Positions 1 through 64,000 of a DNA stretch of 64,000 nucleotides are shown in pieces. Below the pieces are notes generated by a model that had not been told where the DNA came from, did not search any database, and saw only the letters and a list, made by a program, of their open reading frames with translations. The stretch is from positions 34,811 through 98,810 of IMG/VR virus record IMGVR_UViG_3300027749_000065. The stretch is one strand, 5' to 3'. A program made the position numbers and the translations under genes. Position 1 is the first letter of the stretch; each line of letters begins with the position of its first letter. Source of the stretch: a virus.

Positions 1-370
1 CTGGTATTTCATATACTTGTTGATTATTAACAAGATTAAAGAAATCTTTCTTTAATTCCCAAGGACCATTTGCTTGTAATCCAACAATTTTTGAATATGA
101 ATATGTGTATTGTGTTTCATAATCCAAACTTCTTGTAGTAAATGCACGAGTTAATGATTGTGTATCGACATTAAGACCCATTAATGATGACCATTGTGAT
201 TCAATCAACCAATCACTAACATATTGTTCGTATTCTGAGATAGATAATTCTAAAAAAGTATCCATTTGTTCTTCAGTCAATTCAATACCACGAACTGGCA
301 TCCCTAAAAGGTGGAAAACTTGTGTATATAATTTTTCTTTATCTATTGGACTAATGATGGTTGATGACAT
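1..370 (-). CDS. gp13-like neck protein (3' end outside window)
   Basis: This is the N-terminal 123 residues of a minus-strand gene that runs off the left edge. Near residues 22-45 it reads LGMPVRGIELTEEQ followed by an acidic helix. That resembles the N-terminus of T4 gp13 (SLGAP, then IELDEEQ), a neck protein that helps close the filled head for tail joining. The visible part ends in NNQQVYEIP, the type of strand that opens the beta domain in neck proteins. It lies close to gp14-like and gp15-like genes, matching the T4 order 13-14-15, but on the opposite strand. A TATTTATT late-type element sits about 15 bases upstream. The start is the only ATG at the head of the frame. The assignment rests on remembered sequence resemblance and synteny. 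Confidence 0.55.
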   Translation of the reverse strand, partial: MSSTIISPIDKEKLYTQVFHLLGMPVRGIELTEEQMDTFLELSISEYEQYVSDWLIESQWSSLMGLNVDTQSLTRAFTTRSLDYETQYTYSYSKIVGLQANGPWELKKDFFNLVNNQQVYEIP

Positions 371-373
371 ATA

Positions 374-405
374 TTTGTTTTATTAAATAAATATTACTAT
401 ATTTG
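374..405 (+). promoter_or_regulatory. Candidate early promoter (TTTG-N20-TATATTTG)
   Basis: TTTG at 374-377 and TATATTTG at 398-405 are separated by 20 bases, close to the Bacteroidota housekeeping consensus (TTTG around -33, TAnnTTTG around -7). The ATG at 411 lies only 5 bases after the element, so a transcript from here would start at or next to the start codon (leaderless). The same TATATTTG-N5-ATG arrangement precedes the primase gene. Confidence 0.45.
386..393 (-). promoter_or_regulatory. Candidate late-type element (TATTTATT) for the gp13-like gene
   Basis: Read on the minus strand, TATTTATTTAATAAAA lies about 15 bases before the start of the leftmost gene. It resembles the TATTTATAA/TATTTATTA element found before most structural genes here. 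It overlaps the plus-strand early-type element, so this short gap may fire in both directions. Confidence 0.3.
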
Positions 406-410
406 GTTTT

Positions 411-1385
411 ATGACATTTAACGATTTCAAAACATTTTTTTCAAGTAACCTAAAATGGGTATATCGAGATAAATGTGATGCAGTATTTAAAAGACAATTT
501 ACTAAAATTGGTAAATATCATTTTTGTGAGAAAAATAATAAATATGGTATTCTCGATGAAGATGGTAGATGGGGGTTTGAAAATACCATAAATACTAATT
601 CAAGATGTGCATTGGAATTATATAATATTTATCTTGAGTTTGGTAATCAAAAATTAGATTTTTTTGAAAATACAGAATATTCCGTTAATAAATTATGGAA
701 TTTTATTGAAGATAATTTTGAATTACTATTCACATATAATATAGAAACAAAATATTACCATAAGTTTAGACTTATTTGTAATCTTTCTTGGTCAAGAGGT
801 CAAATAACATCAGTCTTTTTTTATTTAATACATAAAAATATATTTCCTGACACAATTAAAACAATACTTGAGTTAGAAAGAGGATTATTTTTAGATTTAA
901 AAGGAATAGATGGGTTATTAAATCAAAAAGATGGAACAGAGTTATCTTTACAAATAAAGAGTGGAACTTTTGAAAAGAAGAAATGTTTTTATATTATTGA
1001 TGGTGCTCAGAATGATTTTAATAGTCCAGCCAATTATTATTGTTACATTTATATTGGTGAAGAGAATAATCAAATTATTGTTTTTGAAAATAAAAAAGAA
1101 GGTATAATGTCAAATAATAGTCAATGTATTATTGACGAAGAAATTGTAAAATATATAGATATGGAAAATAAAGAAAATATATCACAAAAACTAATGGAAA
1201 TACTATTATTTTGTTCAAAAAATGAATTTGTTTTTGAATTAAAAAATAATGAACCAGAAAACGGTTTTAAAATCGAACTTAATCCTGAAAAAGTGGTAAC
1301 AATATCAATTAATGATTTTGAAGATAAAGGATTATATAATTTATTGGAAGAGAACTTTAATAAATTAAAGAATCTCCCCCAATAA
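411..1385 (+). CDS. Hypothetical protein, possible PD-(D/E)XK nuclease
   Basis: I recognise no named family for this 324-residue protein. The region around residues 160-185 has the look of a PD-(D/E)XK core. GID supplies an acidic residue (D167) at the end of one strand, and LQIKS supplies a Q-x-K pair (Q181, K183) on the next, with E154/E156 upstream as a further candidate ligand. The last third is a lysine- and asparagine-rich mix of beta and alpha segments. The gene stands alone between two minus-strand genes. Its 3' end overlaps the helicase gene's 3' end by 21 bases (convergent), and it has its own early-type promoter-like element. It could be a mobile or host-takeover nuclease or a conserved phage protein of other function. 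The nuclease call is inference. Confidence 0.4.
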   Translation: MTFNDFKTFFSSNLKWVYRDKCDAVFKRQFTKIGKYHFCEKNNKYGILDEDGRWGFENTINTNSRCALELYNIYLEFGNQKLDFFENTEYSVNKLWNFIEDNFELLFTYNIETKYYHKFRLICNLSWSRGQITSVFFYLIHKNIFPDTIKTILELERGLFLDLKGIDGLLNQKDGTELSLQIKSGTFEKKKCFYIIDGAQNDFNSPANYYCYIYIGEENNQIIVFENKKEGIMSNNSQCIIDEEIVKYIDMENKENISQKLMEILLFCSKNEFVFELKNNEPENGFKIELNPEKVVTISINDFEDKGLYNLLEENFNKLKNLPQ

Positions 1386-4211
1386 TTCTTTTGTAAAGGA
1401 TTCTGAATATTCACCGTCACCCATCACCTGATCTATAATGTTTTTCTTTTTATTCAACATATTATAGATTATTCTTTCTATTGTATTATCAAATATTGGG
1501 TAATAAACCATAACACCCTTTTTTTGACCATATCTGTATGCCCTATCTTCTGCTTGTGAATGTAGTGCCGGCACAAATGCCAAGTCATTCATAATTACAA
1601 CTTCTGCAGCAGTTAAAGTAATACCAACACCACCAGCAACAATATTAGAAATGAATATTTTTATCTTATCTTCATTTTGAAATTTATCAACACTATCCTG
1701 TCTTTTTTCTTTTGACATTCTACCATCTAATATTACTGAATTTTTTTTATACTTTTCATGTAACATATCCAATGTCATGGTAAAATTGGTAAAAACGATT
1801 ATTTTTTTATCTTGTTCTAACGCCTTGTCAATTAATTCACATGTATAGTCTATTTTTTCAAATGAAATTACTTGTCTAATTTTCATCAAACGATTAATTG
1901 TTACACTAATACTTTCATTATCCTTTTTTTCGTTAGATATTCTCATGAAGTTTTCTAATTCTTCCTCATAATAGGTACTTTTTAACTCCAAAAAAACTGG
2001 AGATATAATCTTCTCAGGTAAATCCAATATATCTGTCTTCATTCTTCTTAAAACAAGGTTTTTTGTACGTTCTCTTAGTTCATCTAAGTGACTAGCACCA
2101 CTAGTGTTCCATATTTTTTTACCATTTACAGTAAACTGAAATCCTTTACAATATCTTTTGACATAACTTTGCCAATTAAGGGTTAAAGGTGAATCAACGA
2201 TGCTCAAAAGATTAAAATAATTAATTGGTCTTGATGTCATTGGTGTACCTGTTAATAACCACACTTTTGGAATTTTATCTAAAATGTCATTTAATAGTTT
2301 AGTTCTATTTGCGGTGGTATTTGAAATCATATGTGCTTCATCCACAATAGCCAAATCAAATTTTTCATTTTCAATTAAATTTAATTCAGGATTTTCATTA
2401 TCTATTGCGTGGTAGTTTTTGATTATATCATAATTAATAATATAAAATTTAAATGTTGAACCCCATTTTCCACCTTCAACAATTAAAACACGTTCATCTG
2501 AATAAATCGAAATCTCTCTTTGCCAGTTAATCTTTAAAGATGCCGGACAAACAATCAATATTTTTTTAGCACCACTTTCTAAAGATGCGATCGTAGCAGA
2601 AGTTGTATTATGTGTAACAATCGCATGTTCTGCAACATATAATTTATCTGGAGAATCTACTGAAATACATGTACACTCACTTTCACCATATTTTTCAATA
2701 TTAGTGATATATCTACCCGTTGGATATTTTTTAGGTTCGTTATATAAATCTGATTTTCGTTTTAAACGAAATGGGTTCATACCTGGAGGTAATTTTATAT
2801 TTAATCTATATGATATTTTACATTCAACTCTAATTCCATTTTTTTTATAAAAACTTCTTCTTGACCTTTTTCTACAAATACCACCTAAAGTATGAACAAT
2901 TTCAGCAACATCATCACATAGTTGTTCAGACACAGTAGAAAATTCAGTTCCATTAAAATTACCATTTTTTGATTTCATACAATGTCCATCAGTATCCATC
3001 AATCCTTGTAATATTGATAGTCTATTTTCAATTGTTGTATATTTGTATATATCAGGTATAAATTTATTATGTGATCGAGTATGTTCCAAATGTAGATCGA
3101 ATAATGAATTTCCAACATTTATATAACCATTTCTTTTGTTATCTTGTGGTTTGTTTTCTTTTAATTTAAATAAACTAAATAAAGAATCATAATCATCTTT
3201 ATGAACAGAAAATTTTATATTTTTATTTTTAAATGACCCATCACCCAATCCAAGTCCTAATAAATAAGGATCAATCGGTAAAATATTTTTATTATTAAAT
3301 TCTATCGGTTTAACAATTGGTATTTGCCACTTATTATTTCCATTTGGGGATTTATAATATGTATTAATTTTGTAATCTCTATCTTCATTATAACCACTAC
3401 CTTTTATTAATATTTCCCCACCTTCAAACATTTGTTTAGTTGATAACACTAAAGATTTTTTCAATCTATCATTTTTTCTATTTTTACCATAATTTGGTGA
3501 TGAAACTGACCATAAATGTTCATCCCCACTTAAAATTGTGTATCCATCATTAAAAGTTATTTTATATGTTTCTTTTTTACCTTGAGGAAATACACCAATT
3601 ACATTACACGGTTTACCATTTGAACCAATTACCTTATCGCCAATAACAATTTCACCCATTTTTTTTACACCTAACTCATTGTAAATCAATGTATTATTGT
3701 CTAAAAATTTCCCCAAACCCATATCATCCGCCAATATGAATTTATCGTTTGCTAGTAATTTCTCAATTGCAACTTTTTGATGTTCTAATGGTGGTCTTTT
3801 ATTAAATCTTGAATAATCAATAATTCTATTTAATTTTTTTTCAGGTTGTACGATTGCTGCTTTAGGTAACCAAAATGCGTGGTTAACTTCATGTTCAAGA
3901 TATTTTCCCCATATATGATATGCCTTATCGCTTTCACATAATAATTTTTCACACCAAATATGTTCCAATTTATCTAATAATAAACGTTCATCCATTATTT
4001 TTTCAGCAAAAGAATCAACAATTTTTATGTGTTTTTTTGCCACTTTTGGTTCAACATTATGGTAGTTTAAAACATAATCAGATTGTGGGCGTGACAATTT
4101 AAAGTTCTTAACGGACGTGAACTTGTTCTTCAATTCTAATAGATGGTTATTTGCTCCACTATATTCTAATAATATTTCTCTTGCCCTAATTTCAGGAATT
4201 TTATTATTCAT
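1365..4211 (-). CDS. SNF2-type superfamily 2 helicase interrupted by an intein
   Basis: The 948-residue precursor is 581 residues without the intein. Helicase motifs are plain: Walker A DMGLGK (163-168) continuing as TT after the intein, DEAH box (624-627), motif III LLTGTPM (652-658), and the SNF2-type motif VI QAEDRAYRYGQ (886-896). Proteins of this kind translocate on duplex or forked DNA; in phages they take the place of UvsW-like helicases in fork remodelling and late replication. The intein lies exactly between Lys168 and Thr536, so the unspliced product cannot bind ATP. Transcription is divergent from the gp14-like gene across 48 bases. On its own strand, TATATTTT lies 3 bases before the ATG, like the early-type genes. 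The helicase assignment is secure; its exact role is inferred. Confidence 0.9.
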   Translation of the reverse strand: MNNKIPEIRAREILLEYSGANNHLLELKNKFTSVKNFKLSRPQSDYVLNYHNVEPKVAKKHIKIVDSFAEKIMDERLLLDKLEHIWCEKLLCESDKAYHIWGKYLEHEVNHAFWLPKAAIVQPEKKLNRIIDYSRFNKRPPLEHQKVAIEKLLANDKFILADDMGLGKFLDNNTLIYNELGVKKMGEIVIGDKVIGSNGKPCNVIGVFPQGKKETYKITFNDGYTILSGDEHLWSVSSPNYGKNRKNDRLKKSLVLSTKQMFEGGEILIKGSGYNEDRDYKINTYYKSPNGNNKWQIPIVKPIEFNNKNILPIDPYLLGLGLGDGSFKNKNIKFSVHKDDYDSLFSLFKLKENKPQDNKRNGYINVGNSLFDLHLEHTRSHNKFIPDIYKYTTIENRLSILQGLMDTDGHCMKSKNGNFNGTEFSTVSEQLCDDVAEIVHTLGGICRKRSRRSFYKKNGIRVECKISYRLNIKLPPGMNPFRLKRKSDLYNEPKKYPTGRYITNIEKYGESECTCISVDSPDKLYVAEHAIVTHNTTSATIASLESGAKKILIVCPASLKINWQREISIYSDERVLIVEGGKWGSTFKFYIINYDIIKNYHAIDNENPELNLIENEKFDLAIVDEAHMISNTTANRTKLLNDILDKIPKVWLLTGTPMTSRPINYFNLLSIVDSPLTLNWQSYVKRYCKGFQFTVNGKKIWNTSGASHLDELRERTKNLVLRRMKTDILDLPEKIISPVFLELKSTYYEEELENFMRISNEKKDNESISVTINRLMKIRQVISFEKIDYTCELIDKALEQDKKIIVFTNFTMTLDMLHEKYKKNSVILDGRMSKEKRQDSVDKFQNEDKIKIFISNIVAGGVGITLTAAEVVIMNDLAFVPALHSQAEDRAYRYGQKKGVMVYYPIFDNTIERIIYNMLNKKKNIIDQVMGDGEYSESFTKELLGEIL
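2607..3707 (-). other. Class 3-type LAGLIDADG intein in the SNF2 helicase
   Basis: A 367-residue intein spans residues 169-535 of the helicase gene. The first residue is Phe, which cannot make the usual N-terminal acyl shift. The three residues that define class 3 inteins are present: Trp234 in block B (EHLW), Cys515 at the block F nucleophile position (TCISV), and Thr533 before the terminal His-Asn (VTHN). The +1 residue is Thr. Two LAGLIDADG motifs (YLLGLGLGDG near 316-325, LQGLMDTDG near 401-409) indicate a full-length homing endonuclease domain. It is clearly related to the intein at the equivalent Walker A site of the gp41-like helicase. Boundaries follow from restoring GLGKTT. Confidence 0.88.
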
Positions 4212-4246
4212 AATAAAATATAATAAAATGGAATGACATTTTAAAG

Positions 4247-4255
4247 TATTTATAA
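4247..4255 (+). promoter_or_regulatory. Candidate late-type element TATTTATAA
   Basis: An exact TATTTATAA copy lies 4 bases before the ATG of the gp14-like gene, in the 48-base divergent gap. It is one member of the recurrent element set found upstream of structural genes. Confidence 0.4.
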
Positions 4256-4259
4256 GTAT

Positions 4260-4772
4260 ATGGATAATAAATTACCGATAACTCGTTTGGGGAAATTCAT
4301 TTCTGAAGATGATTTTCAACTAAATATTTCAATGGGAGAAGAATATCTTCATGGTGATTTGAATATGAAACTTGTTTTATATAGGGTTGATAGACAAAAA
4401 ACAGATATTGATAATGTTTATGGTGAAGTGGGTATGGATGAAATAAAATATCAACCTCCAGTAGAATTTAATGGATTGGTTAAAATTATTGAACCAAAGA
4501 ATAGTTCATATAAAGATGGTTTGGTAAGATATAACGAACCTGGAAATATGACCATATCTATTTATATTAAACATTTAAATGAATTAAAAATTGATATAAA
4601 ATATGGTGATTATATAGGTTATTCTGAATCTGAAACTAAAACAAGATTTTATAGTGTTATAGACGATGGTAAAGTTACATCAGATAATAAACATACGATG
4701 TTCGGTTATAAACCTTTTTATAGGACTATAACTTGTTCACCTGTACAAGACGGAGAATTTAGAGGAGTATAA
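4260..4772 (+). CDS. gp14-like neck protein (putative)
   Basis: This 170-residue protein has no signal peptide or membrane segment. Its C-terminal half (YGDYIGY near 115-121, then FYSVIDD, then FGYKPFYRTI) resembles the part of T4 gp14 that reads GDLIYF, EINWV, then PFYQ. The N-terminal half has LYRVDR followed by VYGE, which parallels the YYVPRE and IFGED segments of gp14. gp14 forms part of the neck that joins head and tail. The gene is 1 base upstream of the gp15-like gene and near the gp13-like gene, as in T4 synteny. The match is from memory and weak residue by residue, so it could instead be another head-tail connector. Confidence 0.42.
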   Translation: MDNKLPITRLGKFISEDDFQLNISMGEEYLHGDLNMKLVLYRVDRQKTDIDNVYGEVGMDEIKYQPPVEFNGLVKIIEPKNSSYKDGLVRYNEPGNMTISIYIKHLNELKIDIKYGDYIGYSESETKTRFYSVIDDGKVTSDNKHTMFGYKPFYRTITCSPVQDGEFRGV

Positions 4773-4773
4773 T

Positions 4774-6009
4774 ATGGGAACACCAAAAAGAAAAACGAAT
4801 ATTAAAATATATTCTGAAAAAATTTTAACGGACAGAAGACAAGAATTATTAGATAATATCACAAAAAATGATCCATATCTACCTGATAGTATATTGCACG
4901 ATGATTTAGATAGAGGTTTATTAGATTATGTTATTAAAAACTTTAAAGTGACATCTGATGGTAAACAAATACCTATTATAGAAAAAATATTAACAATACA
5001 AAGATGGGCAGAGTTTACAAATAATTGGGAATTTTCAGATGAGGATGGTATTGTTCAATTACCATTTGTGTCAATTATTAGAAAACCAGATGTACAATTT
5101 GGTACAAATCCATCTGTTCAAAGAACAATACCTGATAGGCATCAATTTTATTATTCTATTGTACAAACTTGGAATGGTAACGAGAAGGGTGCGGATGTTT
5201 ATAAAATACCACAACCTATACCTGTTGACATTACATATGATGTTACAATTATTTGTAATAAATTTAGAGATGTTAATAAATTTAATAAAATAGTTTTACA
5301 ACATTTTGCATCAAGACAAGACTATACAATTGTAAAAGGACATTACATTCCAATTGTTCTTGATAAAATTGAAGATAATACACCAATGCAGACTTTAGAT
5401 GGTCGTAGATTTTATGTCCAAACATATCAATTTACAATGTTAGGGTTTTTAATTGATAGTGAAGAATTTGAAGTTAAACCGGCAATTAGTAGAGCAATAC
5501 TAATGGATGAAATAGTTACTGAAAATAGACCAAGTAAAATTATAAAACAATCGGTTATAGATATTACAATCGTTTCTTTTAAAGGAAATGGTACTCAAAT
5601 AATATTCACTGTTGGTGAACCTATTGGTGTTTTGTTTAATGTTACAATAAATGGGTTAACTCAAAGGGATGGTGTGGATTATTTTCACATATCTAATTCT
5701 TCAAGAATATCATTCTCAGAACCACCACCATCAAATAGTACTATTGTAATAACATATTATAAAGGTAGAAATCCATCAATGACAAATACTAATGGAGTGA
5801 TCTTAAATTATAATTTAGAGTATTTTACTTATAATGGTTCTACATTAACATTTAATACAACTAACCCAATTGTTAGTGTTATTTTTTTAGAAATTAATGG
5901 TTTAATTGAAGTGAAATCAATTGATTATAATATTTCTGTTTTAGGTGTTATAGAATTATCACAACCACCTATTATTGGATCAGTTATTGGGGTGGGTTAT
6001 TTATATTAA
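4774..6009 (+). CDS. gp15-like tail completion protein with C-terminal beta repeats (putative)
   Basis: The N-terminal ~240 of 411 residues follow the pattern of T4 gp15, the tail terminator that caps sheath and tube. They run from LPFVSIIRKPD through QPIPVDITYDVTI, an amphipathic helix, and HYIPIVLDKIED to a closing strand FTMLGFLIDSEEF. About 150 extra residues follow and form two copies of a beta module. The first centres on INGLTQRDGVDY then RISFSEPPP (about 263-335); the second on INGLIEVKSIDY then VIELSQPP (about 348-411). This module type is common in fibre and baseplate proteins. The gene directly follows the gp14-like gene and precedes the sheath gene, as gene 15 precedes 18 in T4. 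Confidence 0.5.
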   Translation: MGTPKRKTNIKIYSEKILTDRRQELLDNITKNDPYLPDSILHDDLDRGLLDYVIKNFKVTSDGKQIPIIEKILTIQRWAEFTNNWEFSDEDGIVQLPFVSIIRKPDVQFGTNPSVQRTIPDRHQFYYSIVQTWNGNEKGADVYKIPQPIPVDITYDVTIICNKFRDVNKFNKIVLQHFASRQDYTIVKGHYIPIVLDKIEDNTPMQTLDGRRFYVQTYQFTMLGFLIDSEEFEVKPAISRAILMDEIVTENRPSKIIKQSVIDITIVSFKGNGTQIIFTVGEPIGVLFNVTINGLTQRDGVDYFHISNSSRISFSEPPPSNSTIVITYYKGRNPSMTNTNGVILNYNLEYFTYNGSTLTFNTTNPIVSVIFLEINGLIEVKSIDYNISVLGVIELSQPPIIGSVIGVGYLY

Positions 6010-6164
6010 TCATCACCATATAAATCTTTTTTTATTGGTTTACAATGTTGTTCTATCCATTTTTCAATGATTTTATGGATTTTTAAACCATTTTTTTCAC
6101 AATGACTTTTTAACATTGTATGATGTTTTTCACTTATCTTAACGTTTTTTTGTTTGTTTTCCAT
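6006..6164 (-). CDS. Small ribbon-helix-helix-like protein (52 aa)
   Basis: This short minus-strand frame encodes 52 residues. An N-terminal basic beta segment (KQKNVKISEKHH) is followed by two helices (TMLKSHCEKNG and HKIIEKWIEQHC), the layout of phage ribbon-helix-helix DNA-binding proteins. The C-terminus KKDLYGDD resembles the KKDLYGE end of the small protein at 63342-63587. The stop overlaps the 3' end of the gp15-like gene by 4 bases. On its own strand TATATTTT lies 2 bases before the ATG, an early-type arrangement. An 11-bp inverted repeat lies 20 bases upstream of its start and could be its operator. It may regulate itself and the sheath gene. DNA binding is inferred from layout only. 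Confidence 0.6.
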   Translation of the reverse strand: MENKQKNVKISEKHHTMLKSHCEKNGLKIHKIIEKWIEQHCKPIKKDLYGDD

Positions 6165-6183
6165 ATAAAATATATTAAAAGAT

Positions 6184-6211
6184 AAAATAAGATAGTTTAT
6201 TATCTTATTTT
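6184..6211. promoter_or_regulatory. Inverted repeat, candidate operator
   Basis: AAAATAAGATA (6184-6194) and TATCTTATTTT (6201-6211) form perfect 11-bp arms around GTTTAT. It lies in the divergent gap between the small RHH-like gene and the sheath gene, where a symmetric operator for an RHH dimer would be expected. A weak terminator is the alternative, but no coding sequence ends immediately before it on either strand. Confidence 0.45.
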
Positions 6212-6245
6212 TGGAATATAGTAAAATCTTTGATAAAAATAAAGA

Positions 6246-6254
6246 TATTTATTA
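6246..6254 (+). promoter_or_regulatory. Candidate late-type element TATTTATTA
   Basis: This element lies 37 bases before the sheath start, followed by an A-rich leader without a Shine-Dalgarno site. It has the same form as the element before the tape measure and the 15564 gene. Confidence 0.42.
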
Positions 6255-6291
6255 AATAAGAAATAAAAATTTTAAACAAACAAAAAAATCA

Positions 6292-9213
6292 ATGGCAAAT
6301 TCAAACAGAGTATTCGTTTCTCCGGGTGTGTACACATCAGAGCTCGATTTAACATTTGTGGCACAAAGTGTTGGTGTCACAACACTAGGTTTAGTGGGTG
6401 AAACTTTAAAAGGTCCTGCATTTGAACCTATCTTAATTTCATCTTGGGATGAATTTAGAACATATTTTGGAAGTTCTTCACCAGAAAAAGATGGTGTTGG
6501 AAATCCAAAATATGAATTACCTTACTTCGCCAAATCTTATCTAACAGAAGCGAATCAATTATTCGTTACAAGGATTCTTGGGTATACAGGGTATAAACCA
6601 GGTCTTTCTTATGGTATTAAATCACTAGGTGGTATTAATCTTGGTACATATAGTGGTTATACTAATGGACTTACAATGTCAGGTACTAGTACTACGATTA
6701 CCGCATCAACAATTTATAATGAATTATCAGGTAAAACAAATATAGGAAATGGTTTATCAGTTACAAATTATATTGTTAGTAAATATAGTGGAAATACATC
6801 AACAAATCATAATGACTGGTTCACAATAGGACTTATTCCGTCAGCGAATATTCCTAATAATGGAACTGAGGTTAAATCACCATTTACTGATGATTATAAT
6901 TTGAATAACAAAAACAATAAAGAATGGTATAATGTATTCTTCCATAAAACAGGTTCGACTGACTCAACAATAGATGGGGTATATTCATATTTATTTCAAT
7001 ATAATTCAGGTACATCAAGATTTGATGTGACAAGATTTATATATTCAGCATCGCTTAATACTGATTATGACAACATAATTATTGCTTGTTTAAGATCAAG
7101 AGGTCATTATGTGACAAATAAATTAAAATTAGAAGTTACTGGATTAACAAGTGTTAGTTTATCATCAGTTAATGATATAACAGTTAACCCATATCAAGAT
7201 TTCACTATTAGTGTTACGGGTTCAACTGGTGGAAATAAATCATTTACATGTAACATAGATAATACTTCGTCTAAATCTTTAACAAAAGTATTAGGTACAG
7301 AAGTATTTGATAGGGATTATTATGATCATCCATTATATGTTCATGAATATTATCCAAATTTATTGAAGAATGCTTATCAACAAGGTTATATTAGAGGTTT
7401 AAGTTTAACAATCGTAACAAACGATGAGCAAGATGGTTTTTTACCAAGTAATGGTGGTTATAAGGCGTTTGATACCCCAGCATCACCAATGGTTGTTTCT
7501 GAGGTAAGAGGTGGTAAAGTATTAGATTTATTCAATGTAATAACAATATCAGATGGTAATGATGCAAATGAACAAGTTAAAATTACGATCCAAAATATCA
7601 ATACAGATAATGGTGAATTTGATTTAATTGTTAGAGATTTTTATGATACTGATTCAAATCAAGTTGTACTTGAAAAATTCTCAAGATGTTCAATGAATCC
7701 TGACGCTCCGGGGTATATAGGTATAAAAGTTGGTACATCAGATGGTCAATATCCATTATTGTCAAAATATATAATGTTAAATTTAGAACCTAACGCACCT
7801 GTTGATTCAATTCCAGCTGGTTTCAGAGGATTTGTTAAAAATACAATATTTGGTACATCATATCTTGGTGAAACCATATATAAAACAAAATATTTTAATC
7901 CGGGTGATACAATTTATTATACCGCAGACGGTACTCCAAATATATCATCTGGAGATAAAATTAGAAATGTAACATTAGGTTTATCTTCATCTGATGGTTT
8001 TTCATATGATGCTGATTTATTTAAATATAAAGGGTCACATGCTGCAGGACAAACATTTGGTTTTCATTTATCTGTAAATGCGTCAGGTTTAACTGCAATA
8101 TATGGTGCAACAGGAACAACAGGAACAACATATAAAACAACCCCTTATGATTTAGAAGGTCAAACATCAGGATCAACAGGTGTTAATATGTTAACAAAAT
8201 TAGCAAATCGTAAATTCACATTTGCAGTGTGTGGTGGTTTTGATGGTTGGGATATATATAGAAGTACAAGAACATATGATGATGGTTATATTTTTGGTAA
8301 ATCAACATATACTAATAGTAATATAAACAATGGTGGTGTGTTTAACGTAACAAAAGGTAATTCTGATTATTATGCATATTATGATGGTATAAAAACTTTT
8401 GCAAATCCAGAATCAATTGATATTAACGTATTTGCAACACCTGGTATTAACTTCTATAATCATAGTTCTTTAACAAATCAAGCGATTGAAATGATTGAAG
8501 TAGATAGAGCTGATTCATTATATGTTATATCATCACCTAATGAAAGTACTGCGGACGGTGTAATTGGTGATATCATGGATCAAGAATATGATAGTAATTA
8601 CTCAGCAACATACTGGCCTTGGATTCAAATTAAAGATGTTGATAATGCAACTCAAATATATATCCCACCAACAGGTGAGGTATTAAGAAACATCGCATTA
8701 ACTGATAACATTGCTTATCCTTGGTACGCATCCGCTGGTTACTCAAGAGGACTTGTTAAATCAATTAAAGCAGTTAAGAAATTAACATCTGATGAAAGAG
8801 ATAATTTGTATAAAAATAGAATTAACCCAATTGCAACATTCTCCGATACTGGTACAATTATTTGGGGTAATAAAACACTTCAAGTTAGAGAATCAGCACT
8901 TGATAGAATTAACGTAAGAAGATTATTATTAAGAGCAAGAAAGTTAATCTCAGCTGTTTGTGTAAGATTATTATTTGAACAAAATGATGACCAAATTAGA
9001 CAAGAATTCTTGAGATTAGTTAATCCAATTCTTGAAGCAATTAAAAAAGAAAGAGGTTTAACTGATTTCCGTGTAACTGTTTCTAATGACCCTGCTGATA
9101 TTGATGCAAATACATTGAGAGGTAAAATATACATCAAACCAACACGTAGTTTGGAATTTATTGATGTAGAATTTATCATAACTCCAACAGGTGCTTCATT
9201 TGAAAACGTGTAA
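6292..9213 (+). CDS. gp18: Tail sheath protein (gp18-like)
   Basis: This is the contractile sheath subunit, 973 residues. The N-terminus (VSPGVYTSELDLTFVA near 9-24, then VGVTTLGLVGETLKGPA) is the classic sheath start. The C-terminal ~250 residues carry the conserved core: PWIQ-like strand, PPTGEVLRNIA, PWYASAGYSRG, IRVRRLLLRARKL-like helix, and a final LEFIDVEFIITPTG. Sheath subunits polymerise around the tube and contract to drive it through the envelope. The protein is about 300 residues longer than T4 gp18 (659), with the extra length in the middle, probably surface-exposed domains. It is followed by a strong terminator, then an endonuclease gene and the tube gene. Confidence 0.93.
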   Translation: MANSNRVFVSPGVYTSELDLTFVAQSVGVTTLGLVGETLKGPAFEPILISSWDEFRTYFGSSSPEKDGVGNPKYELPYFAKSYLTEANQLFVTRILGYTGYKPGLSYGIKSLGGINLGTYSGYTNGLTMSGTSTTITASTIYNELSGKTNIGNGLSVTNYIVSKYSGNTSTNHNDWFTIGLIPSANIPNNGTEVKSPFTDDYNLNNKNNKEWYNVFFHKTGSTDSTIDGVYSYLFQYNSGTSRFDVTRFIYSASLNTDYDNIIIACLRSRGHYVTNKLKLEVTGLTSVSLSSVNDITVNPYQDFTISVTGSTGGNKSFTCNIDNTSSKSLTKVLGTEVFDRDYYDHPLYVHEYYPNLLKNAYQQGYIRGLSLTIVTNDEQDGFLPSNGGYKAFDTPASPMVVSEVRGGKVLDLFNVITISDGNDANEQVKITIQNINTDNGEFDLIVRDFYDTDSNQVVLEKFSRCSMNPDAPGYIGIKVGTSDGQYPLLSKYIMLNLEPNAPVDSIPAGFRGFVKNTIFGTSYLGETIYKTKYFNPGDTIYYTADGTPNISSGDKIRNVTLGLSSSDGFSYDADLFKYKGSHAAGQTFGFHLSVNASGLTAIYGATGTTGTTYKTTPYDLEGQTSGSTGVNMLTKLANRKFTFAVCGGFDGWDIYRSTRTYDDGYIFGKSTYTNSNINNGGVFNVTKGNSDYYAYYDGIKTFANPESIDINVFATPGINFYNHSSLTNQAIEMIEVDRADSLYVISSPNESTADGVIGDIMDQEYDSNYSATYWPWIQIKDVDNATQIYIPPTGEVLRNIALTDNIAYPWYASAGYSRGLVKSIKAVKKLTSDERDNLYKNRINPIATFSDTGTIIWGNKTLQVRESALDRINVRRLLLRARKLISAVCVRLLFEQNDDQIRQEFLRLVNPILEAIKKERGLTDFRVTVSNDPADIDANTLRGKIYIKPTRSLEFIDVEFIITPTGASFENV

Positions 9214-9233
9214 AATTTAAACATAATAATTTT

Positions 9234-9269
9234 AAAAAACCTTTTAAGAAATTCTTAAAAGGTTTTTTT
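9234..9269 (+). terminator. Rho-independent-type terminator after sheath
   Basis: The arms CCTTTTAAG and CTTAAAAGG pair around AAATT, extended by an A run on the left and a run of seven T on the right. It closes the sheath transcript 20 bases after its stop. Confidence 0.8.
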
Positions 9270-9288
9270 ATTTTAATACTTTTTACTA

Positions 9289-9296
9289 TATTTATG
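9289..9296 (+). promoter_or_regulatory. Candidate late-type element TATTTATG
   Basis: This variant of the late-type element lies 36 bases before the first endonuclease gene and after the sheath terminator, so the endonuclease would have its own transcript. Confidence 0.3.
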
Positions 9297-9332
9297 TATA
9301 TAGGTTAACGTTACCATTAAATATATTTTACC

Positions 9333-10856
9333 ATGAAAATAGAATTAAAATGTAAAAATTGTAATGAGTCATTTATGACTGATTTTAAATTTAGAGATAA
9401 AAGTTTTTGTAATAGAAAATGTTATTTTGAGTATGCAAATGAAAATAAGTTACTGGGTAATAAGAAAAATGAATCAGTAAGGGAGAAGAGAATTTGTGTT
9501 CAATGTGGAGATGAATTTTTGGAGAGAAAAAAATATGAAAGAAAATTATGTTCTGAAAAATGTAGAAAAGAATGGAATATTACTGAGGATAATAAAAATG
9601 ACAGAATAAAAAAATCAAAAGAATCGATGATTAATAAATATGGTGTTGATTGTCATTTTAAAACTAATGATTTCAAACTTAATGTTAAAAATTTAATGTT
9701 TGAAAAACATGGTGTTTATCACCCAATGGAAAAAAAAGAATTTGTTGATAAATTAAAAAATACCTTTCGTGAAAATCATTTACCAAAATTAATACAGGAA
9801 TTAAAAACAAATAATATAGAATTAATTGATGATTACATAAATAATAAAGATAAAAATACAAGTAGAACATATAATTTTAAATGTTTAAAATGTGATAATA
9901 TATTTTCAAGTACATTATTAGGTTCTGGTAAAATACCTATTTGTAGAAAATGTTATCCAATAATTAAAAACTCATCTATAGAAGTCTTTATTAAAGATTT
10001 ATTAAATGAAAACCAAATAACACATGTAGATGGTAATAGAAAAATTTTAAATGGTAAAGAAATTGATATTTTAATTAAAGAAAAAAATATTGGGTTCGAA
10101 ATAAATGGTAATTATTATCATTCAGAAATAAGTGGAGAAAAAGACAAAAATTATCATATTAATAAAAGTAAAATATGTTATGATAATAATATCAAATTAA
10201 TACATATATATGAAGATGAAATAATGTTAAAATTTCCGATAGTTAAATCTAGAATTAAAAATATATTGGGAATTTCTGAAAATAAAATATATGGTAGGAA
10301 ATGTATTGTTAAAGAAATCGATAAAAAAACAGCATCTAATTTTTTAGATAAAAATCACATACAAGGTAATTGTGTCGATAAAATTAGATTAGGTTTATTT
10401 TATGAAAACACATTGGTTTCTATTATGACATTTTCAAATAAAAGAAAAGTATTAGGTAATAAATCCGCAATAAATGAATTTGAATTAATACGATTTTGTA
10501 ATATAATTGATTCAAATGTAATTGGATCATTTTCAAAATTATTGAATTATTTTATTAACAATTTTTCACCAAATAAAATTATTACATACGCAGATATTAG
10601 ATGGTCAGGTTTAAATCCTGAAAGTACAATATACAAAAAATATGGTTTTAAATTTATAGGTACAACACCACCAAATTATTGGTATTTAAATAGAGAAAAT
10701 TATTTAAATAGATACCATCGTTTTAATTTTAGAAAAGATATTTTATTAAAAGAAGGATTTAATAAAATTCAAACAGAATGGGAAATTATGAAATTAAAAA
10801 ATTATGATAGAATTTGGGATTGTGGATCAATGAAATTTGAACTAAATTTATTATAA
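9333..10856 (+). CDS. Free-standing Vsr-type (EDxHD) homing endonuclease
   Basis: The 507 residues divide into four parts. Two CxxC zinc ribbons lie at the N-terminus (CKNC at 7-10, CVQC near 55). A basic region follows with NKYGVDCHF and EKHGVYHP motifs typical of DNA-contacting repeats in phage endonucleases. A Vsr-like catalytic domain has EIDILI, then FEINGNYYH (E256, N258, H263), then IHIYEDEI. A C-terminal ~180-residue domain has FLDKNHIQG, a GxFY strand, and YKKYGFKFIGTTPPNYWY. The usual EVDGD of the family is EINGN here, so two acidic positions are Asn. The gene lies in the gap after the sheath gene and is followed by a vestigial copy of the sheath 3' end. Confidence 0.82.
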   Translation: MKIELKCKNCNESFMTDFKFRDKSFCNRKCYFEYANENKLLGNKKNESVREKRICVQCGDEFLERKKYERKLCSEKCRKEWNITEDNKNDRIKKSKESMINKYGVDCHFKTNDFKLNVKNLMFEKHGVYHPMEKKEFVDKLKNTFRENHLPKLIQELKTNNIELIDDYINNKDKNTSRTYNFKCLKCDNIFSSTLLGSGKIPICRKCYPIIKNSSIEVFIKDLLNENQITHVDGNRKILNGKEIDILIKEKNIGFEINGNYYHSEISGEKDKNYHINKSKICYDNNIKLIHIYEDEIMLKFPIVKSRIKNILGISENKIYGRKCIVKEIDKKTASNFLDKNHIQGNCVDKIRLGLFYENTLVSIMTFSNKRKVLGNKSAINEFELIRFCNIIDSNVIGSFSKLLNYFINNFSPNKIITYADIRWSGLNPESTIYKKYGFKFIGTTPPNYWYLNRENYLNRYHRFNFRKDILLKEGFNKIQTEWEIMKLKNYDRIWDCGSMKFELNLL

Positions 10857-10881
10857 CACCAATAGGTGACTCATTTAAAAA
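10853..10881 (+). repeat. Vestigial copy of the sheath gene 3' end
   Basis: Beginning at the endonuclease stop codon, about 28 bases match the last codons of the sheath gene (9178-9206) with five mismatches. The conserved blocks include CCAA, AGGTG and TCATTT, corresponding to the sheath's ITPTGASFE. It looks like a relic of the original sheath terminus displaced by insertion of the endonuclease gene and its accompanying sheath end. Confidence 0.65.
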
Positions 10882-10914
10882 AGACCTTGATTTATTTCAA
10901 GGTCTTTTTTTTTA
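10877..10914 (+). terminator. Rho-independent-type terminator
   Basis: The arms AAAGACCTTGA and TCAAGGTCTTT pair around TTTATT and are followed by about nine T. It serves the endonuclease gene and may be the ancestral terminator of the sheath gene, since it follows the vestigial sheath end. Confidence 0.8.
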
Positions 10915-10954
10915 CTTTTTTTTATAAAATTAATTTATACTGGACCATTATAAA

Positions 10955-11020
10955 ATACTAGAACTAGATATACTAGAACTAGATATACTAGAACTAGATA
11001 TACTAGAACTAGATATACTG
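10955..11020. repeat. Four tandem 15-bp repeats rich in CTAG
   Basis: ATACTAGAACTAGAT occurs four times head to tail (starting at 10955, 10970, 10985 and 11000) without a mismatch, followed by a partial copy ATACTG. Each unit holds CTAG-AA-CTAG, so eight CTAG sites lie 6 or 9 bases apart. TATACTGG also stands just before the array. It lies in the non-coding gap between the endonuclease terminator and the tube gene's late-type element. Confidence 0.9.
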
Positions 11021-11099
11021 GGTACCTAACAAATATAAATAAAAAAATTCAAATAAAAAAGTATTAAATAAAATAAATAAAATATTTTCAAAAATCACA

Positions 11100-11108
11100 T
11101 ATTTATAA
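11100..11108 (+). promoter_or_regulatory. Candidate late-type element TATTTATAA
   Basis: An exact TATTTATAATAAA lies 39 bases before the tail tube start, followed by an almost pure A leader without a Shine-Dalgarno site. Confidence 0.45.
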
Positions 11109-11147
11109 TAAAAGAATAAAATAAACTAAAACAAAAAAATAAAAAAA

Positions 11148-11636
11148 ATGGCAGATTTATTAATGAAAATGCCGGTTCCATATGAACCGTTAAGAGTAAA
11201 CAGATTTATATTGAGATTCCCAACTTCATTAGGGATTAATGAATGGTTTGTTACTTCAACATCAAGACCTAAAGCAAAAATAAATTCAGTAGCAATTCCA
11301 TTTTTAAATACTTCAACATATGTTGCTGGTAGATTTGAATGGGAAGAAATGCAAGTTACATTTAAAGACCCAATTGGACCATCTGCATCTCAAGCATTAA
11401 TGGAATGGTTTCGTTTACATGCGGAATCAGTAACAGGACGTATGGGATATGCTGCTGGTTATAAAAAAGACATTGAACTTGAAATGTTAGATCCAACAGG
11501 TGTTGTTGTTCAAAAATGGATACTTCAAGGTACATTCATGACAGGATTTGATGGTCAAGCTTTAGATTACTCAAGAGATGAAATTGCAACTATTCAAGTA
11601 GGTTTACGCCCGGATAGATGTATACTTGTCTACTAG
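11148..11636 (+). CDS. gp19: Tail tube protein (gp19-like)
   Basis: At 162 residues this is almost the length of T4 gp19 (163). The order of elements is that of phage tube subunits: PYEPLRVNRFILRFP (11-25), a P-rich loop, AGRFEWEEMQVTF, a helix ending LMEWFRLHAESV, IELEMLDPTG, WILQGTF, and a closing LDYSRDEIATIQVGL. Tube subunits form hexameric rings inside the sheath, through which DNA passes. Position after the sheath gene supports the call. An 18-base motif that reappears after the next endonuclease gene directly follows the stop codon. A related but divergent tube-fold protein is encoded at 59133-59654. Confidence 0.92.
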   Translation: MADLLMKMPVPYEPLRVNRFILRFPTSLGINEWFVTSTSRPKAKINSVAIPFLNTSTYVAGRFEWEEMQVTFKDPIGPSASQALMEWFRLHAESVTGRMGYAAGYKKDIELEMLDPTGVVVQKWILQGTFMTGFDGQALDYSRDEIATIQVGLRPDRCILVY

Positions 11637-11654
11637 TTTTTTACAAAAATATAT
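11637..11654 (+). repeat. 18-bp direct repeat, left copy
   Basis: TTTTTTACAAAAATATAT directly follows the tube stop codon. The identical sequence follows the next endonuclease gene at 12618-12635, so the pair brackets that gene. Confidence 0.85.
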
Positions 11655-11682
11655 CTATCGGGTTTACATTTTACTATTATTT

Positions 11683-11714
11683 CCATATATTTATCTAAAA
11701 AGGTAGATATATGG
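11683..11714 (+). promoter_or_regulatory. Late-type element inside a hairpin covering the endonuclease start codon
   Basis: CCATATA (11683-11689) pairs with TATATGG (11708-11714), and TCTA (11694-11697) pairs with TAGA (11704-11707), leaving a 4-base bulge and the loop AAAAGG. The ATG at 11711 is inside the right arm. A TATTTATC late-type element (11688-11695) overlaps the left arm. Read-through RNA would mask the start, whereas RNA begun at the element would lack the left arm and expose it. Confidence 0.45.
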
Positions 11715-12616
11715 AAATTTTTATTTGTAAGATATGTAAAAAAGAGTTTAATAGTTTATTAGGTGTTTCAAATCATTCTAATAGATTTCATAACATAAGT
11801 CCTAAAATGACATATATTGATTTTGTTTTGAATAATGTAGAACCTAAATGTGAATGTGGTTGTGGTGAAAAAACAAAATTTTTAACTATAAATAAAGGTT
11901 TTAGTAAGTTTATTTCTGGACATAATAGTTCCACATCAAATAATAACTTTCATAAAAACCCTGAAAGTAAAATTAAATCGGCAAAGACACAATCTGAAAA
12001 TTGGAGTAAAGGTATGTATCGTAGATGGTGGGAAGAGGATACTGAAGATACTAAACAAAAAATTGAAGGGATAAAAGAAAAATTAAGAAACGACAAAGTA
12101 AGAGGTAAGAAAATATCTGATAAATTATCAGGTGTACCTAAAACAGAAGAAAGTAAAATTAAAAATTCGTTATCTCAAATCGAAAGATATAAAAATAACC
12201 CCCAATTAAAAATTGATGCATCTAAAAGAAAACTAATTTGGATGAGAAATAATTCAAAAGTTAAAACATCTAAATTAGAAATTATTTTCTCTAAAATTTT
12301 AGATGATCTTGGTTTAATAAAAGATGTTGATTATATACATAATTATTTAATATCTGAAATTAAAACTTTTTTTGATTTTTATTTTATTAATAAAAAAATA
12401 TTAATTGAAGTTGATGGTGATTTTTATCATTGTAATCCAAATAGTAAATTTTCAATTCCAAAATACGAAATACAAAATAAAAACATATCAAATGATAAAA
12501 GGAAAAATACATGGTGTAAAAATCATAATATCATATTAATTCGTTATTGGGAAAAAGATATAAATGAAAACCCTGAATATGTAATAAAAGATTTAAAAGA
12601 AAAATTAGGTATTTGA
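11711..12616 (+). CDS. Free-standing Vsr-type (EDxHD) homing endonuclease
   Basis: The 301 residues start with a C2H2-like finger (ICKICKKEF to HSNRFHN, about 4-30). A second Cys cluster follows (CECGCGEKT near 52-60), then a lysine-rich helical region holding NUMOD-like KISDKLSGVPKTEESK. The C-terminal catalytic domain reads FDFYF, then LIEVDGDFYH (E233, D235, D237, H240), then ILIRYWEKDI, the signature of the EDxHD branch of Vsr/very-short-patch-repair nucleases. Such genes spread by cutting an allele that lacks them. It lies between tube and chaperone genes and is bracketed by 18-bp direct repeats. The start codon lies in a hairpin that overlaps a late-type element, so expression is probably held to late infection. 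Confidence 0.85.
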   Translation: MEIFICKICKKEFNSLLGVSNHSNRFHNISPKMTYIDFVLNNVEPKCECGCGEKTKFLTINKGFSKFISGHNSSTSNNNFHKNPESKIKSAKTQSENWSKGMYRRWWEEDTEDTKQKIEGIKEKLRNDKVRGKKISDKLSGVPKTEESKIKNSLSQIERYKNNPQLKIDASKRKLIWMRNNSKVKTSKLEIIFSKILDDLGLIKDVDYIHNYLISEIKTFFDFYFINKKILIEVDGDFYHCNPNSKFSIPKYEIQNKNISNDKRKNTWCKNHNIILIRYWEKDINENPEYVIKDLKEKLGI

Positions 12617-12617
12617 T

Positions 12618-12635
12618 TTTTTTACAAAAATATAT
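12618..12635 (+). repeat. 18-bp direct repeat, right copy
   Basis: This is identical to the sequence after the tube stop codon (11637-11654) and begins 1 base after the endonuclease stop. It suggests that the tube gene's original downstream sequence was duplicated or retained when the endonuclease unit inserted. Confidence 0.85.
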
Positions 12636-12648
12636 TTCAAATTATACG

Positions 12649-12677
12649 AATTCCCATATTTTATATGGGAATTTTTT
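12649..12677 (+). terminator. Rho-independent-type terminator
   Basis: The arms AATTCCCATAT and ATATGGGAATT pair perfectly around TTT, followed by TTTT. It ends the endonuclease transcript, and probably ended the tube transcript before the insertion. Confidence 0.75.
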
Positions 12678-12685
12678 ATTTATAA
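12677..12685 (+). promoter_or_regulatory. Candidate late-type element TATTTATAA
   Basis: An exact copy lies directly after the terminator and 46 bases before the chaperone start, a longer leader than for the other members. Confidence 0.33.
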
Positions 12686-12731
12686 AAAAAATTCTTTACT
12701 TTCAACTATATATTAATTAAATTAATGTATT

Positions 12732-13481
12732 ATGGAAGAATTAAAGATTGACCCAAGAGTTGCTTATGATGTAGTAGAACTACCGAGCAAAGGTATTCAT
12801 TACCCAAACAAAAAGAAATCAGTTAGAGTTGCGTATTTAACTGCTGCAGATGAAAATATCTTATCTGCACCGAATTTTATAAATTCAGATTCAATGATTG
12901 GTGAATTGTTGAAAAGAAAAGTATTAGATAGAGATATTGATACTGATGATTTAGTTGAAGAAGATATTCAAACTATTCTTATCTTTTTAAGAAATACTGC
13001 TTTTGGTAGTGAATATGAAATTACCACTACTGATCCTAAAACAAATAAACCTTTCAATACTAAAATTGATTTGGGTTCATTGAAAGTAAAAGACTTTAAT
13101 TTAGTTGGAAATAGTGACGATGAGTTTTCATATTATTTTGAAAAATCTAAAGTTGATATTACTTTTAAATTTTTAAATAAAAAACAAGAAAGAGAAATTG
13201 AAAAAATTAAAACAGGTTGGAATGGTTTAGGTGCACCACCTATTGTTACAAAAAGATTGGAATTTATGATTAAATCCATAGGAGGAAATAAAGACCAATT
13301 AAATATTAGAAATTTAGTTGAAAATTTACCAATTAAGGATTCACAAGATTTTAGAAAATTTGTTGAAGAAAATAAACCAGGTTTAGACCTAACACAAACT
13401 GTAACAACCCCATCAGGAGAGAATATCCAAGTAAATATTGGATTTGGGGTAGAATTCTTTCTCCCTTTCTTCGGACTATAA
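12732..13481 (+). CDS. Tail assembly chaperone / baseplate hub assembly protein (gp26-like), frame 0 product
   Basis: This 249-residue soluble acidic protein opens with VVELPSKGIHYP (15-26), followed by VRVAYLTAADENIL, a segment typical of phage proteins annotated as gp26-like baseplate hub or tail assembly proteins. It sits directly before the tape measure gene, the standard place for the tail assembly chaperone. As in the lambda G/GT pair, a second frame continues past its stop. The +1 frame is open from 13453 to 13605 without a usable start codon of its own. Most ribosomes would make this short form, and a minority would shift at TTT_C (13458-13461) to make a form of about 290 residues. 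The chaperone role is inferred from position and architecture. Confidence 0.6.
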   Translation: MEELKIDPRVAYDVVELPSKGIHYPNKKKSVRVAYLTAADENILSAPNFINSDSMIGELLKRKVLDRDIDTDDLVEEDIQTILIFLRNTAFGSEYEITTTDPKTNKPFNTKIDLGSLKVKDFNLVGNSDDEFSYYFEKSKVDITFKFLNKKQEREIEKIKTGWNGLGAPPIVTKRLEFMIKSIGGNKDQLNIRNLVENLPIKDSQDFRKFVEENKPGLDLTQTVTTPSGENIQVNIGFGVEFFLPFFGL

Positions 13482-13605
13482 GGTATCACAATTAAATGAA
13501 ATTTTATTATTAGTTACTAGAGGTTTTAGTTATTCTGATTTATTAATAATGCCAATCTATGTAAGAAGGTTTTATATTAATCAATTAATAGTAAATAAAA
13601 ATTAA
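13453..13605 (+). CDS. +1 frameshift extension of the tail assembly chaperone
   Basis: In the +1 frame relative to the upstream gene, the sequence is open from just after a TAG at 13450-13452 to the TAA at 13603-13605. It encodes about 47 residues beyond the shift. Its text (QLNEILLLVTRGFSYSDLL, then MPIYVRRFYINQLI) has the helical MP-xxx-RR-xxx pattern seen in T4 gp51-like and other second-frame chaperone domains. The first in-frame ATG (13549) would leave only 18 codons, so an independent gene is unlikely. A slippery TTT_C at 13458-13461 lets tRNA-Phe re-pair perfectly on TTC. The product would be a gp26-gp51-like fusion. Frameshifting itself is inferred. Confidence 0.65.
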   Translation, partial: NSFSLSSDYKVSQLNEILLLVTRGFSYSDLLIMPIYVRRFYINQLIVNKN

Positions 13606-13607
13606 TC

Positions 13608-13616
13608 TATTTATTA
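13608..13616 (+). promoter_or_regulatory. Candidate late-type element TATTTATTA
   Basis: This element lies 15 bases before the tape measure start and 2 bases after the frameshift extension's stop. Confidence 0.38.
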
Positions 13617-13631
13617 ATAAATTACTTAACT

Positions 13632-15521
13632 ATGACTATAGATGAAATAATTGATTTGGTTAATAAATCTAAAAATGAAAATGATTTTATTGCAAATTTA
13701 AGAGATAAAAAAGATCTTGTTTCAGATGAAAAAGCTAGACGTTTTTACAATCAACATAAAATTAAAACAGAACCAAATAAAAGTACGGGAGGTTCTAATA
13801 ATTCTAGTAATAGTGATACGGTTGGTGATTTTGCAGGTGGGTTAAATGATATATTAGATAAATTCCAAACAAAATCTAGATATAGTAATCCAGATTCAAA
13901 TACGGGAAATATTAGTGATATTTTAAAAACTATAGAAAAAGGTGGTGTATCTTGGAGTACTGTACTTGGCACTATAAAACTATCAATGGGTGCTATTGTT
14001 GATCAGATTGCAAAAGAAAGTGACTTACATACTAATATAAATGAATCTTTAGGTGTCACTGGAAAATTATCAGAAGACACAAGGGATGCAATTATTCAAT
14101 CTTCAGTACATGCGAAAGAATTTGGTTATGGTTTAGAAGACGTTGCAAGTTTATCCAAAAGTATTGGAGAATCAACGGGCAAATTTAATATGTTATCTGA
14201 TCAACAAATGAATAAGGCGGAAGAAACTGCAAGGGCATTTGTTGGTACTTTAAATCAAATGGGTGAAACATTTAATCAATTTGAACAAGTTGGTATTGGG
14301 GCAACAAAGGCGATGGAAGATATCAATAATGCCGGTCTAACATCATTACATTTAGGATTAAATGCGAAAAAAACAGTTAAAGATATAAGTGAAAACTTAG
14401 GTAAATTAAATGAATATGGTTTCAAGAATGGTGTTCAAGGTTTAGCTGAAATGTCAAGAAAGTCAACTGAGTTCAGAATGAGTATGTCCGAAGTTTTTAA
14501 AGTTGCGGATAAAGTAATGAGCCCAGAAGGTGCGATTGATTTGGCAGCGAATTTACAAGTTTTAGGTGGTGCAATTGGTGATTTTAATGACCCATTAAAA
14601 ATGATGTACGACGCAACAAATAATGTTGAAGGTTTACAAGATGCTTTAATAAAGAGTGCAAGTTCATTGGCAACATATAACAAAGAACAAGGTAGATTTG
14701 AAATAACAGGTATTAATTTAAGAAGAGCTAAAGAAATGGCTTCTCAACTTGGTGTTAGTATGGGTGAACTAACTAAAAGCGCAATCGCATCACAAGAAAG
14801 GATGGAAGGGATGGCTGAGATGACATCTAAAGCGTTTAGTGGTTTTAAAGATACTGATAAAGAATTTTTACTTAATATGTCTAGAATGGATAAAGGTGAA
14901 ATGAAGATATCTATTCCACCAAACCTAAGAGAAAATTTAGAATTAAAATTTGGTGACCAATCACAGGTTGCATTAAAAGATTTAAGTGATAAACAAGCAA
15001 ATGCATTATTGGAATATAAAAAACAAATTGAAACTATGGGTAGTGCGGAGGACGTTGCTAGAGGACAATTTAGTGCTATTGTTAATATTAAAAATTCATT
15101 GGACACCATAATACAATCACAGATAACTAAAGGTTCTAAAATGGTTATGGGTAGTGGTGATAATAGATTAGGTCTCAATAAAAAATTAGGAAATATTTCA
15201 AAAAGTTTGGTTGAAAGTTCAAAATACGTACAAAATAATGTAAATTTACCTGAAACTGCTGTTGGTGAAGTTAATAAAATAATTAACGAATTTAAAAATA
15301 GTGAAATATTTAAAACACTTAGTAATATTGAAAATTCGGCAGAAGAAAATGCTAAAAAAATGATTAGTGCAGTAAGTGAGGGTGTTTCTAAAGGTGGTGA
15401 AATAGTTAAAGAGGCGTTTAAAAGTATGTCTAATATTACAAACAATATCACTAATAATTACAATGGTGATTCGTCAAGTGGGAATAAAGGTAATTTTTTA
15501 TCCCCAACTAAATCTAAATAA
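13632..15521 (+). CDS. Tail tape measure protein (gp29-like position)
   Basis: The 629 residues are mostly long alpha-helices rich in Ala, Lys, Glu and Ser. A flexible Gly/Ser/Asn linker (GGSNNSSNSDT near 53-63) and a polar low-complexity C-terminus (NITNNITNNYN, SSSGNKG) frame the helical body. A mildly hydrophobic stretch (about 105-125) is the only candidate membrane-active segment. Directly following the frameshifting chaperone is the hallmark position of the tape measure, which sets tail length and is ejected ahead of DNA. The length is close to T4 gp29 (590), suggesting a tail of T4-like length. No catalytic domain such as a lysozyme or peptidase is visible. It could otherwise be another hub protein. 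Confidence 0.65.
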   Translation: MTIDEIIDLVNKSKNENDFIANLRDKKDLVSDEKARRFYNQHKIKTEPNKSTGGSNNSSNSDTVGDFAGGLNDILDKFQTKSRYSNPDSNTGNISDILKTIEKGGVSWSTVLGTIKLSMGAIVDQIAKESDLHTNINESLGVTGKLSEDTRDAIIQSSVHAKEFGYGLEDVASLSKSIGESTGKFNMLSDQQMNKAEETARAFVGTLNQMGETFNQFEQVGIGATKAMEDINNAGLTSLHLGLNAKKTVKDISENLGKLNEYGFKNGVQGLAEMSRKSTEFRMSMSEVFKVADKVMSPEGAIDLAANLQVLGGAIGDFNDPLKMMYDATNNVEGLQDALIKSASSLATYNKEQGRFEITGINLRRAKEMASQLGVSMGELTKSAIASQERMEGMAEMTSKAFSGFKDTDKEFLLNMSRMDKGEMKISIPPNLRENLELKFGDQSQVALKDLSDKQANALLEYKKQIETMGSAEDVARGQFSAIVNIKNSLDTIIQSQITKGSKMVMGSGDNRLGLNKKLGNISKSLVESSKYVQNNVNLPETAVGEVNKIINEFKNSEIFKTLSNIENSAEENAKKMISAVSEGVSKGGEIVKEAFKSMSNITNNITNNYNGDSSSGNKGNFLSPTKSK

Positions 15522-15542
15522 ATAATATTTTTTAATATTGTC

Positions 15543-15551
15543 TATTTATTA
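15543..15551 (+). promoter_or_regulatory. Candidate late-type element TATTTATTA
   Basis: This element lies 12 bases before the start of the large baseplate gene, in the form TATTTATTATAAAAC. Confidence 0.4.
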
Positions 15552-15563
15552 TAAAACACAATA

Positions 15564-18500
15564 ATGCCAAGTTATTTAGATTTTAATACAACAAAAGTTT
15601 TTAGGGACGCAGTAATAAATAGAACTTTAAAACAACCTAATGGACCTCAAACATTTACAAGTGCAAACTATGTAGTTCAAGGTACTAATGATTTTCCTGA
15701 TATCTATCAAGGTACGGTTGAAGATATTAGACCATCTAAATTATTATTAACACAAAATAGTAATATTTATAAACCAACAAATTATTTTATTAACGACACA
15801 ATAGGTGTATTACCAAGGAAATCTAATTTAACATTATATCCTTATTTTGTCTCAAGTAAACATAATTTAATTGGTATAATGACAAGTGGTGATGATACTA
15901 CTGAATCTGAATTATATCGTTTTGCAGCACATTACATTAAAACTAATTCAAATGGACCTGTTCTTTCTAGAGTTACACAGAACTTGGAATCCGCAACTAT
16001 TGGTAGATTTAGATTAGCAGACGCATTAAATGGTAATACTGCAACAGCATTAAACATATTAACTGGTAGAGAACCTTTAATTGAACCAAATTATAAAGTT
16101 ACTGTTTCAAATTCGTTGGTAGGTAAAGCAATTGATTTTGTTCAAACAGTTGCAGGAACATCATTACCATTTTCAACAATACCGGGTGATTATTTAACTG
16201 ACCCAAGAAACCCTATTCATTATAGACCAACACCAAGTTCGGAATTAGGAAAAGTTGTTCAAGATGTTACTGGTGCAATTGGTTCATTAATTGGTATTCA
16301 AAGAAGACCAAAAACAACAAGAAAACCATCTGATTTATTAATTGAACATACAAGTAATGGTCAATTAAATAGATTATATGATTTATTATCTTATTCAAAA
16401 TATGCACCTAATTATACAACAGTAGCAAGATCACAAAATTCATCTAAATTATTTGGTTTTATTGATAAAGTTGCTCAAGGTATAAAAAATGTTTTAGGTA
16501 CAGAAGCACCAGCTGGTAAAGCGTATATCGGTGATGATAGATCTGATAATGTGATAAATGCAATGACAGACCAATTCGGAAGACCTGTTCATAGTACATA
16601 TTATTTAGGTTTAAAATTTGACCCAATTCAAACAAATTATTTTGAAGGGATGAAGGGATTAAGCGAAGGTGGTGATATTGCCAGTAAATTAACATGGTAT
16701 GGTATTAATTCAAGAAAGAATAATAAATTAGGTGTAAATAATGCAAATTATAAAACATCACAAGAAAGTAAAATTTTACCTACTCTTTCAACAAATACAA
16801 ATTTTAGAGAAGGTTCAATATTATCAGTAACTCAAGAGATACTTAACACAATGCCACCAGGAGGACAATCACGTACTCATGTTGGTAATGTTATTGACCA
16901 AACTTCTAGAGTATTCAAAGAAGGTAATAAAATGTTATCAAGAGGTTCTGCAATTAAATATACTGAAAAATTTACTGGTATTGAAAGTGGTGTTGAGTAT
17001 TGTAGGGTTTGGACAAAAGATAGACCATATTATACATATGCAGATACAATGAAACGTAATGCTAACATTAGAAAAATGGATGGTAGCGTTATGGGTGGGG
17101 CTAGTAGAGTTTGGAATTTAAATTATGGTCCAATAAGTGTAAATAATAAAGATTTTGTAGGTTCAACAAATTTATTTCCACGTACAAAAAGTTCTAATGA
17201 ACCTGAAAATTTTTATGCTAAAAAATATATGTTTTCAATTGAAAACTTAGCATGGAGATCATCAAATAAACCTGGGTTTACTGTACAAGATTTACCTGTT
17301 TGTGAAAGAGGTAATAATGGTGGTAGAGTTATGTGGTTTCCACCATATGATTTAAAAGTTCAAGAAAGTAATGCTGCAAGATGGGAAAGTAATTCATTTT
17401 TAGGAAGACCTGAACCAATTTATACATATCAAAATACTGAAAGAAGTGGTACGATTAGTTTTAAAGTAGTTGTAGATCACCCAAGTATTTTAAATTTATT
17501 AGTTAATCAAGAACTTAAAAATAAAAGTGATGAAGAAGCCGATAATTATATTAATGCATTTTTTGCTGGTTGTAAAGATCTTGATTTGTATGAATTAGTA
17601 CAAAAATACAAAACAGTAAGTGCTAGTGATTTAGAATTGATAATTGAATATATTAATAATGATAAACCAAATCAAGATATTGTTACAGAAAATAAAATAA
17701 TTTTAGAACCAATTGTACAACCAGAACCAGATGTAAAGGTAGATCCAAGTCCAATCAAAGTACCACCATTATTGGTTCATTTAAGATTCCAAAATGATTA
17801 TCCAAAAATACAAGTTAGCGATACTGCAAGTAAAGATAATTATGAAACTTATTATAAAGATATTTCTAGTGATTCATTTAAGACTAATACAAAAAATCAA
17901 TTAATAGATGGTATAACAAAAATATATAATAATAGTAATGATTTAAAATCTATAAATGATAGGGATATTTTACAATTAACACCAGGAGATACTTTATCAA
18001 ATTGGACGGCAAGTACAGTTTCATTACTTGAAAAAGTTTTTACTAGTTCAGAAACTGGATATAACGACTTTAAACAAAGAATGAGTGATTTAAAGAATGA
18101 TTTAACAAGTGGTTTAACGGGTAATATTAGAATTGGTATTACTTCATCATGTTCTGCTGTTGCTGATAATACATACAATATGGCATTATCTGTAAGAAGA
18201 ACCGATTCAATCATTCAAGAAGTTTTGGCATTAATATCAACAGGTACACAAGACAGTAAATTAAACATAAGTAAAGCAGATTTACCTGTAAAAGGTGACA
18301 CCGATAAAATAAAAGAGGTGGTATATACATTTAAAGAGTTAGGTTTTTCTTTAAACCCTGATAAAACATTAACTTTCACAACACATAGTAAAGGTGAAAC
18401 TGCTGAAAGTGATTTTAGTGGTGATTGTGGTAAAAAGAATTTTTATAACACTAATTTAAAAATTGCATCACATCTTGCATTTGGTTGTAGACAATCTATT

Positions 18501-20339
18501 GTTAATATTGAAACATATGAACGTAAGGATCCCAGTACAAACAAACCTAATGGTAATGATCCTACACCAAATGATATTAAATTTAGAGAGATAATTATAC
18601 CAGGAGGTAAAAAAACAGTAAAAGAAAAACGAAAAATACCTATTGATATAATGAAAAGAATTATATCAAAAACATTAAACGAATCTTTTTATTTTAAAAA
18701 ATTGGAAGAAACAGACCCACTTGTTTTTTCATCATTAAGAGAAAAATTAAAATATTTTCACCCAGGGTTTCATTCAATGACACCAGAAGGTTTAAACAGT
18801 AGATTAACTTTTTTACACCAATGTATAAGACCTGGAGATACTTTACCAATTAAAGGAGTGAGTGATGATAGGGATTTAAATGCACGAAATACAACATTTG
18901 GACCTCCACCTATTTGTGTTATCAGAATTGGTGATTTTTATCATTCAAAAATCGTAATAGAATCTGTTGGTATAACATATGATGATAACGTATGGGATTT
19001 AAATCCAGAAGGTATTGGTATTCAACCAATGATTGCAAATGTAAATTTACAAGTTAAATTTATTGGTGGTCAAGGTTTAGAAAAACCTGTTGAAAGATTA
19101 CAAAATGCATTATCTTCTAATTTCTATGCAAATACTGAAATGTACGATGAAAGATCTCAGATAACAAATACAATGATGAATAATGGTGAGAAAACCACTA
19201 AAGAATTTACAAGAGAGTTTTTAGAAAAAATAAGAGGTAATAAAAATACAGAAGTAACGCCAAATACAACATCATCAAAAAATGAAATTAATACACAGCA
19301 GTATATTGGAATTACCGATAATAAAACAGATGATTTAACTGGTTTACTTGATGGTGATGGTGGATTATTTAATGCCACAGAAAAATATTATACAAATTAT
19401 AAGGTGATATATAATTCTTTATTAAAGAATTTTGGTCCTAAAGTAATAAGTGTTTTATTATCACCAAAATATAGAACAGTAAATACATATGAGGTATCGA
19501 CACCGACATCAACAACTAATATTAACTTATTTGGTAATTATAGTGATGGTGTTGATTCTAACACTTTAATTAATGATTTTGGGGATAGTTGTTTAAAAAC
19601 AATAAATAATATGACTGACTTATCTTCAATATTTGATTTCTCAAGTAGTGCGTTTAAAAACAAAGTAGGTTTAATTGCTGCATCGAATGACATTTTAAAG
19701 AAATATCTACCAACAATAACTAGTTCGAGAATAAAGAATGACTTAATTGCTGATACTGGTTGTAATGATTTTTTATCATTCAGAAACACATTGATTAAAT
19801 CGTTGGATAAAGTTAATTTTTTAGTTAAATATCACTACGATGGAAAGGTAGATAAAGAAGGTACAACCGGAAAAAAGAATACATTAGATGGATTTATGAT
19901 CGATGATTTTTATAATCAATATAGTAATGTTATTAATTACATAACAAATACTAATAGTTTATTATATGATAATTTAGATGATGGTATTGATTTTAATACA
20001 CCAGTAGTTAGTGAAAGTGATTTAAAATCAATTTTACAAGTATTATTAGTTAATGAAAAAAATAATATTTTAAATCTATATAAAGCACAACCTACGACAT
20101 TCCCAACAAAGGTAATTGATGATATTGAAGGTAATTTAAATGATTTTTTTAAACATCAACCAAAGTTGATAAACTTTAAATTTAAAAAATATCCAAAAAG
20201 AACAAATAGTAAAAAATTATCATATAATATTACGACTGAAGATTTAATTGTCGATCAGAATATGTTATCTGATCTAATTAAATTAAATTCATCAAGTAAT
20301 GTTGAAAAAAATAAATTAAATTTTTATAGAAAAAAATAA
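15564..20339 (+). CDS. Large virion protein, probable baseplate/tail hub component (1591 aa)
   Basis: At least two segments look like tube- or hub-fold domains of contractile tails. Around residues 590-650, WFPPYDLKVQES then GRPEPIYTYQNTERSGTISF is the kind of strand pair seen in hub and tube-initiator proteins. Around 1110-1185, FGPPPICVIRIGDFYHSKI, then DLNPEGIGIQPMIANV, and VKFIGGQGLEKPVERLQNA form a highly patterned beta domain. The rest is low-complexity Asn/Lys/Ser-rich sequence including a proline-rich hinge near 715-735 (VQPEPDVKVDPSPIK). The gene lies between tape measure and gp53-like genes, so it probably sits where tube meets baseplate. No T4 protein of this size is a direct counterpart. 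Confidence 0.6.
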   Translation: MPSYLDFNTTKVFRDAVINRTLKQPNGPQTFTSANYVVQGTNDFPDIYQGTVEDIRPSKLLLTQNSNIYKPTNYFINDTIGVLPRKSNLTLYPYFVSSKHNLIGIMTSGDDTTESELYRFAAHYIKTNSNGPVLSRVTQNLESATIGRFRLADALNGNTATALNILTGREPLIEPNYKVTVSNSLVGKAIDFVQTVAGTSLPFSTIPGDYLTDPRNPIHYRPTPSSELGKVVQDVTGAIGSLIGIQRRPKTTRKPSDLLIEHTSNGQLNRLYDLLSYSKYAPNYTTVARSQNSSKLFGFIDKVAQGIKNVLGTEAPAGKAYIGDDRSDNVINAMTDQFGRPVHSTYYLGLKFDPIQTNYFEGMKGLSEGGDIASKLTWYGINSRKNNKLGVNNANYKTSQESKILPTLSTNTNFREGSILSVTQEILNTMPPGGQSRTHVGNVIDQTSRVFKEGNKMLSRGSAIKYTEKFTGIESGVEYCRVWTKDRPYYTYADTMKRNANIRKMDGSVMGGASRVWNLNYGPISVNNKDFVGSTNLFPRTKSSNEPENFYAKKYMFSIENLAWRSSNKPGFTVQDLPVCERGNNGGRVMWFPPYDLKVQESNAARWESNSFLGRPEPIYTYQNTERSGTISFKVVVDHPSILNLLVNQELKNKSDEEADNYINAFFAGCKDLDLYELVQKYKTVSASDLELIIEYINNDKPNQDIVTENKIILEPIVQPEPDVKVDPSPIKVPPLLVHLRFQNDYPKIQVSDTASKDNYETYYKDISSDSFKTNTKNQLIDGITKIYNNSNDLKSINDRDILQLTPGDTLSNWTASTVSLLEKVFTSSETGYNDFKQRMSDLKNDLTSGLTGNIRIGITSSCSAVADNTYNMALSVRRTDSIIQEVLALISTGTQDSKLNISKADLPVKGDTDKIKEVVYTFKELGFSLNPDKTLTFTTHSKGETAESDFSGDCGKKNFYNTNLKIASHLAFGCRQSIVNIETYERKDPSTNKPNGNDPTPNDIKFREIIIPGGKKTVKEKRKIPIDIMKRIISKTLNESFYFKKLEETDPLVFSSLREKLKYFHPGFHSMTPEGLNSRLTFLHQCIRPGDTLPIKGVSDDRDLNARNTTFGPPPICVIRIGDFYHSKIVIESVGITYDDNVWDLNPEGIGIQPMIANVNLQVKFIGGQGLEKPVERLQNALSSNFYANTEMYDERSQITNTMMNNGEKTTKEFTREFLEKIRGNKNTEVTPNTTSSKNEINTQQYIGITDNKTDDLTGLLDGDGGLFNATEKYYTNYKVIYNSLLKNFGPKVISVLLSPKYRTVNTYEVSTPTSTTNINLFGNYSDGVDSNTLINDFGDSCLKTINNMTDLSSIFDFSSSAFKNKVGLIAASNDILKKYLPTITSSRIKNDLIADTGCNDFLSFRNTLIKSLDKVNFLVKYHYDGKVDKEGTTGKKNTLDGFMIDDFYNQYSNVINYITNTNSLLYDNLDDGIDFNTPVVSESDLKSILQVLLVNEKNNILNLYKAQPTTFPTKVIDDIEGNLNDFFKHQPKLINFKFKKYPKRTNSKKLSYNITTEDLIVDQNMLSDLIKLNSSSNVEKNKLNFYRKK

Positions 20340-20341
20340 AC

Positions 20342-20668
20342 ATGAGTAGAAATTATTTTAATAGATATCAATTTTTCGAAGAACAAGGAAGTTTTAGGAT
20401 TGTACCTGGTATAGAAATACCAATTAAAGGCACTGACAAATATCTACAATATAAAAAAGGTAAAGATAGGTTAGATAAAATTTCACAACAGTATTATCAA
20501 AGTCCAGTTTTTGGTTGGTTGATATTATTATCAAACCCAACCGCGGGAAGTATTGAATTTGAAATACCTGATAATTTCTTATTAAGAATACCAAACCCAT
20601 TAGTTACCACTTTACAAGATTACAAAAGTGCAGTAGATTTATACACATTATACTATGGCAATAAATAA
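20342..20668 (+). CDS. gp53: gp53-like baseplate wedge protein (LysM-like fold)
   Basis: This is a compact 108-residue protein. It opens with RNYFNRYQFFEEQG and continues with a LysM-like stretch: KKGKDRLDKISQQYY (39-53), then PVFGWLILLSNP (56-67), and IPDNFLLRIPNP. This matches the LysM-like domain of T4 gp53, which clamps the wedge proteins together where baseplate sectors join the hub. Homologues from other phages of this group are often about this short, versus 196 residues in T4. It begins 2 bases after the upstream stop, and its end overlaps the next gene by 14 bases, so the three are translationally linked. Confidence 0.75.
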   Translation: MSRNYFNRYQFFEEQGSFRIVPGIEIPIKGTDKYLQYKKGKDRLDKISQQYYQSPVFGWLILLSNPTAGSIEFEIPDNFLLRIPNPLVTTLQDYKSAVDLYTLYYGNK

Positions 20669-23600
20669 TTTAACAAATTCTGAAGAAATTTTAATAAAAG
20701 TAGATCAAAACAATTTAATTTGTATTGACCCAAATAGTGTTGTGGATAGTGATGGAAATGTACAACCAAGAGGAATACAACAAGAAAACTTAGTTATGTA
20801 TGTTAATCTTGAGGCTGATTTAGTACCAAGAACAACTTTAATTAATAATGACAACAAAAATACTATGGTTAGTATTGCTGGTGGTCAATTAAATTTCATG
20901 AGAAATCAAAATGGTCAAGATTTTGATAGTACTTGGACTGACACATATACACCATATACCAACGAATCGTATGGAAGTCAAAATAAAATGTCGGAAAATG
21001 AAAATGGTATTAACCCACATTTACAACAAAAATGGTACGATACCTCAGCACAATCTTTTGGTATTGATAGTGTAAATATTACCATTAATTCTGCTGCGAT
21101 TCCTAGAGTTAGTATTATGTTTATTGATGTTAGAGGTAAAACAATGTTTGAATCTCCTGAGAATTCACCATATAAAACATTTTTTCATGTACCTTGGCCA
21201 ATATTTTATTTAACAGTTAAGGGATTTTATGGAAAGGCAATTAGATATAGATTACATTTAGTTAAATTTTCTTCAAAATATAATGAAAGTAATGGTAATT
21301 TTGAAATATCAACAGATTTTGTTGGGTCAACATTTGCATATTTGAGTGATATACCTTTAAAAGGTATTCTTAATGCTCCTTATATGTTTTCAAGTGAAAG
21401 TACCACAAAACCTGTTTTTAACCCAAGTACAAAGACATATGATAAAAAGGTTTCTAAAACGGCAAGAGGATATTCAATATTAAAATCAGTATATGCTGAA
21501 TATAAACAAAAAGGTTATCTACCAGAAGATTTCCCTGTTAAAACATTAAGAGAGATTGCTGTTGTTGCCCAAACATTAGATAAACTATTTGAATCCGAAA
21601 TATTATCAGAAGTTGTAAATGTTGAAATTTTTAAGGTATTAAAAGAAATGGGTGATACAATTCTTGCATTTGATAATGATGTCAAAACATGGGCAAGAAC
21701 CACCTTATCAACACAAAAAGAACTAAAAAATGGTGATGATTATTATTACCTTTTGGGTACAGTATCTGACAAAACAAGTTCGGCAAAAATAATTGGTACA
21801 ACAACAACAAATACTTTAGAATCTATTATAACAAAATATAATAAACAACTAAAAGAGACACAAACACTTGCAAATAAAATAAAACTAACAAGCAAAAATA
21901 AAATAGATTTAACTAAAGTTAATGTTAAATTAATTGGTGAAATTTCTAATTATTATATACAAGTTGGTACAAATTATTTAGTTGCGATTGATAAATTATA
22001 TAATCAAATACAAGAAATACACAGAACATTTGAGGAACAAAGGGTTAAATTTGAAAATATCATTGAAGAAAAGATGAATGATATTGTTAAAGACCCTAAA
22101 AAGGGTATTGGATTTTCACCGACTGTTAAAAATATATTCGCTGTTTTATTGGCAAATGCTGAGGTTTTCATTAGATTAATGAAACAAACGCATGCTTCTG
22201 CTTTTGATGTATCTGAAAAAAGAAAAAATTTAATAAGTAATTTTTCAACAGAAACAATTGGTGAAAATATATATCCGTGGCCAGAAATAAAAAAACAAAT
22301 TAATAACGATCAAAAAGTACCAGTTTATCCGGGTAATCCTGACATGATTTCTAAACTTAAATCTGATGATAGTACTTTATGGCCTGAAGTAAATTTTGTT
22401 GAAAATTTTCATGGCACTGCAACACAAAAATACGATCCATTGGGTGAAAAAGAAGGTGGTGTAAATCAGATTAATTATATTTTTGATTCTAATTCATCTG
22501 AATACAATTCAAGTAAAATTGGTTCTATATCTTATTTAAATAAAAATATACCATATAGTGAACAAATACCGACATCAATATTGTATGAGATTTATGAAAG
22601 AGCATATAATTATACTTTTTTTGATTCGTTTAATACTAACACCTTAACAGAGTTAGCTAAAATTGAATTTGAAAATTTATCAAAATCAATAAAAGAAAAT
22701 GATGAAATTACAGTTCTTCTACATGATAAAATAATAAATAGAAATACGTTACTAACATATTTAAATACTTATTCACCATTACAGAGGTATCCATATTATC
22801 AAGATAATTTACCTACAACAGATTATTTGGTAAATGCAATTAGTAAACCATTTAAAATTGAACAATATATACCACATAGTGGTATAAGTACAGATTATCA
22901 ATATCCAAAGTTAAATGAAAATTTATTAAACTATACCGTTGATGACGATAGAAAATATATTTATCCGTTTAGTTCTGATTTATATCTTTCATATCAAAAC
23001 ATTTCAAAAAATAATTACCAAACAAACAATATTTCAATAGATGGTAATTTACAAGTCGATACATTAAACGGTTTTATTTGTTCACCTAAAAAACCAAAAA
23101 ATTGGGTTAAAATTGGTAATAATAGTGGATATACTGAAAATTTATTTAGTCAAAAATTATTAATAGGGTATAGTCAAGTTAATATTTTAAACACACCATA
23201 TTTTCATAAACAACTTTATAATGATTTTAATAATGGAGTTAATTATGGAAAGTATGCTGGTTCTGCATATTTGTTATTAAATTCATTACCATTTTATGAT
23301 TTAGAAGATAAGTTAAATTTTAATATTAATAAAAGTAGTATCAATATGGCAACATTATTCAAAGAGGTTGGTGCTACTCATATGATACCATATCACTTAA
23401 TTGTTAAATGGGGTTCAATATATCATAGATATAAAAATTATTTATTAAATGGGGTTGATATTTTAGATGGGTTTTTAACAACAGGTAATACCACAACAGT
23501 AGTACCGGGAAAAACATTTTTTAATTATAACCAAACAGGATCAACATTTACATCGTACACTATATCAAATATCGATATAGTGTATTCAGGAAGTACATCA

Positions 23601-26456
23601 GACCTTGGAGTACATCCGTATTATGATGCCATTTATCATAATATTGTTAACAATTATGCACATTATGACATTACGACTGGTAATACATCATTTAATTCAA
23701 ATGTAACAAGTAACATAATAAATGGTAGTTATAAAATAAATGACAGTAAAAGATATTGGACAAGTTTTGTTGATAATTCTAAATTTGATAGTGAAGATAA
23801 AAGATACACTTTTTTACCATCTAGCGGAGGTAATGACATAACTAGTAAAATTTTTTCAAAAGGATATTTTACACCAAAAACAGAAATAAATACTGAATCA
23901 TTTTATGATGCGGAACAAACAAATTTAAGATTAATTTGGTCAGATGAAATTTTGGATGTGACAAATGAATTTAGTGGAAAAACTTTTCCATCATATGGGC
24001 AATATAATAGAACATATAATAGTGGAAATACAAATGATAATTTATATAGTATTAATACAAATTTTAGAAAAGTTATTGATTTAATTGGTACGTTTAGTCC
24101 TTTAATACTTGATGACTTTGAAAGTATTTTTTTAGAATTCGCAACAGAAAAAATTAATTCTTTAGCGCCATTTATTAGATTTAATAAAGTAAATTATTAT
24201 AAATTCCAAGATTTATTAAAAGATATTGTTTCAGTTACAAAAAATGATGGAGATAGTAATTTAAGTATTGATGATTTGATAACACAATTAAAAACAAGAC
24301 AAGTTACCAATTTAAAAGAAATTACTAATAAAATACTTTCTACTGAAAATTTATTATCTTTCACAATTACAAATCCAAAAGAAATAAATCCATACATGTT
24401 TGAAGGTTTTATTTTAGGAACAACTGGTAATACCTTTACTTATTTACCGTTTAATATCAGTCAAGTAACACCAATAAATTTAGAGGCAATTAAATTATAT
24501 ATTGGTGAAGATATAGATAATTATTATGTTAATTTCTTTAGTGTTAATAATGTGGAATTAAATATAGAAAATATTAAAATATTTAGACCATTAATATTAT
24601 CATACGCTGGTTATGTTAATAATGGTAATGTAAATAATAGTATAAGTTTTAAAAATTATTTGGCGAATAATATATATGGTAAGAGTGCGGTAATACCAAA
24701 AAGTATGGGTTTCACTAATAGATTAAATTTTTTCTTAGATGTATTAATACCTCAATTTAAAAACTTATTAACTAGTACAACAAATAAAAGAATTGATATA
24801 ACTGGTGGTTATAATATTGATGGTTTAAAATTAGAACTTTATAATTATTTTAAATCATTAAACGATAAATGGATTGCGGGTAATTCTATTGGTCAAAGAA
24901 ATTTAATTGAAGAATTTTTATTTTTAGATAGGGCAAATAGAGATATTGGAGATAGGTTTTATTTAAATTTAGAAAGAATAAGTAATTTAATGGATGATAA
25001 AAATATTAACCAAACATTGTATAGTGCGATTTCAATTTTAATTCAAGATTCAGGATTAGATATGAGAGCGTTACCAGCATATGTTAATTTTTATGGTACA
25101 AATTTTTCAAATGTAAGTAAAATCACACCATCTAAAAATGTGGCTAAAAACTTATTTGGTACATTTTTAGAAGTTGATTATCAAGAATCTTCACCAAAAA
25201 TAATAATTCAATTAGTTTCAGGAGCATCAAAACATCCATCAGATATGGATAAAAAGGTTTATAAGTTTGCCGATGATAGTTTTAATATTTCGAATATTAA
25301 TAATAATCCATTAATTGTAACATTACCAGAAGTGTATTCACCAGGTGTGTTAGCAAAATCAAATAAAGTTGTTGCATTTGAAGTTAGTTTTGGTGATGAA
25401 AACCAAGGTATATTTAAAGGTCTAACACTTAACCAAGATAGTTTAAAGAATACTACCGAGGCATTTATGGTTATGGAAAATTTAGGTAGATCTGAATCAG
25501 GAGCAGGAACATATAATGTAGATGTTGGTTTATTTGAGTATTATAGACAAGCATCATATACTGTTACTGTTACATGTATGGGTAATGTAATGATACAACC
25601 AACAATGTATTTCTATTTAAAGAATATCCCTATGTTTAAGGGGTCTTATTGGGTTATGGATGTTAGTCATTCAATTAAAAATAATTCAATAACTACAACC
25701 TTTAAAGGGGTAAGAATGCCAGTCTCACCGTTTCCAGATCCTAAAGACTCATTTTTATCATCTTATAGAACATTATTCGATAAAATTAAAAATGTTGCAG
25801 TAAGTAAAGTTAAAGAAACAGACTTAAAAAATACAACAACAACTATTAATGTAACAACCAATCATGGTAATTTTAAAACAGATCCTGGCACATTGTTAAA
25901 ATCAGAAACAATCAATATGATTATGAATTTAGATGCTGGTGCGAACGCATTTGGTGTACATTATAATGGAGATGAAAATGTAGACACAACAGTTCAAAGG
26001 ATTAAATTTACAAATAATCCAGATGAAATATGGTTAAGAACAAGGGTAGTTAAAATGGGTGGAGCAAAATATGATGTAAAAGATAATAATGAAATGCAAT
26101 TAATCAGTTTATTGGACGCTAACCTCAGAGCGATAAATCCTAGAAAATTACCTTGGTCTGAGGTTAAAAATACTGGACAATATTTCTTTGCGTGTAAATT
26201 TGATTTACATTATACAACTCCAGATTATATTGCTGCAGCGACCACAACATTTTATAATCCAAATACAAAAGGTGATATATTTATATTACAACCTAATTAT
26301 CAATTAGATAAAAATAACGGTAAAATACAAGTTCAAGGGGCAATTGATATTATACCAAATAGTTTAAGTTATGGTATGGTCATGTCAGGTGAACTAATGA
26401 GAAAACTGAATTTACATGATAATGATGTAGTATATTTCAAAATGGAAAAAAAATAA
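20655..26456 (+). CDS. Very large baseplate/hub structural protein (1933 aa)
   Basis: The N-terminal ~220 residues form a patterned domain: NLVMYVNLEADLVPR near 46-60, FGIDSVNITINSAAIPRVSI near 134-153, FHVPWPIFYLTVKGFYGKAI. The middle is Asn/Tyr/Ser-rich and repetitive in composition. Near residues 1560-1690 comes a conserved hub-like domain: VVAFEVSFGDENQGIFKGL, then MYFYLKNIPMFKGSYWVMDV, and TTFKGVRMP. Similar strings occur in gp27-like or spike-hub regions of large phages. The C-terminal ~140 residues form another domain ending LHDNDVVYFKME. It is overlapped by the gp53-like gene, so probably belongs to the central baseplate. It is far larger than any T4 hub protein and may fuse several. 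Confidence 0.55.
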   Translation: MAINNLTNSEEILIKVDQNNLICIDPNSVVDSDGNVQPRGIQQENLVMYVNLEADLVPRTTLINNDNKNTMVSIAGGQLNFMRNQNGQDFDSTWTDTYTPYTNESYGSQNKMSENENGINPHLQQKWYDTSAQSFGIDSVNITINSAAIPRVSIMFIDVRGKTMFESPENSPYKTFFHVPWPIFYLTVKGFYGKAIRYRLHLVKFSSKYNESNGNFEISTDFVGSTFAYLSDIPLKGILNAPYMFSSESTTKPVFNPSTKTYDKKVSKTARGYSILKSVYAEYKQKGYLPEDFPVKTLREIAVVAQTLDKLFESEILSEVVNVEIFKVLKEMGDTILAFDNDVKTWARTTLSTQKELKNGDDYYYLLGTVSDKTSSAKIIGTTTTNTLESIITKYNKQLKETQTLANKIKLTSKNKIDLTKVNVKLIGEISNYYIQVGTNYLVAIDKLYNQIQEIHRTFEEQRVKFENIIEEKMNDIVKDPKKGIGFSPTVKNIFAVLLANAEVFIRLMKQTHASAFDVSEKRKNLISNFSTETIGENIYPWPEIKKQINNDQKVPVYPGNPDMISKLKSDDSTLWPEVNFVENFHGTATQKYDPLGEKEGGVNQINYIFDSNSSEYNSSKIGSISYLNKNIPYSEQIPTSILYEIYERAYNYTFFDSFNTNTLTELAKIEFENLSKSIKENDEITVLLHDKIINRNTLLTYLNTYSPLQRYPYYQDNLPTTDYLVNAISKPFKIEQYIPHSGISTDYQYPKLNENLLNYTVDDDRKYIYPFSSDLYLSYQNISKNNYQTNNISIDGNLQVDTLNGFICSPKKPKNWVKIGNNSGYTENLFSQKLLIGYSQVNILNTPYFHKQLYNDFNNGVNYGKYAGSAYLLLNSLPFYDLEDKLNFNINKSSINMATLFKEVGATHMIPYHLIVKWGSIYHRYKNYLLNGVDILDGFLTTGNTTTVVPGKTFFNYNQTGSTFTSYTISNIDIVYSGSTSDLGVHPYYDAIYHNIVNNYAHYDITTGNTSFNSNVTSNIINGSYKINDSKRYWTSFVDNSKFDSEDKRYTFLPSSGGNDITSKIFSKGYFTPKTEINTESFYDAEQTNLRLIWSDEILDVTNEFSGKTFPSYGQYNRTYNSGNTNDNLYSINTNFRKVIDLIGTFSPLILDDFESIFLEFATEKINSLAPFIRFNKVNYYKFQDLLKDIVSVTKNDGDSNLSIDDLITQLKTRQVTNLKEITNKILSTENLLSFTITNPKEINPYMFEGFILGTTGNTFTYLPFNISQVTPINLEAIKLYIGEDIDNYYVNFFSVNNVELNIENIKIFRPLILSYAGYVNNGNVNNSISFKNYLANNIYGKSAVIPKSMGFTNRLNFFLDVLIPQFKNLLTSTTNKRIDITGGYNIDGLKLELYNYFKSLNDKWIAGNSIGQRNLIEEFLFLDRANRDIGDRFYLNLERISNLMDDKNINQTLYSAISILIQDSGLDMRALPAYVNFYGTNFSNVSKITPSKNVAKNLFGTFLEVDYQESSPKIIIQLVSGASKHPSDMDKKVYKFADDSFNISNINNNPLIVTLPEVYSPGVLAKSNKVVAFEVSFGDENQGIFKGLTLNQDSLKNTTEAFMVMENLGRSESGAGTYNVDVGLFEYYRQASYTVTVTCMGNVMIQPTMYFYLKNIPMFKGSYWVMDVSHSIKNNSITTTFKGVRMPVSPFPDPKDSFLSSYRTLFDKIKNVAVSKVKETDLKNTTTTINVTTNHGNFKTDPGTLLKSETINMIMNLDAGANAFGVHYNGDENVDTTVQRIKFTNNPDEIWLRTRVVKMGGAKYDVKDNNEMQLISLLDANLRAINPRKLPWSEVKNTGQYFFACKFDLHYTTPDYIAAATTTFYNPNTKGDIFILQPNYQLDKNNGKIQVQGAIDIIPNSLSYGMVMSGELMRKLNLHDNDVVYFKMEKK

Positions 26457-26475
26457 TTTTATTCAATTTTTGAGA

Positions 26476-26484
26476 TATTTATAA
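26476..26484 (+). promoter_or_regulatory. Candidate late-type element TATTTATAA
   Basis: An exact TATTTATAATAAAA lies 9 bases before the ATG of a small gene. Confidence 0.4.
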
Positions 26485-26493
26485 TAAAACATT

Positions 26494-26697
26494 ATGGATA
26501 ATAATAAATTAAACAATTCATTAGATAAATTTTTAAACCCAAATGTGGTTAATAGTTTTTCTAATAATGGAAAAGAACAAGAAGTTTGTGATTTACAAAC
26601 TGGAGAATGTTATACAATAAAATCTAAAGACGGTATCGTTGAAAGAATAAATAAAAGATTCATTACCGAAGACGGTAGACAATTATTACAAGACTAA
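26494..26697 (+). CDS. Small hypothetical protein (67 aa)
   Basis: I do not recognise this protein. It is hydrophilic and Asn-rich at the start (MDNNKLNNSLDKFLNP), then carries two short beta strands around CDLQTGECYTIKSKDG (32-47) with two cysteines 7 apart, and ends in an acidic helix. Its own late-type element lies upstream, and it is 5 bases from the next gene, so the trio 26494-27708 is probably one late transcript. It could be a minor virion protein or an assembly factor. Confidence 0.6.
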   Translation: MDNNKLNNSLDKFLNPNVVNSFSNNGKEQEVCDLQTGECYTIKSKDGIVERINKRFITEDGRQLLQD

Positions 26698-26702
26698 TTA
26701 CT

Positions 26703-27353
26703 ATGTTAGAGAAACAATTACACGAAGAATTATTGCGTTACAGAGAAATCAATAATTACGGAAAAAGATTTATAAATGAACAAGCAGACCCAACTGAATT
26801 ACCACCAGCACCAGGTGGAGACGTACCTCCTACAGGAGATGTTCCACCACCAATAGGAGATACCACAGTACCACCAACAGGGGATGTAGGAGCACCACCG
26901 ACAGATACACCTCTACCTGAAGAAGATTCAACAGAAGAGATTGATATTACTGACTTAGTTAATATGACTAAAAATATTAAAAAAGATATTGATACAAGTA
27001 AACAAGATCATGGTTCGGTTATATCTAAAATGGATGATGTATTTACTAAACTAGATGACTTAGCAGCAAAATTATCTGAAATGGATGCGGTTATTCAAAA
27101 AATTGATCAATTAGGTGATGAGGTTAAACAAATGAAACCTGAAACTCCAATTGAAAAATTAGAAATGAGATCATTAGATTCATACCCATTCAGTCAAAAA
27201 CCAACTGATTTCTTTAATCAGAAACAATCTGAAATGAAAGCAAGTGGTAAAAATGAATACATATTAAGAAAAGACGATATTAGTAACTATTCTAAAAACA
27301 CAATAAAAGATACATTTAACCAAGAAAACGAAGACGATGAATATAGGTTCTAA
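26703..27353 (+). CDS. Proline-rich coiled-coil protein, probable virion component
   Basis: The 216 residues fall into three parts. An N-terminal amphipathic helix (LHEELLRYREINNYGKRF, 5-22) comes first. A proline/glycine-rich linker of about 45 residues follows, with repeated GDVPP, PPTGD and PPIGD units. Then comes a long heptad-like coiled coil (about 80-145, e.g. VFTKLDDLAAKLSEMDAVI). The tail is polar and ends in acidic residues. The Pro/Gly repeats are coded by similar but not identical triplets, as in an old internal duplication. The last 17 bases overlap the next gene. Neither enzyme motifs nor a signal peptide are visible; a flexible linker or scaffold is the simplest reading. Confidence 0.6.
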   Translation: MLEKQLHEELLRYREINNYGKRFINEQADPTELPPAPGGDVPPTGDVPPPIGDTTVPPTGDVGAPPTDTPLPEEDSTEEIDITDLVNMTKNIKKDIDTSKQDHGSVISKMDDVFTKLDDLAAKLSEMDAVIQKIDQLGDEVKQMKPETPIEKLEMRSLDSYPFSQKPTDFFNQKQSEMKASGKNEYILRKDDISNYSKNTIKDTFNQENEDDEYRF

Positions 27354-27708
27354 AGTGAAATTCTTCATGGAAATTCATGCACAATTTAAAATTAACCATT
27401 GGCAAACTAAAGGATTTGCAAGACACGAGGCATTTGGCAATATCTATATGGAACTTATTGAATTGATTGATAGGTTTGTTGAGGAGGCCATGGGTAAATA
27501 CGGTAGATTTACATTAGAAGGTGATGATCAGACACTTGAATTAAAAAATTTAAGTGAGATTGATGTTAAATCAATGATTAAGACTATCAGAGAAGCACTA
27601 ATACAATTTACCGATGAATTTGACGAGACGGATACTAACTTATTAAATATCCGTGACGAAATGTTAGGAGAAGTCAATAAGTTGAGTTATTTGTTAACAT
27701 TAGAGTAA
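27337..27708 (+). CDS. Dps/ferritin-like helical protein (DUF5856-like)
   Basis: The 123 residues are all-helical. The first helix reads EIHAQFKINHWQTKGFARHEAFGNIY (split here by its motif: HWQTKG at 21-26, H30, F33). This is the pattern of Dps-type four-helix proteins, in which a His-Trp pair and downstream H and E/D residues line the ferroxidase site between subunits (HW, then H, then a Tyr-x-x-L helix with IDRFVEEAMGK). Small phage proteins of this pattern are known as an uncharacterised family that I associate with DUF5856. Whether it binds iron is unknown. The gene starts inside the coiled-coil gene (17-base overlap) and ends the structural block; the gp32-like gene follows. Confidence 0.5.
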   Translation: MNIGSKVKFFMEIHAQFKINHWQTKGFARHEAFGNIYMELIELIDRFVEEAMGKYGRFTLEGDDQTLELKNLSEIDVKSMIKTIREALIQFTDEFDETDTNLLNIRDEMLGEVNKLSYLLTLE

Positions 27709-27765
27709 GAGAAACTTTATTTTTAGAAAACTATTATTACATTTTTTTTATTGATTTTATTTTAC

Positions 27766-27773
27766 TATATTTG
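27766..27773 (+). promoter_or_regulatory. Candidate early-type element TATATTTG
   Basis: An exact TAnnTTTG match lies 30 bases before the gp32-like start codon, preceded by T-rich DNA but no clear TTTG at the right spacing. Unlike the other early-type copies it leaves a normal leader. Confidence 0.4.
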
Positions 27774-27803
27774 ATTTATTAGAAACATTTTTAAACAATA
27801 ATT

Positions 27804-28649
27804 ATGAGTACATTTGACGCGGTACTGGCACAGTACGAAAAAAACAAGAACGGTTCTTACAATGGAGTCCCACAGATGTCTGAAGCAGACAGATTAAAAA
27901 AGTATTTCAACACGGTTTTACCGAAAGGACAAACCACTGGTGAAAAAAGAATCAGAATCCTACCTACTAAGGACGGTTCAACACCATTCGTTGAAGCTTA
28001 TTTTCACGAAATTTTTGTAGATGGAAAGAAAGTAAAACTTTACGACCCAAAACAAGATGGTAAACGTTCTCCTTTAAACGAAGTAAAGGAAGGTCTATTA
28101 ATGACCAAAAGACAAGAAGACAATTTATTGGCGAGACAATATACTTCTAAGAAGTTTTATATTGTTAAAGTTATCGACAGAGATAACGAAGCAGACGGTC
28201 CTAAGTTTTGGAGATTTAAACACGCTTCAAAAGGAGACGGAATCTTAGATAAGATTGTTCCAATTTGGAGAAACAGAGGAAATCTTACAGATGTTAATGA
28301 AGGTCGTGATTTAACACTTTCATTATCACTTTTAAAATCAAATACTGGTGGTGAGTACACCGCAGTATCATCTATCATTCCTGAAGATAAAGCACCATTA
28401 CATACTGATCAGTTAATTGCTGATAAATGGATAAATGATGAAATGACATGGGATAGTGCTTATGCAAAAAAATCTGAGGATTATTTAGATTTAGTTGCCA
28501 ATGGTGAAACACCAAAGTGGGATGCTGATTTGAAGAAATACGTTTCAATGAACGTATCTGAAGAAACAATTGGTACACCAAAAACACAAACACCAAAAAT
28601 TGTTGACCCACAAGAAGACGATGAACCCTCAGATGATCTTCCGTTCTAA
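27804..28649 (+). CDS. gp32: Single-stranded DNA-binding protein (gp32-like) with SSB-type acidic tip
   Basis: At 281 residues it is close to T4 gp32 (301). The N-terminus (MSTFDAVLAQYEKNK) resembles the cooperativity arm, and the core carries KRIRILPT (48-55), FVEAYFHEI, YYIVKVIDRDNE-like strand and KFWRFKHASK. Aromatic and basic residues are spaced as in a gp32-type OB fold, though the zinc cysteines of T4 gp32 are not evident. The C-terminus is strongly acidic and ends DDEPSDDLPF, strikingly like the DDDIPF tip that bacterial SSB uses to recruit repair proteins. It coats ssDNA during replication and recombination. It is the first gene of the replication block, with its own promoter-like element and a terminator after it. 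Confidence 0.85.
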   Translation: MSTFDAVLAQYEKNKNGSYNGVPQMSEADRLKKYFNTVLPKGQTTGEKRIRILPTKDGSTPFVEAYFHEIFVDGKKVKLYDPKQDGKRSPLNEVKEGLLMTKRQEDNLLARQYTSKKFYIVKVIDRDNEADGPKFWRFKHASKGDGILDKIVPIWRNRGNLTDVNEGRDLTLSLSLLKSNTGGEYTAVSSIIPEDKAPLHTDQLIADKWINDEMTWDSAYAKKSEDYLDLVANGETPKWDADLKKYVSMNVSEETIGTPKTQTPKIVDPQEDDEPSDDLPF

Positions 28650-28669
28650 TTAAAAAAATAATAAACTTT

Positions 28670-28720
28670 ATGGCATGGACTTATTTATTATATCAATAAT
28701 ATGGTCTGTGCCATTTTTTT
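28670..28720 (+). terminator. Rho-independent-type terminator between gp32-like and uvsX
   Basis: ATGGCATGGAC (28670-28680) pairs with GTCTGTGCCAT (28704-28714), with two G-T pairs, around a 23-base AT-rich loop, followed by seven T. It would separate abundant gp32-like expression from the recombinase gene 12 bases further on. The loop contains a TATTTATTA element. Confidence 0.65.
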
Positions 28721-28732
28721 CAAACAAAGAAA

Positions 28733-29719
28733 ATGGCTACAATTAAGAAAAAAGAAATTGGAGATTACAAAAGTAAGTATTCAAGTAAAACAAAATATAA
28801 AGAAGAGAATTTTTACTTTTGCGGTGATGCTTTTTTTAAAGCGTCAGGTGTACCAGGTCCTATAATGGGTGGAATTAATATGTTTTTAGGACATTCTAAT
28901 TCATCAAAAACAACTGCAATGATTTTATCTGCTGCAGATGCACAAAAGAAAGGTGACCTACCTGTTTTTATTATTACAGAGAAAAAATGGGATTGGAAAC
29001 ACGCAGTTGAATTGGGGTTACAAGCAACAAAAGATTCTGATGGAGTATGGGACGGTGATTTCATATATAACGATACATTTGATTATATTGAACAAGCAAC
29101 AGAATTTGTCAATGAATTATTAGATGCACAAGAAAAAGGTGAAATACCTCGTAATATATTATTTTTATGGGATTCAGTAGGTTCAATTCCATGTAAAATG
29201 ACATATGAAGGTAAGGGTGGTAAAATGCATAATGCGTCTGTACTATCAGATAAGATTGGTATGGGTATTAGTTCAAGGATTGGAAAATCTAAAAAAGAAG
29301 ATTACCCATATTATAATACAATGGTAATAGTTAACCAACCTTGGGTTGATTTGCCAGATAACCCATTTGGACAACCTGAAATCAAGGCAAAAGGTGGTGA
29401 GGCTATATGGTTAGCATCTACGTTGGTATTCTTGTTTGGTAATCAAAAGAAAGCAGGGATTAGTCACATTGATGCAACCAAAAATGGTAGAAAGGTTACA
29501 TTTGGTACAAGAACAAAAATATCGGTTGTTAAAAACCATATGAGTGGTCTTTCATATAAAGATGGTAAAATCATTGCAGTACCTCAAGGTTATATTGAGG
29601 ACACAAAAGAAGCATTGGAAGAGTACAAGAAAAAACATTCCGATTATTGGAATGGTATTTTAACTGGAACAGGAGAAGTAGAATTCACAGAAACACTTAG
29701 TGAATTTGAAGTGGAATAG
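28733..29719 (+). CDS. uvsX: UvsX-type RecA-like recombinase
   Basis: The 328 residues form a RecA fold. Walker A is GHSNSSKTT (53-61), with Ser in place of the last Gly of GxxxxGK(T/S), a departure of the kind seen in T4 UvsX (GPSKSFKS). Walker B is ILFLWDSVG (142-150). The L1/L2 region contains MVIVNQPW and a GGEAIWLASTLVF strand. The protein is shorter than T4 UvsX (391). It loads on ssDNA coated by the gp32-like protein and drives strand invasion for recombination-dependent replication. It lies next to the gp32-like gene and upstream of a 5'-nuclease and the replicative helicase. No UvsY-like mediator is recognisable in the window. Confidence 0.88.
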   Translation: MATIKKKEIGDYKSKYSSKTKYKEENFYFCGDAFFKASGVPGPIMGGINMFLGHSNSSKTTAMILSAADAQKKGDLPVFIITEKKWDWKHAVELGLQATKDSDGVWDGDFIYNDTFDYIEQATEFVNELLDAQEKGEIPRNILFLWDSVGSIPCKMTYEGKGGKMHNASVLSDKIGMGISSRIGKSKKEDYPYYNTMVIVNQPWVDLPDNPFGQPEIKAKGGEAIWLASTLVFLFGNQKKAGISHIDATKNGRKVTFGTRTKISVVKNHMSGLSYKDGKIIAVPQGYIEDTKEALEEYKKKHSDYWNGILTGTGEVEFTETLSEFEVE

Positions 29720-29746
29720 TATTTTTTTAACAATAAATAAACATGA

Positions 29747-30775
29747 ATGTCAGTATTACTGGTAGATGGTGATAATCTACTCACAATTGGTTTTTACGGT
29801 GTTAAAAACTATTTCTATAAAGGACAACATATTGGAGGAATTTTTCATTTTCTCAATACTCTTAGGAGATCATTTGAGACTTACAACTTAGATAAAATAG
29901 TAGTATTTTGGGATGGTGAAGAAGGGTCTAGAAGTAGAAAACTTATTTATCCTTATTATAAGGAAGATAGGAAAACTAAAACTAAGAGTGAGGAAGAGAT
30001 TAACTCATACAACTATCAAAGATCACGTATACAACAATACCTTGAAGAACTATATGTTAGACAAGGTGAGTACAAGTATTGTGAAACAGATGATAATATT
30101 GCATATTATGTTCAAAATTCACCTAATGAAAATAAAATAATATACTCATCTGATGGTGATTTAACACAATTAGTATCTCCAAATACAAAATTGTTTAACC
30201 CATCACATCAAAAATTATATAATAATAATGATATTATTATATATGAACATCAAGAAGTTTTAATTGAAAATATTAAAATAATTAAGATGATGTGTGGTGA
30301 TAAGTCAGATAGTATTTCAGGTATTAAGGGTCTTGGGATAAAAACATTTTTATCCCTATTCCCTGAACTGAAAACAACTCCCCTTAGTGTAGACTACATT
30401 AAAGAAAAAGGTAATCTCCTTTTTGAGCAAAATAACAAAAGTAAGACAATAACTAATTTATTGACAGGTGTTACAAAACATGGTGTCTTAGGTGACGAGT
30501 TTTTTGATGTCAACAACAGAATAGTGAGTCTTGATGTACCGTTCTTAACGGATGAATCAAAAGAAGAGATTATAAATTTAATTAATGAAAATCTAGATTC
30601 TGAAGGTAGGTCGTATAAGAATACCATGAAGATGATGGTTCAAGATGGAATTTTCAATGTATTACCAAAATCAGAGGATGCTTGGATTAAATTTTTAAAT
30701 CCATTTTTAAGATTAACAAGAAAAGAAAAAAACAAAAAATTAACAAGAACAATTAAAATTAACAATCATGAGTAA
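29747..30775 (+). CDS. rnh: 5'-3' exonuclease / RNase H (T4 Rnh/FEN-like)
   Basis: The 342 residues carry the metal-binding acid pattern of phage flap nucleases: LLVDGDN (4-10), FWDGEEGSRSRKL, CETDDNIAYY, IYSSDGDLTQLV, and the helix-hairpin-helix-type MMCGDKSDSISGIKGLG. This is the T4 RNase H/FEN-1 family, which removes RNA primers from lagging-strand fragments and trims flaps. Start choice: ATG at 29747 begins the conserved VLLVDGDN strand; the ATG 4 bases earlier is in another frame. The 3' end overlaps the next gene by 8 bases. In T4 the rnh gene also clusters with replication genes. The lysine-rich C-terminus may contact the SSB or DNA. Confidence 0.85.
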   Translation: MSVLLVDGDNLLTIGFYGVKNYFYKGQHIGGIFHFLNTLRRSFETYNLDKIVVFWDGEEGSRSRKLIYPYYKEDRKTKTKSEEEINSYNYQRSRIQQYLEELYVRQGEYKYCETDDNIAYYVQNSPNENKIIYSSDGDLTQLVSPNTKLFNPSHQKLYNNNDIIIYEHQEVLIENIKIIKMMCGDKSDSISGIKGLGIKTFLSLFPELKTTPLSVDYIKEKGNLLFEQNNKSKTITNLLTGVTKHGVLGDEFFDVNNRIVSLDVPFLTDESKEEIINLINENLDSEGRSYKNTMKMMVQDGIFNVLPKSEDAWIKFLNPFLRLTRKEKNKKLTRTIKINNHE

Positions 30776-31214
30776 CAATCAAGAGTTAACAAAGTTAGAG
30801 TTTCTATTAACATTGGAAGGAAACATTATATGTCAGAGGTATTTTAACGTTAAGGATTTTAATCCTAAAGCAACAAGGTCTATGGATTTACATGATTATG
30901 TAAAAAATATTTGTAGAAAAATATCTGAAGATTTAAGAATAAAAAGTTCCAATTATTTATGTGAAAATAAGGAATTTATCCTTGGTTTAGAAGATGTGGA
31001 AGATACGACCGCAGTGGAAAATGAACACTTTTTGTTGCAAATTAAACAAAATGATCATGTATTTATTCAAAGAATATTTCCCGCATATGTGTTTCATCCA
31101 AAGATAAGATATACAGTTGATATTCGTCCAATGTTAAAAACATTCTTGACGGATTTAACTACTATCATGTCAATGAAAGAATTGGAAACAACTTATTTGG
31201 GTTATAATTTATAA
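30768..31214 (+). CDS. Conserved-looking hypothetical protein in the replication block
   Basis: I do not recognise this 148-residue alpha/beta protein. Visible features are a first strand EFLLTLEGNIICQRYFNV (11-28), a helix RSMDLHDYVKNICRKISEDL, an acidic linker DVEDTTAVENEH, a strand FLLQIKQNDHVFIQRIF, and a helix VDIRPMLKTFLTDLTTIMS. There are no catalytic motifs, signal peptide or membrane segment. Its start lies within the 3' end of the 5'-nuclease gene, and the helicase gene begins 13 bases after its stop, so it is probably co-translated with replication proteins. A helicase loader (gp59-like) is conceivable from position, but nothing in the sequence shows it. Confidence 0.55.
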   Translation: MSNNQELTKLEFLLTLEGNIICQRYFNVKDFNPKATRSMDLHDYVKNICRKISEDLRIKSSNYLCENKEFILGLEDVEDTTAVENEHFLLQIKQNDHVFIQRIFPAYVFHPKIRYTVDIRPMLKTFLTDLTTIMSMKELETTYLGYNL

Positions 31215-31227
31215 TTAAAAAAACACT

Positions 31228-33624
31228 ATGGAAGAAAGGAATTTCGGTTATTTGGGGGCAACATTTCAACAATCATTAATCAAAGCGATTATTGAAGATA
31301 AAAAGTATGGTGAAAACATCATTGATGTAATAGAATCTCGTTTCTTCGACAATAACGCTTTCAAGTTCATAATGGAGAACTTGAAAGAGTTATATAAATT
31401 GTATAATAAAATCCCTGACTATAATACGTTGGCACAAAAGATTATGGCAGAAAATGGTAATAAGGAATCTGCTAGAATCCACATTGACACATTAGAAATA
31501 ATTAAATCTAGTGAACCAACAGAATATGTTAAAGATACCGCACTTAATTTTTGTAAACAACAAAATTTAAAGAGGGAACTTAAAAACGTACAAAGTATTA
31601 TTGAGAATGGTGAGTTTGAAAATTATGCGAAAATTGAACAAATAATTCAAAAAGCGTTACAAGTTGGTATCATCAATGACGATGCAACAGATGTGTTTCA
31701 CGATATTGAAGGTGCGTTAGAGAAAGATTTCAGACATCCAATACCAACAGGTATCGTAGGTATTGACAACCTTTTAAAAGGTGGTTTAGGAATAGGTGAA
31801 TTGGGTGTAGTTTTAGCTCCGACTGGTACGGGTAAATCATTACCTATAAGTGAACCAATATTGACTCCAAATGGTTGGATGAAAATTGGGGATATTAAAT
31901 GTGGTGATAAAATCATAGGTTCTGATGGTAATGAACAATTTACAATAGGGGTTTTTCCACAAGGTAATAGACCAATATATAGAGTTGAATTCACTGATAA
32001 TACTTTTGTTAACTGTGATCAAGAACATTTATGGTCAGTTAATACTCTTAATATGAGAACAACAAAAATAAGAAAAAATGGTATATCTTTATATAAACCA
32101 AATAACAATTATAAAGTTATGAAAACATCTGAAATGATGTTGGATATAAAAAAACGAGGTAGATATAATTATCGTTTACCTATTGTTGAACCAATTAACT
32201 TTAATGAAAAAGAAGTATTTATTGATCCATATTTATTAGGTTTACTCTTGGGTGATGGTTGTTTAGGTTGTGGTACAATACAAATTTCAACTAAAGATGA
32301 TGAAATATTCGATAATATTAAACATTTGAATATTCATACATCATTTAATGAATATGAAAGAGAAACATTGACCGGTATAAAAACAATAAAAAAAATTTCA
32401 TTTAATTACAGAATTAAAAAAGATTTAGAAAAATATAATTTATTGGGGACAGAATCTAATAATAAATTTATCCCAAATGATTATTTATATAATTCATTTG
32501 AAGTTAGATTATCAATTTTACAAGGTTTAATGGATACTGATGGTTATGTGGATAAAAAAGGTGGTACACAAATAACGACTATTTCAAAAGAATTATCGTT
32601 AAATATTAGAGAAATAGTTTTATCATTAGGTGGAACATGTAATATAACTTTAAAACAACCAACTTTTAAATATAAAGGTTTTAAAAAGTTAGGTCAAATA
32701 GCATATGTTGTAACAATATCTTTTTCAAATAATATTGTACCATTTAGATTAATAAGAAAAATAGAAAGATTTAGAAAAAGAAAAAAATATATTTCACAAA
32801 AATATATTAAATCAATTAATTTTTCACATAACGAAGAAGCGGTATGTATAAAAGTATCAAATACAGATGAATTATTTGTTACTAGGGATTATGTATTAAC
32901 ACATAATACCACTTTATTAACTAAATTTGCAAATACTGCATATAATTTAGGATATAATGTACTTCAAGTATTTTTTGAAGATAATCCTGGTAACATTAAA
33001 AGAAAACACTATACAATTTGGTCAGGTATTGCACCTGATGAACAAAGTGATAACAAAGATGAAGTTTTGTTTCGTGTTAAAGAAATACAAAGTAATACAA
33101 AAGGTTCAATTAAATTATTGAAATTACAATCTGATGGTGTAACAATTTCTGAAATTAAATCTAAAATCAGAAAGATGTGTTCAGACGGGTTTAAGGTCGA
33201 TTTATTGTTAATTGATTATATTGATTGTATTTCACCTGAAAGATCCGTTAATGGTGATGAATGGAAGGGAGAAGGTTCAATTATGAGACAATTGGAATCT
33301 ATGACAAGTGAATTTGAGATGGCGGTATGGACTGCAACACAAGGTAATCGGTGCGTTTGGATTAAAACAATTGTTGATGTTGAAAGTAAAGGTAAAATAG
33401 AAATTAAAGACATTTCTGTAGGTGATAAAATTTTAACGCACATTGGATTTAAAGAAGTAACATATGTTTCACCAATACAAACACAACCAACATATAAAAT
33501 TAAAACAAAAAGCGGTAAAGAAATTATTGTATCAGATAAACATTTATTTCCTGTTAATTATAATAAATATAAATCAATACGTTCTGGATTATCTGTAGGT
33601 GATAAATTATTAATAAAACAATAA
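31228..33624 (+). CDS. gp41: Replicative DNA helicase (gp41/DnaB-like), N-terminal gene with a full intein and the N-half of a split intein
   Basis: This 798-residue precursor contributes the N-terminal domain (about 1-150) and most of the RecA-like motor of a hexameric 5'-3' helicase. Walker A is APTGTGK (197-203), continuing TT at 561-562 after the first intein. Walker B is LLLIDYIDCIS (659-669), and motif H3 ends WTATQGNR (701-708). At Cys709 a second intein begins and the gene stops 90 residues later. The rest of the helicase is encoded by the next gene. After cis-splicing of intein 1 and trans-splicing of intein 2 the product would be 203+148+105 = 456 residues, close to T4 gp41 (475). 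Helicase activity therefore depends on two independent splicing reactions. Confidence 0.93.
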   Translation: MEERNFGYLGATFQQSLIKAIIEDKKYGENIIDVIESRFFDNNAFKFIMENLKELYKLYNKIPDYNTLAQKIMAENGNKESARIHIDTLEIIKSSEPTEYVKDTALNFCKQQNLKRELKNVQSIIENGEFENYAKIEQIIQKALQVGIINDDATDVFHDIEGALEKDFRHPIPTGIVGIDNLLKGGLGIGELGVVLAPTGTGKSLPISEPILTPNGWMKIGDIKCGDKIIGSDGNEQFTIGVFPQGNRPIYRVEFTDNTFVNCDQEHLWSVNTLNMRTTKIRKNGISLYKPNNNYKVMKTSEMMLDIKKRGRYNYRLPIVEPINFNEKEVFIDPYLLGLLLGDGCLGCGTIQISTKDDEIFDNIKHLNIHTSFNEYERETLTGIKTIKKISFNYRIKKDLEKYNLLGTESNNKFIPNDYLYNSFEVRLSILQGLMDTDGYVDKKGGTQITTISKELSLNIREIVLSLGGTCNITLKQPTFKYKGFKKLGQIAYVVTISFSNNIVPFRLIRKIERFRKRKKYISQKYIKSINFSHNEEAVCIKVSNTDELFVTRDYVLTHNTTLLTKFANTAYNLGYNVLQVFFEDNPGNIKRKHYTIWSGIAPDEQSDNKDEVLFRVKEIQSNTKGSIKLLKLQSDGVTISEIKSKIRKMCSDGFKVDLLLIDYIDCISPERSVNGDEWKGEGSIMRQLESMTSEFEMAVWTATQGNRCVWIKTIVDVESKGKIEIKDISVGDKILTHIGFKEVTYVSPIQTQPTYKIKTKSGKEIIVSDKHLFPVNYNKYKSIRSGLSVGDKLLIKQ
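31837..32907 (+). other. Class 3-type LAGLIDADG intein in the gp41-like helicase
   Basis: A 357-residue intein spans residues 204-560, between Walker A Lys203 and Thr561. The first residue is Ser. The class 3 signature is present: Trp269 (QEHLW), Cys540 at the block F nucleophile position (AVCIKV) and Thr558 before His-Asn (LTHN). The +1 residue is Thr. LAGLIDADG motifs are YLLGLLLGDG (335-344) and LQGLMDTDG (431-439). It shares long stretches with the SNF2-helicase intein (GVFPQG, EHLWSV, IDPYLLG, RLSILQGLMDTDG) and sits at the same GK|T position, so one probably derives from the other or from a common invader. Confidence 0.9.
33352..33621 (+). other. N-terminal half of a natural split intein (90 aa)
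   Basis: The half runs from Cys709 to the end of the helicase gene. It has block A (CVWIKTIVDVES, then KDISVGDKIL) and block B (IIVSDKHLFPV, the S-x-x-H form seen in gp41-8). It ends SGLSVGDKLLIKQ, where gp41-1/gp41-8 N-halves end in GLK-type strands of the same kind. The insertion site follows TQGNR, the DnaB motif H3, as for gp41-8. There is no endonuclease domain. Confidence 0.92.
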
Positions 33625-33638
33625 AATAAAAAAAAAAT

Positions 33639-33779
33639 ATGTTAAAACATGAATTAAATTTAAACGATTTTATTTTAGATGAAATCGTTAGTATCGAGTT
33701 AGAGGGTGAAAATGAAACAATTGATATATCTGTTGATGAAACTGAGTTGTTTTTTGCAAACGACATATATACACATAAT
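33639..33779 (+). other. C-terminal half of a natural split intein (47 aa)
   Basis: The residues run from Met1 to Asn47 of the downstream helicase gene. The length and text (FFANDIYTHN, then Ser) closely match C-halves of the gp41-1 and gp41-8 group. Together with the 90-residue N-half it makes a 137-residue endonuclease-free intein with Cys1, terminal His-Asn and +1 Ser. Confidence 0.92.
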
Positions 33780-34097
33780 TCATCAATTTCATCTGAAGTT
33801 GTTACCGCAGATCAAATGGGTGGTTCTATTAAGAAGGCACAAATTGGTCACGTTATCTTATCTATCGGTAAAACATTAGAACAAAAAGATCACAATTTGG
33901 CAACTTTAACATTACTTAAATCTCGTATTGGTAAAGATGGTGTAGTTTTTCAGAACTGTAAATTCAATAACGAATATTTAGATATAGATACTGAGATGCA
34001 AAACACTCTATTAGGTCATGAAGAAGAGAAGTCAAAAAATAATATTAATAGAGCTAGAGAGGCGTATCAAAGAAGAAATCAAATTGCAAATAATTAA
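33639..34097 (+). CDS. Replicative helicase C-terminal fragment fused to the C-half of a split intein
   Basis: The first 47 residues are an intein C-half: ETIDISVDETELFFANDIYTHN is split here as block F (ETIDISV, DETELFFANDI) and block G (YTHN). After it comes Ser48 as the +1 nucleophile and 105 residues of helicase C-terminus (SSISSEVVTADQMGGS, then IGHVILSIGKT and LLKSRIGKDG), matching motif H4 and the arginine-finger region of DnaB-type helicases. The gene starts 14 bases after the upstream stop, in another frame, so a stop codon and a frame break both separate the halves. Alone, this polypeptide has no ATPase core. It must trans-splice with the upstream product to give an active helicase. 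Confidence 0.92.
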   Translation: MLKHELNLNDFILDEIVSIELEGENETIDISVDETELFFANDIYTHNSSISSEVVTADQMGGSIKKAQIGHVILSIGKTLEQKDHNLATLTLLKSRIGKDGVVFQNCKFNNEYLDIDTEMQNTLLGHEEEKSKNNINRAREAYQRRNQIANN

Positions 34098-34111
34098 AAA
34101 ACAAATATAAC

Positions 34112-36064
34112 ATGAAAAAAAAGGGAATTTTTAATAAACGAGTCAACATTTTACCATACGATTATCCATCACTTTTATTGTATAAAGACGCTATAAGACA
34201 TTCATATTGGATAGATACAGAGTATAATTTTACCACTGACATAAATGATTATATGGTTAATATAACAGAAAATGAAAAGGATGTGATTAAAAAAACAATG
34301 TTAGCTATTGCACAAATAGAAGTCAATGTTAAAACATTTTGGGCGGATATGTATAAAAGAATGCCAATTACTGAAATTGGTGATGTTGGTATGACATTTG
34401 CCGAATGTCATGTTGAAGGAACTGAAATTTTAACACCTCAAGGTTGGGTTGATTTTAATAAAATTAATATTGGTGATGAAGTGATACAATTCAATCCTGA
34501 TAATACTTTAAATGTAACCATAGTAAATAATAAAACATATGAAAATTATAATGGTATTGTACATAGAATTTATAAGGATAATTTAGATACAATAATAACA
34601 CCAAATCATCGAATTGGATATTATAATCATAAAAACGAATTTTCAATCAAAGCTATTGAGGATTTAGGTGTAAGAAACGCTAACAATAGATTACCAGAAG
34701 CTGGAAAGTTAATTGGTGATGTTGATGAGTTATCAACATTAGATAGGTTAAAAATCGCAATACAGGCTGATGGTAGTAAAAGGTTTTTTACCAATAAGTT
34801 AGGTGAAAGAATTGATAGGGGATTAAGTAAAGATTCTAACACATATGAGATTTCAGTTAAAAAAAATAGAAAGAAAGAAAGACTTTTATATCTATTAAAT
34901 AATACTGACATAAAATATAGAACATATAAAGAAAAAAGAGGTTATTTAAAAGTTGAATTTGAAATGGATATGTCTTTTAATTACAAAACATTTGATTGGG
35001 TTAATTTAAAAGATAAATCATGGAAATGGTGTAAAGAATTTGTTCAGGAATTATCAGAATGGGATGGGTATAAGTTACCATTAAAAAAAGATTGTAAAAT
35101 AAAATATACAACAACAAATAAAAGTTGTGCGGATATTGCTCAAGCAATTGGTACATGTGCAGGATATAAAGTGAATTTCATCACTAGTGTTGATAAAAGA
35201 AGTGATAATTTTAATGATAATTACGTTTTATCTTTTTTAGAAAATAGAGAAAGAGTTGGATTTTCTGCATTAAAAGAGGAAAAATTAAATTATGATGGTA
35301 AAATATATTGTGTTAGCGTTGATTCTGGTATGATAATCACTAGATATAATAATAAAACATTTATAGGAGGTAATTCAGAAGTTAGACATAAAGACGCTTA
35401 TGCTAGATTACTTAGAATTTTAGGATTGGAAGATGAATTTAGAACAGTTGTTGAAATACCAGCAATAAAGGATCGTATAAAATATTTGACAAAATATATA
35501 GATGGTACTAGAAGTGACGATGATAAAATGTATACGAAATCAATTTTACTTTTTTCATTATTTATTGAACACGTATCTTTATTTTCTCAATTCTTAATAA
35601 TGATGAGTTTTAATAAAGAAAAAAACCTTTTTAAAGGAATTTCAAATGTTGTTGAAGCAACTTCAAAAGAAGAAAATATACATGGTAATTTTGGTGCTGA
35701 AGTTATTAATATAATAAAATCGGAATATCCAGAGTGGTTTGATGAAGAATTTACCGAATTAATTACATCTGCATGTAAAAAGGCATATAAAGCAGAATGT
35801 AAAATACTTGATTGGATATTTGAAAAGGGTGAATTGGAATTTTTATCAAAAGAAACCATAAAAAATTTTATAATGAACAGGTTTAATAATTCATTACAAA
35901 AAATTGGAATAGACCCTATTTTTAATGTTGATTTAAAAGAAATTGAAAAAACATTGTGGTTTGATGTTGAAACTACATCAACAAAAGAAGGTGATTTTTT
36001 TTATAAAAAACAAATTGACTATAATAAAAAAAGTAAAAGTATAGGTGAGGACGATTTATTTTAA
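34112..36064 (+). CDS. nrdB: Ribonucleotide reductase small subunit NrdB with an intein
   Basis: The 650-residue precursor is 327 residues after removal of the intein. NrdB houses the di-iron/tyrosyl radical cofactor for class I ribonucleotide reduction. The N-extein has YWIDTEYNF (about 32-40) and KTFWADMYKRMP. The intein interrupts FAE|SEVRH, the helix whose E-x-x-H (Glu423, His426) supplies iron ligands, so the unspliced protein cannot assemble the cofactor. The C-extein has LFSLFIEHVSLFSQF, then ATSKEENIHG (second E-x-x-H, here EENIH), and ends with an acidic SIGEDDLF tail, the kind that docks into NrdA. It is followed by nrdA 9 bases later, in the reverse of the common nrdA-nrdB order. 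Confidence 0.92.
   Translation: MKKKGIFNKRVNILPYDYPSLLLYKDAIRHSYWIDTEYNFTTDINDYMVNITENEKDVIKKTMLAIAQIEVNVKTFWADMYKRMPITEIGDVGMTFAECHVEGTEILTPQGWVDFNKINIGDEVIQFNPDNTLNVTIVNNKTYENYNGIVHRIYKDNLDTIITPNHRIGYYNHKNEFSIKAIEDLGVRNANNRLPEAGKLIGDVDELSTLDRLKIAIQADGSKRFFTNKLGERIDRGLSKDSNTYEISVKKNRKKERLLYLLNNTDIKYRTYKEKRGYLKVEFEMDMSFNYKTFDWVNLKDKSWKWCKEFVQELSEWDGYKLPLKKDCKIKYTTTNKSCADIAQAIGTCAGYKVNFITSVDKRSDNFNDNYVLSFLENRERVGFSALKEEKLNYDGKIYCVSVDSGMIITRYNNKTFIGGNSEVRHKDAYARLLRILGLEDEFRTVVEIPAIKDRIKYLTKYIDGTRSDDDKMYTKSILLFSLFIEHVSLFSQFLIMMSFNKEKNLFKGISNVVEATSKEENIHGNFGAEVINIIKSEYPEWFDEEFTELITSACKKAYKAECKILDWIFEKGELEFLSKETIKNFIMNRFNNSLQKIGIDPIFNVDLKEIEKTLWFDVETTSTKEGDFFYKKQIDYNKKSKSIGEDDLF
34406..35374 (+). 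other. LAGLIDADG intein in NrdB, ending Gly-Asn
   Basis: A 323-residue intein spans residues 99-421. It starts with Cys99 (CHVEGTEILTPQGW), has block B TPNH (163-166), LAGLIDADG-like motifs LKIAIQADG (213-221) and VQELSEWDG (311-319), and block F IYCVSVDSGMIITR. It ends FIGGN before Ser422. The penultimate residue is Gly, not the usual His, a change known in some active inteins that use another route to Asn cyclisation. It is unrelated in detail to the two class 3 inteins nearby. Confidence 0.88.
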
Positions 36065-36073
36065 AAAAATATA

Positions 36074-37705
36074 ATGATAATGAGTAATAAGTACGAATGG
36101 GCAAATGAAGATGCCAGAAAATTTTTATCTAGAGGTTATATAACCGAAAGTGTTGAACAAAGAATAAAAAATATTGCAAACAGGGCCGAAGAAATTTTAA
36201 AAATAGATGGGTTTTCAGATAAATTTGAAGACTATATGAGTAGAGGTTTTTATAGTTTATCAACACCTGTTTGGATTAATTTTGGTAAAGAAAAAGGTTT
36301 ACCAATTTCATGTTATGGATCAAATATTGATGATTCATTAGATAGTATTTTAAATGCAAGTAGAGAAATTGGTATGATGTCAAAGTATGGTGGAGGTACT
36401 TCCGCATATTTGGGTAATATTAGACCAAGGGGTTCGGTTATATCTACCGGAGGTAAAGCTGATGGACCCGTACACTATGCTAGAATGTACGATACGACTA
36501 TTGATGTATGTAAACAATCTGAAGCAAGAAGAGGGGCATGTGCTGTTTACTTACCAATAGAACATAGTGATATTAATGAATTTTTAGATATTGGAACTGA
36601 GGGTAATCCTATTCAAAATTTACAATATGGTGTAACTGTTACTGATAAATGGTTGGAAGAAATGAAATCTGGCGATAGTGACAAAAGAAAAATTTGGGCA
36701 AAAGTTATCCAAAGACGTAGTGAGTTTGGTTTTCCCTATATTATGTTTAAAGATAACTCAAATAACAATACACCATATAAGGAATTAGGGTTAGAAATAA
36801 CTGCGTCAAATTTGTGTAGCGAAATCCAATTGCCAACGGATAGTTATAATTCATTTGTTTGTTGTATCGGTTCAATAAATGTACTTTATTGGGATGAAAT
36901 TAAAGAAACTGATGCTATTGAAATTTATACATTATTTTTAAATGCGGTATTAGATGAATTTATTCAAAAATCTGTTAATATGGCAGGTATGAAAAGGGCT
37001 TGGAGATTTGCATCACATCATAGGGCAATTGGTGTTGGTATTTTAGGATATCATTCATTACTTCAATCAAAGTTAATCCCATTTGAATCAATAATATCTA
37101 AATCATATAATCATGAGATTTTTGAGACATTAAAAATAAGAACTGAAACAGCATCACAAGATTTATTTAAATCTAATCCTGAAAAGTATAAATCATTAAG
37201 AGATGGTTATGCAAATACAACATTGGTCGCCATTGCACCGACTAAGTCAAGTAGTTTTATTTTAGGTCAAGTTAGTATGGGTATTGAACCAATTAAATCA
37301 AATTATTTTGTAAAAGATTTAGCAAAAATTAAAACAGTATATAAAAATCCTTATTTGACGAAAGAATTAGAAAAGTATGGGTTAAATACTGATGACATTT
37401 GGACAAGTATATTAAAGAAAGACGGTTCAGTACAACATTTAGATTTTCCAACTAAAGATGTTTTTAAAACATTTGTTGAAATTACACCGAAAGAAATTAT
37501 ACTTCAGGCATCACAAAGACAAAAATTTATAGATCAATCACAAAGTTTAAATTTAATGATCGACCCATCAATTCCAGCGAAAGATATAAATCAATTATAC
37601 TTATATGCGCACGAAGAAGGGATAAAAACATTATATTATCAGTTTAGTCAAAATTCAGCACAGGCGTTCTCAAGAAATATAATGGAATGTGTTTCATGTG
37701 AATAA
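36074..37705 (+). CDS. nrdA: Ribonucleotide reductase large subunit NrdA (no ATP-cone)
   Basis: The 543-residue class I RNR catalytic chain reduces ribonucleotides with NrdB. Numbering here is from the first ATG. Cys80 (PISCYGSN) is one of the substrate-reducing pair. N246-x-C248-x-E250 (SNLCSEIQ) is the radical site and base triad. GGGTSAYLGNIR and RRGACAVYLP are typical core strands. The C-terminal CVSCE provides the CxxC that is re-reduced by thioredoxin or glutaredoxin. The protein starts directly at the core, without the ~90-residue ATP-cone that gives dATP shut-off, as in other short phage enzymes. A second ATG at 36080 (MSNKYEW) is an equally good or better start. A strong terminator follows. 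Confidence 0.93.
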   Translation: MIMSNKYEWANEDARKFLSRGYITESVEQRIKNIANRAEEILKIDGFSDKFEDYMSRGFYSLSTPVWINFGKEKGLPISCYGSNIDDSLDSILNASREIGMMSKYGGGTSAYLGNIRPRGSVISTGGKADGPVHYARMYDTTIDVCKQSEARRGACAVYLPIEHSDINEFLDIGTEGNPIQNLQYGVTVTDKWLEEMKSGDSDKRKIWAKVIQRRSEFGFPYIMFKDNSNNNTPYKELGLEITASNLCSEIQLPTDSYNSFVCCIGSINVLYWDEIKETDAIEIYTLFLNAVLDEFIQKSVNMAGMKRAWRFASHHRAIGVGILGYHSLLQSKLIPFESIISKSYNHEIFETLKIRTETASQDLFKSNPEKYKSLRDGYANTTLVAIAPTKSSSFILGQVSMGIEPIKSNYFVKDLAKIKTVYKNPYLTKELEKYGLNTDDIWTSILKKDGSVQHLDFPTKDVFKTFVEITPKEIILQASQRQKFIDQSQSLNLMIDPSIPAKDINQLYLYAHEEGIKTLYYQFSQNSAQAFSRNIMECVSCE

Positions 37706-37719
37706 ATAAAAAAACATTA

Positions 37720-37747
37720 AAATCGGGATATTCTCCCGATTTTTTTT
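37720..37747 (+). terminator. Rho-independent-type terminator after nrdA
   Basis: The arms AAATCGGGA and TCCCGATTT pair around TATTC and run into a T stretch. It closes the DNA-metabolism block before the baseplate wedge genes. Confidence 0.85.
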
Positions 37748-37773
37748 ATTTATTATCATTTCTATATTCATTA

Positions 37774-37782
37774 TATTTATTA
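37774..37782 (+). promoter_or_regulatory. Candidate late-type element TATTTATTA
   Basis: This element lies 2 bases before the gp25-like start. A second copy (37747-37755) overlaps the end of the nrdA terminator and would leave a leader of about 30 bases, so the upstream one may be the functional copy. Confidence 0.38.
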
Positions 37783-37784
37783 AT

Positions 37785-38237
37785 ATGGCAAGAACATATG
37801 GTATAGATTATCCATTTAGAGACAGTACGACAGGTGACTTTGTTCAAATGACTGAAACTTCTGAAAGAGAGATCAGGGCCGATTTAATTCATTTAATATT
37901 AACAAGAAAAGGAAGTAGATATTATTTACCTGATTTTGGTACTAGATTATATGAATTTATATTTGAACCTAATGATCAAGCAACATGGGATTTAATTGAA
38001 TCAGAAATACGTGATGCAATTAAAAATTATATCCCTAATTTGGATATTAATTCAATAACAGTAATGTCCGCAGATGATAATCCTGATGTAATAATGACAC
38101 CAAACATACTTGAAGACGAAAGATTATTTAGGGTTTCAGATGCATCAACACATCCATATACTGCAATAGTAAAAATTGATTATACAGTAAATAACGGAGC
38201 GTTTTCATCTTCCGATTTCATAATTATTAATATATAA
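37785..38237 (+). CDS. gp25: Baseplate wedge protein gp25-like
   Basis: At 150 residues (T4 gp25 has 132) it has the compact gpW/gp25 lysozyme-like fold pattern: GIDYPFRDSTTGDFVQMT (6-23), EIRADLIHLILTRKGSRYYLPDFG (about 29-52, seen as helix plus LPDFG turn), then the DF-G-xx-L motif, a helix EIRDAIKNYIP, and two closing strands ending YTAIVKIDYTV. gp25 binds the gp6 dimer and starts sheath assembly. It is 1 base upstream of the gp6-like gene, the same pair order as in other contractile systems. It has no lytic activity expected despite the fold name. Confidence 0.88.
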   Translation: MARTYGIDYPFRDSTTGDFVQMTETSEREIRADLIHLILTRKGSRYYLPDFGTRLYEFIFEPNDQATWDLIESEIRDAIKNYIPNLDINSITVMSADDNPDVIMTPNILEDERLFRVSDASTHPYTAIVKIDYTVNNGAFSSSDFIIINI

Positions 38238-38238
38238 A

Positions 38239-40071
38239 ATGAGTAAAAAAATTAGTTATAGTGTTCGTGATTTTGCCGGACTAAGACAAGAATTGGTAAC
38301 TTTAACCAAAGATTATTATCCCGATTTAGTAAAAAATACAAATGATGCATCGATTTATTCCGTATTATTAGATATTAACGCTGCAGTCGCAGATAATTTA
38401 CATTTTCATATTGATAGGGTTTGGCAAGAAACAATGTTAGACTTTGCACAACAAAGACAATCATTATTCCATATTGCAAAAACTTATGGAATTAGGTTAC
38501 CTGGTTCAAGACCATCCGTTGCATTATGTGATTTTTCAATAAATGTTCCTGTTAGAGGTGATAAAGATGATGAAAGATATGAAGGTATTTTAAAATCTGG
38601 AGCACAAGTTTCAGGTGGAGGTCAAGTTTTTGAGACAATAGATGATATTGACTTTTCAAGTCCATTTAATAATAGGGGAGAATCAAACCGTTTAAAGATA
38701 CCTAATTTTGATGCAAATAATAAATTAATATCATATACCATAACAAAGAGAGAACCTGTAGTAAATGGTACAACAAGAATATTTAGAAGAGTTATTAGTT
38801 CGGTAGATCAAAAACCATTTTTAAAATTATATTTACCTGAACAAAATGTTTTAGGTGTTACTTCGGTTATACATAAAGAAGGAACGACATATTCATCAAA
38901 TCCAACATCGTCAGAATTTTATTCATCTCAAAATAAGTGGTACGAAGTTAAAACAATGATACAAGATAAAGTATTTATACCTGATCCAACATCTGTTTCG
39001 GACAGACAAAATTTTAAATCAGGTATTTATCTTCCTGTTAATAATAAATTTGTTACAGAATATACACCAGAAGGATATTTTTCATTAACGTTTGGTTCTG
39101 GTAGTGTTGACCCATTGTCTAATTTAGATGATTATATGAATGGAAATATGAGAGTTTCCTTGGGTTCATATTTAAATAATCTATCTTTAGGTTCGACACC
39201 AAAGATAAACACCACATTATTTGTTAAATATAGAATTGGTGGTGGTAAAGACTCTAATTTGGGTGTGGATGTCATAACAAGTGTTGATACTGTTGAATTT
39301 AATGTACAAGGTCCTGTTGGGTCGATAAATAATCAGGTGATTCAATCATTAAATGTGACAAATGTTACACCAGCAGTAGGTGGTGCAGACCAACCAACTG
39401 TTGAAGAAATTAGAAATATGGTTTCATTTAACTTTGCAGCACAAGATAGAGCGGTAACATTAAATGATTACAAATCGTTGATTGAAACTATGCCTTCAAC
39501 GTTTGGTGCACCTGCAAAGGTTAATGTTATGGAAGAAGATAATAAAATAAAAATTAAATTATTATCTTATGATTATCAGGGTAATTTAACAGATATAGTT
39601 TCAAATACATTAAAAAATAATATTTTATCATATCTTTCTGAATATAGAATGATAAATGATTATTTGGATATTGTAAGTGGTGAGGTTATTGATTTAGGAT
39701 TACAAATTGATTTACTTATAGATAAAAATTCAAGTCAGACGGATATTGTTAAAACAACCATACAAGACTGTATTACTTACTTTGATATTTCAAAAAGAAA
39801 AATGGGTGACCCATTATTTATCGGTGATTTAATGAAAATTATTGGTAGTGTTAATGGTGTAATAAATGTTGTAGATATTAGAGTTTATAATTTAAACGGT
39901 GGACAATATTCATCATCACAAGTTGCACAATCATTTGTAGATAGAACTACTCAAGAAATTCAACAATCAGATATGACGGTATTTATGAAATCAAATCAAA
40001 TTTATCAAATAAGATTTCCAAATACCGATATTATGGTAAGATTAAAAACTTTAGGAACGACTACATATTAA
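38239..40071 (+). CDS. gp6: Baseplate wedge protein gp6-like (J-family)
   Basis: The 610 residues (T4 gp6 has 660) start with a baseplate-J type N-terminus: YSVRDFAGLRQELVTLTKDYYPD (7-29, split by the RDF motif), then LLDINAAVADNLHFHIDRVWQET, the helix that marks this family, and GIRLPGSRPS. The C-terminal half holds the conserved core DQPTVEEIRNMVSFNF-like and DYKSLIETMP (near 413-422) and AQDRAVTLNDYK. gp6 dimers interlock to form the continuous ring of the inner baseplate and change conformation on contraction. The gp25-gp6 gene pair followed by a very large gene in the position of gp7 matches wedge organisation. Confidence 0.88.
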   Translation: MSKKISYSVRDFAGLRQELVTLTKDYYPDLVKNTNDASIYSVLLDINAAVADNLHFHIDRVWQETMLDFAQQRQSLFHIAKTYGIRLPGSRPSVALCDFSINVPVRGDKDDERYEGILKSGAQVSGGGQVFETIDDIDFSSPFNNRGESNRLKIPNFDANNKLISYTITKREPVVNGTTRIFRRVISSVDQKPFLKLYLPEQNVLGVTSVIHKEGTTYSSNPTSSEFYSSQNKWYEVKTMIQDKVFIPDPTSVSDRQNFKSGIYLPVNNKFVTEYTPEGYFSLTFGSGSVDPLSNLDDYMNGNMRVSLGSYLNNLSLGSTPKINTTLFVKYRIGGGKDSNLGVDVITSVDTVEFNVQGPVGSINNQVIQSLNVTNVTPAVGGADQPTVEEIRNMVSFNFAAQDRAVTLNDYKSLIETMPSTFGAPAKVNVMEEDNKIKIKLLSYDYQGNLTDIVSNTLKNNILSYLSEYRMINDYLDIVSGEVIDLGLQIDLLIDKNSSQTDIVKTTIQDCITYFDISKRKMGDPLFIGDLMKIIGSVNGVINVVDIRVYNLNGGQYSSSQVAQSFVDRTTQEIQQSDMTVFMKSNQIYQIRFPNTDIMVRLKTLGTTTY

Positions 40072-40114
40072 TTTTAAAATTATTTATATTAATATAAGAA
40101 AATATATTTTTTTC

Positions 40115-40123
40115 TATTTATAT
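40115..40123 (+). promoter_or_regulatory. Candidate late-type element TATTTATAT
   Basis: This element lies 4 bases before the ATG of the 1532-residue gene, preceded by a T tract. The spacing is similar to that before the gp14-like gene and the 56192 gene. Confidence 0.35.
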
Positions 40124-40127
40124 AAAT

Positions 40128-43100
40128 ATGGAATTACAAAAACATAGAATCGCAACCAATATTGGTGTAGATCAAAATATTACATTTGAACTAAAACAAA
40201 ATTATGATTTATTAGAAATATTAAGTATAAAAATAAGTCAAACAGATATTTATCGTTCATTTTGTAGTGATTATGGGGTTGTGTGTGGTAGAATTACCGC
40301 TAATAATGGATTTGGTATCCCAAATTGTCGAGTTTCAATTTTTGTACCAATTAAAGATATTGATACAACAGATCCAGTAATATCCGCATTATATCCTTAC
40401 ACTTCTGTTGAGGATAGGAATGAAAATAACTATCGTTATAATCTTTTACCTGCTAGAAAACAACACGGTGGACATAAACCAACTGGTACATTCCCTGACC
40501 AAGAAGACATATTAACAAGAGAAGAAGTTTTACAAGTATATCACGATTATTATAATTTCACAGTAAAAACAAATGATGCTGGTGATTTTATGATTTGGGG
40601 TGTCCCTTTAGGACAACAAACCATTCATGTGGATATTGATTTATCTGATATGGGTTGTTTTTCAATTAGACCATATGATTTCATAAGACATGGTGTGGCG
40701 GAAGACAGGTTTGATAGGTTTTATAAATTTAAATCAGATACGGATATAGATGGTCTACCACAAATAGTTAAATTTAATAAAACAATACAAGTTGTTCCAT
40801 TTTGGGGTAATAAAGATATATGTCAACTTGGTATCACTAGAGTGGATTTTGATTTATCTGAAAAAGGTATAAAAATAGAACCAATATCATTATTTTTATT
40901 ATCAACCGTAACAGATGATAATGGAGATGCAGTTAAAAGATCTGGTGTTATTAGGAAAAAAACAGGATATAAATGTAATCTAAAAACAAGAAAAGGACAA
41001 GTAGAGGGAGTAAGATTTAAAACGTCTAAAGTAATTGGTTCTGATGGTGTTTCTGAATACCCTGAATTAGAATATTTTGAACCTGGTGTGATTGATGAAG
41101 ATGGTAGTGCAATGTTAGTTATCCCAATGAATATGGAGTACACATACACCAATGAATTTGGTGAACAAGACATCACAAACGATCCAAACAAAGGTATTGC
41201 AACTACTACAACTGCAAGATTTAGAGTTGGTTTAGATGTTGGTAATGTGTCAACATTTAAAGGAACTGAATCGGCATATTATTTAATACCAAATATTCGT
41301 GAATTTAATTTAGATCCAAAAGGTTATAATGATTATGGTGAATATAACGAGACTATGTTATCATCATACGTGTTTTCCGATGTATTTGAGGATTATTTTA
41401 GAGTACCAACACCTACAGGTTCAACGTTATCATTAATGACAAATGAACAAAGAAATCATAAAATGGATTTAATGTTGGGTGTAAATAATGATGACATACC
41501 GGAAGACACATTTTATAAATTTATATATGGTAAGGTTTATACACCATCATCTTTTCAAGGTACGCACTATGAGGTTTCAACAATAGAATCTTTTTTTGGG
41601 TTATCAAGACGGGATGCATTTTTGGGGATTAAGGAAATTCGACCAAATGCAGAAGACGACTGTTCCGGTAGTGCGAATTATTTCCCAACAAATTATGGGT
41701 TTAAAAATAGAATAAAATTTGGGTTATTAATAACCCAAATTTTATTATTTCTTCAATTTATTTTTGCAGTTATTTTTATTAAAATCTTTGAATTTTTAGG
41801 TAGAATATTTAGGTCTATTGGACAATCTTTATATGACGTATATTTTGGGTGGCCGTTTAATTGGAGACCTTTTTGTAGAATTGGTGAGAATTTTATGAAT
41901 ACTGCGTATGTTCTACAAGATAGGGGAACTAAACAGTTACCATTAACTGTTTATCCTGAATGTGAGGAATGTACTAGTGATACTGGTTCAGATAATAACA
42001 ATCAAAATACTAATGATAATTTTTGTTGTATTGGTGAAGTAAAGTGTAAAGTCTTTGGAGTCGGAGTCGATACAGTCACTGGTTATGGTGATAAAGTCAT
42101 GTTAATCCCTTTTGAAATTAGAACAGGTACAACAACTGGTAGTACATTTCTTAGCGGTATGACATTAAACGAAACAAGTTCTAGAAGTTTTTCATATACT
42201 GGAAATACAACGTACACACCACAAAATTTAGACATAAATTCATTACAACAATTACATGACTCCTCACATTTATTAGACCCAACTTTAATACCAGAGGGAG
42301 ACTATAACAATTCTCGTTTTTATGCACATATTTATCCAATTATTGATGATAATATATTACCATACAGTGCAACTACAAAACCACAAACTGGTATTGTTAA
42401 ATCAAGTACTTTTGCTGATAGTATTGTTTATTTTAATTATAATGGAGCAGCAGTTGAAATTAATAGTTTAATTTCGTTTGGTTCAAATATTCAAGATTAT
42501 CCTAGTTTAAATATATTAGGTTTTCATATTGATGGAACAAATAATTGGTTTAATAACGAATCGTACCCCAATTATTATAATAGCGTTACTAATCAAAATG
42601 TTTTGGCAAATATATTTGACGTATATGGTCATCATTTAAATACCAATAATAAAACTGACTGGATTTCTGCGAATTACACTTATGAAGAATTTACTAATAA
42701 TTTTGGTTTAAATTATGATAATTATGGTCAAAAAAGGTCAGGATCGAGTCAAGAAGACGGACGTTATAATGGTGCAGGTGTTGTTCGTGATCTTGGTTTA
42801 TATGCGGTTTTAAGAATATATGATAGGGCGGCACCTTTAACAGAAAAATCAACGTCTGGAAATACTTTGTCAATTGAGACCGGATGTGAAAAATATGATA
42901 AATTATATAATGAAACAACATCATTAGCATATTTATGGGCAAATAGTAATGTTACATATGGTAACCCATATTTACCTCATAACCCAGATACCGGATTTGA
43001 CCCTAACTCAATATACCACATTAACGGTTTTGTAATAAGTAAAACAAAACCAAGTGGATCTTCATACTCTGGTTATACTATTATGGCAGATATCTCTGCG

Positions 43101-44726
43101 AGTGAAAATACTGATAGGTTACCAAGATATTCTCCTTGGGGTTGTATCAGTAGTTCATATTTTGATAGAAAAACAAAAACAGGTTTATCGGAAGTAAGGG
43201 ATGGGGTTTTTACATGTATTCCTGTTATTAAAGGAAAATCAAATAATTTCGATTTTTTATTAGAATGGTATCGTAGGAAAAGAGTACATTCATTTTTTTG
43301 TGGTGGGGTATTAAATTATTCTTATATTGATAATTGGTTAAACGGTTTATTATATATGTTTAAATTTGATTTTAGAATCAAATGGGATAATCAAGCAATA
43401 TATGATTTAAACCAAAGAGGGTCAAAATTTCCGAGGGAGTTATTATTTTATGATGTATACCAACAAAAATTTTATTACAGAAGTACACCTTATAATCCTA
43501 ATACTAAAACATTTACGGGTCAATGGGATAGCGGTGGTTTTAAAGGTTTAATAAGACCTACAACAGTATATGATGTTGGTGTTAGAGACGAATTTTTATA
43601 TGAAATTTGTTATGACCCAAGAGTTGACCCATCGTGTTCTGTTATTAGAGATATTGGGTCAACATCATATCAAGATCCTGCAAATATACTTGAACATGTC
43701 ATTGATTATAGAATGGATGTTAGTGGAGCAAAAACAAATGTTGAAGATTTTTTTAGTAAATCACAATGGGGTCCGTCTGACCCAAATTTACTTGTGTCAT
43801 TAGTGGGCGTTGGTGTTGCTGGACTTGCAGCACCTGCAGTTACAACTTTATTAAATAATTCTAAAGTTTTGGATGGTGATATTACTCAATTAATGTCAAT
43901 TAATAATGAGGTAGGAATTGAAGCGTTTGATTTAGATGTACCACATTATTTTAATTATAATAATGAATTTATGGATCCAGAAAACACAATGTATAGTGGT
44001 TATTTTGGGAATACAGGTTTAACAGGTCAATGGGGTCCAACACCAATTGATTTTAAATTAGATGCCGATGGTAGATTTGTAAGATTATGTTTAAATAATA
44101 GACTAGGTGATTACACACAAAAAGTACCATTTTATTTATGGGAAAAATATGGTGATGGTTTTGGTGCATCAGGTGGTTTAAGTGACCAACAAACATTTTT
44201 AAAAAACCCATCTACAATTGCATCAATGAAACTTCAAAGAATATTTTCAATTGGAAGTGAAACAGGAACAACAACTAACTACGTAATGGCAGATGGTGAG
44301 GAAGAATATATGTTAAAACCAATTACAAAAGATCATGACACTTTTAAATGGCCAGGTAATTATGGTAGTTCAATCGAAAGATTTGAATATATAAAATATA
44401 GTGGAACACCCAATTTATATTTTGGTGCAGCAAGTGGTGAAACAGAAGGTGATTTATGGTTAAATATTACTGGAGGGTCTTTTAATAGTGTAGGAGGTCC
44501 ATCAGGAACAACATATGTCGTGGTTAATAAAACATGGACACCAATGGGTTATTATGATAAAAATAATCAAATATTTTTACCACAAACTGTTAATAATTAC
44601 ACAGGAACAAAACAAGTTTTATCAACCGGGTTTCATTTTTATTTTGGATTAAGACCTGGACAAACATCATATAATAAACTAATAAAATATTATGGTCCTA
44701 AAGGAGCATTTCCACCAGCAGAGTAA
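40128..44726 (+). CDS. Very large baseplate wedge protein at gp7 position (1532 aa)
   Basis: Synteny after gp25 and gp6 suggests the wedge backbone protein (T4 gp7 has 1032 residues), but no convincing residue match is recalled. The N-terminal ~200 residues include a beta sandwich like a carboxypeptidase regulatory domain (VCGRITANNGFGIPNCRVS near 51-69, then TNDAGDFMIWGVPLGQQTI). At about 532-558 there is a long hydrophobic helix (LLITQILLFLQFIFAVIF), flanked by basic and aromatic residues and then a Cys-rich stretch (CEECTS, CCIGEVKC). That is unusual for a baseplate protein. The C-terminal ~300 residues are Gly/Tyr-rich beta structure. A 36-bp perfect palindrome in the gene coincides with the start of the hydrophobic segment. 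The next gene overlaps by 1 base. Confidence 0.6.
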   Translation: MELQKHRIATNIGVDQNITFELKQNYDLLEILSIKISQTDIYRSFCSDYGVVCGRITANNGFGIPNCRVSIFVPIKDIDTTDPVISALYPYTSVEDRNENNYRYNLLPARKQHGGHKPTGTFPDQEDILTREEVLQVYHDYYNFTVKTNDAGDFMIWGVPLGQQTIHVDIDLSDMGCFSIRPYDFIRHGVAEDRFDRFYKFKSDTDIDGLPQIVKFNKTIQVVPFWGNKDICQLGITRVDFDLSEKGIKIEPISLFLLSTVTDDNGDAVKRSGVIRKKTGYKCNLKTRKGQVEGVRFKTSKVIGSDGVSEYPELEYFEPGVIDEDGSAMLVIPMNMEYTYTNEFGEQDITNDPNKGIATTTTARFRVGLDVGNVSTFKGTESAYYLIPNIREFNLDPKGYNDYGEYNETMLSSYVFSDVFEDYFRVPTPTGSTLSLMTNEQRNHKMDLMLGVNNDDIPEDTFYKFIYGKVYTPSSFQGTHYEVSTIESFFGLSRRDAFLGIKEIRPNAEDDCSGSANYFPTNYGFKNRIKFGLLITQILLFLQFIFAVIFIKIFEFLGRIFRSIGQSLYDVYFGWPFNWRPFCRIGENFMNTAYVLQDRGTKQLPLTVYPECEECTSDTGSDNNNQNTNDNFCCIGEVKCKVFGVGVDTVTGYGDKVMLIPFEIRTGTTTGSTFLSGMTLNETSSRSFSYTGNTTYTPQNLDINSLQQLHDSSHLLDPTLIPEGDYNNSRFYAHIYPIIDDNILPYSATTKPQTGIVKSSTFADSIVYFNYNGAAVEINSLISFGSNIQDYPSLNILGFHIDGTNNWFNNESYPNYYNSVTNQNVLANIFDVYGHHLNTNNKTDWISANYTYEEFTNNFGLNYDNYGQKRSGSSQEDGRYNGAGVVRDLGLYAVLRIYDRAAPLTEKSTSGNTLSIETGCEKYDKLYNETTSLAYLWANSNVTYGNPYLPHNPDTGFDPNSIYHINGFVISKTKPSGSSYSGYTIMADISASENTDRLPRYSPWGCISSSYFDRKTKTGLSEVRDGVFTCIPVIKGKSNNFDFLLEWYRRKRVHSFFCGGVLNYSYIDNWLNGLLYMFKFDFRIKWDNQAIYDLNQRGSKFPRELLFYDVYQQKFYYRSTPYNPNTKTFTGQWDSGGFKGLIRPTTVYDVGVRDEFLYEICYDPRVDPSCSVIRDIGSTSYQDPANILEHVIDYRMDVSGAKTNVEDFFSKSQWGPSDPNLLVSLVGVGVAGLAAPAVTTLLNNSKVLDGDITQLMSINNEVGIEAFDLDVPHYFNYNNEFMDPENTMYSGYFGNTGLTGQWGPTPIDFKLDADGRFVRLCLNNRLGDYTQKVPFYLWEKYGDGFGASGGLSDQQTFLKNPSTIASMKLQRIFSIGSETGTTTNYVMADGEEEYMLKPITKDHDTFKWPGNYGSSIERFEYIKYSGTPNLYFGAASGETEGDLWLNITGGSFNSVGGPSGTTYVVVNKTWTPMGYYDKNNQIFLPQTVNNYTGTKQVLSTGFHFYFGLRPGQTSYNKLIKYYGPKGAFPPAE
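41711..41746. repeat. 36-bp perfect palindrome inside coding sequence
   Basis: The half-site AATAAAATTTGGGTTATT is followed with no gap by its exact reverse complement. It codes for the residues leading into the hydrophobic helix of the gp7-position protein. Confidence 0.95.
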
Positions 44727-46528
44727 TGGAAAATAAAAGAATATTATTACCTACTAAAAGGTATTTTAAAGCCGAAGAACAAGATATTAATCTAAGAATT
44801 AACTTAGAAAAAGAAGAAATATTACTTAGAGAAGGTGATATGGACATTTCATTAAATTTAGGAGATTTATTTGAAAAAGAAAGAAACCAATGTAATAACT
44901 ATAAAATTTATGGAAAAATTAAAATGATTTTTCGTAATATGTATAGCGGAAATACAGAATATCTTTATCTTAAAAATAGACTTTATTTATTGACTAATGG
45001 GGCAATAAAAGGTGATTGGTCGGGTTATCTACCATATGATGAATTCGCATTTTTAAGAAGGGATTTATTAAGGGAACAAAACTTACCTGGTTCAGGAAGT
45101 ACATTGGGGACTTTCACTCCAAATATAAATTTAACATCTGGTGATATCGGACATACAATTGTAACACCCATAACAGCACCATATCAGAATTGGAATTTAT
45201 ATATGACATATGTATACTCTGCGGACACACAATTTTCAATGGGTTATAGTTTATCTGGTGGTACTGACTTCAATTTTGTCTCAGGTGATGGAATCCCATT
45301 TAGAGTTTATGATAATGGTAATAGTTACACATTTATCAGTCCTGTTGAACACAATATTAATATTGGCGAATATCTTATAATATCAGGTGGGACATTAAAT
45401 TATAGTGTTCCTATATCAGGAAGGACTTTTTATGTTGATGATATAGGTAATGAAACATATAATTCTAAAAAACATGTTATTAATATATTAAAAAATCAAT
45501 TTTCATCTGGTACAACAATAGGTAATGTTATATTAGGTAAGAGATGTGTAAATATTGACGATATTGATGGAACTACATCACAATATTATGTACATAAACT
45601 TAAAACATTAACAGATATTAATGGATATATAATGGATAAAGTTGGATTTGAAAGTCCAATTTTTGAGGAAGAAAAAAAAGTTTTATTTGAAAATTATAAT
45701 GGTGATAATGATGTAATTGTTGAAAGAAACAGGATGGAATCAGTTCTTTTTGATTTTAAACAAAATTTAACTTTAACTGGTTTAACAAATAATTTAGGAT
45801 TAACACCAACTGAAGTTTATGTAACAACAATTTTTAGAAATGGTAATGGTTATTTTGATTATCCACCAAAAGTAGGTTTTAAATTTAATTTTCATGACAG
45901 TTGGGTTGATACACATTTTAGTGGTTCGTCATCAAATGAAACCGCATTAACAAGTATCGATTTTACAGGTAATACTAATGAATATGGTTACACTGGATAT
46001 ACTTTTAAAAGTGGGGTTACATTACCTGTTGGTACTATTTTAACAGGTTCATTTATGGAATATAATATATCAGAATTAAAAGAAAGAGTAATATCTGAAA
46101 CTTTTCATAAGATGACAATACCAAAAAACATTTTTGATTATAATCAAGATAACCCTATAGTATATTCAGGATCATCAAGTGAAAATAAATTTGGATTATA
46201 TTATCAACCACATTATAGAGTAAAACTAAGACAAGAATCACCATATATTGAAACTTCTGACACCAATAATATTTATGGGTTACCAGAGAATACAAAATAT
46301 TTTGAAAAAGATGGTTTATGGAAGTGGAGAGATTTATACGATCATGGTTATATAGATGAAGATGGTGATGGAACAGATTTTCCATTTGTTAATAATTGTC
46401 ATGCGGTTAAAGTAGATATAAATTTCTATTTAAGAAATGAAAAATATTATATTAATAAAAAAGATGGTATTATTGATTTTTATGATACAACATCAAATCC
46501 TAATTCAAACAAAAATATTATTTGTTAA
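44726..46528 (+). CDS. Virion structural protein, probable outer baseplate (600 aa)
   Basis: I do not recognise the family. The N-terminal ~110 residues are charged and alternate strands and helices (DINLRINLEKEEILLREGD near 19-37; a helix FLRRDLLREQN near 108-118). The remainder is Gly/Thr/Asn-rich beta structure with motifs such as FTGNTNEYGYTGYTF and a coiled central segment (FEEEKKVLFENYNG). It is chained to its neighbours by TAATG stop/start overlaps on both sides, so it is part of a four-gene translational unit from the gp7-position gene to 48245. T4 places gp8 here, but similarity to gp8 is not evident by eye. Confidence 0.6.
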   Translation: MENKRILLPTKRYFKAEEQDINLRINLEKEEILLREGDMDISLNLGDLFEKERNQCNNYKIYGKIKMIFRNMYSGNTEYLYLKNRLYLLTNGAIKGDWSGYLPYDEFAFLRRDLLREQNLPGSGSTLGTFTPNINLTSGDIGHTIVTPITAPYQNWNLYMTYVYSADTQFSMGYSLSGGTDFNFVSGDGIPFRVYDNGNSYTFISPVEHNINIGEYLIISGGTLNYSVPISGRTFYVDDIGNETYNSKKHVINILKNQFSSGTTIGNVILGKRCVNIDDIDGTTSQYYVHKLKTLTDINGYIMDKVGFESPIFEEEKKVLFENYNGDNDVIVERNRMESVLFDFKQNLTLTGLTNNLGLTPTEVYVTTIFRNGNGYFDYPPKVGFKFNFHDSWVDTHFSGSSSNETALTSIDFTGNTNEYGYTGYTFKSGVTLPVGTILTGSFMEYNISELKERVISETFHKMTIPKNIFDYNQDNPIVYSGSSSENKFGLYYQPHYRVKLRQESPYIETSDTNNIYGLPENTKYFEKDGLWKWRDLYDHGYIDEDGDGTDFPFVNNCHAVKVDINFYLRNEKYYINKKDGIIDFYDTTSNPNSNKNIIC

Positions 46529-47325
46529 TGGAAATTTTACAAACAAAACAAAATTTAAACTTAGTTTTAAATGGTGAACAACATTTCAAAACAGATGCGG
46601 GTTGGCAAGAAAATTTAATAGATTTTGAAACAGAAATATTAAGTGATATTATAAACCCAATAGATAATTATGAAACTATTAGATATATACATAAACCATA
46701 TGTATCCACAAATAATGTAAACCAAACAGATATTTGGTTCTATTTTTATTTCTTAGATAGTGGTGCAACATACAATAATGGTTTAGATTATAGTTTAGTT
46801 GGTATTTCTCCAAAAGATAATATGTTAATGTTAAAACATACAAGTAAAAGTTTTTTTAGGTTGGAATTTTTTAAAACCCCAAATGATGAAGCTCCTGATA
46901 GAAATAATCGTAAACTAGTAATGTCAAGAAATTTATCATTGCCATTAGGTGAAAAATACTTTTATACTGGTATTAAACATAATATTTTTTTACCAGTATT
47001 TACGGGTAGTAACTATAGAAATAAGGAGAATATGTATTTATTTTGGTTCATGGATGATAGTGCATTAACACCAAAAACATTAACCGGAAATACTTTTTGG
47101 ATGACAGGTAAATTTTTTAATGCTATTGACGGTACTAAAATGGATTTCACAACAACTGGTTTAACATATGGTCAAGAAGTGGTGGAAACAAGAGATATGT
47201 ACTATAAAATGGTTATAGATAGGACAGATTATTCATATCAAATTTTTAGATATAATGGAACAACAACAGGAGATAGGATAGGTGAATCAAATGACCCAAT
47301 TAAATTTTATGAAAAACGACAATAA
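46528..47325 (+). CDS. Virion structural protein (265 aa)
   Basis: The start is taken as the ATG in the TAATG overlap with the previous stop; a TTG two codons upstream is possible but less likely. The protein is a beta-rich, Trp/Phe-containing single domain (NLVLNGEQHFKTDAGWQEN near 10-28, then YIHKPYVSTNNVNQTDIW, FYFYFLDSG). It ends with a segment NDPIKFYEKRQ close in style to the ends of its neighbours. There are no signal peptide, membrane or catalytic motifs. Position within the TAATG-linked chain suggests a baseplate or fibre-attachment protein. Family unknown. Confidence 0.6.
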   Translation: MEILQTKQNLNLVLNGEQHFKTDAGWQENLIDFETEILSDIINPIDNYETIRYIHKPYVSTNNVNQTDIWFYFYFLDSGATYNNGLDYSLVGISPKDNMLMLKHTSKSFFRLEFFKTPNDEAPDRNNRKLVMSRNLSLPLGEKYFYTGIKHNIFLPVFTGSNYRNKENMYLFWFMDDSALTPKTLTGNTFWMTGKFFNAIDGTKMDFTTTGLTYGQEVVETRDMYYKMVIDRTDYSYQIFRYNGTTTGDRIGESNDPIKFYEKRQ

Positions 47326-48245
47326 TGGAAAATAAATACCAAATATTACATAATACAGGTATAACATCTTATCAAATACCAATTTATTTAGAATCAACCG
47401 TGGATGAAATGGGAGTTATGGTTGGATTTGATGGGGATTTAATGCAAGTGGAACAATTATGTAATTTCTCATATACTCAAACGGGTTCAACAATACAAGT
47501 TTATAATACAGTAGATTCTTCACAATTAAGACATATTGTTGATCAGGTATTCACAATAGATTGGGGAGATGGTAATTTATCTGGAATTACGGTTAGTCAA
47601 AACGTAAATCAAAATTTACCAACATTAACACATACATATAGTACACCTTCTGATTACACCGTATCTATTTTATTAAATTCTCCTTGGAATTCACAAACAT
47701 TAAGTAAAAATATAAAAGTACCTAAAAATATATCTATTATAAATCCATTAGGTACTTTTAGTGGGTTCACAATCCCATATACTGATATAACAGGACAAAC
47801 ACAGGACTATATTAATAATTTAGACTATACAAATCACACCGGATTTACTACATTCTCATTTGCAGCGTTAGGTAGAAGTAGAATTAGTGAAAAGAAATTA
47901 TATGGAAGTAACACATACAATGGTGTAACAGGCGGTACTACTGTTGATGGTATTATTTATAGTTCATACACTATTGATTATTTAACATATACTGATTATG
48001 CGGATGGGATAACTTCAATTACAGGAAAAACAAATGATTTTCAGAAAGAAGAGTTGTTTAATCAAATGTTAACAAGAAATGAACATTTTATTGGATTTAT
48101 TGATGATCCAGTAGTTTATTCTGATATATTTGTGGAAAGAGGTAAATTAGGTATTATGGAAAATAATTTAAGATTAGGAGAGATTGATAATACTGGTGAG
48201 TTGGAAATTTATGGGGATAAATTTTTTAATATTAAAAAACAATAA
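47325..48245 (+). CDS. Virion structural protein with PKD-like domain (306 aa)
   Basis: Residues about 60-125 look like a PKD/Ig-type beta sandwich. The strand QVFTIDWGDGN (with the hallmark WGDG turn) is followed by LPTLTHTYSTPSDYTVSI, where the HTY...G/D-Y-T-V pattern closes the fold. PKD domains bind carbohydrate or protein surfaces and are common in Bacteroidota cell-surface proteins. The C-terminal third has helical and strand segments (FQKEELFNQMLTRNEHF, then VYSDIFVERGKLGIMEN, FVERG being typical of phage tail proteins). It is TAATG-linked upstream and closes the translational unit before the next late-type element. Confidence 0.65.
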   Translation: MENKYQILHNTGITSYQIPIYLESTVDEMGVMVGFDGDLMQVEQLCNFSYTQTGSTIQVYNTVDSSQLRHIVDQVFTIDWGDGNLSGITVSQNVNQNLPTLTHTYSTPSDYTVSILLNSPWNSQTLSKNIKVPKNISIINPLGTFSGFTIPYTDITGQTQDYINNLDYTNHTGFTTFSFAALGRSRISEKKLYGSNTYNGVTGGTTVDGIIYSSYTIDYLTYTDYADGITSITGKTNDFQKEELFNQMLTRNEHFIGFIDDPVVYSDIFVERGKLGIMENNLRLGEIDNTGELEIYGDKFFNIKKQ

Positions 48246-48251
48246 AATTTA

Positions 48252-48260
48252 TATTTATAA
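48252..48260 (+). promoter_or_regulatory. Candidate late-type element TATTTATAA
   Basis: An exact copy lies 34 bases before the next start codon and is followed by an A-rich leader, like the one before the tail tube gene. Confidence 0.42.
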
Positions 48261-48294
48261 AAAGAGATAAATAATTAATTAAAAAAATAAAAAA

Positions 48295-49215
48295 ATGGCG
48301 ATAGGATCGTATGGAATTATAAGACCCTCAGATATTTCACCCTCAGATGTGGATATATTTTATCATTATACATCAAATAGGGTTGCAACATCTGCGGTTA
48401 CATTAAAAAAATTAACATCATCTGATATTTTAACACCAGTATATCATAATTCAAATACAACGGATAATGTGAATGCACAAAATGTGGAAGTATTGGGTGG
48501 GTTATATAATTTAAAATTAAATTCATCTGATTTTGGTGAATTGGGTATTTATACATTACATATTAGACCAAAACAAATAAGAACAAGTATTACTGATTGT
48601 GGTATCTTAGCTTCATTACCTTCTGTTAGGGGATTAATTATTGATTTAAGTACCGTACCGACAGAAGATAGAAATAAATTTACACCACAAGGTTTAGTTG
48701 GTTATAGAATTGAATATTTGGATACAACAACAAATAAAAAAATACCTAATTTCTATAAAATAGTTACTTCTTCTTTTTATTGCACACCAATTGCATCAAA
48801 TTTAACAAACACAAATCAAAAGGCAATTAGATATCAGTATAGTGAAAATGCATCAAACTTAATGTTTCTAACAATAACACCATCATCTGCACCATCTAAT
48901 AAACCAAATACCGTTCCATTTATTGGTCAACCATCTCAAAAAATTATTTTAACAAATACATACGTTAATCCAACAACATTGGAAGTTGAAATGGTCGAAT
49001 ATGATACAAGTACATTGGCAAATGCGTTATATGGTAATCAAACTAAAGCAATTACTCCAGGTATATATACGATTTACGATAAGGATAATAATATCTATAA
49101 ACAATATAATTTATATGAAATTAAAGATACCTTTAATGAGACATTATATGAAGTTAGAGAAGAAAGAGCAACAATTGATGAAACCCTAAACTTTAACACT
49201 ATTACAAATGTATAA
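48295..49215 (+). CDS. Virion structural protein, probable fibre/baseplate connector (306 aa)
   Basis: I do not recognise the family. It is beta-rich with repeated polar strands: GSYGIIRPSDISPSDVDIF (4-22), ELGIYTLHIRPKQIR, LVGYRIEYLDTTTNKKIPNFY, and a C-terminal region alternating YTIYDKDNNIYKQYNLYEIKD with an acidic helix. RPSDISPSDVD and the rigid LHIRPKQI strand have the look of an Ig-like extracellular domain. The stop overlaps the start of the 1457-residue tail gene (TAATG), so the two are made together and may form a complex. Confidence 0.55.
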   Translation: MAIGSYGIIRPSDISPSDVDIFYHYTSNRVATSAVTLKKLTSSDILTPVYHNSNTTDNVNAQNVEVLGGLYNLKLNSSDFGELGIYTLHIRPKQIRTSITDCGILASLPSVRGLIIDLSTVPTEDRNKFTPQGLVGYRIEYLDTTTNKKIPNFYKIVTSSFYCTPIASNLTNTNQKAIRYQYSENASNLMFLTITPSSAPSNKPNTVPFIGQPSQKIILTNTYVNPTTLEVEMVEYDTSTLANALYGNQTKAITPGIYTIYDKDNNIYKQYNLYEIKDTFNETLYEVREERATIDETLNFNTITNV

Positions 49216-52200
49216 TGGCAACAACAGTAAAACATAAAGTTCCAAGTCAGGCGGCAAGTGGTGCGGATACATTTAGTGATAATCTTGTCGGTTTTCAAAT
49301 TACGGATGGTTCTAGTTTAATGACCGGAACTAACTTTGCAATTGATAAAGTTATTCCCGAAAAAGACTCCAAAAATTTTAAAACATCGCCATTTTCAGAT
49401 TTTCTAACCTTAGATAAACTGAAACAGGAAAATGATGCCCCCACCACATCATCAAAACAAGAAAAAGATAATTTAGTTAAATTCAAAGATTCTAAAAATG
49501 ATGCATCAAGATCTTTATTTGGTTCTTTAAAAAGTAGATTATTAGTATCGATAAGTAGAATTATTAATAAATTTCCTGCTGCATTATATGTCGATGCAAA
49601 TAACCAATTAAGTAGTGAAGTTAATACAGCATTTAATATTTTATATGATGCTCACAATAACATAACAACATTTAGTGTTCGTAAATCAAAATTATATAAT
49701 CCATTTGATTTAACATTGTCAAAACCTAAAAGTTTTCACTTACCAACTTCAGATAATGTTTATAGAGATATTTTTTCATCATATACAAAATATGTTGTTG
49801 ATTATAATGGACAAACATACAATATTTTAAATTATATTGAACCAAACGCACAAAATATTATCACAATAAAGATAAATGGTAATTTATTTGGTGGAAATAC
49901 AGAATTTACTGATTCATTTTTAATAAGACCTAATGATGGTGTTACTGAGGAATTTTACAATAATTTAGATGATTTGGAAGAAGTCCTTATGAATAGAGAA
50001 TCTTCTCCAAAATATAAAATCACTTTAAAAATACCAGTAGACAGTAATGATGGATCAAGAACAGTAATTAGTGACGCGATTTTTTATTGGCCTGTTAATT
50101 ATGATAATTGGAATATTAAAATTGTTGGAATTGAATTTGATACCTTAATTAGAGATTTAAGTGATAACGCAGATTTAATTGATGATTATAAATCAAACTT
50201 AATGGTTAGATTTTTAGCGTCACCACAATTGTTTGAATTTGACACACCTGAACAAAAAATACAATCCGTATTTCAATTATATGGACAAAGTTTTGATAGA
50301 GTAAAAAGATACATAGATAATATCGCTTTTATGCGTAATATCACCTATGATGGTATTCAAAATTTACCAGATATTTTATTAAAAAATTTATCAAATAATT
50401 TAGGTTTAGATACTATTAGTTTATTTGATGAAAGTACAATAGACCAAACATTATACACAAGAAGCGTCAATCAATATTCAGGAGCAACACAGGGAAAAAC
50501 ATTTATAGAATCGGAATATGAATTTTATAGAAGAATGTTAGTTAATCTAGCACACATCTATAAATCAAAGGGTACAAAATCCTCAATTAATTTCTTCTTA
50601 AAATTTTTAGGTGCTCCCGAACAATTAATAAAAATTGATGAATATGTTTATGAGGTTACAAATACCCCTAAATTAAAAGATATACAAAATCAAATTTATG
50701 ATGTTTTACAAGGTGATAAACAAATAATTAATTTAAATTTTGACCCATCAGGTTTTACATATACAACAACAATTTTAACTGCAACAACAACATTTACAAG
50801 GTCAGATTATCCTGTTGATGAAACAACTGGTCTTGCAAGAAGAGCAAATAATTCAAAAAGTGATGTGTTTTTTCAAAAAGGTTCAGGTTGGTACGATATT
50901 AGTTTAAATCATAGAACACCAGATATTTTAGATACCGAAAATTCTATTTTAACGGGTAGAACAAAAACAATTAAAACTAAACCAAAACCATATACATATG
51001 GTGAAGAATATTTTAATACGTTTAGAACCTTACCGGGTTTAGATAGCGGGTTTGAACTTACTTCAAGAATAGATAATATTAAAGGGTCAATAGACGATTC
51101 TAAATCATCATATATTCTTAACAGAAAAAACATTAGTATTTATTTAGACTCTGCGAATGGTGTTAATTTTGACATATATAGAAAATCAAGAGATTTATTA
51201 TTAACATTTGGGTCAAAAATATCAGAAACACTAACAGGTGTGACATTTCGTCCAAATACGTTACATCCACAAACAGGTGTGACGTTTGCTGAATTTGTGG
51301 GTCGTTTGTTAACCGAACAAATACCAAATTCTAATGTGGTTAGGTATAAAAAGAATTATATAACACTAGAAGACGCTTATCAAAGTTATATTACAAGTAC
51401 TGATTTTACACCATATAATATCATAGATGTACATGAATTCATAAATAAAATGAGTCCATATTGGACATCGATTATTGAACAAATAATCCCATCTACAACA
51501 TTATGGACTGGAGGTAATTTAATTCAAAATAGTGTATTTGGTCGTTCTAAATATGGTTATAAATTAGGTTGTCAACCAAAAACAATAATTGAAAATCTTT
51601 ATCCTAATTTTAATACAATATTAATTGATGATTTATCAAATTTAATCGGTTACGAAGAAAATTTCAGAGGGTTAATAGATATTAGTAGTGTAAAATTATA
51701 CCCTGTAATTGAAATAGATGGGGTACCATATTCAAGTACAACGTATAGTGTTAATGTTTCAGGAACTGGTAGTACTTTAGTAAATGCTAAATTATATGAC
51801 TCAATTACAGATGTATATGGTTGTACAATATTAACGGGAGGAACATACAATATTAATAATAAATTACCATTAATATATGGATATGATAATTATTTTAACC
51901 CTGATATTGAAAAAATAAAAACATTATGGTTAGATGCGTTAACAGGACTTATTGATAATGTTATCAATACTAGATATACAGGTTATACCGCTGGATATGA
52001 AGTTTATGACCCATATTTAAATGCCACAGGTCAAACTGTAACAATAACAAATGACCCATTATTAAATTATTCGTTTTTTACTGATGTTGATGGTGTTGAA
52101 AAAATTAAATTTTCTTCATTGAAATATGGACCTAATAGTTGTAGTATAATGAAATCATTTAGTTTTACAATTAAAACTGAGTATGATCCATTCGTTCCGA

Positions 52201-53588
52201 CTTGTTTATTAGAAATCATACCTGAAGTAGTTGACCCACAATATAATGGGGGAACATTTACGAGAGATATTAATATGCATACAGTTAATAGTGTTGGTTC
52301 ATTAATAGATACCTTTCCATACGGTTTATACTTATATTCTGGTAATAGTCCGACATTATATAATGACACATTTTTTGATAATAGTGTATTTGTTGATCAA
52401 TGTACTCAAAAAATAACTGGATTTACATCAACAAGTAGTATTGATTTTTTATATTTAGATGATGCAAATTGTCAAGTCAGATTAAAATTTACACAAAAAT
52501 CAGTATCCTCGTCAAATAATGTTAGTATTACTTTTAAATCGGAAGACAATAGTGTACCAAATCCTGAATTATGTATTATAGATAGTAAAACCGCAACAAC
52601 GATATCATCATATAGTGCGGTTACATTAGATGTGGTATATGAAAAACCAAGTAATTTTGGGTTTAAATGGAATTCAGTTGTAAGAACATATACAGGAAAC
52701 ACATTTGTTGAAACACCGGTTTATCAATTAAAAACAGGTAATACTATTTTAATTGCTGATTATATACCAAACTCACAAATTAATAGTCAAAGTATTGAAG
52801 ACATAAATTCTAAAACTAATCCAACCAACCTTACTGGTGTTGCGTTTACAACAAGATATGTTGTAATAACTGGTATTACCACATTGGCTTCAATAAAAAC
52901 ATATACAGTAAATACGTATTTACCACCATATGAAGATATATATTATAATTTTAACGTATTACCTACAACAAAATTCAGGGTATATACAAGATATAAAATT
53001 GTAAATCATGAACCAATTTTAACCGATAGTTATTTTTTTGATTCAAGATATCCAGAAGATTTACAATTATCATCACCACAAATAAAACCATGTTGTAATT
53101 ACCCAAATAATTATTATGTTAAGGGTGATCGTATCATTTCGGATAATGGTGAATTACTTGAAATTAAATCTGTAAGTTTAGATAATGGTTCACCAAATAT
53201 GTATTATGACATCACATATAGTGGACAAAATTCAAATTTATGTTTATTTTTGGGATCTGATTCACGTAAACATGCGTTAGTTGAAAACACATATTGTAGT
53301 GGAGAACCTATTTTAGTTATTGGGGAGGTTATAGATCAGGTATGTGTCTTTAATGAAAATGATGAACTAATAATAGTAAGTTACGGTTCAATTAGTATAA
53401 CTGTTAGTAATGGTTCTGGTACATATTTCTATTCTTGGTATGATGATTATGGGAATTTTATAAGTAATAATCAAAATATCGATGGATTAGAATATGGTAT
53501 CTATATAGTTTATGTAACTGATTTATGTAATGCAACATCAGGACCAGTAACATTTACCGTAAGTCCTGGAGATAATTGTGCTGCATAA
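49215..53588 (+). CDS. Large tail/fibre protein ending in a SprB-like repeat (1457 aa)
   Basis: The N-terminal ~700 residues are mixed alpha/beta with helical connector-like stretches (FGSLKSRLLVSISRIINKFP near 99-118; FQLYGQSFDRVKRYIDNIAF; FYRRMLVNLAHIYKSKGTKS). They probably attach to the baseplate. The middle is Thr/Tyr/Gly-rich beta structure. The last ~75 residues read ISITVSNGSGTYFYSWYD, then IDGLEYGIYIVYVTD, with cysteines at both ends. This is the pattern of SprB repeats (a strand, a YxYSW strand, an L-xx-GxYxVxVTD strand) known from Flavobacterium gliding adhesins. This suggests a host-derived or host-mimicking surface-binding end. It is TAATG-linked to the preceding gene and followed by three small adhesin-like genes. 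Confidence 0.6.
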   Translation: MATTVKHKVPSQAASGADTFSDNLVGFQITDGSSLMTGTNFAIDKVIPEKDSKNFKTSPFSDFLTLDKLKQENDAPTTSSKQEKDNLVKFKDSKNDASRSLFGSLKSRLLVSISRIINKFPAALYVDANNQLSSEVNTAFNILYDAHNNITTFSVRKSKLYNPFDLTLSKPKSFHLPTSDNVYRDIFSSYTKYVVDYNGQTYNILNYIEPNAQNIITIKINGNLFGGNTEFTDSFLIRPNDGVTEEFYNNLDDLEEVLMNRESSPKYKITLKIPVDSNDGSRTVISDAIFYWPVNYDNWNIKIVGIEFDTLIRDLSDNADLIDDYKSNLMVRFLASPQLFEFDTPEQKIQSVFQLYGQSFDRVKRYIDNIAFMRNITYDGIQNLPDILLKNLSNNLGLDTISLFDESTIDQTLYTRSVNQYSGATQGKTFIESEYEFYRRMLVNLAHIYKSKGTKSSINFFLKFLGAPEQLIKIDEYVYEVTNTPKLKDIQNQIYDVLQGDKQIINLNFDPSGFTYTTTILTATTTFTRSDYPVDETTGLARRANNSKSDVFFQKGSGWYDISLNHRTPDILDTENSILTGRTKTIKTKPKPYTYGEEYFNTFRTLPGLDSGFELTSRIDNIKGSIDDSKSSYILNRKNISIYLDSANGVNFDIYRKSRDLLLTFGSKISETLTGVTFRPNTLHPQTGVTFAEFVGRLLTEQIPNSNVVRYKKNYITLEDAYQSYITSTDFTPYNIIDVHEFINKMSPYWTSIIEQIIPSTTLWTGGNLIQNSVFGRSKYGYKLGCQPKTIIENLYPNFNTILIDDLSNLIGYEENFRGLIDISSVKLYPVIEIDGVPYSSTTYSVNVSGTGSTLVNAKLYDSITDVYGCTILTGGTYNINNKLPLIYGYDNYFNPDIEKIKTLWLDALTGLIDNVINTRYTGYTAGYEVYDPYLNATGQTVTITNDPLLNYSFFTDVDGVEKIKFSSLKYGPNSCSIMKSFSFTIKTEYDPFVPTCLLEIIPEVVDPQYNGGTFTRDINMHTVNSVGSLIDTFPYGLYLYSGNSPTLYNDTFFDNSVFVDQCTQKITGFTSTSSIDFLYLDDANCQVRLKFTQKSVSSSNNVSITFKSEDNSVPNPELCIIDSKTATTISSYSAVTLDVVYEKPSNFGFKWNSVVRTYTGNTFVETPVYQLKTGNTILIADYIPNSQINSQSIEDINSKTNPTNLTGVAFTTRYVVITGITTLASIKTYTVNTYLPPYEDIYYNFNVLPTTKFRVYTRYKIVNHEPILTDSYFFDSRYPEDLQLSSPQIKPCCNYPNNYYVKGDRIISDNGELLEIKSVSLDNGSPNMYYDITYSGQNSNLCLFLGSDSRKHALVENTYCSGEPILVIGEVIDQVCVFNENDELIIVSYGSISITVSNGSGTYFYSWYDDYGNFISNNQNIDGLEYGIYIVYVTDLCNATSGPVTFTVSPGDNCAA

Positions 53589-53601
53589 TAAAAATTAAAA
53601 T

Positions 53602-53874
53602 ATGAGTAAAATAATAAAAATGAATTTCAGTAATCCATGTAGTGGTAGTACTATATTTACATCAAGTAATTCTGGTGTAACATACAGTCCATATCAAACT
53701 AATTTTACTGGTACAAGTATAACCATTAGTGGTAGTTCCATTAATAGTTTTACAGGAGTGACTTTTTATGTAAAAATTTCTGGTGGAACATGTGATACCG
53801 TTATACAACCAATAAATGTGTATGTTCCACCATGTTCATCCCCAACAGGAGTAACATCAACATGGTCAACTTAA
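53602..53874 (+). CDS. Small Ig-like virion protein (90 aa)
   Basis: The 90-residue Ser/Thr/Gly-rich all-beta protein has Cys pairs (NPCSGSTIF, GGTCDTV, PPCSSP) and strands TSITISGSSINSFTGVTFYVKI (split around SGSSIN). It has the composition of one Ig- or fibronectin-type domain of a tail fibre. It lies 13 bases after the large SprB-like gene and 16 before a fibronectin-like gene, which suggests that a once longer modular fibre is encoded by separate polypeptides. Function as an adhesin or decoration is inference. Confidence 0.5.
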   Translation: MSKIIKMNFSNPCSGSTIFTSSNSGVTYSPYQTNFTGTSITISGSSINSFTGVTFYVKISGGTCDTVIQPINVYVPPCSSPTGVTSTWST

Positions 53875-53890
53875 ATAAAAATAATAAATA

Positions 53891-54448
53891 ATGGCATCAA
53901 ATTTAACAATTAATTGGTCAGGAACTACAACAGGAAATACGGTTACTAATTATACTTTAGTATATTTTACTGGTAATACTACACCTATAATAATTAGTGG
54001 TATTCCATCTGGTACAACATCATATACAATAACAGGGTTAGATGTATATAGTTCATATAGTGGTTATGTGTTTAGTAATTGTTATAATTGTTATACTAGT
54101 ACCACATTGAATTGGAGTGTACCTTCATTAGGTTGTAGACAAACTATTGTAAATTTCACTGGTCAAACTGGTATGACGGTAAGTTTAGGTATACAATCAG
54201 GATGGTCTATTTTAGAAGTTAGTGGAACAACTATAACACCATCAAATTCAGGGTGTACAAGATTTGACATTTATTATCCATCATATAACCCATCAAATCC
54301 TTCATTAAACAAAATTACAAATATTGGAAATGGTGGACATCCATTTAATAATAATGGAATTTATTATGTATATTTTTATTATACATATAATGGTTCAAAT
54401 ACAAATATTTTTATTAAATATAACCCATCACCAGATGGATGTTCATAA
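53891..54448 (+). CDS. Fibronectin type III-like virion protein (185 aa)
   Basis: The first ~75 residues follow the fibronectin III plan: LTINWSGTTTGNTVTNYTLVY (5-25, shown by the W and the YTLVY strand), then TSYTITGLDVYSSYSGYV, where the YTITGL-xx-xx-Y turn is the family hallmark. The second half is a separate beta domain with RFDIYYPSYNPSNPS and repeated Tyr. It is rich in Gly, Ser, Thr and Asn and has no lysine-rich patches, as in receptor-binding fibres. It is part of the small-adhesin run between the SprB-like protein and the propeller-like protein. Confidence 0.6.
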   Translation: MASNLTINWSGTTTGNTVTNYTLVYFTGNTTPIIISGIPSGTTSYTITGLDVYSSYSGYVFSNCYNCYTSTTLNWSVPSLGCRQTIVNFTGQTGMTVSLGIQSGWSILEVSGTTITPSNSGCTRFDIYYPSYNPSNPSLNKITNIGNGGHPFNNNGIYYVYFYYTYNGSNTNIFIKYNPSPDGCS

Positions 54449-54460
54449 AATTAAAACAAC

Positions 54461-56155
54461 ATGGCAACAGGATTAACAATATCAATAACAGGTTTAACAG
54501 TAACATGTCCAACAGGTATAACATTCAATTATATACCTTATTCTGGTGTTTGTGAAACTGTACAAAACTTTGAAATACGAAAAACAATTTCAAATTTATG
54601 GGGACCACAAAGTTTATGGTTTGATAATAGGACAACGGATTCATATGGTGCATACCCAAATGGTAGAGTTTGGGTTGCAGATAATAGTAATTATGCAGGT
54701 GGTAATATATATTGGTTTGATCCGGTAACGGCAACAACATCATCCCATATGCATTATATATCAGGAGGAACAGGACAACCAATATTAAGAACAGATACGT
54801 TTTATCAGACATATATTGACACTTTATATAAAAGAATTTATTTTACCGGATATAACAATGCGGGGACGGATAGTGTGTATGGTTTGGTTATTTATGATAT
54901 GACAACAAATACAATAACACATTTTCATGATAATGGTAGTTTTACAACTGGTGTTTCTAGAAGACAACTTTTATATGTAACTAATGATAACATATATGTT
55001 AATACCAATAATGGTATTCTTTATTACCCCAGAAATAATAACATCCCAACCACAAGTGGGTTTACTAGTTTTGATTGTGTAACTAATACGTTCGCACAAA
55101 AACATTTTTGTAATTCTAATAGTACGGGTGAAATTTATGGCGCATTTAATTTTACACAAGTTAGTTCATCGACAATCAATTCACCAATGATATGGGTAAC
55201 CGCTTGTCCGTCAAACGGAGGTAATATTGGTATAATGAGTACGGATTTAAATAATACATTTACAGATATTTCTTTACCGGGACAAGCTACATGGGCAAGT
55301 TCAAAATATTGGCAATTTTCTTTTTACGATCAACAATATAATAAATTTTATGTTTCGGACGCTGGTAGTAATAAATATTATATTATTACCCCAAGTTCAG
55401 ATAATAAATCAGGAACGGTACAAACATTCAATATTAATAAACTATATTTAAAAGGACATGACCATGTATTGATTGGATGGACAATAGATCCACAATCAGG
55501 TAAATTATATGGTAATTATTATTTATATAATGGTACAAATACCACATCAGTTCAAACTGTGGTTTATGAATTAAATAGAAGTAATGGTACTATTAAAAAA
55601 GAATTATCGTTAACTAATGGTGTTGGAAATTTACAATCTGTTAATGATGGTAATCAATATAGCTTGATGGGGTCAGAACCAAGTCGTACTTCGGGAAATG
55701 GTTCGATAACTATTTTAAATAACACCACTAACACCGGATACACAGGGTTGTGGTACGTAAAAACAATGGAGTCAGTTGATCCCACACACAATAATATAAA
55801 AACAGGTTTTTATGTATCAACCGCTTATACAATTACAGATTATAGTCGTTGTCATATAACCACTGGAACAACTTGTCCTACATATAGCGCCGCATATGAT
55901 AGTGGTACTGTTTATTATGATTTTAATATAACACAAGATATAATTAATACTACAGGTTATACGGGTATTAATTATTATTTATATGGTAATGGAACATCTA
56001 TTACATCTGGAACAGTTCCTATGAGTTATTATTCTGGAGGAACACCTAACGTTATTTATTATTATTCAAATAACGTTACAACAACAAATCAGGGACCATA
56101 TAATATGGACTTTACATATACAACTTCAACAGGAACTATAAATTGTACCACTTAA
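54461..56155 (+). CDS. Beta-propeller-like tail fibre/adhesin (564 aa)
   Basis: Repeated blade-like units of about 50-60 residues are visible: GRVWVADNSNYAGGNIYWFD, RIYFTGYNNAGTDSVYGLVIYD, NIYVNTNNGILYY, KFYVSDAGSNKYYIITP, and KLYGNYYLYNGT, VVYELNRSNG. Each has a strand ending in a Y/W-F-D or Y-D turn, as in WD-like or NHL/Kelch-type propellers. The C-terminal ~90 residues (YYDFNITQDIINTTGYTG, then MSYYSGG) form a separate beta domain that could trimerise or bind glycans. Propellers at phage tips often read surface carbohydrate. The short N-terminal leader (ATGLTISITGLTVTCP) resembles the starts of the two preceding small proteins, suggesting a shared attachment peptide. Confidence 0.55.
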   Translation: MATGLTISITGLTVTCPTGITFNYIPYSGVCETVQNFEIRKTISNLWGPQSLWFDNRTTDSYGAYPNGRVWVADNSNYAGGNIYWFDPVTATTSSHMHYISGGTGQPILRTDTFYQTYIDTLYKRIYFTGYNNAGTDSVYGLVIYDMTTNTITHFHDNGSFTTGVSRRQLLYVTNDNIYVNTNNGILYYPRNNNIPTTSGFTSFDCVTNTFAQKHFCNSNSTGEIYGAFNFTQVSSSTINSPMIWVTACPSNGGNIGIMSTDLNNTFTDISLPGQATWASSKYWQFSFYDQQYNKFYVSDAGSNKYYIITPSSDNKSGTVQTFNINKLYLKGHDHVLIGWTIDPQSGKLYGNYYLYNGTNTTSVQTVVYELNRSNGTIKKELSLTNGVGNLQSVNDGNQYSLMGSEPSRTSGNGSITILNNTTNTGYTGLWYVKTMESVDPTHNNIKTGFYVSTAYTITDYSRCHITTGTTCPTYSAAYDSGTVYYDFNITQDIINTTGYTGINYYLYGNGTSITSGTVPMSYYSGGTPNVIYYYSNNVTTTNQGPYNMDFTYTTSTGTINCTT

Positions 56156-56179
56156 AATTAACAATAAAATTAATTAATA

Positions 56180-56188
56180 TATTTATAA
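56180..56188 (+). promoter_or_regulatory. Candidate late-type element TATTTATAA
   Basis: An exact copy lies 3 bases before the ATG at 56192. The short distance means either a leaderless late transcript or that the element serves another function, such as translation. Confidence 0.38.
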
Positions 56189-56191
56189 AAT

Positions 56192-58372
56192 ATGAGTTTT
56201 TTAAATAACAATAATGCAGAATTTTTATCGGCAAGAATTACCCAAAAAGGGAGAAAAGCAATCGCAAATGGTAATTTTACTATAAATTATTTTCAAATCG
56301 GAGATTCTGAATATGATTACACAACACCATTTGATAATTTAAATGGTTTAAATAGTACCCCACATCAAAAAGTGTTTTCACCATTTGATAAAGAATCTGG
56401 TGTTAAATATCCATATACATTCGATTCAACAACTTATGGTACAACCTATGGTGTTCCGATTAATAATCAAATAACTGAAACAATTAGAAATGTTATGGGT
56501 CCTGCTGGATATATTTCCGATTATAAAGAATTTGATAATGTTTCTACTAACGGAACAACAATATATTGTCCTGTACGAGAAATTAGTAATATTAATTTTA
56601 GTGGAGCAACTAACATTATCCGTGCGAATAATGATTTAAGATTTAATAATTGTAAATATATTACATTGGTTATTGGTAACACTTTTGTTGGATCAGACCC
56701 AACAAGAAGACTTGTTTCGGGTAATTCAACAAGTTATGTTTATAAAGTTATTCGTACTTATGAAAGTAATTTATTTCTTGATAGAAATTTACCTATTTTA
56801 ACTAATTTACCAAATGACATAAAAATTCAAGTTATATGTAATAGTTGTGAAGTTGAATATCCTTTATCATCAACATCAGGTAAGACATCACCAGTTTGTT
56901 TACCAGAACCAATACCTAATGGTGGTCAATTAAATCCTTGGACAATGAACATTGTTTATGATGATAAAACAATCGGAATGGATACCGGCGGGTTAGCTCA
57001 AAGTTTATCGGGTTACACTAGTAATGTTTATGTTTCAACAAAAAGTTTATTAGGTTATAAAACATCAACAGGACAAACATTTACAGATTTTGCGGGTAAT
57101 GTACTATCTAAACCAACATCATATGTTAACACTTTAGGAGAAATAATAAATGTTCCATCTGAAGAACAAAGAATGATAGCAATTATACATTATTCTGAAT
57201 TGGGGGATATTGTTAATGACCCTGAAAGATTTTATAAATATGATGATTATATTAGTACAGAAACATCCACTAATAATACTATTGCAACAGACACATACGG
57301 AAATGACATATCTGATGTTGAATATCTTGAAGTTTACATTCCTTTTATTTATTATCATAGAAACACGAGTAATACTATAGGTGTTAAATTATCAATAAAC
57401 ATGGATGATTCTAATATATATTATATTAAATCAAATGTTAATGATAAACACCATTTAGAATTTATGTATTTACATGACGAAGCTGGAAATCGTGTTGGTA
57501 AAGTATTTCATAATAATAAAACAATTGTTATAGATGACCAAGAATTGGTAACAATATTAGATTATAAATCAAATAGAAGATTCACATTACCTGCACCAAA
57601 ATTAAGTCTTGTCCCAAATAATGACCTTCCTGAAAATTCACTTTTAGATGGAACAACTGGTAAAACTGTTTGGGTAACATATAATTTTTTAAATTATAGT
57701 GATGATGGTAATAATACATATAATAACGTACCTTGTAGTTACTATTCTAAAATTGAAAGCACCACAACCCCATCAAATATTTTAGTTAAATTCAGTTCAG
57801 ATGAATTTACAAATATGGTTACTGCTTATACTCAAACAACTTCTGGGTATGCTGTAACCGATTTCCAAATATTAGTTCAAATAACATATACAGGACAATT
57901 ACCAACAAATGATAACTGGACAATTTTTAATATGTATGATCAATTGGGTGGTACTGAGGCATTTACACCTTTAGATCCAAATAGTGGATATAATTATTTA
58001 ATCCCAAGTTATATTAATGGTAAAACATTTACAATTAAAAAATCTGATGAAGGTGGAATATACGATATATTATCATATAGAGTAGATAATAATGATATAA
58101 GTAATATATTAAATCAAGGGGATGAACAACCTTTTCCTGGTAGTGTTAGATTTGTTAGAGCAACTGATATAGAATCAATGAGATTTATGGTAAACTTACC
58201 ATCATCACAATTCACAACAACTCAAAACCCAACATATAGAAATGGTAAAACTAAAAAAATTACTGAAATTGCGTTGTTAGATAATAACAAAGAAGTTATG
58301 GTTATAGGAAAGACAGCAACACCAGTAACAAGAAGTGGTACTCAAGTATTTGGTATTAAATTAGATTTTTAA
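56192..58372 (+). CDS. Tail fibre/baseplate structural protein (726 aa)
   Basis: The N-terminal ~40 residues (EFLSARITQKGRKAIANGNF, then FQIGDSEYDY) are a recurrent module at the start of tail proteins in large phages, where it probably anchors the chain to the baseplate. The middle contains Ig-like strands and Asn/Tyr-rich loops. The C-terminal ~110 residues (SVRFVRATDIESMRFMVNLP, KKITEIALLDNNKEVMVIGK, GTQVFGIKLDF) look like a compact globular cap with a conserved EIALLD strand. No lytic or depolymerase motif is visible. It has its own late-type element and ends the structural block. Confidence 0.6.
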   Translation: MSFLNNNNAEFLSARITQKGRKAIANGNFTINYFQIGDSEYDYTTPFDNLNGLNSTPHQKVFSPFDKESGVKYPYTFDSTTYGTTYGVPINNQITETIRNVMGPAGYISDYKEFDNVSTNGTTIYCPVREISNINFSGATNIIRANNDLRFNNCKYITLVIGNTFVGSDPTRRLVSGNSTSYVYKVIRTYESNLFLDRNLPILTNLPNDIKIQVICNSCEVEYPLSSTSGKTSPVCLPEPIPNGGQLNPWTMNIVYDDKTIGMDTGGLAQSLSGYTSNVYVSTKSLLGYKTSTGQTFTDFAGNVLSKPTSYVNTLGEIINVPSEEQRMIAIIHYSELGDIVNDPERFYKYDDYISTETSTNNTIATDTYGNDISDVEYLEVYIPFIYYHRNTSNTIGVKLSINMDDSNIYYIKSNVNDKHHLEFMYLHDEAGNRVGKVFHNNKTIVIDDQELVTILDYKSNRRFTLPAPKLSLVPNNDLPENSLLDGTTGKTVWVTYNFLNYSDDGNNTYNNVPCSYYSKIESTTTPSNILVKFSSDEFTNMVTAYTQTTSGYAVTDFQILVQITYTGQLPTNDNWTIFNMYDQLGGTEAFTPLDPNSGYNYLIPSYINGKTFTIKKSDEGGIYDILSYRVDNNDISNILNQGDEQPFPGSVRFVRATDIESMRFMVNLPSSQFTTTQNPTYRNGKTKKITEIALLDNNKEVMVIGKTATPVTRSGTQVFGIKLDF

Positions 58373-58465
58373 CTTTACAAATATTAAATTATTATTTATT
58401 TTAAAATAATATCACCTCAAATAAACTTAAATATAAGTGGGAATATTGTTAAAAATTATATAAAA

Positions 58466-59149
58466 ATGGAAAAAAATATTGAAGAAAAAATCAAATTATT
58501 TAAAAATAAACCAAAAATACTAGGTTTAGATATCAGCACAAAAGTTATTGGTTCAGCCTTATTTGATATAACCGGTTCTGATTTATTGGAGTTAACACAT
58601 TTTTCACCAAAAATTAAACCGCAACCCGTTGATAAAATTGAAGAGATGATTAAAAAGGCAGATGAATTTAAAAAACATTTAATCAATTATAAAAATTTGG
58701 GAATTGTTAAAATTGTTATTGAAGAACCCTTATTAAATTCAAATAATATTTTTACCGTAGGTACATTGTTAAGATATAATACTTTAATTTTAAAAGCATG
58801 TTACGATGAATTAGGAGTACTTCCAACATTTATTTCAACATATAATTCAAGAAAATATGCGTTTCCGGGTTTAGTTGGCCCAAATGCAAAAGGACGTAAT
58901 GTTTTATTCGGTGGTTATCCAAAAGACATTGATAAAAAACAAGTTGTTTGGGATAATGTTAATATTTTATTTCCAGAGATAAAATGGTTATATGATAAAA
59001 AGGGTAAACTAAAAAAAGAAAATTTTGACATGAGTGATGCCGTAACCGTGGTGATAGGTGCAATTAATATGATTAAATTAGAAGGTAATAAACCACCAGT
59101 TAATAATTTTAAAAAGAAAAGTAAAAAAATAGATGAGGACACCATTTAA
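58466..59149 (+). CDS. RuvC-like Holliday junction resolvase
   Basis: The 227 residues have an RNase H-type fold with the four acidic positions of RuvC in order: LGLDIST (D22), IVIEEP (E86/E87), and FDMSDAVTVV (D188, D191) near the C-terminus. RuvC-like enzymes cut four-way junctions and branched replication DNA before packaging; T4 uses the unrelated endonuclease VII (gp49). The middle holds TYNSRKYAFPGLVGPNAKGR, a basic loop suited to DNA contact. The C-terminus is lysine-rich (FKKKSKK). The 3' end overlaps the tube-fold gene by 17 bases. A 93-base AT-rich gap precedes it with no element I would call a promoter. Confidence 0.82.
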   Translation: MEKNIEEKIKLFKNKPKILGLDISTKVIGSALFDITGSDLLELTHFSPKIKPQPVDKIEEMIKKADEFKKHLINYKNLGIVKIVIEEPLLNSNNIFTVGTLLRYNTLILKACYDELGVLPTFISTYNSRKYAFPGLVGPNAKGRNVLFGGYPKDIDKKQVVWDNVNILFPEIKWLYDKKGKLKKENFDMSDAVTVVIGAINMIKLEGNKPPVNNFKKKSKKIDEDTI

Positions 59150-59654
59150 ATTATATAGGGAAGAAGAAAAAACATTGGCACCTGTTTTTAATATTGGAGC
59201 TAATTTTAGACCCCCTGGTGTTCATTTTGTTGAAAGAGATATTAATTATGTTCCTAATAGTTTTGAACCTTTAAGACAGAATAGGTTTTTAATTACTTTT
59301 CCACCTGAATTAAACATACCTAGTTATTTAGTTAAAGATGTTACGACACCGTCAATTAAAGTCTCAAATTCAGTACATTCTTGTTGTGAAGATATTATAG
59401 TGACCTTTTATGATTCGGTAGATTATTTAACACAAAAAAGACTATACGATATTATTACAAACCCTAAGTCCAATAATTCACATAATAATAAATTTACAAT
59501 TGAAATGATAGACTCCATCGGTGATGTTGTATATAAATGGAATGTATATGGTTTTATAAGTGGAGTAGAAAACACATTACTTGATTATCATATTGAGTCT
59601 TCCATTGTATTAAAATTAACTATTGTTGTTAATTATTTTGAATTAATAAATTAA
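59133..59654 (+). CDS. Tail tube-fold protein, gp54/gp48-like candidate (173 aa)
   Basis: The core follows the same order as the tail tube protein in this window. FEPLRQNRFLITFPPEL (46-62) parallels YEPLRVNRFILRFP. It is followed by a VKDVTTPSIK loop, an IIVTFYDSVDY strand, a helix, IEMIDSIGDVVYKWNVYGFI (parallel to LEMLDPTG then KWILQGTF), and a closing strand. It differs from the main tube by an N-terminal ~35-residue extension. In T4, gp54 and gp48 are tube-like proteins that form the platform on which tube polymerisation starts, so that role is a reasonable inference. It is encoded apart from the tail block, inside a DNA-metabolism cluster. Confidence 0.7.
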   Translation: MRTPFKLYREEEKTLAPVFNIGANFRPPGVHFVERDINYVPNSFEPLRQNRFLITFPPELNIPSYLVKDVTTPSIKVSNSVHSCCEDIIVTFYDSVDYLTQKRLYDIITNPKSNNSHNNKFTIEMIDSIGDVVYKWNVYGFISGVENTLLDYHIESSIVLKLTIVVNYFELIN

Positions 59655-59678
59655 TTCTTTGTGCAAGTTTAGTTGAAC

Positions 59679-59715
59679 GGTAGAAGTGATAATACGTTTC
59701 TACCCATTTTTTTTT
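59679..59715 (+). terminator. Rho-independent-type terminator before primase
   Basis: The arms GGTAGAA and TTCTACC pair around a 12-base loop and are followed by nine T. It separates the tube-fold gene from the primase promoter-like element. The left part also resembles a tRNA D-arm, but no tRNA can be folded. Confidence 0.6.
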
Positions 59716-59730
59716 CTCATATTTTTTGTC

Positions 59731-59738
59731 TATATTTG
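59731..59738 (+). promoter_or_regulatory. Candidate early-type element TATATTTG
   Basis: An exact TAnnTTTG match lies 5 bases before the primase ATG, the same distance as before the gene at 411. A transcript start about 7 bases downstream would fall on the start codon. Confidence 0.42.
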
Positions 59739-59743
59739 TTCTT

Positions 59744-60685
59744 ATGACCGAACAATTAGTAGATTATTCACCAGTGATTGATATTCTCGAAGACATTTTC
59801 GGAGATTATAAATTACATAATGATTATAAAGGACAAATATCTTTTGATTGTCATGTGTGTTCCCATGAAATTAAAGGTTTGGATGATGGTGATGGAAAAG
59901 GTAATCTGGAAATCAATTATAAAGAAGAAGTCTTTAAGTGTTGGTCATGTTCGGAAACACATGGTACACATGGTACACTATATAAATTAATTAAAAAATA
60001 CGGTAATAAAAAACAACTTGGTAAGTTTCAATTACTAAAACCTGAAAGTAACGAGGACTCCCCAAAGAGAGAATATAAACCTGTTAGATTACCAAAAGAT
60101 TTTATTAGATTTAAAGATGTAAGTGCGGGGTTTAAAATGACTCCATATTTCAAACAAGCATGGAATTATCTTAAAAAAAGAAATATAACCAATGAAATGA
60201 TTGAAAAATATGATATTGGTTTTTGTTATCTTGGTGAATATGGTGGTAGAATAATTATTCCATCATATGATGAAAATAACATGGTAAATTATTTTATTGG
60301 TAGATCATATCAAAATAACCCAAAATTAAAATATAAAAATCCAGAAGCACAAAAAGAAGTTATAATATGGAATGAAGACCATATAAATTGGGATGAAACC
60401 GTTTATATAGTTGAAGGGGTTTTTGATAGTATATTTTTACCTAATTCAATTCCAATGCTAGGTAAAGTTTTACACGAAAAGTTATTCAAAAAACTTTATG
60501 ATTTTGCAAAAAAAATTGTGATAGTGTTGGATGGAGATGCTTGGGATAATGCTGAAAAATTATACCATAAAATAAATTGCGGTAAATTAATGGGTAAAGT
60601 ATGGATTGTAAAATTACCTATTGATAAAGATATTGCAGATTTAAAAGGTGATCTTAGTGATTACAAAGTTAAACAATTAGATTAA
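59744..60685 (+). CDS. gp61: DNA primase (gp61/DnaG-type)
   Basis: The 313 residues begin with a zinc-binding domain (C36-x-x-C39 in FDCHVCS, C66-x-x-C69 in FKCWSCS). A linker follows, then a TOPRIM catalytic domain with VYIVEGVFDS (E224) and IVIVLDGDAWDNA (D263, D265). That order is the DnaG/gp61 plan. It makes RNA primers for the lagging strand, working with the gp41-like helicase. The ATG at 59744 is chosen; a TTG six codons upstream would put the TATATTTG element inside the gene. The next gene starts on its last base. The protein is slightly shorter than T4 gp61 (342). Confidence 0.9.
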   Translation: MTEQLVDYSPVIDILEDIFGDYKLHNDYKGQISFDCHVCSHEIKGLDDGDGKGNLEINYKEEVFKCWSCSETHGTHGTLYKLIKKYGNKKQLGKFQLLKPESNEDSPKREYKPVRLPKDFIRFKDVSAGFKMTPYFKQAWNYLKKRNITNEMIEKYDIGFCYLGEYGGRIIIPSYDENNMVNYFIGRSYQNNPKLKYKNPEAQKEVIIWNEDHINWDETVYIVEGVFDSIFLPNSIPMLGKVLHEKLFKKLYDFAKKIVIVLDGDAWDNAEKLYHKINCGKLMGKVWIVKLPIDKDIADLKGDLSDYKVKQLD

Positions 60686-61542
60686 TGGATTTAAAAGAAG
60701 TTTCAAAAGAAATAAAAGAATTATTAGAAAAAAGAAGACAAGAAATAGAATTAACCTTTATTGAAGATGAACATATCTATTTCATGAAAGATATTAATGG
60801 TGTTATTAGAAATGATTTTCCTTCCGTATCTAAGGTAATAAAATGTTTCCATGAACATTTTGATACTGAGGGTAAATCACTTGCCATGGCAAAAGGTGAT
60901 TTATATGAACAATCAAGATTATTGGCAGAATGGAAATCGGCTGGAGATTATTCAACGAATATGGGTAGTATGGTTCATTATGAATTAGAAAAAGATACAA
61001 TATCTCGTAATGGTGATTATAAAGAAGTAAGACAACCTATTTTTGAGTGTGATGAGTCACAAATAAGTAAAGGAGATTCAATGATTATCGCTGGTAAGAA
61101 ATTCCTCCATTTAATGGAGGAAAGAGGTGCGGTTTTACTTGATACTGAAATAGTATTGGGTGATCCTGAATTAGAATATACTGGTCAACCCGATAAAATG
61201 TGGTTGATAATGAATAAAGAAAAAAATGGATTCGGGTTTGTTACTACAGATTGGAAAACCAATAAAAAAAAGAATTTTATTGCTCAACCATATACAAAAA
61301 AAATGTACCCACCATTTAACTCATATGACAATACCGCATTAAGTCATTATTATATACAGTTACCATTATATGCGAAACTCCTGTTGAAGATGTTAAAAGG
61401 TACAAAATATGATAACTTAAAATTATTTGGATGTATTGTTGTATTGTTGAAAGATGATGCAACATTCGAAGAATATAGAGTACCTATGGACATAATAAAC
61501 ACAGTATTAACAATGGATGTAAAAAAATATTTAAACAAATGA
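60685..61542 (+). CDS. PD-(D/E)XK exonuclease, RecB/Cas4-like
   Basis: The 285 residues carry all the expected nuclease motifs: MGSMVHYELE (His98, Glu100), an acidic strand LLDTEIVLGD, YTGQPDKMW (Asp170), FVTTDWKT (Asp189, Lys191), and a Q-x-x-x-Y helix YIQLPLYAKLL (Gln225, Tyr229). This is the RecB-nuclease/lambda-exonuclease/Cas4 group. In phages such enzymes resect ends for recombination or degrade host DNA. The start overlaps the primase stop by 1 base, and the end overlaps the gp47-like gene by 4 bases. The genes primase, nuclease and gp47 are therefore tightly co-translated. No cysteine cluster for an iron-sulphur centre is visible. Confidence 0.82.
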   Translation: MDLKEVSKEIKELLEKRRQEIELTFIEDEHIYFMKDINGVIRNDFPSVSKVIKCFHEHFDTEGKSLAMAKGDLYEQSRLLAEWKSAGDYSTNMGSMVHYELEKDTISRNGDYKEVRQPIFECDESQISKGDSMIIAGKKFLHLMEERGAVLLDTEIVLGDPELEYTGQPDKMWLIMNKEKNGFGFVTTDWKTNKKKNFIAQPYTKKMYPPFNSYDNTALSHYYIQLPLYAKLLLKMLKGTKYDNLKLFGCIVVLLKDDATFEEYRVPMDIINTVLTMDVKKYLNK

Positions 61543-62204
61543 TAAAAAAAATCGTACACATTAGCGACCTTCATGTTCGCACATTCTTATTACATGAACA
61601 TTATCACAAACAATTAAATGAATTTTTATTTGGTTTAAGACCAAAATTAAAAGGTTTTGAATATGACGAAATAAGGATAGTTTTAACTGGTGATGTGGTA
61701 CACCAAAAGATTAATATTTCCAACGAACAAGTTGTATTAGTTACTTGGTTCTTTAATGAGTTAAGTAAAATTGGTAAACTTATTATCATACCTGGTAATC
61801 ATGATTTCTTGGAAAATAACATGAATAGATTGGATACCATAACTCCAATTGTAGAAACATTAAATAACCCTAATATAACCTATTATAGAGATGGTGGAAT
61901 GTATTCTGACGATAATGTTAATTGGGTGGTTTATTCGTTATTTCAACACAATAATAGACCTGAATTTGAGTTAGAAGAAGGGAAACTACATGTTGGGTTA
62001 TTTCATGGACCAATTCAAGGATTTACTACCGATACTGGTTATATTTTCGATGAAACTGCATATGATAAATTAAACTTTGTCGGGTGTGATATTGTTTTAT
62101 GTGGGGATATACATAAGAGAGATATAAAATATTTAGAAAGAGAAATTGAAATAGATGAAAAAGATATTGATGAATATTTAAAAAAAGGTTGGAAAAGAAT
62201 ATAA
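61539..62204 (+). CDS. gp47: gp47/SbcD-like nuclease subunit, N-terminal fragment
   Basis: The 221 residues hold most of a calcineurin-type phosphoesterase: HISDLH (7-12), LTGDVV (49-54), PGNHDF (85-90), LFHGPI (154-159) and CGDIHKR (188-194), all metal-binding motifs of Mre11/SbcD/T4 gp47. Together with gp46 it resects DNA ends for recombination. The frame stops soon after the last motif (KKGWKRI), before the capping strands. The missing part (a strand IPIIQIGSFIQQNFGE and beyond) is encoded at 63146-63373, after an inserted endonuclease gene. All catalytic residues are on this fragment, so the two pieces may assemble into a working enzyme. The SbcC/gp46 partner is not in the window. Confidence 0.88.
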   Translation: MIKKIVHISDLHVRTFLLHEHYHKQLNEFLFGLRPKLKGFEYDEIRIVLTGDVVHQKINISNEQVVLVTWFFNELSKIGKLIIIPGNHDFLENNMNRLDTITPIVETLNNPNITYYRDGGMYSDDNVNWVVYSLFQHNNRPEFELEEGKLHVGLFHGPIQGFTTDTGYIFDETAYDKLNFVGCDIVLCGDIHKRDIKYLEREIEIDEKDIDEYLKKGWKRI

Positions 62205-62229
62205 CACTAAAATTTTGTTGAATTCGCTA

Positions 62230-62238
62230 TATTTATAA
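62230..62238 (+). promoter_or_regulatory. Candidate late-type element TATTTATAA
   Basis: An exact TATTTATAATAAA lies 14 bases before the third endonuclease gene and directly after the gp47-like N-fragment, so it arrived with or was made by the insertion. Confidence 0.4.
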
Positions 62239-62252
62239 TAAACAACAAAAAT

Positions 62253-63167
62253 ATGGAGAAACAATGCATACAATGTAAAAAAAATTATCAACCAAAAAAT
62301 AAAACTCAAAAATTCTGTTCAGTTGAATGTCAATATAATTCATATAAAATTCAAAAAATAGAAAAAATAAAAAAAGAATGTATTAAATGTGGTAAAATTT
62401 ATTATAAAATCCCTAGTAAATCTGGTTCAACATATTGTTCTAGAGAATGTAAAGATTTACATCAAAAAGAAATTTACCTTAAAGAAGGTAATCCTATTTG
62501 GGGTAGAAAATACACAATAATTGAAAAAAAAATTAAATCAGACACAATTAAAGAATTGTGGAAATCTGAAGAATTTAGAGAATCCGTTAAAAACGGACAA
62601 GAAATTTTTTTAAAAAAAAATGGTTATTGGTTTGGTACTGATGATGTAAGTAAAGAAAAAAGAAAAAAAACTTTAATTAATCGGTATGGTATTGAACATA
62701 ATTGGTGCGGAAAATATGGTGAAAGAATTTGTGATAAAACAACCTTTGAAAAATATGGAAAGACATCTGTAGATATGTTAATTGAATATACAAGACATTA
62801 CAATAAAAAAACAGATATTGAAAATATTTTTGAAGAATTTTTAAAAGATTTAAAAATACCATTTCAAGATAAATTTAAAATTTATAATAAAGATAAAATT
62901 GATTTTTGGTATAAAGAGTATGATTTTTTAATTCTAAATACTAATATTTTAATTGAGGTAGATGGTGATTATTGGCATGGTAATGAAAAAATTTTCCAAG
63001 ACTTAACTGATTTTCAAAAATCAGTTAAAATTAATGATAAAATAAAAGAAAATTTCGCGACTTCTAATGGTTATGAAATTATAAGATTTTGGGGTTCAGA
63101 CATTAAAAAAAATAAAACTGAAATAAAAGAAAAATTAAAAGAATTATGGGAAAAATTAAATTATTAA
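62253..63167 (+). CDS. Free-standing Vsr-type (EDxHD) homing endonuclease splitting gp47
   Basis: The 304 residues begin with two zinc ribbons (CIQCKKNY and FCSVEC; CIKCGKIY and YCSRECK, within 1-75). A basic helical region with NRYGIEHNW and FEKYGKTS motifs follows. The C-terminal Vsr-like nuclease has KIDFW, LIEVDGDYWHGN (E235, D237, D239, H242) and IIRFWGSDI. It resembles the endonuclease at 11711 (shared EVDGD and IRYW/IRFW-xx-DI) and more loosely that at 9333. It sits inside the gp47 gene and its 3' end overlaps the gp47 C-fragment by 22 bases. Endonucleases of this EDxHD type are the ones reported with split inteins in fractured phage genes. No intein sequence flanks this copy. Confidence 0.88.
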   Translation: MEKQCIQCKKNYQPKNKTQKFCSVECQYNSYKIQKIEKIKKECIKCGKIYYKIPSKSGSTYCSRECKDLHQKEIYLKEGNPIWGRKYTIIEKKIKSDTIKELWKSEEFRESVKNGQEIFLKKNGYWFGTDDVSKEKRKKTLINRYGIEHNWCGKYGERICDKTTFEKYGKTSVDMLIEYTRHYNKKTDIENIFEEFLKDLKIPFQDKFKIYNKDKIDFWYKEYDFLILNTNILIEVDGDYWHGNEKIFQDLTDFQKSVKINDKIKENFATSNGYEIIRFWGSDIKKNKTEIKEKLKELWEKLNY

Positions 63168-63373
63168 AAAAAATACCTATTATCCAAATTGGTTCATTCA
63201 TACAGCAGAATTTTGGGGAAACAGTCAACCATCATGGTTATGGATTATATGATGTTGAAAGTAATGAATATACATTTCATGATGTTATAAATGAAAGTCC
63301 TTACTTACATTTTAAAATAAATGACATAAAAGATATAGAAAATGGAGAAGAAATATTACTTAACCTTGGATAA
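63146..63373 (+). CDS. gp47/SbcD-like nuclease subunit, C-terminal fragment
   Basis: The 75 residues continue the gp47 fold: IPIIQIGSFIQQNFGE (10-25) is the conserved strand-plus-helix that follows the GDIH motif in Mre11/SbcD proteins (P-x-x-Y-x-G-S-xx-x-xx-F-G-E), then GYGLYDVESNEYTF and an acidic C-terminus. The fragment begins at an ATG inside the 3' end of the endonuclease gene, in another frame, so it could be translated as its own polypeptide. Its 3' end overlaps the next gene by 32 bases. It has no catalytic residues and must associate with the upstream fragment to matter. Confidence 0.8.
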   Translation: MGKIKLLKKIPIIQIGSFIQQNFGETVNHHGYGLYDVESNEYTFHDVINESPYLHFKINDIKDIENGEEILLNLG

Positions 63374-63587
63374 TGAATTTATTCAATATTGTAAATTAAA
63401 TAATATTGAAGATGTTGAAGGTAAAGCAAATGAAATATTTAAACAAGGTTTTACGATATTGAAATATGGTGTAACACCAAATATTCCAATACAAAAAAAA
63501 CCTGAACCACCACCAACTAAGATGATAAGAGAAGGTGAGAAACCAGTGGTAATAGTAACACCAAAAAAAGATCTTTATGGTGAATAA
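63342..63587 (+). CDS. Small hypothetical protein ending KKDLYGE (81 aa)
   Basis: I do not recognise the family. The first half is a strand and helix pair (KKYYLTLDNEFIQYCKLNN, then KANEIFKQGFTILKYG), which resembles a small ribbon-helix-helix-like or dimerisation unit. The second half is a proline-rich extended tail (IPIQKKPEPPPTK near 49-61) ending VIVTPKKDLYGE. The last residues match the end of the 52-residue RHH-like protein at 6006-6164 (KKDLYGDD), hinting at a shared docking peptide. It starts inside the gp47 C-fragment gene. No function can be assigned. Confidence 0.6.
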   Translation: MEKKYYLTLDNEFIQYCKLNNIEDVEGKANEIFKQGFTILKYGVTPNIPIQKKPEPPPTKMIREGEKPVVIVTPKKDLYGE

Positions 63588-63668
63588 TTTGGTATAATAA
63601 AAATTTTTAATTATAATTGTAAAAAAAAGTATGAAAGATTTATGTTGTACATAAAATACAATAACATA

Positions 63669-63677
63669 TATTTATAA
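63669..63677 (+). promoter_or_regulatory. Candidate late-type element TATTTATAA
   Basis: An exact TATTTATAATAAA lies 8 bases before the fourth endonuclease-like gene. Confidence 0.38.
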
Positions 63678-63685
63678 TAAAAAAA

Positions 63686-64000
63686 ATGAATAAATATTGT
63701 ATTAAATGCGAAACAAATAAAGATATTAATGATTTTGGTAATAATAAAAATAATAAAGATAAACATAATCTTTATTGTAAATTATGTGAAAAAAATAGAG
63801 CGAAAGAATATCGTTTAAATAACCCTGATAAACAAAAAGAAAGTAGTGAAAAATGGAGAAAAAAAAATCCGGAAAAACAAAAAGTATTTTATAAAAAATA
63901 TATAGAAAAAAAACCGGAAATGCATATTACTCAAAGAATTAAAAAATACAGAGAAAGTGAAGTTTATAGAGAAAATGAAAAAAAAAGTAGGAAAGAATAT
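63686..64000 (+). CDS. HNH-type homing endonuclease-like protein (3' end outside window)
   Basis: The first 105 residues are visible and run off the right edge. They begin with a zinc ribbon (YCIKCETNK at 4-12, YCKLCEKNRAKEYRL near 32-46). Repeats of W/F-x-K-KNPEK type follow (SEKWRKKNPEK, then KKYIEKKPEMH), and then a basic helix RIKKYRESEVYRE. This is the familiar N-terminal region of phage HNH endonucleases with a C-x-x-C...C-x-x-C finger; the catalytic HNH would lie beyond the window. It lies just after the fractured gp47 gene and small protein, in the place where gp46 would be expected. Confidence 0.55.
   Translation, partial: MNKYCIKCETNKDINDFGNNKNNKDKHNLYCKLCEKNRAKEYRLNNPDKQKESSEKWRKKNPEKQKVFYKKYIEKKPEMHITQRIKKYRESEVYRENEKKSRKEY

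What the first reader, a model, noticed from the sequence alone, without database searches (positions are those of the whole stretch)
33352..33779. Natural split intein divides the replicative helicase into two adjacent genes
Seen: the helicase gene reaches motif H3 (TATQGNR), continues with an intein N-half starting at Cys and stops after 90 residues. After 14 bases and in another frame, a 152-residue gene starts with a 47-residue intein C-half ending THN, then Ser and the rest of the helicase. Known: the gp41-1 and gp41-8 split inteins from environmental phage helicases have the same host gene, similar half lengths and, for gp41-8, the same NR|S site. Inference: this is a new member that trans-splices. 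The halves are adjacent with nothing between them, unlike fractured genes that carry an endonuclease in the gap. The window does carry separate endonucleases of the EDxHD type linked to such genes.
Basis: partly seen in the sequence, partly recalled or inferred. Interest (0 to 1): 0.9.

Follow-up and report, generated by a model that had tools for sequence, protein, structure and literature searches.

The report
Split intein joining a phage helicase
A phage's replication helicase is encoded as two neighbouring genes whose products carry matching halves of a self-splicing protein (an intein), so the enzyme is very probably stitched together after translation; relatives show how the endonuclease gene that once sat between such halves can be lost while the split remains.

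Summary
Helicase ORF 31228-33624 ends in a 90-residue N-intein; after 14 nt, in another frame, ORF 33639-34097 starts with a 47-residue C-intein ending THN, then Ser and the rest of the helicase. No single indel restores one frame. gp41-1 is the best solved match to both halves and the class 1 catalytic residues are present, so trans-splicing is very likely; it was not tested. At the same site I found 68 distinct interrupted helicases: 46 split with gaps over 900 nt (42 with an ORF of at least 300 aa, 41 of these bearing an EDxHD-like motif), 15 split with shorter gaps (the window's included) and 7 fused cis mini-inteins. Endonuclease remnants in short gaps, and a pair of alleles differing by a 937-nt deletion of the endonuclease gene, show that such genes can lose the endonuclease and stay split; the window looks like an end point. 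All 68 have Ser+1, where 67 uninterrupted relatives have Glu, Asp or Gly. Best filed as an endonuclease-free variant of the gp41-type fractured-gene split intein. The same record carries a classical fractured split intein in its dUTPase, outside the window.

The parts
31228..33624 (+). DnaB/gp41-type replicative helicase, N-terminal gene (798 aa including two intein segments)
   Evidence: phrog_19 DnaB-like replicative helicase, 1.6e-40; its intein also draws terminase and other phrogs that hold inteins
31837..32907 (+). cis intein of 357 aa at the Walker A motif (GTGK|S...THN|TTLL) with LAGLIDADG endonuclease domain; class 3-like Trp/Cys/Thr pattern judged by eye (EHLW, AVCIKV, LTHN)
   Evidence: (PF14528, PF05204); class 3 described in passages of PMC4031507 and PMC7765530
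33352..33621 (+). N-intein (IN), 90 aa: Cys1, block B His64 (SDKH), ends VGDKLLIKQ*
33622..33624 (+). stop codon of the N gene
33625..33638 (+). 14-nt A-rich gap with an in-frame TAA (33627-33629) for the C frame; no endonuclease gene, no detectable remnant
33639..34097 (+). C-terminal helicase gene (152 aa)
33639..33779 (+). C-intein (IC), 47 aa: block F Asp29 (aligned with gp41-1 Asp107), ends His46-Asn47
33780..33782 (+). Ser+1 nucleophile (TCA); Asp (GAT) in the four closest uninterrupted relatives
33780..34094 (+). C-extein: rest of the helicase (105 aa, Ser+1 included)

Best explanation
The two adjacent genes make one helicase by protein trans-splicing. Shown by sequence: the split, the two halves, the host gene, the catalytic residues, and relatives with the same site. 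Inferred: the two ORFs are translated from one message with the second start close behind the first stop; IN and IC associate into one HINT-fold class 1 intein; the N-extein passes via Cys1 to Ser+1, Asn47 cyclises, and the ligated helicase ...QGNR-SSISSEV... is released. The Walker A intein of the same protein must also be removed, in cis. Origin (inferred from relatives): the element descends from a fractured gene with an EDxHD/Vsr-like homing endonuclease gene between the halves; it entered this helicase lineage together with its Ser+1 codon; the endonuclease gene was lost, before or after arrival, and the split was left behind.
For: Halves, stops and frames. gp41-1 (6QAZ) is the best solved match to N (2.9e-12) and C (5.5e-4). 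Over 68 same-site loci: Cys1 in 67, Ser+1 in 68, C-terminal HN in 67. Block B His64, block F Asp29 and His46-Asn47 are invariant in 8-row alignments. The AlphaFold2 model of a fused same-site relative (L101, pLDDT 94.1) has 6QAZ as best PDB match, TM 0.93, rmsd 1.1. Start signal: the 20 nt before the C-half ATG are 80% A, against a mean of 53% for 38 other gene starts that I picked from the ORF list and 39% for 1,463 other ATGs; in relatives L116 and L123 stop and start overlap as TAATG and ATGA. Constraint: dN below dS for both halves in window against L111 (IN 0.34/0.83, IC 0.13/1.7). Origin: of 46 same-site loci with gaps over 900 nt, 42 have an ORF of at least 300 aa, 41 of these with the endonuclease motif; N-halves are 89-91 aa in 52 of 61 split loci; the window's nearest intein in the tree is endonuclease-bearing L111 (86/88, not starred); six short gaps hold clear endonuclease remnants; L186 and L188 differ by one 937-nt deletion that takes the start and most of the endonuclease ORF, with 9 differences in 1,472 nt upstream and 0 in 400 downstream.
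Against: No expression, splicing or read-level data. The window's gap has no detectable endonuclease remnant (best E 0.015 in a one-sequence search space, where reverse-strand readings reach 0.036), so loss is inferred from relatives. Its place beside L111 is not starred. The only other contig with this allele is 8,456/8,456 identical and may not be independent. No phage isolate with this intein at this site was found.
Confidence: 0.91

Rival explanations
1. The helicase works as two non-covalently associated chains and the intein halves do not splice, as in the phage ribonucleotide reductase in pieces.
For: An enzyme split by a homing endonuclease gene that keeps its function as two peptides is mentioned in passages of PMC10448857 and PMC3653736.
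Against: A complete, conserved class 1 catalytic set in both halves, and Ser+1 in 68 of 68 interrupted loci where 67 of 67 uninterrupted ones have Glu, Asp or Gly, are expected of splicing and not of mere association.
Confidence: 0.04
2. Sequencing or assembly error: the true gene is one continuous cis mini-intein.
For: A run of ten A lies in the gap, and fused cis forms exist at this site in relatives.
Against: The stops of both frames lie before the A run, so no indel in the run and no single indel elsewhere gives one frame; identical second contig, perhaps not independent; relatives have adjacent but differently spaced splits, some on more than one contig.
Confidence: 0.03
3. A dead or decaying helicase gene, with another helicase doing the work.
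For: The window's intein branch is long (0.40 against a median of 0.18).
Against: Exteins 92-97% identical to uninterrupted alleles (L005-L008), dN below dS in the halves, catalytic residues kept.
Confidence: 0.02
4. Frameshifting or polymerase slippage on the A run makes a continuous cis precursor.
For: A10 run next to the junction.
Against: N-frame translation stops before the run; the short-gap relatives differ in spacing (-10 to 452 nt) and frame.
Confidence: 0.01
5. On origin only: the split arose from a nonsense break in a cis mini-intein, or the element arrived already without its endonuclease gene (for instance moved by an endonuclease in trans), instead of losing it in this lineage.
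For: Cis mini-inteins exist at this site; uninterrupted alleles with 94-97% C-extein identity point to a recent arrival.
Against: The N-half end is shared with endonuclease-bearing loci, and in a 100/94 clade the cis forms lie among split ones, which speaks against a break of a cis form. Arrival without the gene is not excluded.
Confidence: 0.25

Closest known systems
gp41-1 split intein (PDB 6QAZ, 6RIZ)
   Same: Best solved match to both halves; a fused same-site relative shares the fold, TM 0.93; the N-half matches gp41-1 up to its residue 90.
   Different: Sequence divergent (41% identity in the structural alignment of the relative L101); the host insertion sites were not compared here.
gp41-8 split intein
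   Same: By recall: helicase host gene, similar half lengths, NR|S junction. PMC11766414 (passages) names it among highly active split inteins from metagenomes.
   Different: Its sequence was in no call, so neither site nor identity was tested.
Fractured genes with split inteins and EDxHD/Vsr-like homing endonucleases (Dassa et al. 2009; not held; recalled)
   Same: Most same-site relatives found have this arrangement; three gap ORFs examined match PF04480 above and PF18741 below the curated cut-off, with an IIEFDGDYWH-like motif.
   Different: The window's gap is 14 nt with no endonuclease gene.
PolB split intein of Pseudomonas phage MIJ3 and the PolB mini-intein of Salicola phage SCTP-2 (PMC6892783, passages)
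   Same: A printed precedent for one gene with a split intein plus endonuclease in one phage and a similar contiguous mini-intein in another.
   Different: Other host gene, HNH endonuclease; the passages describe no adjacent endonuclease-free split.
Fractured gene 41 of Shigella phage ESh36 (ON528746.1)
   Same: T4-type helicase split by an intein with a 332-aa ORF in the gap.
   Different: Different insertion site (SDIAE|C ... TKN|SAGL); gap ORF present; record marked UNVERIFIED.

Membership tests
Split intein (class 1) | N- and C-splicing halves on separate ORFs, each fused to part of one host protein | tested here: met
   PF14890 matches at profile positions 12-78 (N) and 115-155 (C), both under its curated cut-off; the exteins together align with uninterrupted helicases
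Split intein (class 1) | Cys/Ser at position 1, block B His, C-terminal His-Asn, Cys/Ser/Thr at +1 | tested here: met
Split intein (class 1) | Trans-splicing activity | not testable with these tools
   needs expression of both halves
gp41-1-like inteins | Closest homology and fold to gp41-1 | tested here: met
   for the window halves, among solved structures; the fold only for the fused relative L101
gp41-8 intein | Same insertion site and sequence kinship to gp41-8 | not tested
   no gp41-8 sequence in any call; Carvajal-Vallejos 2012 and Beyer 2020 not held
Fractured gene (Dassa et al. 2009, recalled definition) | Free-standing endonuclease gene between the intein halves | tested here: not met
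   14-nt gap in the window; in relatives 42 of 46 long gaps have an ORF of at least 300 aa, 41 with the motif
Fractured gene (Dassa et al. 2009, recalled definition) | Descent from the same split-intein lineage as endonuclease-bearing loci | tested here: met
   same site, same N-half end, placed among endonuclease-bearing loci; support next to the window is moderate (86/88)

The most novel reading that the evidence does not exclude
At this one helicase site, split inteins go through a full cycle in nature: fractured gene with endonuclease, endonuclease deleted while the split persists (several times, the window being one end point), and re-fusion to a cis mini-intein. The split halves remain mobile or exchangeable afterwards, even by swapping the N-half alone, cut exactly at the splice junction (L119 against L203, L123 against L131).
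Probability: 0.55. Interest if true: 0.78.

Novelty: new variant of a known kind. Interest (0 to 1): 0.6.

Why it matters
How split inteins arise, and why they stay split once the selfish endonuclease is gone, is open. Here one site in one gene offers fractured, endonuclease-deleted, adjacent-split and fused alleles among close relatives, so the order of events and the cost of splitting can be tested directly. Adjacent, endonuclease-free pairs related to gp41-1 are also candidates for new ligation tools, and the same phage must keep two split inteins (helicase, dUTPase) from cross-reacting.

Tried and rejected
Looked for this intein in phage records. DNA search: none. C half: 15 records under 60% identity, in genes named RecA (Bacillus phage fHSPT3) or terminase (14 Mycobacterium phages); I opened the fHSPT3 one and its intein sits at the Walker A motif of a RecA-like protein, another gene and site. 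N half: 8 records, namely ESh36 (other site), a Vibrio phage terminase (not opened) and six Prevotella Lak records, of which one was opened and holds a 157-aa stand-alone intein-like ORF. Helicase segment: 24 distant helicases, not checked for inteins. A genome-contig scan gave 84 pattern matches and no relative. Two DNA-pattern scans of viral contigs for further alleles of the window found only the known contig. No match to L009's gap endonuclease in the 98.8-kb record (no positive control). The dUTPase-gap endonuclease of the same record is not close to L111's gap endonuclease by BLASTP (E 0.058), though it and L009's both match phrog_22677.

Co-conversion around the insertion was tested and left as weak: mismatches to L005 are denser in the last 150 nt upstream (22/150 against 18/270, Fisher p 0.009), but not to L008 (18/150 against 20/270, p 0.15).

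I expected the C half to track the host better than the N half once N-half swaps were seen. Over 55 rows the reverse holds (r host-IN 0.80, host-IC 0.61), so the N-half swaps are two observed pairs, not a shown general trend.

The intein tree carries little clustering of states: the endonuclease label needs 15 changes against a shuffled mean of 16.9 (as low in 91 of 500 shuffles), the four states together 17 against 19.0 (15 of 200). This fits repeated change, but also a weakly resolved tree.

Rows dropped before counts: of 77 rows, nine were left out for the count of 68 (listed): L149, L150 (unrelated host), the odd cis row of L145, L084 (other site), and five rows that began at the Walker A intein (L004, L090, L115, L123, L131). 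The 68 are distinct by sequence, not independent lineages, and searches were capped at 80 loci of 203 and 109 relatives. The intein tree also left out L130 (Tyr at position 1), L145 and identical proteins (59 rows); the host tree used rows with over 200 aa plus 16 uninterrupted loci that I chose from 67 (71 rows).

Paper searches on endonuclease-free adjacent split inteins or re-fusion listed nothing that I recognised as describing them. I saw listings with abstract starts, and passages of eight papers; none was read whole. Dassa 2009, Carvajal-Vallejos 2012 and Beyer 2020 are not held, so 'not described before' is unproved.
Full report
What is there. The helicase ORF 31228-33624 runs through motif H3 (WTATQGNR), enters a 90-residue N-intein (33352-33621) and stops at TAA 33622-33624. 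After 14 nt, in a frame shifted by two, ORF 33639-34097 begins with a 47-residue C-intein (33639-33779, ending THN), then Ser+1 and 104 further helicase residues. The C frame has a TAA of its own at 33627-33629, so at least two changes would be needed for one frame, and the A10 run lies after both stops. The window is 34811-98810 of a 98,810-base virus record. The same DNA, 8,456 of 8,456 bases, is on contig IMGVR_UViG_3300009182_000200; two pattern scans of viral contigs found no other copy.

It is an intein of the gp41-1 kind. The N-half matches the gp41-1 crystal sequence 6QAZ at 2.9e-12 and the C-half at 5.5e-4, the best solved matches for each. Pfam's Intein_splicing model is hit below its curated cut-off by both halves, in complementary parts (12-78 and 115-155 of 155). 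Cys1, block B His64, block F Asp29, His46-Asn47 and Ser+1 are all present, and are invariant in 8-row alignments with relatives. A contiguous same-site relative (L101) folds with mean pLDDT 94.1 and its best PDB match is 6QAZ, TM 0.93, rmsd 1.1. The window halves themselves were not folded together.

The same site elsewhere. Three scans of viral contigs (two of them capped at 80 loci) and a script gave 68 distinct interrupted loci after nine rows were dropped: 46 split with a gap over 900 nt, 15 split with a shorter gap (the window's allele included), and 7 with one open frame through a mini-intein of 129-132 residues. All 68 have Ser at +1; 67 have Cys at position 1 (L130 has Tyr). Of the 46 long gaps, 42 hold an ORF of at least 300 aa, and 41 of these have an IIEFDGDYWH-like motif; L145 has it in a second, separate ORF, and four gaps have only shorter ORFs. 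Three such ORFs examined (L009, L011, L014) match PF04480/DUF559 above and PF18741 below the curated cut-off, both nuclease-like families. A passage of PMC12350094 describes EDxHD/Vsr-like homing endonucleases with repeated N-terminal domains in phages. The 80 loci kept (of 203 relatives) comprise 13 with the intein and 67 without; the 67 have Glu (62), Asp (4) or Gly (1) at the residue that is Ser+1 in interrupted genes. The window's nearest relatives, L005-L008, have Asp GAT where the window has Ser TCA, all three bases different. So the Ser codon belongs to the element.

How the window's form arose. In the host tree (71 rows) the window helicase sits with uninterrupted L005 and L008 (100/99, starred), in a clade of 19 rows of which 16 are uninterrupted, so the intein is a late arrival there, or is retained there alone. 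In the intein tree (59 rows) its nearest neighbour is endonuclease-bearing L111 (86/88, not starred). Endonuclease-free states are scattered: 'adjacent' needs 5 changes (2 forced by starred branches), 'remnant' 9 (7 forced); overall the endonuclease label is hardly more clustered than shuffled labels (15 changes against 16.9). Short gaps form a decay series: clear endonuclease remnants in L186, L090, L169, L207, L134 and L217 (E 1e-42 to 3e-18), weaker ones in L179, L119 and L203 (2e-6 to 6e-6), marginal in L116 (0.0025), none in L124, L115, L131, L123 or the window, all in a search space of one where the best reverse-strand reading scores 0.036 (the profile includes L188, L186's near-twin). 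The best single case: L186 and L188 are the same allele (9 differences in 1,472 nt upstream, none in 400 nt downstream, 289 of 289 shared gap bases) except for one 937-nt deletion that takes the start and about three quarters of the 404-aa endonuclease ORF. Fused forms such as L101 are 98% identical to split L013 in the N-half and 97% in the C-half, and lie among split rows in both trees, which suggests re-fusion; the trees do not give direction by themselves.

Translation. The 20 nt before the C-half ATG are 80% A, against 53% on average for 38 other gene starts that I picked from the ORF list and 39% for other ATGs. With a 14-nt spacing the second ORF could be reached by a re-initiating ribosome; in L116 and L123 stop and start overlap (TAATG, ATGA). 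This is inference; none of the SD-like motifs scanned for stands before the ATG.

Splicing burden. The same helicase has a 357-aa cis intein with LAGLIDADG domain at Walker A (31837-32907). By eye its Trp/Cys/Thr pattern is that of class 3 inteins as described in PMC4031507 and PMC7765530 (passages). One helicase thus needs one cis and one trans splicing event. Outside the window, the same record has a dUTPase gene fractured in the classical way: N-part with N-intein, an endonuclease-like ORF, C-part with C-intein (LHN|CGYRGE). This phage therefore probably runs two split inteins, one with and one without its endonuclease gene. Its nearest RecA/UvsX among isolates is in Flavobacterium phages (38.8% identity), so a Bacteroidota host is likely but not shown.

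An unexpected side result. L119 and L203 are nearly identical for 900 nt upstream (3 mismatches) and through the C-half and C-extein (2 in the bins listed), yet the first 225 nt of their N-halves, from the Cys1 codon on, are 65% identical. L123 and L131 show the same pattern (97% over the 400 nt upstream, 67% N-half, 96% C-half), though they differ more again 600-800 nt upstream. L203's allele is on three contigs and L131's on three; L119 and L123 are on one each. Assembly chimeras are not excluded, and a wider test did not show that N-halves move more than C-halves in general.

Against the reading. No splicing data; moderate tree support beside the window; no remnant in the window's own gap; possible non-independence of the second contig; distinct loci are not independent lineages; a printed precedent for split and contiguous inteins in one phage gene exists (PolB of MIJ3 and SCTP-2, PMC6892783, passages). 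Dassa et al. 2009 could not be read, so the recalled statement that its loci all carry an endonuclease gene, and hence the novelty of endonuclease-free forms, is unverified.

Verdict. Real, correctly interpreted, and best filed as a new variant of the gp41-type, fractured-gene split intein: the endonuclease-free, adjacent form. The wider value lies in the allelic series at this site.

Noticed in passing
L001 (G000:C1:15916-19173, minus strand; outside the window): dUTPase gene fractured by a second split intein, with an EDxHD-like endonuclease ORF (282 aa) between the halves: N-part 2488-3195, endonuclease 1583-2431, C-part 1312-1611.
   Followed up: partly
L119 and L203; L123 and L131: Pairs of near-identical alleles whose N-intein halves are replaced, starting at the Cys1 codon, while exteins and C-halves stay nearly the same.
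   Followed up: partly
L186 and L188: Same allele with and without a clean 937-nt deletion that removes the start and most of the gap endonuclease ORF.
   Followed up: yes
L099, L100, L101, L107, L121, L126, L130: Fused cis mini-inteins at the same helicase site, some 98% identical in the N-half to split alleles; L130 has Tyr in place of Cys1.
   Followed up: partly
window 1365-4211, minus strand (intein about 3707-2607): SNF2/UvsW-type helicase with a 367-aa LAGLIDADG intein at Walker A whose first residue is Phe; the HLW / CTCISV / VTHN pattern suggests a class 3 intein, which does not use a nucleophile at position 1.
   Followed up: partly
window 34406-35374: 323-aa intein in the ribonucleotide reductase small subunit next door (FAE|CHVEG...GGN|SEVRHKD).
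   Followed up: no
L084 (ON528746.1, Shigella phage ESh36): Tequatrovirus gene 41 fractured by a split intein at a different site, with a 332-aa ORF in the gap annotated as hypothetical.
   Followed up: partly
L090, L011, L115, L123, L131: Walker A inteins of relatives start with Glu (L090) or Ala (the others) instead of Ser, in keeping with class 3.
   Followed up: no
L230 2441-2914 (Prevotella phage Lak-A2): A 157-aa stand-alone intein-like ORF ending VNHNSGTNF without a recognised host gene around it.
   Followed up: no

Follow-up and report, generated by a model that had tools for sequence, protein, structure and literature searches.

Split genes described in PMC2988022, a review of T4 mobile elements, include nrdA of phage Aeh1, the T4 topoisomerase gene (with mobA) and gene 43 of Aeromonas phages, whose DNA polymerase is encoded as 43A and 43B, and activity of the split products has been demonstrated for nrdA and gene 43. 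The locus analysed here had been put forward in a preliminary description as a second genes-in-pieces case, a count that the topoisomerase and polymerase splits already overturn. It lies in a 64,000-nucleotide stretch of virus DNA (the window), in which gp47, a gene for an Mre11/SbcD-type nuclease, is interrupted by a complete endonuclease gene. As in the arrangement nrdA-a / mobE / nrdA-b of Aeh1 (Friedrich 2007, summarized in PMC2988022), a free-standing homing endonuclease gene appears to divide an essential gene into two cistrons with neither an intron nor an intein, and extra tails are found at the new ends. Unlike Aeh1 nrdA, whose endonuclease (mobE) is of HNH type, the split gene is of Mre11 type and the endonucleases are Vsr-like or TnsA-like; also unlike that case, the split and its tails recur in five lineages, the histories of tail and endonuclease are apparently separate, and reassembly is inferred from sequence.

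The locus resembles T4 topoisomerase genes 39/60 with mobA in that T4-type replication genes are split in association with mobile endonucleases or intervening sequence, with the known products assembling, but different genes and break sites are involved and no conserved tail pair is described in the PMC2988022 account of 39/60. A Vsr-like gene between the halves of a phage gene also recalls the fractured genes in which split inteins accompany an endonuclease of EDxHD/Vsr-like type (Dassa 2009, via PMC12350094); unlike those genes, the gp47 ends carry no intein sequences or splicing motifs. A literature search of incomplete coverage did not find a split gp47/SbcD.

Organization of the split gp47 locus

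A virus contig of 98,810 bases contains the window as its final 64 kb, and the sequence stops at position 64000. Three open frames, arranged as originally described, make up the split gene and its insert (all on the + strand):

61539-62204, +, gp47 N-fragment open reading frame, 221 aa
61539..62120, +, body of the N-fragment, residues 1-194 up to ...GDIHKR, with the phosphoesterase motifs
62121..62204, +, tail of the N-fragment, DIKYLEREIEIDEKDIDEYLKKGWKRI plus stop, without counterpart in any intact relative
62228..62240, +, putative AT-rich element TATATTTATAATA, preceding the endonuclease gene
62253..63167, +, endonuclease gene, 304 aa, homing-type
63146-63373, +, gp47 C-fragment open reading frame, 75 aa, containing IPIIQIGSFIQQNFGE
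63146..63172, +, head of the C-fragment, MGKIKLLKK, a basic extra strand
63173..63373, +, body of the C-fragment, IPIIQIGSFIQQNFGE..., predicted last core strands of the phosphoesterase fold

The N-fragment matches Metallophos (PF00149, Pfam E 1e-10) and aligns to positions 27-220 of phrog_100 SbcD, in agreement with the phosphoesterase motifs noted earlier, and its conserved residues are kept; the C-fragment alone gives a weak match to phrog_100 227-279 (E 0.085). The ATG of the C-fragment overlaps the end of the endonuclease gene by 22 nt, again as first reported. A primase-like gene (59726) and an exonuclease-family gene (60685) precede the split gp47, in the same gene order as in the closest intact relative, L001, whose identity to the window is 91% in the N-part and 89% in the C-part. 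There a single frame of 268 residues encodes gp47, and two small genes separate it from gp46. The gp46/SbcC gene also lies downstream of gp47 in L194 and in the phage LR756508.1; it was not found in the window's contig, which ends before the expected place.

Several neighbouring genes differ between relatives. The small gene after gp47 is short in the window (63342-63587, 81 aa) and is expanded into long KEVPVEKIVEVIKEVP-type repeats in L004 and L193. A second endonuclease-like gene (63686-64000; phrog_1035 endonuclease VII, phrog_2340), truncated by the contig end, is an insertion between this small gene and the next gene and is missing from L001. Conversely, L001 has a GIY-YIG-like gene upstream of the primase gene (2118-2966, minus strand) that the window lacks at that place.

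Position of the break and coverage of the fold

We gathered 147 distinct intact gp47 DNA sequences in total. In 80 of the 80 relatives from the first search, GDIHxR (or GDTHKR) leads straight into a short hairpin and (I/V)GS. An AlphaFold2 model of the intact L001 protein, built on 76 relatives (pLDDT 90.5), places strands at 194-198 and 204-208 on either side of the turn LPNGG. Its best PDB matches were Mre11 proteins of several organisms, and phmmer aligned the L001 sequence weakly to Thermotoga Mre11. On this model, the insertion falls in a beta-hairpin turn that belongs to the phosphoesterase fold. The C-fragment is therefore predicted to provide the last core strands of that fold, and the earlier placement of the insertion between catalytic and capping parts is wrong. 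The proteins of this group share with Mre11/SbcD (PDB 4tug, 3av0, 2q8u; phrog_100) the fold and the metal-site motifs and, in relatives, a downstream gp46/SbcC gene; unlike Mre11/SbcD, they comprise only about 260-270 aa, a phosphoesterase domain nearly without a capping domain, and in five lineages they are encoded as two chains.

A gp47 profile of 259 positions, made from 76 intact proteins, found exactly two matches in the window's contig, at 1-193 (E 1e-89) and 189-258 (E 1e-27). Exactly two matches were likewise found in each of four other records with a split gene (L083, L165, L194 and LR756508.1). The N-parts in split records start at profile position 1 (or 2) and end at 191-194, and the C-parts span 188-189 to 258-259 (196-245 in LR756508.1). 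Loss of residues at the junction was rejected as a possibility, since the two fragments jointly cover the profile, and the comparison with uninterrupted gp47 called for in the preliminary description thus revealed no essential residues missing at the break. Nor did the profile detect an intact second gp47 in the window's 98.8-kb contig (a fragment of its genome), L083, L165, L194 or the whole of LR756508.1. In the last of these, a second Metallophos protein (446780-447334) was considered as an extra gp47 and rejected, as it did not match the profile. The closest empty sites, in L166 and L174, read RQ(I/T)IY-LDKT-PIIQVGS, and the split L165 reads RQIIY-TES... and ...KK-IPIIQIGS.

The same split in four further lineages

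Queries with the C-fragment, with the junction in joined form and with the tail recovered this arrangement, broken at the identical position, in L083 (several contigs) and L165 as well as in the group of three contigs L193, L194 and L290. A fifth lineage with this split came from the phage collection, the 484-kb phage LR756508.1 (L417), whose gp47 N-fragment is ~33% identical to that of the window. The earlier proposal that a homing endonuclease splits gp47 with both halves kept and with no intron or intein is supported, and these four additional lineages strengthen it. No split gp47 with the head-plus-IP pattern was seen in GTDB genomes among the matches listed.

In LR756508.1, an endonuclease gene comes after the gp47 N-fragment, and the frame behind it (5596-8175) joins the gp47 C-part to gp46 (phrog_77 SbcC, E 7e-58), so that the insertion split a gp47-gp46 fusion into gp47N and gp47C-gp46. 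Uninterrupted gp47-gp46 fusions are present in Mel-JY01 and LR756501.1. The intact fusion in the latter, a 735-kb phage record (L419; 2501-5587), was listed as open only when TAG was read as Gln, which suggests stop-codon reassignment or an altered table used for the ORF listing. As a separate observation, a cysteine-synthase-like gene lies directly 3′ of the split gp47 in L165 (7369-8256).

Endonuclease genes in the insertion slot

The window's endonuclease has a Cys-rich (zinc-ribbon-like) N-terminal region and a C-terminal Vsr-like/DUF559 domain (PF04480, E 2e-4, a match above the cut-off; MTES_1575, weak; phrog_559 and phrog_9084). The endonuclease in the same slot of L165 is 60% identical to it, with a stronger match to PF04480 (1.7e-6) and a weak one to Vsr itself (0.04). 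The assignment to a Vsr-type enzyme made at the outset is tentative, the C-terminal domain being DUF559/Vsr-like. No solved relative of the Vsr-like endonuclease was found by sequence search, and the annotated phage collection yielded no relatives of the window's enzyme. The genes in L083, L193 and LR756508.1 instead match the TnsA-like PD-(D/E)XK domain PF08722 (E 1e-4, 0.012 and 6e-6, respectively). The Cys-rich N-terminal regions are homologous across the two endonuclease types (36% identity over ~106 residues between the window and L083, E 6e-9); taken together with the domain matches, this means that one slot has been occupied by two nuclease types. An endonuclease akin to the TnsA-like type, carrying NUMOD3, was also noted in Bacillus phage Moonbeam (L420; 2108-2869), where it overlaps the start of the RNaseH gene by a few bases.

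Exact copies of TATATTTATAATA occur only at 62228 and 63667, each just before an inserted endonuclease gene, and on this strand the T4 late box TATAAATA is contained in the element as its reverse complement. With one mismatch allowed there are 10 copies vs 4.0 expected; the late-type element reported previously is a weak candidate.

Conserved tails and heads at the new ends

The window's N-fragment continues for 27 residues after GDIHKR, a tail that the preliminary description had not mentioned. Its first ~5 residues stand in for the first hairpin strand, and the remainder (an acidic strand, a helix and GW) is extra. Each split N-fragment has such an acidic C-terminal tail ending in ...Y...GW, and each C-fragment has a short basic head. 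The tails following GDIHKR are DIKYLEREIEIDEKDIDEYLKKGWKRI in the window, AIVNLETEIEVDEKDVENYLKNGWEKVI in L083, QIIYTESIIEIDEELFETYSKKGWEKI in L165, QIIYTESTIEIDEEFLDEYIKKGWENVI in L193 and QKVSEYEVEEMVVEEDELEKYLNSGWKLDENLDDY in LR756508.1. The heads MGKIKLLKK, MGKKIKLVKK, MGRIKIKKK and MGKIKLKKQ (window, L083, L165 and L193, respectively) precede IPIIQIGS, and that of LR756508.1 is MSDDKYRVKRVWPEAVFSGS. The overlap of this head type with the endonuclease end is shared by L083, L165 and L193, and head conservation is partly imposed because the head codons overlap the endonuclease frame. The added ends amount to 27-35 residues for the tail and ~9-10 for the head; in the window, L083, L165 and L193, the first 14 tail residues have a net charge of -3 to -5 and the heads one of +4 to +5.

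Synonymous differences exceed nonsynonymous ones in the tail (pS > pN) in all six pairs, and Fisher tests on two independent pairs gave p = 0.014 (22 codons) and 4e-4 (27 codons). Judged by these substitutions, the tail is under purifying selection. On a matrix built from the other four tails, that of LR756508.1 scored 38, compared with 26 for the best other C-terminus among 1378, and shuffled sequences reached this score with P = 2.5e-4. The tail had no significant Pfam match as a known domain, and three tails touch phrog_1175 at E 0.016-0.08 only. A hairpin-forming RNA lies 3′ of the tail in L083 and L193.

The N- and C-fragments of L165 are in one frame, and we read through them, with stops as S or G, for a tethered fold; the model was limited to intact rows because joint alignment with the fragment rows scattered the tails. 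Both predicted strands of the hairpin exceed those of the intact protein in length, at 188-197 (QIIYTESIIE) and 538-547 (KIKKKIPIIQ), with a helix at 200-209 on the tail side after the strand. Confidence in the two added ends is low (the pLDDT falls from 75 to 58-54 in the tail and is 64 in the head), the linker is artificial and the output holds no contacts. We infer from the longer strands, which would agree with it, that the acidic strand may pair with the basic one.

Mobility, ancestry and constraint

L083 and the empty-site phage L150 align across 3.4 kb as far as the break and again beyond it. Within gp47, 8-codon bins more than ~48 codons upstream had 100% nucleotide identity in all but one case, whereas bins nearer the break had 58-91%. 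Downstream of the break, L083 and L085 were 75% identical over the first 8 codons and 91-100% beyond, and the window and L001 showed a weaker version of the same flank-limited divergence. As a sequence pattern, this indicates homing with co-conversion of the flanks, and the inserted gene, a predicted endonuclease, looks mobile.

For the gp47 body, counts of informative nucleotide sites in four lineages (54:18:10) favoured the grouping of the window with L083 and of L165 with L193. The tail gave the same grouping (9:2:1, or 5:2:1 without the first five codons), whereas the endonuclease N-terminus favoured the window with L165 and L083 with L193 (21:7:8). On these few informative sites, the tail appears to share its history with gp47 and not with the endonuclease, the reverse of the direction expected if it had travelled only with its endonuclease.

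Between the window and L001, the N-part has a dN/dS of about 0.08 and the C-part one of 0.13; for the other split alleles the ratio is broadly as in intact-intact pairs at similar distance, with synonymous sites near saturation. Split alleles keep the conserved motif residues, including all conserved Asp/His/Asn positions in the window's N-fragment. As exceptions, Gln195 (after GDIHKR) is missing from the window and from L083, and L165 differs at several conserved positions; the intact relative L100 also lacks Gln after GDIHKR.

Discussion

From the sequence comparisons we consider it likely that gp47 is a recurrent genes-in-pieces Mre11-type nuclease, whose separately made halves reassemble via the conserved tails and work with gp46; the enzyme is probably active as two chains. 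On this reading, the gene of a free-standing homing endonuclease would have entered the beta-hairpin tip of gp47 and left two cistrons. The N- and C-chains would be translated separately, the latter probably by coupling at the overlap of its ATG with the end of the endonuclease gene. The broken hairpin would then re-form with longer strands, through pairing of the N-chain's acidic tail with the C-chain's basic head; the helix of the tail, with its terminal GW, would cap it, and a single nuclease working with gp46 would be rebuilt from two chains. The tails would thus make the insertion tolerable. In Aeh1 NrdA, tails derived from mobE are said to be essential, a finding attributed to Crona et al. 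2011. More tentatively, and with somewhat less confidence than would let us favour it, the acidic strand and helix-GW with its basic partner strand could be an old docking module that lets different homing endonucleases hold the same hairpin in distant phages while the enzyme stays intact, and that in the 484-kb phage docks the gp47 N-chain onto the gp47C-gp46 fusion.

The halves could also cooperate while tail and head are leftovers of insertion, read-through peptides that are neutral or kept for endonuclease expression. The tail is short, the head codons share the endonuclease reading frame and an RNA hairpin lies behind the tail in L083 and L193, all of which fit this reading, but we regard it as unlikely: tail changes are coding-like and under purifying selection, the tail persists alongside two distinct endonucleases, also in a phage at ~33% gp47 identity, and its sites tend to track gp47 and not the endonuclease. 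A harsher possibility is that the endonuclease destroyed gp47 and that another nuclease substitutes for it. Decay could be unseen if L083-type insertions are recent, and the loss of Gln195 in two alleles and the several L165 changes would fit a dead gene. This seems improbable because both frames are open in five of five lineages and dN/dS is low; moreover, no second gp47 was found in the records searched, and the tails of a dead enzyme would lack conservation.

Two further readings would restore a single chain. Many phage endonuclease genes reside in introns (PMC12350094, PMC10448857), and the insert might be an unrecognised self-splicing intron, with gp47 made in one piece. It had no Rfam match at strict or relaxed thresholds, however, and in four lineages the endonuclease gene fills the insert, with only 44-52 nt ahead of it and a frame overlap behind; the coding-like changes in the tail also speak against splicing, which we judge very unlikely. 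That the ends form a minimal split intein ligating the halves is extremely improbable, even though fractured genes with split inteins around a Vsr-like endonuclease are known (Dassa 2009, via PMC12350094). In four lineages the tail (27-28 residues) and head (9-10) fall far short of intein length, GDIHKR is followed by D, A or Q, there is no C-terminal HN and the C-part does not start with Cys, Ser or Thr; the original statement that no intein motifs flank the insertion extends to all four, whose new ends have neither nucleophile nor HN.

If the halves do reassemble as two chains through their tails, genes-in-pieces would come to include a recombination nuclease, a type of enzyme that processes the breaks made by homing endonucleases. 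What had been a one-phage curiosity, the tails of Aeh1, would become a recurring case open to comparison, with apparently separate histories of tail and endonuclease, and these phages would offer biochemistry natural split Mre11 enzymes together with candidate docking tails.
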